This document shows, one piece after another, positions 1 to 20,052 of a DNA stretch of 20,052 bases. The stretch comes from a virus. The stretch's first letter is position 1, and each line of letters opens with the position of its first letter. The notes under the pieces were generated by a model. That model saw only the letters and a program-made list of their open reading frames with translations, had not been told where the DNA came from and made no database searches. A program made the translations under genes and the position numbers. The stretch is taken from IMG/VR virus record IMGVR_UViG_3300028837_001600, positions 1 to 20,052 of that record; one strand, 5' to 3'.

Positions 1-2
1 AT

Positions 3-1475
3 GGAATTCAGACTAAACACATCGTCCAAATACTAAAGAATCTCGGACATCAAGTAATGATCTCTGCATTTGCTGGAACTTACGGTGCACCCATCAAGTA
101 CGAGGATGTGTGGGTGTTCCCGAGTGACAATTGGGGAGTTACTCAGACTCCTTATTATGCTGAAGAGTTCAAGGCAGACATTGTCATCAGTCATCAAGAT
201 CTTTGGACGTTGGAAGAGAACTATGGGACAAAGGTTAATTGGTATCCTTGGTTTCCGATTGATCATCAACCGCCACCTCCAAAAGTCATGAAAAGAGTAA
301 AGTATGCAAAGACACCGATGGTGCAGTCGAAATTCGCTGTAAGTGAACTGAAAAAACTAGGCTATAACCCTTATTATGTCCCTGCAGGTGTTGACACCAA
401 TATTTACAAACCAGGACGTAAGATTGACAATTTTGGTGATAACTTTATCGTTGGGTTGGTAGGTTCGAACAGAGGACCAAGAAAGAATTTACAACAAGTC
501 ATAGAAGCATTTAAGTTGTTTCATGACAGACACAAAGATTCTGTACTTTACATGCATACTAATGTTGCAGATGTTGGTGCAGGAGTAAATTTAAGAAACA
601 TTGTGGATGCGTTAGAATTGACAGGGACTGTGTTCTTTCCAAAACAACTTGATTATTACATCAGCCTGTCTTACGGAGAGATGGCAGAACTCTACAATTC
701 ATTTGACGTTTTCTTACTTCCCTCTGCAGGAGAAGGATTTGGTGTACCGATTATTGAAGCTGAAGCATGTGGAACTCCTGTGATTGTCTCTGATTTTAGT
801 GCAATGCCTGAATTGGTTGGTGGTGGGTGGACGTTAAAAAAGTTACAGAAGATTTGGACGTATCAGGACAGTTGGCAGGTGACGCCAGACTTGGAAGAAA
901 TTGTTGAATGTTTAGAACAAGCATACCAAGAAAAGAAGGATGGATCTATTGTCAAGAGAAAAGAAGAGGCAAGAAAGAAGGCAATGGAATACGATTGGGA
1001 CAACTTGTCCCCAATGTGGGATGAAATCATAAAGGACATTGAGAAACAACCTAAAGGAAGGTCGTGGGAAGGTGTGCAACCCGAAAGGTTGATGTTGATC
1101 CCGAACAAGGTGACACCTAAACAGGTCTTGGACATCGGTTGTGGAAAAACGACACCTTACAAAGAACATTTGGAAAAATTGGGTCAATATGTCGGAATTG
1201 ATATAACAGGTGGCAAAGGGGTTACTAAGGCAGATGCGTATAATCTACCCTTCAAAGACAGGGCGTTTGGCTTTGTTTGGTGTAGTGAAGTATTGGAGCA
1301 TTTAGACACTCCGCAACTTGCTCTCAATGAAGCAAAAAGAGTAGGTAAACACGGAGTTGTAATATTTCCTACTCCCGTAACTCCTTGGTTTAGTAAGGAT
1401 GTTAGTCACAAAGAAGTCAAACTTAATGAAGAATTTTTCGTTAATCATGATGGGCATGGTATAATAATGTGGTGA
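3..1475 (+). CDS. Glycosyltransferase (GT-B, GT4-like) fused to class I methyltransferase, 5' partial
   Basis: The reading frame is open to the left edge; the first visible residues (GIQTKHIVQILKNLGHQV) look like the start of a GT-B fold, so the true start is off the window and the ATG at 57 is internal. Counting from that ATG, residues 140-255 hold the nucleotide-sugar half, with GLVGSNRGPRKN and EGFGVPIIE (226-234, the E-x7-E motif of GT4 retaining enzymes). A second domain begins near residue 350: VLDIGCG (357-363) is SAM-binding motif I and EVLEHLDTP (411-419) is the post-motif typical of Methyltransf_11. The protein should move a sugar from a nucleotide donor and methylate a small molecule or the sugar itself; the acceptor is unknown. 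It lies upstream of a giant adhesin, so modification of virion or host-surface glycans is an inference. The fusion is clear; substrate is not. Confidence 0.85.
   Translation, partial: GIQTKHIVQILKNLGHQVMISAFAGTYGAPIKYEDVWVFPSDNWGVTQTPYYAEEFKADIVISHQDLWTLEENYGTKVNWYPWFPIDHQPPPPKVMKRVKYAKTPMVQSKFAVSELKKLGYNPYYVPAGVDTNIYKPGRKIDNFGDNFIVGLVGSNRGPRKNLQQVIEAFKLFHDRHKDSVLYMHTNVADVGAGVNLRNIVDALELTGTVFFPKQLDYYISLSYGEMAELYNSFDVFLLPSAGEGFGVPIIEAEACGTPVIVSDFSAMPELVGGGWTLKKLQKIWTYQDSWQVTPDLEEIVECLEQAYQEKKDGSIVKRKEEARKKAMEYDWDNLSPMWDEIIKDIEKQPKGRSWEGVQPERLMLIPNKVTPKQVLDIGCGKTTPYKEHLEKLGQYVGIDITGGKGVTKADAYNLPFKDRAFGFVWCSEVLEHLDTPQLALNEAKRVGKHGVVIFPTPVTPWFSKDVSHKEVKLNEEFFVNHDGHGIIMW
1457..1465 (+). promoter_or_regulatory. 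Possible extended -10 promoter before the adhesin leader
   Basis: TGGTATAAT matches the TGnTATAAT extended -10 element exactly. It lies in the last codons of the upstream gene, with no good -35 hexamer at 17-18 bases. A start near 1472 would give a leader RNA of roughly 110 bases carrying the mini-ORFs and hairpin before 1581. The motif is short and could be chance inside coding DNA. Confidence 0.35.
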
Positions 1476-1481
1476 GAATTT

Positions 1482-1544
1482 ATGCTTTTAATAGATTGTA
1501 CTAGTTGGACTGAATACGAGGAGATAGACAATGTTAAAAGATAG
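1482..1544 (+). CDS. Possible 20-residue mini-ORF (MLLIDCTSWTEYEEIDNVKR)
   Basis: An ATG six bases after a GGTGAG-like ribosome site opens a 20-codon frame ending at TAG 1542-1544. Nothing is recognisable in the peptide. It overlaps the better-supported leader ORF at 1531 in another frame. It may be chance, or part of a leader controlling the downstream adhesin. Confidence 0.2.
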   Translation: MLLIDCTSWTEYEEIDNVKR

Positions 1545-1572
1545 CTGGTGTATAGCTGGCTACCTCCCTTGA
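1531..1572 (+). CDS. Probable 13-residue leader peptide coupled to the adhesin gene
   Basis: ATG 1531 is preceded by GAGGAG (1518-1523) at seven bases, a stronger ribosome site than that of most genes here. It encodes MLKDSWCIAGYLP and stops at TGA 1570-1572, eight bases before the adhesin ATG. The stop codon lies in the right arm of the hairpin 1560-1577, which also contains the adhesin's ribosome site. Translating the leader would therefore melt the hairpin and deliver ribosomes next to the adhesin start. This coupling is inferred from layout; the peptide matches nothing I know. Confidence 0.45.
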   Translation: MLKDSWCIAGYLP

Positions 1573-1577
1573 GGTAG
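1560..1577 (+). promoter_or_regulatory. Hairpin hiding the adhesin ribosome-binding site
   Basis: CTACCTC and GAGGTAG form a perfect 7-bp stem around a CCTT loop. The right arm contains GAGGT (1571-1575), the only Shine-Dalgarno sequence for ATG 1581. There is no following T-run, so this is not an intrinsic terminator. A direct repeat TAGCTGG (1542-1548, 1553-1559) lies just upstream. The structure should reduce translation of the adhesin unless opened by the leader ribosome. Confidence 0.5.
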
Positions 1578-1580
1578 ATT

Positions 1581-4500
1581 ATGGGTTGGCTTTCAACTTA
1601 CGGATATAGGCAAACAGTTCCTTTGAAGCGTGTTGATGGAGCTGTAGAAGATTATCAGATGAAGCTAACCGTGCATAAAGGCACGGGTGATTCATTAGAG
1701 GATGTTGTCTATCTCAAAGACCACGCTTTATCCTGGACTGGCACAGTTCCTAATGACCTTCGTTTTACTAACCTTGCGGGAACCGAATTAAAATACTGGA
1801 TTGAATCCTCAGATGCTAATACCGCTACAGTCTGGATAAAGTTTGACTCCATAGAAACTACGGATACGGACTTCTATGTCTATTATGGAAAGGCAGACGA
1901 TACTACAACAAGCAATGGAGCTGATACCTTCCCAGAGTTCTTCGACCATTTCCCTGGAGATGCTATAGACACCAATAAATGGGATGTAGGTGGAACAGGT
2001 AGTAATGTTGTTTCGGATTCAAAAGTCAAGGTTTTATCTTCAGCTACTAATGGGAAGAGATACATAGCGTCAAAAACTGCCTTTGGGCAGGGTTATGCGT
2101 TAAGAGGATATGCAAAGCTCTACAACACCGATGCTGCTTGGCGTTACGCTTGGTTTGGTTTTGGGAAAGATGGGGATACTGACTATTCTTCGATAATGGA
2201 TTACAACGATGCTACAACCGCTTATCGTTATTGTAGGACTTTAACGGATGGTAATCATACTATAGATTCCACTCTATCGCCTGATGAGATTTATCATACA
2301 TTTACCATAATGAGGGTAAGCAACGACCTGTGTAAGTTTCAACAGGATGATGGCAGTCTCATAAGCATTGCTACCAATGTTCCTGATGGAGACTTAAAGA
2401 TTGCCCTTCAAGCAAGGAACGCTGGGGATTATACAGAGTGTGATTGGCTACTTATCAGAAAGTATGTCTTTCCAGAGCCAACTTGGGGAACTTGGGGAAG
2501 TGAGGAGAGTTCAGCGCAAGAACACATTAAGATTGTTACTGAATCAATCAATTTTTCTGACACAATGGTTAAAGAGCAGGACTTAAAAAGAGTTCTAACA
2601 GAAAGTATTCAATCAGTGGATTCAATAGTTACATCTGCTAAAAAATTCTTCAGAGTTTTTAGTGACACTACACAAATGACAGACACAGTAGCTAAGTTGA
2701 CGCACAAAGTAGTGGTTGAAAGTTTTACAGCAATTGACAACGCAATGAAGTCAGTACGAAAAGTAGTGACAGATGCTTTAACTATGGCTGATAGTTTTAT
2801 CAAGCAGACACGAAAAACGCTACTAGAACCTGTGACAATAGTAGACACAACGGTAACTTTAAAGAAATACTTTCGTGTGCTTACAGAATCTACACGAGTT
2901 GTTGATACTGTGCGTAAGTCCTTTAGTAAAATGCTGTTTGATTTAGTAACAATGCGTGACGTGATTATCAAATCAATATACAGAATTTTTAATGAAACAA
3001 TTACTTTTACTGATCATGCCTGGAGAACATTCAGTATTCTTTTGTTTGAAGCTATTCAGATAACAGATTCAATGGTTACACCCTTTAAAAAGTTCTTTAA
3101 AGTGTTCAAGGATACTTCTCAAATGGCAGATGAAATAGTAAAGGTAACATCAAGAACGCTGGTTGATGGTATGACAATTATCGATTCTTCTATGAGATTG
3201 GTAAGGAAGGTGTTTGCTGATGCATTGGTAGTGTCTGACAGTCTTTTCAAACAAATACGAAAGGCATTGCCTGAGTCTGTAACATTGACTGATTCAATTT
3301 CATCTTTGAAAAGTTTCTTCCGTGTTTTTGTTGATCCTTTTGTTGTAATTGACAGTGTAATGCACACTAATAAGTTCTTTAGAGTGTTCACTGAGCCAAT
3401 AGAAACAGTGGATACTTTGAAAAAGTTACTCAACAAAGTGTTGATAGACAATGTCACTGCTATCGACTCAACCATTAGGCATTTCTTTAAGGTTCTCAGT
3501 GAAACAGCTGTTGTTGTCGATGCTGTTGAAAAAGTTAGTTCTTTTGGAAGAACATTTATTGACAATGTGAGTATAGCTGATAAGTTCATAAGAGGAAGAG
3601 TGTTTGCTGAATTGTTTACATTGGCTGAAACACAAAACAAACGGTACGAATACTATAACAGTGGTTTGGATGACAGTAGTCTTACTTTCTATGGAGCAAA
3701 TAGTTGGGCTGCTCAGACATTTACTACTACTGATGCTCATAAGATTACCAGTATTAAAATTAAATTGCTTCGTGTGGGCAACCCGGGAACGATAACAATA
3801 AGTATCCAAGGCACTGATGGTAGTGGTCATCCCGATGGAAATGAGAAGTGTTCTGGAACATACAATGGAGATTTGTTAACAGATGATGAAAATGGAGACG
3901 AGTATGTAATAACGTTGGGTGATGGTTATAATCTTTCTGCTAACACTAAATATGGTATTGTTGTCAAGGCATTGAACGGTTCTTTAGGTAATTGCATTGC
4001 TTGGCGATTTGATGCTACTGTTCCTCTGTACGGAGAAGGGAACTATGAGACCACTGTTGATGGAGGCTTAAATTGGACAGCAAATACTGATAGAGACTTT
4101 GTATTTGAAGAGTGGAGTCTTTCTTCTGGATTTAGAAAACAGATTGGCAGAGCATTTTTAGAACCGATTATTATTACAGTACAACTTCTTGGCTTCGCAG
4201 GAAGGTACGTTAAAGCATTTGTTGACTCAGTGTTAGTAACGGAAACTGTTAAACTTTCGAAGACATTCATTAGAACACTTTCTGAACACATTGGAATCGT
4301 TGAGTCAATAACGACAGTCAAAAAACTTGCTCGAATGTTTTCTGACACACTACATGTTGTTGACAGTGTTACTGTGATTAAGGCATTGAGAAAGGTCTTC
4401 ACTGACGTTGTTGACGCTTTTGAATCTGTTGAAATTAAGGTAACGAGTTTTATACCCCAATTTTTTGAAAAGATTTTTACTGAGTCAATGCAAGCAACAG

Positions 4501-5372
4501 ACAATATTAAAAGAGTCATGGTGAGATCTTACAGTGAGATTTTTAACATTGTCGATACTGTCATCTTTACTAAGTCTTTTACTAGGGTCTTTGCAGATGT
4601 AATTGATGTAATTGAAAATGTTGGAAAAAGAACCAGAAAAGTTGTTCTTGAGGCAGTGAATTTAACAGACAAATTGATAAGAGGAAGAGTCTTTTCTGAG
4701 GTATTCAACATTACTGATGCACTTGTCAAGAGGTCTTACAGAGTATTTTCTGACATTATCAATGTGTCTGATTGGTGGAGTATACACCATGTTCTTATTG
4801 TCTTTACTGATCACATAAACACTACTGATTTGGTGGTAACAACTAAAAAATTCTTTAGGGTACTCGTTGACTCTTTGACTACCATTGATTCTGCAATTAG
4901 ACGTACAACAAAATTACTCATTGATCATGTTGATGTCACCGATATTTCTCTTCCTGTCAAGGGGTTCTTTAGGATCTTTACTGACGCGATAAATGTTGTT
5001 GACATTTATGCTCGTACTCAAACTCTTGGTAGAACATTGACTGAGTCATTGACTGTTGTTGACTCAGCAATAAGACAGACAATCAAGGTGGTGACTGAAA
5101 ATGTATCATTGACGGATAAGATAGTCAGAGGCAGGGTGTTTACTGACACATTCACAGTGATAAGCAGAGTTGTCAAACAAACATGGAAATACACATTTTC
5201 TGAATTGGTAGTGGTGACTGAAACTTACACAGGTGTGATTTGGATTGCCATCGCTAAATTGTTTGCAAAAGTATACGAGCTCCGATTCATTGTACCTACA
5301 TACTCGTTTAAATTCTTGATGTACGAGGCAAAAGAAGGAATGAAGACTAAATTTAAATTCTTAAAGAAATAG
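1581..5372 (+). CDS. Giant repeat-containing tail adhesin (DUF2341 + lectin-like head)
   Basis: A protein of 1263 residues. Residues about 45-115 resemble DUF2341 (LKYWIESSDANTATVWIKF, then FYVYYGKAD), followed to about 312 by a concanavalin-like domain ending in the characteristic IRKYVFPEPTWGTWGS. Residues 317-688 and 851-1220 are about 39 degenerate copies of an 18-20 residue unit, roughly (R/K)-V-F-T-E-S-h-T-V-V-D-S-h-h-K. Between the blocks (about 689-850) sits a beta-sandwich-like insert with AAQTFTT near the start and DGGLNW near the end. There is no signal peptide or membrane segment, and the C-terminus is basic. DUF2341 and lectin-like modules commonly bind carbohydrate, so a receptor-binding fibre is likely. 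The start has GAGGT five bases upstream, inside a hairpin. Virion location is inferred from context only. Confidence 0.7.
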   Translation: MGWLSTYGYRQTVPLKRVDGAVEDYQMKLTVHKGTGDSLEDVVYLKDHALSWTGTVPNDLRFTNLAGTELKYWIESSDANTATVWIKFDSIETTDTDFYVYYGKADDTTTSNGADTFPEFFDHFPGDAIDTNKWDVGGTGSNVVSDSKVKVLSSATNGKRYIASKTAFGQGYALRGYAKLYNTDAAWRYAWFGFGKDGDTDYSSIMDYNDATTAYRYCRTLTDGNHTIDSTLSPDEIYHTFTIMRVSNDLCKFQQDDGSLISIATNVPDGDLKIALQARNAGDYTECDWLLIRKYVFPEPTWGTWGSEESSAQEHIKIVTESINFSDTMVKEQDLKRVLTESIQSVDSIVTSAKKFFRVFSDTTQMTDTVAKLTHKVVVESFTAIDNAMKSVRKVVTDALTMADSFIKQTRKTLLEPVTIVDTTVTLKKYFRVLTESTRVVDTVRKSFSKMLFDLVTMRDVIIKSIYRIFNETITFTDHAWRTFSILLFEAIQITDSMVTPFKKFFKVFKDTSQMADEIVKVTSRTLVDGMTIIDSSMRLVRKVFADALVVSDSLFKQIRKALPESVTLTDSISSLKSFFRVFVDPFVVIDSVMHTNKFFRVFTEPIETVDTLKKLLNKVLIDNVTAIDSTIRHFFKVLSETAVVVDAVEKVSSFGRTFIDNVSIADKFIRGRVFAELFTLAETQNKRYEYYNSGLDDSSLTFYGANSWAAQTFTTTDAHKITSIKIKLLRVGNPGTITISIQGTDGSGHPDGNEKCSGTYNGDLLTDDENGDEYVITLGDGYNLSANTKYGIVVKALNGSLGNCIAWRFDATVPLYGEGNYETTVDGGLNWTANTDRDFVFEEWSLSSGFRKQIGRAFLEPIIITVQLLGFAGRYVKAFVDSVLVTETVKLSKTFIRTLSEHIGIVESITTVKKLARMFSDTLHVVDSVTVIKALRKVFTDVVDAFESVEIKVTSFIPQFFEKIFTESMQATDNIKRVMVRSYSEIFNIVDTVIFTKSFTRVFADVIDVIENVGKRTRKVVLEAVNLTDKLIRGRVFSEVFNITDALVKRSYRVFSDIINVSDWWSIHHVLIVFTDHINTTDLVVTTKKFFRVLVDSLTTIDSAIRRTTKLLIDHVDVTDISLPVKGFFRIFTDAINVVDIYARTQTLGRTLTESLTVVDSAIRQTIKVVTENVSLTDKIVRGRVFTDTFTVISRVVKQTWKYTFSELVVVTETYTGVIWIAIAKLFAKVYELRFIVPTYSFKFLMYEAKEGMKTKFKFLKK
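2529..3644 (+). repeat. Adhesin repeat block A: about 20 degenerate 18-20 residue units
   Basis: Successive units include KVVTDALTMADSFIKQTR, KTLLEPVTIVDTTVTLKKY and FRVLTESTRVVDTVRKSFS: an acidic residue near position 5-6, hydrophobic-T/V-hydrophobic, a conserved D near position 11, then a basic or polar tail. A higher-order copy is visible: units 3-10 (2649-3095) align one by one with units 11-18 (3096-3542) at 447 bases, for example FSDTTQMTDTV against FKDTSQMADEI. The DNA copies have diverged, so the expansion is old. Confidence 0.85.
4131..5240 (+). repeat. Adhesin repeat block B: about 19 further units
   Basis: The same unit continues after the beta-rich insert, for example FRVLVDSLTTIDSAIRRTT, RTLTESLTVVDSAIRQTI and KVVTENVSLTDKIVRG. 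The signature DK(F/L/I)(I/V)RGRVF recurs three times in the protein (DNA near 3580, 4670 and 5115) and is followed by similar units, which indicates duplication of multi-unit segments. The block ends where the sequence turns into a non-repetitive basic C-terminus. Confidence 0.82.
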
Positions 5373-5401
5373 TTTACAAAATGACAGATTTTTACTATAA
5401 T
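5373..5401 (+). promoter_or_regulatory. Promoter TTTACA-N17-TATAAT before the connector genes
   Basis: TTTACA (5373-5378), a 17-base spacer and a perfect TATAAT (5396-5401) lie in the 46-base gap after the adhesin stop codon. The same hexamers and spacing recur at 8139 and 19184, which makes chance unlikely. Expected start is near 5408, leaving only about 11 bases before ATG 5419 and no clear Shine-Dalgarno, so the first gene may be read from a near-leaderless message. Confidence 0.75.
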
Positions 5402-5418
5402 AGTATAGCCAGAAAACA

Positions 5419-5772
5419 ATGGAAGAAACATTAGAGATCAGAGGGCGTACAACAACTGCGATAATTTTTCAATTACTGGCTGATGATGAGTCGGTAGATT
5501 TGACACTTTATGACGTAATTTTTTACATGCGGGACAAACATAAAAAGACATATGTGTATGCAACGACTGATGACGATCCAGCATTGGAGTTTGTCACTCC
5601 TAAAACGAGTGGCAAATTGACTTTTACTCCCCCTGATGATACTGTGTTTTTGACAAGAAATTCTCCTTATTATGCGTACTGCGTAATAATAAGTACTGTC
5701 GACGGGACAAGTTTTGCTATTCCGGGGGAGAGTGAAGCAAAAATCAATGTACGGGAGTCGTTTGTGAAATGA
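5419..5772 (+). CDS. Small beta-rich phage structural protein, BppU N-terminal-like
   Basis: The 117-residue product opens with an IRGRTTTAIIFQL strand, then has alternating beta segments: DLTLYDVIFYMRD, GKLTFTPPDD, YYAYCVIISTVDG and a final EAKINVRES. This order (polar opening, dLt-V-F-hR, GkhtF, Y-Y-hhI-DG) resembles the Ig-like N-terminal domain of BppU-type upper baseplate proteins (DUF2479). The family match is by eye. No Shine-Dalgarno precedes ATG 5419, but a strong promoter does. Its stop overlaps the next start as ATGA (5769-5772), so the two are coupled. It could equally be a small decoration or neck protein. Confidence 0.55.
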   Translation: MEETLEIRGRTTTAIIFQLLADDESVDLTLYDVIFYMRDKHKKTYVYATTDDDPALEFVTPKTSGKLTFTPPDDTVFLTRNSPYYAYCVIISTVDGTSFAIPGESEAKINVRESFVK

Positions 5773-6842
5773 GAAGGCCCTCAGCTATCTGGAAATTTGA
5801 CGGAACGAGTTACACGAATTTAACGCAAAGTAATTACCAAGGTACAGTGTTTGACTTTATTGCAACGACTGATGATATTTTTTACATTGGGTTTACGTCC
5901 CGAATTATTGGGATGGTCATAGGAATTACGACTATAGGGTGTTATTCAGGTCTTTCGTTCAAACAGTGGGAAGGAGATGATTGGGTTGAAGTTGTACCAA
6001 TTGAGACGTATGATTTCAGTAGTGCAGGGGTATTTACGTTTGATGTAAACACGAAGACAGATATACGGAGTTTTACAAGTACGGCTCCGCATGATGATAA
6101 TGGTGGAATTGAACCCCCTGACTCTGTTTCTAGGTATTGGTTGCGAGTTAGTGCTTCTGGAGTGACTACGAAGGCGGTCATTAGTTCTGTGGACATAATT
6201 CCGTATGTACTTTATGCCACTCCTTCTGATGTTGCTGATTATTTGTCATTTAAAACTTCGTTTGATGCTGAGACGATTCCTACAGCATTTATGGTTGAGG
6301 ACATGTTGAAAAGGGCAGAAGGAGTAATTGACAGAAAGACTTTGAGAAGTTGGCGTCTAAATTATGCAGAAGAGGAGTTTCAGGAGTTTAATATCAACGG
6401 GATAAAGTTACTTCATTACCCTATAAGAGATGTATATTCAGCTGAGATTTGGGACGGAGGTGCCTTTGAAGCTCTTACCTTTGGTAGACAACACGACTAT
6501 TTTGTGAACAAATCAATTGGAATGCTCTATTTTTCGAGATATTTTATGCTACCTGCGAGATTTGCGTACCCGATTCCTGGATGGAGATGGGGATTCGGTG
6601 AATTTACGTACCCTATAAAAATAAAGTATACTTGGGGCGAGGACTCTAGGAGATCAAAGGAGTTTCCTATGGTTCAGGACATCGCATTAAAAATGGTTGC
6701 AATTGACCTTGTTCAGACGAGTGATTATACTTCATTGTTTGCCAGTGGAGTTGACAGAGTTGCTCTTACAGAAAAGGCACGCAATTGGAGAGAGGAAATA
6801 AATAACGATTTAGAGGATCTCAAACGGTTGTTCGTGTTTTAA
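5769..6842 (+). CDS. Head-tail connector-like protein with an extra beta-rich N-terminal domain
   Basis: A protein of 357 residues. Residues 1-145 are rich in W, Y, T and beta strands (IWKFDGTSYTNLT near the start, QWEGDDWVEV, then RYWLRVSASGVTTKA), a pattern seen in phage beta-sandwich modules. Residues about 150-357 resemble gp6-like head-tail connectors: YATPSDVADYL, then a helix MVEDMLKRAEGVIDRKT, a beta region (IKLLHYPIRDVYSAEIW), and a C-terminal helix. In known phages such proteins join the portal ring to the tail stopper. The start overlaps the upstream stop by four bases. The next gene follows after 11 bases. The connector call rests on the helical fragment and genomic position before the tail-completion and tube genes; the N-terminal fusion is unusual. 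Confidence 0.55.
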   Translation: MRRPSAIWKFDGTSYTNLTQSNYQGTVFDFIATTDDIFYIGFTSRIIGMVIGITTIGCYSGLSFKQWEGDDWVEVVPIETYDFSSAGVFTFDVNTKTDIRSFTSTAPHDDNGGIEPPDSVSRYWLRVSASGVTTKAVISSVDIIPYVLYATPSDVADYLSFKTSFDAETIPTAFMVEDMLKRAEGVIDRKTLRSWRLNYAEEEFQEFNINGIKLLHYPIRDVYSAEIWDGGAFEALTFGRQHDYFVNKSIGMLYFSRYFMLPARFAYPIPGWRWGFGEFTYPIKIKYTWGEDSRRSKEFPMVQDIALKMVAIDLVQTSDYTSLFASGVDRVALTEKARNWREEINNDLEDLKRLFVF

Positions 6843-6853
6843 AAAGGAGAATA

Positions 6854-7297
6854 ATGTCTGTACCTTCAGAAGTATTAAAGGATTTGCTCAAAAGTAATTG
6901 GTTGGAAGCTAACGTTGTACAACCTGAAATTGTTGATGTGAACCTTTCAACAGAAGCCATAGGTAGGTACAATTTTAGGACGAAGGACTATGCATTTATT
7001 CTTGCCGGAAGAGAAGGAGAAGTAGAGACGTACAGGAACGTTGCGTATGCTGACAATTCATTTGGCATTGACATTCAGATTGTTACTGCAAATTCTCGTG
7101 AGAGGCTTTATGAATTGAGGAGTGAAATTAGGCGGATATTGAGAGTAAAGCGTCTTACTCCTGGTACTCCTGATTATCAACTAATTAGATATTTGGGATT
7201 TAACGAAGCCGTATTGGAAGAATTAAACGTTTGGAAGGGAACAATTCGGGCACGGTTTGAGGTCGTCGGCCTTTACGTTTCAAAAGGATGGGAATGA
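6854..7297 (+). CDS. Probable tail-completion/terminator protein
   Basis: This 147-residue protein follows AAGGAG at a good distance. It starts with a helix (VLKDLLKSNWL), continues with a central alternating beta-alpha region (NSFGIDIQIVTANSRERL, ELRSEIRRILRV), and ends in a beta strand (ARFEVVGLYVSKGWE). This alpha-beta pattern and its place between connector and tail-tube genes fit tail terminator or neck proteins that cap the tail tube. No diagnostic motif is visible. Its stop codon overlaps the start of the homing endonuclease by four bases, so the endonuclease has been placed precisely at the gene's end without damaging it. Confidence 0.5.
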   Translation: MSVPSEVLKDLLKSNWLEANVVQPEIVDVNLSTEAIGRYNFRTKDYAFILAGREGEVETYRNVAYADNSFGIDIQIVTANSRERLYELRSEIRRILRVKRLTPGTPDYQLIRYLGFNEAVLEELNVWKGTIRARFEVVGLYVSKGWE

Positions 7298-8130
7298 AAC
7301 TTTCTGAGTTACAAAAAGCTAAAATATCTAAGACAGTAAAAGAAAATTGGCGAAATTTGAGTGTTGAGTCTCGAAGTAGACTTTGTCAAGCTATTAGTGA
7401 AGGAACTAAGAGAGGAATGCAAAGACCAGGTGTAAAAACGAAACTACAGAAACAAGGTAAGTTAAATTGGGAAAATCCTAACTATCGAAAGACAGTTAGT
7501 GAGAAAGTAGCTGCAAAGACGAGAGAGAGATGGAAGAACCCTGAATTTTATGCAAAGCACGTGGAACAAATAAGAAGTTTAAATTATGATCCGAACATAG
7601 TTGAGAGAAGAGCTAAGAAGATAAAAGAAAGATGGGCAGATCCAGAATATCATAAAAGGGTAGCTATGAAATTAAGAAAGCTTGGACAGACCCCGGAATT
7701 TAGAGCAAAAATGAGCCAAATTAACGCTAAAAGATGGCAGGATCCCGTATGGGCTAAAAGACAAAGGGAAGCTACGAAACTTAGATGGCAAGACTCAATA
7801 TGGGTTCAAAAAACAATGCAGGCGAGAAAAGTTAAGCCCACCAAATTGGAAGAAGAATTTAATGCGCTTCTCCAACAATATTTTCCGAATCAATGGGAAT
7901 ACGTAGGTAATGGGCAATTAATCGTTGGTTATAAGAATCCCGATTTTTGGGATGGAGAGCATAAGTTAATTGAGATTTATGGCGACTATTGGCATAAGGG
8001 TGATAATCCCCAGAAGAGAATTAATCATTTTAGGAAATATGGTTATGAATGTTTAGTAATTTGGCAATACGAATTGGAGGACACTGGAATTGTGAAGGAT
8101 AAAATTTTTCAGTTTGTAAGTAACACATAG
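7294..8130 (+). CDS. Free-standing homing endonuclease, Vsr-like EDxHD family
   Basis: ATG 7294 is preferred over the in-frame ATG 7288 because AAGGA (7284-7288) sits five bases before it; this gives 278 residues. The N-terminal two thirds carry about six short basic repeats beginning (N/R)W-x-(D/N)-P (NWENPNYR, RWKNPEFY, RWADPEYH, RWQDPVWA), the kind of helical DNA-contact repeats found in phage homing endonucleases. The last 95 residues form a Vsr/PD-(D/E)xK-like nuclease: KLEEEF, FPNQWEYVGNG, NPDFW, LIEIYGDYWH, then GYECLVIWQYEL. This matches the EDxHD family typified by I-Bth0305I. It cuts an intron-less or intergenic target to spread itself. A related copy lies at 17964. It ends just before a promoter that serves the tail tube. 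Confidence 0.8.
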   Translation: MKLSELQKAKISKTVKENWRNLSVESRSRLCQAISEGTKRGMQRPGVKTKLQKQGKLNWENPNYRKTVSEKVAAKTRERWKNPEFYAKHVEQIRSLNYDPNIVERRAKKIKERWADPEYHKRVAMKLRKLGQTPEFRAKMSQINAKRWQDPVWAKRQREATKLRWQDSIWVQKTMQARKVKPTKLEEEFNALLQQYFPNQWEYVGNGQLIVGYKNPDFWDGEHKLIEIYGDYWHKGDNPQKRINHFRKYGYECLVIWQYELEDTGIVKDKIFQFVSNT

Positions 8131-8138
8131 CCACTGAG

Positions 8139-8167
8139 TTTACAATTGATAGAGATTTGCATATAAT
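8139..8167 (+). promoter_or_regulatory. Promoter TTTACA-N17-TATAAT before the tail-tube gene
   Basis: TTTACA (8139-8144), 17 bases, then perfect TATAAT (8162-8167). AAGGAGG (8171-8177) follows, eight bases before ATG 8186. It lies between the homing endonuclease and the tube gene, so the tube, one of the most abundant virion proteins, is transcribed independently of the endonuclease. Confidence 0.8.
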
Positions 8168-8185
8168 AATAAGGAGGAGTGAATA

Positions 8186-9214
8186 ATGAGTACACCGATT
8201 ATCAGGGGAGAAACTTGGAGGCTTGCGTTTGGTCCAGAGTCAGCGTACGGTGATGATCCAGGTACTGCTGCAATTAAATATAATTTTGGTGTTGTTCAAT
8301 CAGGTACAATGCCAGACCCTGAATATGATTGGCAACCAATTTGGGCACTTGGGAATGCATCGAAAAGAGATTTTTATATTAATTACAAAGGAAAAATAAC
8401 ATTGACGGGAGGTATTCCCGATGTTTGGCTTTTGAACGGATATCCTCTTTATTTTCCCATAGGTGCAGTTGTGACAACGGGAGAGGAAGCTCCTTACACA
8501 CACACAATCAGTGAAGCTTCTCAATTATCTTCAATAACGATGCAACATGAGTTGTTTGACTCTGCAGGTAATTCTGAATTGATCAGAAGATTCAGTGGAG
8601 GGAAGATCAATCGTGCAAGTTATTCTGCATCAGAGGGTGAACAGTTACGGATGGGGATTGATGAAATTATTTTTAACAGCTATGCAAAAACGGGAGATTC
8701 AGGAATTGCAACTGACGTTGCATCGTACCCAACTACTGAACCCTATCTGTTCAGTACAGGAAGCTTGTCGATTTTCGGCAGTGAGTTTGCAAGAATAAAG
8801 AGCTTTGTACTTGATGTTTCAAATAACATCGAACCAAAATATTACATTTCAAATGATGGAGGTGAACGCTTACCTCTTGAACTTCGTGAAGGACATCGAG
8901 AGTATCGCTTAGGATTGACAGTGGACATTGAGGATTCAACAATTTTTGATGAACTCATAAAAGAAGGTGTCGAGGTTACAACATTTACTGGGTTTGATGT
9001 TTCCATAGTGTTCACAAGAGGAGCGAATGACACGATAACATTCACGATGCCACCTTCTGCAGCGGCTGTTGGAGGAGATGCTCAAGGGTGTCTTATTAGA
9101 TCTGCTCCGCACAATATAGTAGGTGAACCACAGGTTTCTGTTGATTTGGACGTTATTGTCAGAAGTTTAAAAATTGTCGTTGTTGACGATATTGAAGTAT
9201 ATCCAGGTGAATAG
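8186..9214 (+). CDS. Major tail tube protein
   Basis: A protein of 342 residues with the layout of the Phage_tube_2 type: WRLAFGPESAYGDDPGTA at the start, then WALGNASKRDFY, a YKGKITLTGGIP strand, and LNGYPLYFPIGAV. The C-terminal half is beta-rich with an Ig-like flavour. Tube subunits stack as hexamers to form the DNA channel. It has the best promoter and ribosome site in the window, as expected for an abundant protein, and is followed after eight bases by the tail-assembly chaperone. No sheath gene follows, which suggests a non-contractile tail. Its size is at the larger end for tube proteins, so an added surface domain is possible. Confidence 0.75.
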   Translation: MSTPIIRGETWRLAFGPESAYGDDPGTAAIKYNFGVVQSGTMPDPEYDWQPIWALGNASKRDFYINYKGKITLTGGIPDVWLLNGYPLYFPIGAVVTTGEEAPYTHTISEASQLSSITMQHELFDSAGNSELIRRFSGGKINRASYSASEGEQLRMGIDEIIFNSYAKTGDSGIATDVASYPTTEPYLFSTGSLSIFGSEFARIKSFVLDVSNNIEPKYYISNDGGERLPLELREGHREYRLGLTVDIEDSTIFDELIKEGVEVTTFTGFDVSIVFTRGANDTITFTMPPSAAAVGGDAQGCLIRSAPHNIVGEPQVSVDLDVIVRSLKIVVVDDIEVYPGE

Positions 9215-9222
9215 GAGGTATA

Positions 9223-9576
9223 ATGGACGAAAGGACAGAGTGGAGATCAGACCAGGGAGAAAAGGAAGTTGAGTTGGAATACAAAGGGAAAAAGTTTACA
9301 GTCACTGTCAAGCCATTGACATGGTCAAAGAAAAATCAAATATTGTCTCAGGCTTTGAGTTACAGTGCTAAAGGTGAAGCTCAATTTAATCTCGACAGAT
9401 ACAACAAGGAATGTCTTGGTTCTGTTATTATCAAGGCACCTTGGGGTAATACTGACCACATTTTTCTTTCTTCAATTGATGAGGAATTAGGTTCTCAATT
9501 GGCAACATTGATTCCTGGGCCATTTGAAGGTGGAGATGATGTGGATTTTTTAGGAAAAGAGTCTGTTCAGTCTTAA
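9223..9576 (+). CDS. Tail-assembly chaperone, short form (gpG-like)
   Basis: This 117-residue product starts four bases after AGGAGG (9213-9218), which overlaps the upstream stop. It begins with a beta hairpin (VELEYKGKKFTVTVKPLTW) followed by helices and an acidic C-terminus (GPFEGGDDVDFLG). Genes between tube and tape measure usually encode tail-assembly chaperones, and the frameshift at its end supports this. It should bind the tape measure and guide tube polymerisation, and is absent from the mature virion. Sequence similarity alone would not identify it; position and frameshift do. Confidence 0.75.
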   Translation: MDERTEWRSDQGEKEVELEYKGKKFTVTVKPLTWSKKNQILSQALSYSAKGEAQFNLDRYNKECLGSVIIKAPWGNTDHIFLSSIDEELGSQLATLIPGPFEGGDDVDFLGKESVQS

Positions 9577-9761
9577 ACAACCAGGTAACGACTGGTGATG
9601 TATTGCTGGTCAGAAAATTGATTGAGATTGTGCTAATGAAAGCCGGGATTCCATTCGAAAGCATAAAGGGAATGACTGATGTTGAGGTTACTGAGTATTT
9701 AACGATTGTTCAGGAGTTGGCTGCAAAGGAAAAGGAAGAAATGGAGAGACAGCGTGGTTGA
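9223..9761 (+). CDS. Tail-assembly chaperone, long form made by -1 frameshift (gpGT-like)
   Basis: At TTTTTTA (9546-9552) the ribosome can slip back one base; the first 110 residues are then joined to 69 residues read from 9552 (RKRVCSVLNNQVTTGDVLLV... ending at TGA 9759-9761), giving about 179 residues. The extension has no stop and contains two helix-like stretches (LLVRKLIEIVLMKAG and VTEYLTIVQELAAKEKE). It has no good independent start or ribosome site, so the frameshift is the simplest explanation. This mirrors the lambda G/GT system, where the T part binds the tube protein and the G part the tape measure. Confidence 0.78.
9546..9552 (+). promoter_or_regulatory. Slippery heptamer TTTTTTA for programmed -1 frameshifting
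   Basis: In the zero frame the site reads T-TTT-TTA, the X-XXY-YYZ form. The -1 frame is closed by TGA at 9537-9539 just upstream and is open from 9540; the zero frame stops at 9574-9576. The heptamer lies in that 37-base overlap. A weak stem ACCAG/CTGGT (9580-9596) lies 27 bases downstream, which is far for a stimulator. Confidence 0.82.
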
Positions 9762-9972
9762 AGAAGTTTTAGATAGAGATTGGTTAGAGCTACAATACTC
9801 GACGAGACAGATGACAGTGATGGAGATAGCAGATAGATTTAATATTGTACCAGCAGTAATTTACGAAATGATGCATAAACTTGGGATACCAGTTCGTAGT
9901 AGTGGTGAATCGCGAAGAGGAAGTTGTGAACAGAATCTTGGAGTTATAAATGGAAGAAGTATTAAGGATTGA
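9754..9972 (+). CDS. Small helix-turn-helix protein between chaperone and tape measure
   Basis: GTG 9754 follows GGAG (9743-9746) by seven bases and overlaps the end of the frameshift extension by eight bases. The 72-residue product contains a clear HTH: LQYSTRQMTVMEIADRFNI, then a recognition helix AVIYEMMHKLGIPVRSSG. This L-x2-Y-x-x-x3-hTh-x-EIA ... GIPhRS pattern is typical of HTH modules attached to HNH and other homing endonucleases, so it may be a remnant of one or a small DNA-binding protein. An HTH protein is unusual here. Its last 23 bases overlap the tape measure start. Assignment to a role is not possible from sequence. Confidence 0.6.
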   Translation: MVEEVLDRDWLELQYSTRQMTVMEIADRFNIVPAVIYEMMHKLGIPVRSSGESRRGSCEQNLGVINGRSIKD

Positions 9973-10993
9973 GGTCAGTGAGGCAGGTGCAAAGCCTGGT
10001 GGTGTTGCTCCTTCTACAGAAGGGAAAAGGTTACCCAGTGGTGCTCCTGCAAGAATTCCAGACAAATTGGTGAAGGACACTGGTAACATTGCAAAGAACA
10101 CTGCGATTTCAGGAGCAGCGGGAGCAGGAATGGCAAAGATGATGGGGAAAGGAGGTGCAATTGGAGCTGCGATTGGTGTAGGTGTAGGTGCTCTTGCTTT
10201 TCTTGTTGGAGCAGTCAAACGGAGTAAGATTTTTTCTGCATTCATGAACTCTTTATTGACGATATTTGGTGCAGTAGTTGACATACTTTTAATTCCCCTC
10301 ATACCAATGCTCGTAAGAGTATTAAATGCCGCGCTGGGCTTTTTTCGTAGCGTCTCAACAAAGGGTCTTTGGGAGACATTGGCGGCGGGAGGTTTGGATT
10401 GGGAGCGCATTCTTCGCATGATTTTCCCAGTCATTCCACCTGCTGGTGTACTTGATTGGCTTTTTGAGAAAATTGGTTGGGAGGATATTCTTCGTGCGAT
10501 TTTCCCAATCATTCCACCCAGAGGTGTACTTGACTGGCTATTTGACAAAGTGTCTTTGGAAAAGATCTTAATGTTTATTTTTACTCCTATCGCTGTTGTA
10601 AGACTCTTAGATTGGTTGTTTACAAAGGTTGATCTACACACTATGTTAACATTTCTTTTTCCCATTCAGGTTGGTGTGCTCAAGCTTTTAGAGCATCTTT
10701 TTCCTTTTAGAATAAATGCGAATGATATTTTAGATAAAGTGTTTTCAACTGCAGGAAATATTTGGGATTGGCTTAAAGGTCTTGTAGGTTTACAGGCAGG
10801 CACTCCTTATGTTCCAAGAGACATGTTGGCACTTCTTCACAGAGGGGAGGCAGTGATTCCTGCATCTCAAAATGTGTTTAATTTCAACCAGTCATTTACG
10901 ACTGCTGCTCCTGCAGGTTATCTTGCAGGGAAAGAGTTGGCAAGTGGGTTTGAATCAGATCTTTCAGGGGCTCTTTTGAGGATAGGGATCTAA
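9950..10993 (+). CDS. Tape measure protein (short)
   Basis: A 347-residue protein with GGAG (9940-9943) six bases before ATG 9950. A hydrophobic Gly/Ala-rich segment (GAIGAAIGVGVGALAFLVGAV, about 68-88) and a second one (about 97-125) are typical membrane-active stretches. Residues 154-259 are four tandem 26-28 residue repeats. Near the C-terminus, GTPYVPRDMLALLHRGEAVIPASQN is a classical tape-measure signature. The protein sets tail length and enters the host envelope during DNA injection. At about 1.5 angstrom per residue it would specify a tail near 50 nm, short for a siphovirus. It is preceded by the chaperone and followed by distal-tail genes, in canonical order. Confidence 0.85.
   Translation: MEEVLRIEVSEAGAKPGGVAPSTEGKRLPSGAPARIPDKLVKDTGNIAKNTAISGAAGAGMAKMMGKGGAIGAAIGVGVGALAFLVGAVKRSKIFSAFMNSLLTIFGAVVDILLIPLIPMLVRVLNAALGFFRSVSTKGLWETLAAGGLDWERILRMIFPVIPPAGVLDWLFEKIGWEDILRAIFPIIPPRGVLDWLFDKVSLEKILMFIFTPIAVVRLLDWLFTKVDLHTMLTFLFPIQVGVLKLLEHLFPFRINANDILDKVFSTAGNIWDWLKGLVGLQAGTPYVPRDMLALLHRGEAVIPASQNVFNFNQSFTTAAPAGYLAGKELASGFESDLSGALLRIGI
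10409..10726 (+). repeat. Tape-measure repeats: four units of 26, 26, 26 and 28 residues
   Basis: Units start at 10409, 10487, 10565 and 10643: ILRMIFPVIPPAGVLDWLFE, ILRAIFPIIPPRGVLDWLFD, ILMFIFTPIAVVRLLDWLFT and MLTFLFPIQVGVLKLLEHLF. Units 1 and 2 are also very similar in DNA (for example both carry GGTGTACTTGA), so that duplication is recent. A possible fifth start (ILDKVF) lies at 10727. Whole-unit gain or loss keeps the frame and changes tail length. Confidence 0.88.
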
Positions 10994-11406
10994 TGGCACT
11001 TTCTGTAATATTGACGCATCCTGATGGAAGTCCTGCTTACAGTATCATGGTTGACTTTTTGGAGCATGGGTTAATACGTTTACCCACACAGGTAGCATTT
11101 CCTGGAGGTCTTGAAGAAGGTGAGTTTCCTGAAATATTTTACTTAGATTTGGGAATGATGACAGAACAAATCACAGTTCGAGGAACTATTGATGCAATTA
11201 CAACTCCGACAAAAGCTAACTTAAGAGATGCGGCGGCTCTTTGGTACAAAGAATCATTAGAAGAATCTCCTACGTACATAAAATTGACAGTTGGTACAGG
11301 TGAATCGTACTATGGTGGATTTAAGACAATGGAGTTTAGACAGGAAGCTGCAAAAGAGGACAGGTGGAATTTTAGTTTTATGTTTCTTGTCAAAGAAAAA
11401 GTATAA
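10993..11406 (+). CDS. Distal tail/minor tail protein (Dit-like)
   Basis: A protein of 137 residues whose ATG overlaps the tape-measure stop by one base (TAATG). It is beta-rich with one central helix (TKANLRDAAALWYKES), preceded by EQITVRGTIDAITTPT and followed by YYGGFKTMEF and a terminal WNFSFMFLV. Proteins of this pattern directly after the tape measure form the distal tail ring that joins the tube to the hub. It ends in another TAATG overlap with the hub gene, so the three are translationally coupled. No diagnostic motif was seen; position carries most of the weight. Confidence 0.55.
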   Translation: MALSVILTHPDGSPAYSIMVDFLEHGLIRLPTQVAFPGGLEEGEFPEIFYLDLGMMTEQITVRGTIDAITTPTKANLRDAAALWYKESLEESPTYIKLTVGTGESYYGGFKTMEFRQEAAKEDRWNFSFMFLVKEKV

Positions 11407-14400
11407 TGGCAAAGGCAGGCTGTAAACTAGAGTATTTTACTGATCCCGATTGGATTACTGAAAACAATCTCATTGGTCCTAAGTACATTGATGCAATTAG
11501 AGGGAGAGCACGAGTTCTTGAAGTGTTGTTGAGTAATCCACAGAATGCGAGAGAGTCAACATACACAATGTACAAAAAAATTCGTCTTACTGAATGGCGC
11601 ACAAGTAAGGTGGTCTTTGTAGGTAGAGTAGATTCGGTTGAACCTTTGTGGAATAGCAATTATGGTCAGGTGTTGAAATTGGTTGCACGTGACTACATGG
11701 CTGAGCTATTTGATAGATTTATATCAACTGATTACTCAGGTACTGCACGAAAAAGAAGCGTATTGATTGCTCAAATTATTTCTGACTATGTGTATGCAGG
11801 AAATCTGACAACAGACATTGATGCATCAGGATCTTCGGAAACAGTCACAATGGATTATTCAAATTCACAAATGAGAGTGAGTGAAGCTATTGACAAGTTG
11901 GCACGTGAGGATCCTTGGGATGACACACCTACAGGTTATGGGTATGATTATTGGGTTGATGATTCTCAGGTGTTCCATTACAAAAAGAGAGGGACAAGAC
12001 CTGCAGGTGGGCCTTCAGCAAATGGTTTGACTCTTGAGTACAGAGGAACAGCAGGAAATCAAACACTTCTTGTTCTTCATGACTATACTTTTCCCACTGC
12101 AATAAAGGAAACGATCACACGTGTAACTGTCAGAGGTACTGACAGTGATGGGGCGTCAGTTTCTCACACAGAGATTGATGCAGATTTGGAAAGTTCACTT
12201 CATACAATCAAAGAATTAATTGATGAAACGTATGGTGTGACAGATTTGACGTATTGCCAAACAAGGTCAAAAGCACTTCTTTCTGTACTCAAAGGGGAGA
12301 TTGTGAGAGCAAACATAAAAATTATAGGTTTTCCGAGGTATAAGATTGATTCTACTTGGTACACCCCAAGGGCAGGTGAATTGATCAGAGTCAAATGTAG
12401 TTCTAAGTCAATTGACGCTGATTTTATGATTCTTGAAGTTAAGTACGGAGAACCCGCAGGAATTACTACTTTGAAATTACTTTCTACTGATTTTGGGTGG
12501 GGGTTTTCACCGTTTGAATTGGAGTCAATATTTTCTGGAATTTACCGTGAACAAGGTCAGGTTAGCGCCAGAATGGGACCTATTCCTTCAACTCCTCCGA
12601 CCCCTACTCCGTGGTCGGCAGATAATATAACACCAGCTGTTGACATCAATCCTGATGGTTCTTCATACATATATTTCATAGTTGAGGTTCCAAGAGTAGA
12701 TGTGGCAGATGACTATAATTTGCAGTTTCGTGTTAAAAACGCTACGAATTGGGAGCTTATCACAGTAGATCAGACTGCATCTGGAAATCCTATAGCAAAG
12801 ACACCATCGGTGAAGGGTGGAGAAACTTATGAGTTTCGTGTTAGAAGTCATACACTAGCGGGAGTTTATTCGGATTGGTCAGCAATCGTTGAGAAGGCGG
12901 CAGTTGCAGACACGACATCCCCAGGCGCATGCTCGGCATTAGCAGCGGAAGGAAGCTATGGAACAATATTCCTTGATTGGGTAAATCCTTCAGATGCTGA
13001 TCTTAAGCACATTGTAATTTGTTGTTCAGACACGAATGATAGAAGTGCTGGAAGTGATATTGCGATAACAAGTGCAAATTACTTTGGCCACTCCGGCCTT
13101 GGTGATCTCGTGACTAAGTATTATTGGGTAAAAGCCGTTGACCTCTCGGGAAATATTGGACCTTGGTTTCCAACAGGAGATACTAATGGAGTTTCTGGCA
13201 CAACGCTAGACATTCTTGATCCCGACACAACACCCCCAGCAGTTCCAACAGGACTAGTGCTAACAACCGGGGTGGAAGAGGATTCAGACGGACATCAGCA
13301 AGTTTGGCTTAAAGCAGACTGGGATGATAATGCCGAATCAGACTTTGCCTCTTACACAATCAGATACAAGTCTACTGGAGGTGATTACTCCTACATAGTA
13401 GTTCCAGGCAAGACAAGCTCTGCATGTAAGATAGCTCCAGTGGTAGGTAATACACTCTATTACGTTTCGATTTCTGCTGCTGACAAATCCTCGAATTATA
13501 GTGACTATTGCACAGAGGAGACCAAAACTACAGCAAAAGATACAACCGCACCTGACCCTCCTACAGATCTTGCAGCAGTAGCCGGGTTTATGACGATTTA
13601 TCTGAATTGGACAAACTCTGCAGATGCTGATTTAAAATACATCGAAATAAGAAGATCAGATACCACAGACAAAGAACATGCTTCGAAGAAGTCTTTTGAG
13701 GTTTCAGGGGAGTCCCTTGCTGACGATATAAACGCTTATAGCGCTCAAAGATATTATTGGGCAAGAGCATTTGATACCTCAGGAAATAGTTCATCGTGGA
13801 GTTCTAGAGTCGATGCGACAACACAACAGGTTGATTATACCGACATTAATGACTTTGCGGTACAAGCCTCGAAAATATGGACCAATATACCAATTTTAGC
13901 AAGTGATTCTTGGACAGACAACTCACCAAGTGCGGGTTATGTTGCTTGGAATGCTCATAAACTTTATTATGGAGGTGTAGAATATTCAATTACCGCAAGT
14001 AATACCAATCTTAAATACATCTATTGGTTGAATGGTGCTTCATCGTATACAAAGAGTGATACGAATCCGACTTTAGATGATGGGGACTTCATAGTTGCGG
14101 TTAATATAGCCGGTAGCCATGATCTAGCTTGGAATGCCATTGCCAACCAAGTGATAGGTACCGCGTACATTCAGGATGCTGCAATTGTTAACGCAAAGAT
14201 TCATGATCTTAGTGCGGACAAAATTGATGCCGGAATCTTACAGTCTACGAATTGGGGAGCTTCAGCTGGGTCCCAATTTGTTCTTAGCGATGGTACGTTT
14301 AAATTGGGAGGAAGCTCTGCTCCGAAGTTAAGTTGGAACGGCACAGCTCTAAATATAACTGGTGTTATTACTTTTACAGCTGGCAGTGAGGCAGACTATA

Positions 14401-16124
14401 GCTACATAACAGGAACCAAGCCTCCAGCAGATGCTGATAACACCTTGGCAAACCCTCAATCTTACGCCTGGATAACTGGATCTAAGCCTCCAACAGATGC
14501 TGAAGCGAATCCCGATTATATTCACAGCACTTACATAAGTGCCACTGAGATACAATCTCCTGCTATATCTGGTAACACTGGTTATTTTTCGTTAGCATTT
14601 AAAGTAGGAATCGACGGTGTAGTTATCGATGGGGTTAACAAACTCATCAAGTCGTCAAATTATAACGAAGTTGGCGAGGTGGGATGGCAGATAGACAATG
14701 CAGGCAATGCGCATTTTTATGGTGGGGTTGTTGCTGCTGGGCTGTTAACAGGTGATATCGCAGTTGCAAGAATAACGGCTCAAGGAGCAAATGCAATCAA
14801 TGCAGGAGTAATTTCAATTGCTGCAAATAGATTAAACATTTCAGGTGAGACTACATTTGCACCTGGGTACGATCCGTCAGATGCTATTCAAGATGTTGTT
14901 GAGTTGCTTGATTCGAACGCATCTTCAGGACAGAAAGATGTGGTGTTGGAAGACAATGCAGCAGCAGCTAGGTATGATGTAGGTGATGAGATTGAATTGA
15001 AGGATGACTCAAACAGTGAAACGTGTGAGATTGCTTCAATTGCCAGTGCCACTCTTACAATGGTGAATATTCTTACATATTCGTACACTGTTGTTGCAAA
15101 TGCAAAGGTTACTCTGTTTGGAGCTGCTGACAACATTAACAATGGCGTCACAACAATTGACGGTGGGTTAATAACAACAAACACCATTTTAGCTAATGCA
15201 ATAACAACCAGTACATTGACTTCAAGGGTTATAACATTGGGTTCGGGAGGAAAGTTTGTTACTGGACCCGCTGGAACCAATAGAATTGAAATTACAAGCG
15301 TCGAAGTTGCGGGTTATACCAGTGGTAATACAAAGCAGTTTTATATGGATGCTACAACTGGAAAAGCATACGCAGGTGGTGGAGCTGTTGTACTAGATGA
15401 GGAAGGTATAACAGTAATCGGTGACTGTTTTTGTAGATATTGGAGTTCAGACCCCCATCCAATAGGGTCCATCTGTAGTCTTTTTGATGACTTTTGTATC
15501 CATTCGGTTGAAGACGTAGAAGGATGGGATAACAAAACCCTTTGGTTGAGAGGGGGTTTAAATACTAATCTTGATGCGCATGAGCAAATGTGGATAACCT
15601 CCTATGGAGGAAATATAGATATAACCGCCGATAGCGTACTTTATCTAGAAAGCGGGAATGGTGATCTGTTCCTTCACCCTGGGGGTACGAGTCCTGACGT
15701 TATACCTACCTCCCTGAATTTTGATTTTGGGAGTAGTTCCTCATACTGGCGACACATAGAATGTGTTGACATAAATTATCACTGCCCAATGAAAATACCC
15801 AAGGGAGCTTTGGGGAAGCTTAAGAACATCCAATCCAAAAAAGAAGGAGGGATTGAAATCATAGATAAAGATACCTTACCCGTGGAGATTCTTAATATTC
15901 CAGCTGTAGAGGATTATAATAAAGCGAAGAGAACTTATCAGAAGCTTTTAAGACGATGGGAAGGCAAGATTGAAGGAGGTCATCCGAAACCGGGACCGAA
16001 ACCTGTAGAATATAAACCACAAGAAGCGGTCAGTTCGTTAAATCTCTTTGGCTTAGTCCTAGCGTCTGTACAGGAGCTAACCAGTAAAGTCGAGGCAATC
16101 GAAAAGATATTAGATGTTAGATAG
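11406..16124 (+). CDS. Tail hub/tip protein with FnIII-like domains and fibre-like C-terminus
   Basis: A protein of 1572 residues. Residues 1-375 form a hub-like region (FVGRVDSVEP, LKLVARDYMAELFDRF, TRVTVRGTDSDG, LKLLSTDFGWG) as in Tal/gp27-type baseplate hubs. Residues about 400-810 hold four FnIII-like modules, two with nearly the same text (PSDADLKHIVICCSDT and SADADLKYIEIRRSDT) joined by DTT(S/A/P)P linkers. Residues about 810-1010 carry AAIVNAKIHDLSADKI-type segments and two copies of YITGTKPPADAD / WITGSKPPTDAE. The rest is beta-rich. The end (SSLNLFGLVLASVQELTSKVEAIEKIL) is a coiled coil like the tip of S74-type fibre chaperone domains, although the catalytic part is not evident. It should close the tail tip and present host-binding domains. 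Confidence 0.75.
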   Translation: MAKAGCKLEYFTDPDWITENNLIGPKYIDAIRGRARVLEVLLSNPQNARESTYTMYKKIRLTEWRTSKVVFVGRVDSVEPLWNSNYGQVLKLVARDYMAELFDRFISTDYSGTARKRSVLIAQIISDYVYAGNLTTDIDASGSSETVTMDYSNSQMRVSEAIDKLAREDPWDDTPTGYGYDYWVDDSQVFHYKKRGTRPAGGPSANGLTLEYRGTAGNQTLLVLHDYTFPTAIKETITRVTVRGTDSDGASVSHTEIDADLESSLHTIKELIDETYGVTDLTYCQTRSKALLSVLKGEIVRANIKIIGFPRYKIDSTWYTPRAGELIRVKCSSKSIDADFMILEVKYGEPAGITTLKLLSTDFGWGFSPFELESIFSGIYREQGQVSARMGPIPSTPPTPTPWSADNITPAVDINPDGSSYIYFIVEVPRVDVADDYNLQFRVKNATNWELITVDQTASGNPIAKTPSVKGGETYEFRVRSHTLAGVYSDWSAIVEKAAVADTTSPGACSALAAEGSYGTIFLDWVNPSDADLKHIVICCSDTNDRSAGSDIAITSANYFGHSGLGDLVTKYYWVKAVDLSGNIGPWFPTGDTNGVSGTTLDILDPDTTPPAVPTGLVLTTGVEEDSDGHQQVWLKADWDDNAESDFASYTIRYKSTGGDYSYIVVPGKTSSACKIAPVVGNTLYYVSISAADKSSNYSDYCTEETKTTAKDTTAPDPPTDLAAVAGFMTIYLNWTNSADADLKYIEIRRSDTTDKEHASKKSFEVSGESLADDINAYSAQRYYWARAFDTSGNSSSWSSRVDATTQQVDYTDINDFAVQASKIWTNIPILASDSWTDNSPSAGYVAWNAHKLYYGGVEYSITASNTNLKYIYWLNGASSYTKSDTNPTLDDGDFIVAVNIAGSHDLAWNAIANQVIGTAYIQDAAIVNAKIHDLSADKIDAGILQSTNWGASAGSQFVLSDGTFKLGGSSAPKLSWNGTALNITGVITFTAGSEADYSYITGTKPPADADNTLANPQSYAWITGSKPPTDAEANPDYIHSTYISATEIQSPAISGNTGYFSLAFKVGIDGVVIDGVNKLIKSSNYNEVGEVGWQIDNAGNAHFYGGVVAAGLLTGDIAVARITAQGANAINAGVISIAANRLNISGETTFAPGYDPSDAIQDVVELLDSNASSGQKDVVLEDNAAAARYDVGDEIELKDDSNSETCEIASIASATLTMVNILTYSYTVVANAKVTLFGAADNINNGVTTIDGGLITTNTILANAITTSTLTSRVITLGSGGKFVTGPAGTNRIEITSVEVAGYTSGNTKQFYMDATTGKAYAGGGAVVLDEEGITVIGDCFCRYWSSDPHPIGSICSLFDDFCIHSVEDVEGWDNKTLWLRGGLNTNLDAHEQMWITSYGGNIDITADSVLYLESGNGDLFLHPGGTSPDVIPTSLNFDFGSSSSYWRHIECVDINYHCPMKIPKGALGKLKNIQSKKEGGIEIIDKDTLPVEILNIPAVEDYNKAKRTYQKLLRRWEGKIEGGHPKPGPKPVEYKPQEAVSSLNLFGLVLASVQELTSKVEAIEKILDVR

Positions 16125-16590
16125 TATCAGAACTCTCATTAAATCTTCGCATAGCTATAAGGCAGGTCTAAAGATACTTTGTGTAGGAGTCTTGCTAGTT
16201 GCTCTTATAGGTATGTCGATGCCACTGCTTCTTTTGAAGAAAGATATGGTTAATAATGTTAGTGCAAGCAATCCAACTTATCAAGAGGTGTTTGATACGT
16301 TGATAATAGACAAAACAGATGAGTTAGAGTATATACCAGGTGAGTTTATGTGTTCTGATTTCGCGGTTACTTTGCATAACAATTTTGAAAGAAACGGTGT
16401 TAAGTGCGCTGTAGTGCAATTTAACTTGCCATATTGCAATGGACATGTCGCCTGCGCCGTCATGACTACAGATAAGGGATTGTGGTTTATCGAACCACAA
16501 GACAATTTGATGATGAATGAAGGTGCTCTGTTTGGTTTTAAGAACAGATATCTTGGCTTTCCGGTGCGTGGGTATCTCTTAATTTGGTAA
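16114..16590 (+). CDS. Membrane-anchored papain/transglutaminase-like protein (Cys-His)
   Basis: A 158-residue product whose start overlaps the hub gene by 11 bases, without a strong ribosome site. Residues 19-41 form one hydrophobic membrane segment after a basic N-terminus, so the rest would face the outside or periplasm. The remaining sequence has YIPGEFMCSDFAVTLH (Cys 80), GHVACAV (His 111) and FIEPQDN (Glu 127, Asp 130), the order Cys-His-acidic residue of transglutaminase-like and papain-like enzymes. It could be a lytic or host-envelope enzyme, or an exclusion factor; no peptidoglycan-binding module is seen. The fold is inferred from motif spacing only. Confidence 0.5.
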   Translation: MLDSIRTLIKSSHSYKAGLKILCVGVLLVALIGMSMPLLLLKKDMVNNVSASNPTYQEVFDTLIIDKTDELEYIPGEFMCSDFAVTLHNNFERNGVKCAVVQFNLPYCNGHVACAVMTTDKGLWFIEPQDNLMMNEGALFGFKNRYLGFPVRGYLLIW

Positions 16591-16639
16591 GTAGATAAGT
16601 AGACAATGAGATTTGAAAAGAAAGTTTAGGAGGATTAAG

Positions 16640-16822
16640 ATGGACTTAGAGAAAGAGTTACAAAGTATACAGACTAAGACGCAAGAAGCTGCGAAACAGT
16701 TGAATGCAATCGAAGAAAGAAAGCAAGGGATCCTTCAAGAAATATTACGACTTGATGGAGAAGCCAGAGCTATTGTCAGATTGTTGGAACAACAAAAAAA
16801 GAAAGTAGAGGACAAAAAATGA
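16640..16822 (+). CDS. Small coiled-coil protein
   Basis: ATG 16640 is six bases after a perfect AGGAGG (16628-16633); an in-frame TTG at 16613 lies upstream of that site and is not used here. The 60 residues are almost all charged or hydrophobic helix (ELQSIQTKTQEAAKQLNAIE, then EILRLDGEARAIVRLLEQQK) with heptad-like spacing and a lysine-rich end. No known family is recognised. Its stop overlaps the protease start as ATGA (16819-16822), so the pair is probably translated together. It could be a spanin-like or scaffold-type partner of the protease, which is speculation. Confidence 0.65.
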   Translation: MDLEKELQSIQTKTQEAAKQLNAIEERKQGILQEILRLDGEARAIVRLLEQQKKKVEDKK

Positions 16823-17427
16823 AGGCAAATGATGAACGAACAGAGACTTACCTAGGTGTTATTTCTACAGATCCTGACAAAAGGGAGCTTCGAGATAAGG
16901 GAATTCTTTTATTAGTTGAGGAGATTGGAGAAACCATTGTCCGTGAATTTATCAGGGATTTGTCAATCATTAAACTTCGCAAAAATTTGAAAGAAGTCAC
17001 AATTAAAATTTGTTGCCCTGGAGGAAGTGTAGAGGAGGGAATGGGAATGATTAGAATGATAAAAGAGATACAGAAGATGAAGATTAAGGTGAAAGGTGTA
17101 GTATATGGGCAGGCAATGAGCATGGGTTTTTTGTTGCTTCAGGCTTGTGATGAACGTATTATGGGAAGCGGTGACATTCTCATGGCACACGGTGTTGTAA
17201 CGCACACTCAAGGTGACACCAAAAATATAGAGGCAGAACGAAAGGTTATGACTGACATCAGGGCATGGTTCGCTGTTGAAGTGGCAAAACGAAACACATC
17301 AAAAGATGAAACTTATCACGAGCCAGGATTTTGGGTGGAAGTATTAAGTGATAGTACACCACAATTTTATACTGCTCAAGAAAGTTTTGAAATGGGGCTT
17401 ATTGACAAAATTGAAGGAGACAATTGA
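16819..17427 (+). CDS. ClpP-like serine protease
   Basis: A 202-residue protein with the ClpP fold signature: EVTIKICCPGGSVEEGMGM (oxyanion region), then VYGQAMSMGFLLLQACDERI with nucleophile Ser 101, and DILMAHGVV with His 124. The C-terminus ends QFYTAQESFEMGLIDKIEG as in ClpP. The third catalytic residue is not obvious: the Asp that normally sits two residues before the F of (R)DRF aligns with Pro 181 here, though Asp 178 is near. Phages often carry ClpP-like prohead proteases beside the portal and capsid genes; this one lies after the tail genes, next to a coiled coil and a holin-like gene, so another role is possible. Start fixed by ATGA overlap with the preceding gene. Confidence 0.8.
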   Translation: MKANDERTETYLGVISTDPDKRELRDKGILLLVEEIGETIVREFIRDLSIIKLRKNLKEVTIKICCPGGSVEEGMGMIRMIKEIQKMKIKVKGVVYGQAMSMGFLLLQACDERIMGSGDILMAHGVVTHTQGDTKNIEAERKVMTDIRAWFAVEVAKRNTSKDETYHEPGFWVEVLSDSTPQFYTAQESFEMGLIDKIEGDN

Positions 17428-17428
17428 C

Positions 17429-17644
17429 ATGAATGACCCAAAAGCATGGGTAAGACAGTGGATGGCAATAGTAAACACCATCTTTCTTGCCATTGGTGCA
17501 GGCATTGAGGTGTTCACTGACCTAAGTGTACCACTCTGGTACATAGGTATTGCAGGACCGACAATAGGTTGGTTCTTTGTTAGTCGTGAAGTTGAAAAAT
17601 GGAAGACAAAACTGTACGTGAATGCCAATGTCAGAAAGAATTGA
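17429..17644 (+). CDS. Two-helix membrane protein, holin-like
   Basis: ATG 17429 follows AGGAG (17415-17419) and lies one base after the protease stop. The 71 residues contain two hydrophobic helices (MAIVNTIFLAIGAGIEVF and WYIGIAGPTIGWFFV) separated by a short turn (TDLSVPL), then a basic tail (SREVEKWKTKLYVNANVRKN). Size, two membrane spans and charged C-terminus fit class II/III holins, which permeabilise the inner membrane at lysis. No endolysin is recognised nearby, so the lysis role is likely but not proven. Frame upstream of 17429 is open but has no ribosome site. Confidence 0.6.
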   Translation: MNDPKAWVRQWMAIVNTIFLAIGAGIEVFTDLSVPLWYIGIAGPTIGWFFVSREVEKWKTKLYVNANVRKN

Positions 17645-17783
17645 TGAACTGGAAGGCCACGTAAACAGGATACAGAAAGAATTGACGTGGTTGAAAAGAC
17701 AAATTACATTGTACAAAGAGGCAGAAAAGATTCGAAACTTTCAAGAATCAGTGATAAAGAAGAATGCAAAGGATGAAGATTGA
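17628..17783 (+). CDS. Small coiled-coil protein overlapping the holin-like gene
   Basis: ATG 17628 (or in-frame ATG 17622) lies inside the last 17-23 bases of the holin-like gene. It encodes 51 residues: MSERIDELEGHVNRIQKELT, then WLKRQITLYKEAEKIRNFQ, an amphipathic helix with heptad spacing and a charged tail (KKNAKDED). No clear ribosome site is visible, so coupling to the upstream gene is likely. The arrangement (short coil next to a holin-like gene) is seen in phage lysis cassettes, for example XhlA-type partners, although the membrane segment of XhlA is missing. The stop is followed by a 180-base gap. Confidence 0.55.
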   Translation: MSERIDELEGHVNRIQKELTWLKRQITLYKEAEKIRNFQESVIKKNAKDED

Positions 17784-17791
17784 AACCGTCC

Positions 17792-17815
17792 CCTTTAAAA
17801 TTAGGCATTTAAAGG
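17792..17815 (+). promoter_or_regulatory. Perfect 8-bp inverted repeat, possible regulatory hairpin
   Basis: CCTTTAAA (17792-17799) and TTTAAAGG (17808-17815) flank an 8-base loop, just after the coiled-coil gene stop. There is no T-run behind it, so it is a poor intrinsic terminator. It lies upstream of the mini-ORF at 17830 and the second homing endonuclease. Confidence 0.4.
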
Positions 17816-17829
17816 AAAGATGAAGTGCG

Positions 17830-17940
17830 ATGCAACGTTACTTTGATGTAAACATCAAGTCAGATCAGTTACGCGTCTCTCTTAGGCATAAAATGGGTCA
17901 AAACTTTTTATTTTTTAGGTACGGAGATTTTACGTTTTGA
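17830..17940 (+). CDS. Possible 36-residue protein of unknown function
   Basis: ATG 17830 to TGA 17938-17940 encodes a basic peptide (MQRYFDVNIKSDQLRVSLRH ... FFRYGDFTF). A weak AAAGGA-like site lies about 15 bases upstream. It fills most of the 180-base gap between the coiled-coil and endonuclease genes; the rest of the gap holds two inverted repeats and no other gene. It matches nothing I recognise and may be chance. Confidence 0.3.
   Translation: MQRYFDVNIKSDQLRVSLRHKMGQNFLFFRYGDFTF
17843..17858. repeat. Palindrome TTGATGT-AA-ACATCAA, possible operator
   Basis: A perfect 7-base inverted repeat with a 2-base centre sits in the gap before the second endonuclease and overlaps the possible mini-ORF. 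Its form fits a dimeric repressor site or the target of a DNA-cutting enzyme, but there is no supporting promoter nearby. Confidence 0.3.
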
Positions 17941-17963
17941 AAACTGACAAGTTGAGTTATTGA

Positions 17964-18563
17964 ATGGTACGAAGAAGTTATTTTGGCGAAGGTAACCCAT
18001 TTTTTGGTAAGAAACATACTGATGTATCAAAAGAACAAATGTCTGAGTCTCAAAAAAGAAGGAATAAAAAATTGGGTGTTCATGCAGGAGTTAATTTCAG
18101 AAGTAAAGTAGGTAACTTTTTTGGAGAAAATAATCCTATGTTTGGTACGACGAGGGTGTTTTCTAAAGAGACAAAGAAAAAAATGCGTGAATCAAGACTT
18201 AGATGGATTGAAAAGAATCCTGAAAAGTTTAATACAATAATCCAAAAGGCTTTACATGCTAGAATTAAAAGACCAAATAAATCAGAGCAGGAAGTGTTAG
18301 ACTTTTTAAACAGAGAGTTTCCCAACGAATGGAAATACGTAGGTGACGGTTCTTTAATGTTTGGTCGCTTTAACCCAGATTTCATTAACATTGATAAGAA
18401 TATTTTATTAGAGTTTTATGGGTACACGCATATCAATGAAGGTGATAGAAGAGATAGACGACTTGAGACTTTTCTTAAACATGGGTATCGTACTATTGAA
18501 ATTTGGTATTTTGAAATGAAAGATAAAGTTGTACTCAGAGATAGAATATTGTTTTATTGTTAA
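17964..18563 (+). CDS. Second homing endonuclease (NUMOD3 motifs + EDxHD-type nuclease)
   Basis: A protein of 199 residues. A stop codon lies just before ATG 17964, so the start is fixed although no ribosome site is seen. Residues 10-75 carry two NUMOD3-like DNA-binding motifs (NPFFGKKHTDVSKEQMSES and NNPMFGTTRVFSKETKKKM). The C-terminal domain parallels the endonuclease at 7294: FPNEWKYVGDGSL, NPDF, LLEFYGYTH, GYRTIEIWYFEM. The D before the WH in the other copy is Tyr here and the spacing differs, so its activity is uncertain. It sits between the lysis-like genes and RNase HII, whose ribosome site begins at its TAA stop. Confidence 0.75.
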   Translation: MVRRSYFGEGNPFFGKKHTDVSKEQMSESQKRRNKKLGVHAGVNFRSKVGNFFGENNPMFGTTRVFSKETKKKMRESRLRWIEKNPEKFNTIIQKALHARIKRPNKSEQEVLDFLNREFPNEWKYVGDGSLMFGRFNPDFINIDKNILLEFYGYTHINEGDRRDRRLETFLKHGYRTIEIWYFEMKDKVVLRDRILFYC

Positions 18564-18575
18564 GGAGTGTTAATT

Positions 18576-19211
18576 ATGGGTATTACAGCAGGTTGTGATG
18601 AGGTAAGTTATTCGCCCGTTCTTGCAGGTGATTGCGTTGTATGCGCATTGGTAAAAACGGGGAGTTTTGTCCAGGGTGTAAAAGATTCAAAGATGCTGTC
18701 ATCGGCAACTCGAAAGAAATTGTTTCCTCTGATTAAAAAGAATTCAATCTTTTCAGTTGTTAGTGCAACACCAGAGGACATTAACTATCGAGGGCTTTAT
18801 GAATCTAGGAATATGGCGATGATCGAGGCAATAAAGAGACTTAATGAGAAATTGGATTTTGTGATTACTGATGTTATTATTGATGGGCATTGGTCAAACA
18901 AATGGATTGATATTTTTGAGCATTCATGTAATTGTCGTGTTCGAGGGATGATTAGAGGTGATGAGTTGGTGTATGAAATTTCAGCTGCATCAATTGTGGC
19001 AAAAGTTTGTGTGGATCTACTTTATGACAAATATGAGAGGATGTACCCTGGATATGGCCTTAGCATCAATCATGGTACTCATTCAGCACAACACATACAG
19101 AAATTACAGGAGCAGGGTCCTACACCTATTCATAGGACAGGGTATCAAAAAGAATGGTGGAAAAGAATACTTGGTGACAAATATTTACATTTCATCAACA
19201 ATGAGGTATAA
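18576..19211 (+). CDS. rnhB: Ribonuclease HII, altered GRG motif
   Basis: ATG 18576 follows AAGGAG (18562-18567) by eight bases; an in-frame GTG at 18567 overlaps that site. The 211 residues cover the whole RNase HII fold: AGCDEV (Asp 8, Glu 9), VKDSKMLS, IIDGHW (Asp 103), RGDELVYEISAASIVAKV (Asp 129), YPGYGL, and GPTPIHRTGY. All four metal-binding acidic residues are present. The enzyme cuts RNA in RNA-DNA hybrids and removes single ribonucleotides. The usual GRG after DEV, which reads the ribonucleotide, is replaced by Ser-Tyr-Ser (11-13), and HKGY is HGTH. It likely serves primer removal, being next to the primase gene. Confidence 0.88.
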   Translation: MGITAGCDEVSYSPVLAGDCVVCALVKTGSFVQGVKDSKMLSSATRKKLFPLIKKNSIFSVVSATPEDINYRGLYESRNMAMIEAIKRLNEKLDFVITDVIIDGHWSNKWIDIFEHSCNCRVRGMIRGDELVYEISAASIVAKVCVDLLYDKYERMYPGYGLSINHGTHSAQHIQKLQEQGPTPIHRTGYQKEWWKRILGDKYLHFINNEV

Positions 19212-19212
19212 T
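19184..19212 (+). promoter_or_regulatory. Promoter TTTACA-N17-TATAAT before the primase
   Basis: TTTACA (19184-19189), exactly 17 bases, then TATAAT (19207-19212) overlap the last codons of the RNase HII gene. This is the third identical pair in the window. A start near 19219 would leave about 32 bases of leader before ATG 19251. Confidence 0.72.
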
Positions 19213-19250
19213 TAACAATCTTCACACTGGGGAAGAACAGCAAAGCGTAG

Positions 19251-19989
19251 ATGTCTGAGATTGAAAGAATCGTAAGGTCATTAGGTATTAAAGTTTACTC
19301 AAATTCAAATCATGAGTTGACATGCTTTTGCCCCTTTCACACTGATGAGCATCCTTCGTTATCAATAAACACAACCACAGGAAAATTCTTATGTCGTGCA
19401 GGTTGTATAAAGGGTGGAAGAATCGAAACATTGGCGAAGGCGATGGGAGTAAACACAATGTTTGGGATGATGAAGGTGACAGATTATGTTGAAAAGAAGA
19501 AGGATGCTGTCCCTTGGATCCCGATGAATTTACCACTTGCCATTGACAATTCTGCGTATAAGTTTTTGAAGGACAGAGGATTTTATCCAGAAACAATAAA
19601 GTATTGGAATTTGATGTATTGGGATGAAAAACGTGTGATTGTGATTCCCATCCCAAGGGTTGGATATATTTTACGGTACATTGATCCTGACAGTGAGAAG
19701 AAGTATAAGTATGTTCCGGGCACAAGAATTGGTGGTACATTGTTTGGATGGCATAATTACAGAGATCAAGGATCAGTAATTTTGGTTGAAGGTGCATTTG
19801 ATGCGATTTGGTTGTGGCAGAACGGAGTAAAGAATTCAGTTGCATTGCTTCATTCAGACATCACAAAGGCACAGATTGAAATTTTAAGAGGAATAAATCG
19901 AAGTGTGAAGATATTGATGGATGGCGATGATGCAGGTAGAGCAGCAAGTATAAGGATAAAAAACGTACTAGACACTGAAGGATTTAGTG
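19251..19989 (+). CDS. DnaG-type primase (CHC2 zinc finger + TOPRIM), 3' truncated
   Basis: 246 residues are seen. The CHC2 zinc finger is at residues 25-52 (CFCPFH with Cys 27 and His 30, EHPSLSI, then CRAGC with Cys 48 and Cys 52). The linker resembles other phage primases (YKFLKDRGF). TOPRIM begins at VILVEGAFDAIW (Glu 180) and continues to ILMDGDDAGRAA (Asp 224, Asp 226), the catalytic acidic triad. It makes RNA primers on single-stranded DNA for replication; a helicase domain could follow beyond the edge. The ribosome site is weak. The frame appears to run to a stop at 20036, but its last 15 residues (SYTHLTLPT...) are translated adapter, so the real C-terminus is missing. Confidence 0.85.
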
Positions 19990-20052
19990 CTGTCTCTTAT
20001 ACACATCTGACGCTGCCGACGATCTACTCTGTGTAGATCTCGGTGGTCGCCG
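19990..20052. other. Nextera/Tn5 sequencing adapter (assembly artefact)
   Basis: CTGTCTCTTATACACATCT (19990-20008) is the Tn5 mosaic end; GACGCTGCCGACGA follows (20009-20022), then an 8-base index TCTACTCT (20023-20030), whose complement is AGAGTAGA, and GTGTAGATCTCGGTGGTCGCCG (20031-20052), the start of the reverse-complemented P5 tail. It is not phage sequence. Confidence 0.97.

Follow-up and report, generated by a model that had tools for sequence, protein, structure and literature searches.

Phage phi29 carries a head-attached fiber, gp8.5, which is encoded beside the gene for the major capsid protein (MCP). Head fibers are found on several phages, and the proteins that form them are often unidentified (phage 7-7-1; PMC12796354). 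Among archaeal viruses, a precedent for head-first contact with the host exists in HFTV1 (PMC9973310; PMC12494034), in which the capsid turrets (TBP and THP) include a carbohydrate-binding-like domain and are proposed to make the first host contact (PMC12494034). Here we describe, in a virus record of 20,052 bases (the window throughout), a gene built largely from one short repeat that may encode a fiber mounted on the capsid or neck.

Layout of the repeat-protein gene

The gene at 1581-5372 (1263 aa) encodes a putative virion fiber; this gene, the parts of it described here, and the genes that immediately flank it (3-1475, 5419-5772 and 5769-6842) all lie on the + strand. The N-terminal head region (residues 1-312; 1581-2516) is homologous to proteins of two other loci, with 42-47% identity to residues 1-303 of L002 (IMGVR 3300031539_000078) and 34% to vir524. 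It contains a DUF2341 domain (PF10102; residues 58-136; 1752-1988), which scored 70.5 bits, compared to a Pfam gathering cut-off of 23.4, and it is probably carbohydrate-binding.

Most of the remainder consists of repeats. A preliminary description of this DNA had counted about 39 copies of an 18-20 residue repeat, arranged in two blocks around a beta-rich insert, and scanning for the motif, and with an HMM of the unit, likewise gave 39 units (20 + 19). Block 1 comprises units 1-20 (residues 316-689; 2526-3647) and block 2 units 21-39 (residues about 857-1220; 4149-5240), while the insert between them proved to be a choice-of-anchor R domain (NF041539; residues 698-835; 3672-4085; 36.1 bits vs. 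an NCBIfam cut-off of 30). The same domain is joined to an 18-residue array in another virus, L012 (42.2 bits). Block 2 is followed by a C-terminal tail that is short (43 aa) and basic (net +7), and by the stop codon (5241-5372); in ten other loci that carry the unit, the arrays stop 28-66 residues short of the C terminus.

Conservation of the unit

The window units follow the consensus [RK]-V-[FL]-[ST]-[ED]-x-[IV]-[TN]-[VI]-T-D-[ST]-V and are spaced mostly by 18 (16 times) or 20 residues (13 times), with further spacings of 16 (three times), 19, 21 and 26. An acidic residue and an Asp had been described as nearly invariant, and this holds: 97% of the units have E/D at position 4 and 95% have D/E at position 10, while K/R occupies position 0 in 90%. 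The repetition is above chance by autocorrelation, which peaks at lag 18 in block 1 (z 6.6) and at lag 20 in block 2 (z 4.5) with no peak in the flanks, and by an independent profile. Because the unit HMM had been trained on the window units, we made another profile without them, drawing 160 units from ten other viral loci; this profile matched the window with 140 bits (E 5e-44), compared to 15 bits for the best of 1000 shuffles.

Units from those ten loci have R/K at position 0, L/F at 2, E/D at 4, I/V at 6, L/F/I at 8, D at 10, L/F/I at 12 and R/K at 14, with Thr/Ser at most odd positions, in strict alternation, and a 3-residue link at the end. The window units obey the same alternation, more variably. 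Among 199 units, 95-99% keep an acidic residue at positions 4 and 10, and in the other loci 94-97% of the units have a hydrophobic residue at 2, 6, 8 and 12. A pattern of this kind would correspond to one amphipathic beta strand per unit. The array showed no tandem repeat of the unit at the nucleotide level; thus, it is old and diverged. A rule of even spacing (parity) was considered and dropped: the non-18 spacings are 17 even to 4 odd in the window, but 13 even to 12 odd elsewhere.

Units 3-10 had also been aligned one for one with units 11-18. Over that whole stretch, the mean core identity (34%) is within the shuffled range, in which the 8-unit maximum averages 36% and reaches 43%, and units 8-10 show no excess identity. 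We did find an excess for units 2-7 (2586-2924) compared to units 10-15 (3033-3377), with core identity of 46% against a background of 24%, although 300 unit-order shuffles reach up to 47%. Thus, of the correspondence first proposed, an old 6-unit duplication is probable, if weakly marked. The motif DKxIRGRVF, which was said to recur three times, is found at nucleotides 3579, 4668 and 5115 as two exact copies and one that reads DKIVRGRVF.

Distribution of the unit

The view that the unit falls outside the named repeat families was borne out: neither Pfam nor NCBIfam gave a repeat family for the array above cut-off, and a PDB sequence search returned nothing credible. In PHROGs, the repeat corresponds only to phrog_12240 (unknown function, 387 positions), which matches the window (E 6e-14) as well as L115 (3e-9) and L029 (4e-5) and is most likely the same repeat; this entry has no function, structure or description and is not a curated repeat family. 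Literature searches on the unit or on DUF2341 phage fibers found nothing relevant.

A search for the unit in other phages had been suggested in the preliminary description, and the unit does occur in other viral contigs. It is carried by some fifteen or more uncultured tailed viruses besides that of the window, among them viruses with unrelated capsid proteins. By DNA pattern and consensus-array searches of IMG/VR, 18-residue arrays were found in L012, L029, L067, L115, L125, L129, L130, L132, L134 and others, and 20-residue forms of the unit in L138, L139, L145 and L148 (IMG/VR); L133, L142, L143, L146 and L147 are weak, less certain members, and two contigs were each counted as two loci (L115 = L128; L029 = L131). 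The DNA pattern search gave 119 matches, most of them chance. A search of 84,980 species genomes yielded just two loci. One, L125, is a contig that was binned as a Chthoniobacter MAG and bears phage head and neck genes; the other, L126, is a giant protein from Nitrosopelagicus (at least 3683 residues) in which SESISFSDS-type units are mixed with FG-GAP-like repeats. Since this search matches short peptides only, absence from species genomes is weak evidence. The consensus array found no credible carrier among annotated phages. A match on a Streptomyces sp. f51 plasmid was rejected as a 21-bp satellite read as protein, and one in MW202615, on the opposite strand to an annotated gene, was taken as chance.

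The array proteins of L125 and L029 are nearly repeat-only, and the gene just upstream in each is possibly lectin-like as we read its sequence; these upstream genes were unnamed by Pfam and NCBIfam at the thresholds used. The array proteins of L129, L130 and L131 share an N-terminal leader, MARLGR(A/S)..., which may serve to anchor them in the virion.

Predicted fold

A long beta-solenoid or a coil stalk had been suggested for the array, with a regular rod as support for a stalk; two structure predictions did not establish such a rod. An AlphaFold2 monomer model of block 1 from a 12-row alignment was repeating, all-beta and solenoid-like, at low confidence (pLDDT 55, pTM 0.46), but the monomer model of the more regular L125 array was mostly without structure (pLDDT 40). 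No helix was predicted in either model, so that the coil gains no support. The low confidence of both models would be accounted for if the chain folded only as an oligomer.

A Foldseek search with the block 1 model gave no PDB match at E 0.001 (best E 0.058). In VIA, where the comparison covers the fold families that VIA lists, this low-confidence model aligned to right-handed beta helices with Z up to 22, including Vag8, pertactin and the Sf6 tailspike (Z 17-22), none of which matches the window array in sequence; at this model quality, such scores would point only to a generic solenoid-like arrangement. The unit does not follow the pattern of a left-handed beta-helix (hexapeptide repeat), since its hydrophobics are at 2, 6, 8 and 12 and its acids at 4 and 10, rather than aliphatics at every six positions. 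The triple beta-spiral of the adenovirus shaft type repeats every 15 residues, with Gly/Pro conserved at a turn, and it too disagrees with the array, in which the period is 18-20 and the unit has no conserved Gly or Pro.

The gene slot and its neighbors

Upstream of the repeat gene, a glycosyltransferase (GT4) and a methyltransferase are fused in one gene, open at its 5' end (3-1475); their counterparts are separate genes in a relative of the window virus, L150 (see below). The array is followed by a partner gene of 117 aa (5419-5772), phrog_1084-like (E 5e-4) and 37% identical to the L150 gene in the same place, and by a probable head-tail connector (5769-6842), which resembles HVTV-1 gp125 (26%), phrog_17057 and the L150 connector (40%). 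Genes for the tail tube, the tail chaperone, a tape-measure candidate (9950-10993) and a J-like tail-tip protein (11406-16124) then follow, in an order that HVTV-1 shares. Because the window tail tube is closest to those of haloarchaeal viruses (31%), an archaeal host is possible for the window virus. Searching viral contigs with the connector gene gave no match.

In other loci, too, the array often lies between major-head genes and head-tail connector genes, with exceptions. In L125, the order is MCP (phrog_1005), array, head-tail adaptor (phrog_195) and neck (phrog_26), and MCPs of other families lie upstream in L012 (phrog_1357) and L002 (phrog_212). Pooled over loci, genes downstream of the arrays belong to head-tail adaptor, connector, head closure and Neck1 families and to phrog_1084 (five members), and genes upstream to several different major-head families, these pools being plain tallies rather than controlled enrichment. 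In L131, L132 and L138 the slot differs, in that other large proteins follow the array, and in vir524 the DUF2341 module belongs to a large protein whose gene comes after that for the neck, in the late part of the structural block. The partner also varies. In L067 the same-place partner is a clear BppU_N protein (E 1e-9; 38.8 bits vs. 23.1), the only locus in which this domain is clear, and there the array and partner pair precedes the protease and MCP genes. The window partner (5419-5769) had no match to PF10651 (BppU_N) or any other Pfam family at E 0.05.

Elsewhere in the window, a ClpP-like protease gene (16819-17427) and an RNase HII-like gene (18567-19211) adjoin the tail module. Two related genes (7288-8130 and 17964-18563; 36% over 127 aa) look like free-standing homing endonucleases, the former between a 147-aa gene and the tail tube gene, where L150 has 13 bases and thus an empty site. 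The tape-measure candidate contains 78-bp tandem units (10394-10573), and that of L150 has 12 copies of a 36-bp unit (12105-12547; GPAQWVWENVIK). The last ~62 bases of the window (19991-20052; CTGTCTCTTATACACATCTGACGCTGCCGACGA...GTGTAGATCTCGGTGGTCGCCG) we take to be Nextera adaptor read-through, and the end of a primase-like ORF (SYTHLTLPTIYSV) is an artifact.

Exchange of the slot protein between relatives

A tail tube search of the viral collection found a sole close relative, L150 (IMGVR 3300033149_003379), which is 68% identical to the window in the tail tube and about 58% in the J-like protein, in addition to the connector and partner identities given above. In contrast, its array-slot protein had no significant full-length match to that of the window. 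The L150 protein is Laminin_G_3-like (E 6e-4, below cut-off), has lag-20 periodicity (z 5.2) and ends in a basic tail. L002, which shares the N-terminal head region (DUF2341 E 6e-14), carries a third, 20-residue repeat. The L002 and L150 proteins occupy the same slot as the window protein, but their 20-residue repeats are not detectably homologous to the window arrays. A slot protein that is swapped while its neighbors are conserved behaves as host-recognition proteins do.

Upstream of the slot, L150 encodes an SU10-type MCP (the MCP of L150 and L151 is of haloarchaeal-virus type), with a beta-helix spike gene also between MCP and slot. A glycosyltransferase, a methyltransferase and a GDP-mannose 4,6-dehydratase are encoded at 338-3255 of L150, between MCP and connector, and the presence of sugar genes inside a structural block suggests modification of virion or host glycans. 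We also considered that the Thr/Ser residues of the window array might be glycosylated by the neighboring GT4 enzyme, on the basis of adjacency.

Proposed function and alternatives

We put at roughly 55% the probability that the gene encodes a modular adsorption fiber, which has a lectin-like head and an exchangeable beta stalk and is carried on the capsid or neck. The 39 units would form a stiff or extended stalk, with one amphipathic strand per unit and ladders of acidic and basic residues, and this stalk would hold the glycan-binding domains away from the particle. Such a fiber would contact host surface glycans first and reversibly, and the separate J-like tail-tip protein would then engage; stalk length and lectin type might be exchanged between viruses as modules. 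The fiber reading is supported by the DUF2341 and choice_anch_R domains, the unit in other viruses, the slot and the L150 swap, and it is weakened by the unfolded L125 model and by the carriers that differ in the slot (L131, L132, L138). The name adhesin, given in the preliminary description, is plausible for a protein in which these two domains flank the arrays and whose slot is swapped between relatives. Gene position and the head-first precedent of HFTV1 argue for mounting on the capsid or neck, not at the tail tip, whereas the resemblance of the partner to BppU_N, the late DUF2341 module of vir524 and the location of the MCP gene outside the window weaken that placement.

The same fiber might instead sit on the tail or baseplate, docked by a BppU_N-like partner as by the BppU N terminus in phage TP901-1. 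BppU_N is a baseplate domain in lactococcal phages, so the L067 partner fits this arrangement, as do the phrog_1084 match that the window partner shares with five pooled downstream genes and the vir524 module on its large, late structural gene. We nevertheless think a tail mounting less likely, since array and partner are beside capsid and connector genes and at a distance from those for the tape measure and J, and since the L067 pair, the one clear case of BppU_N, itself precedes protease and MCP. The array could also belong to an unexposed internal or assembly protein, a scaffold or a tape-measure-like length gauge, since it matches some tape-measure proteins in PHROGs weakly (E 3e-5 to 2e-3). 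However, these matches reflect short-repeat similarity, and another gene of the window is already the tape-measure candidate. An exposed protein would agree better with domains of lectin-like and choice-of-anchor type and with the swap seen in relatives, and we regard an internal role as most improbable. Scarcely more credible is low-complexity drift, in which the array would act as a spacer but have neither a defined fold nor any further function: the unfolded L125 model and a unit identity of only about 24% are what drift would give, but the near-constancy of the acids at 4 and 10, and of the hydrophobics at 2, 6, 8 and 12 elsewhere, is not.

If the capsid or neck fiber is the right reading for the window, it may extend further. 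Tentatively, and with some doubt, we propose that a 15-residue amphipathic strand with a 3-residue link ([RK]xLxExIxLxDxLx[KR]) makes up adsorption fibers mounted on the capsid or neck in many unrelated uncultured tailed viruses, possibly with archaeal ones among them, from a recurrent head-to-connector slot in which lectin heads and stalk repeats are exchanged. A recognizable repeat and slot would let head-fiber genes be found in metagenomes and tested, and would provide a curatable repeat family where libraries hold only one unknown PHROG.

Comparison with known systems

Within the libraries searched, both the repeat family and the gene slot look new, whereas repeat-built stalks as such are known. 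The turrets of HFTV1 are like the fiber proposed here in being capsid-borne and in a proposed role in first contact, a likeness for which the haloarchaeal-virus type of the window tail tube and connector, and of the L150/L151 MCP, provides context. In contrast to the putative window fiber, those turrets consist of gp30 and gp31, are mushroom-shaped and have a deacetylase-like domain. Likewise, gp8.5 of phi29, according to the title of a reference within PMC12796354, is a supercoiled triple helix-turn-helix repeat, whereas the window units are predicted to be beta.
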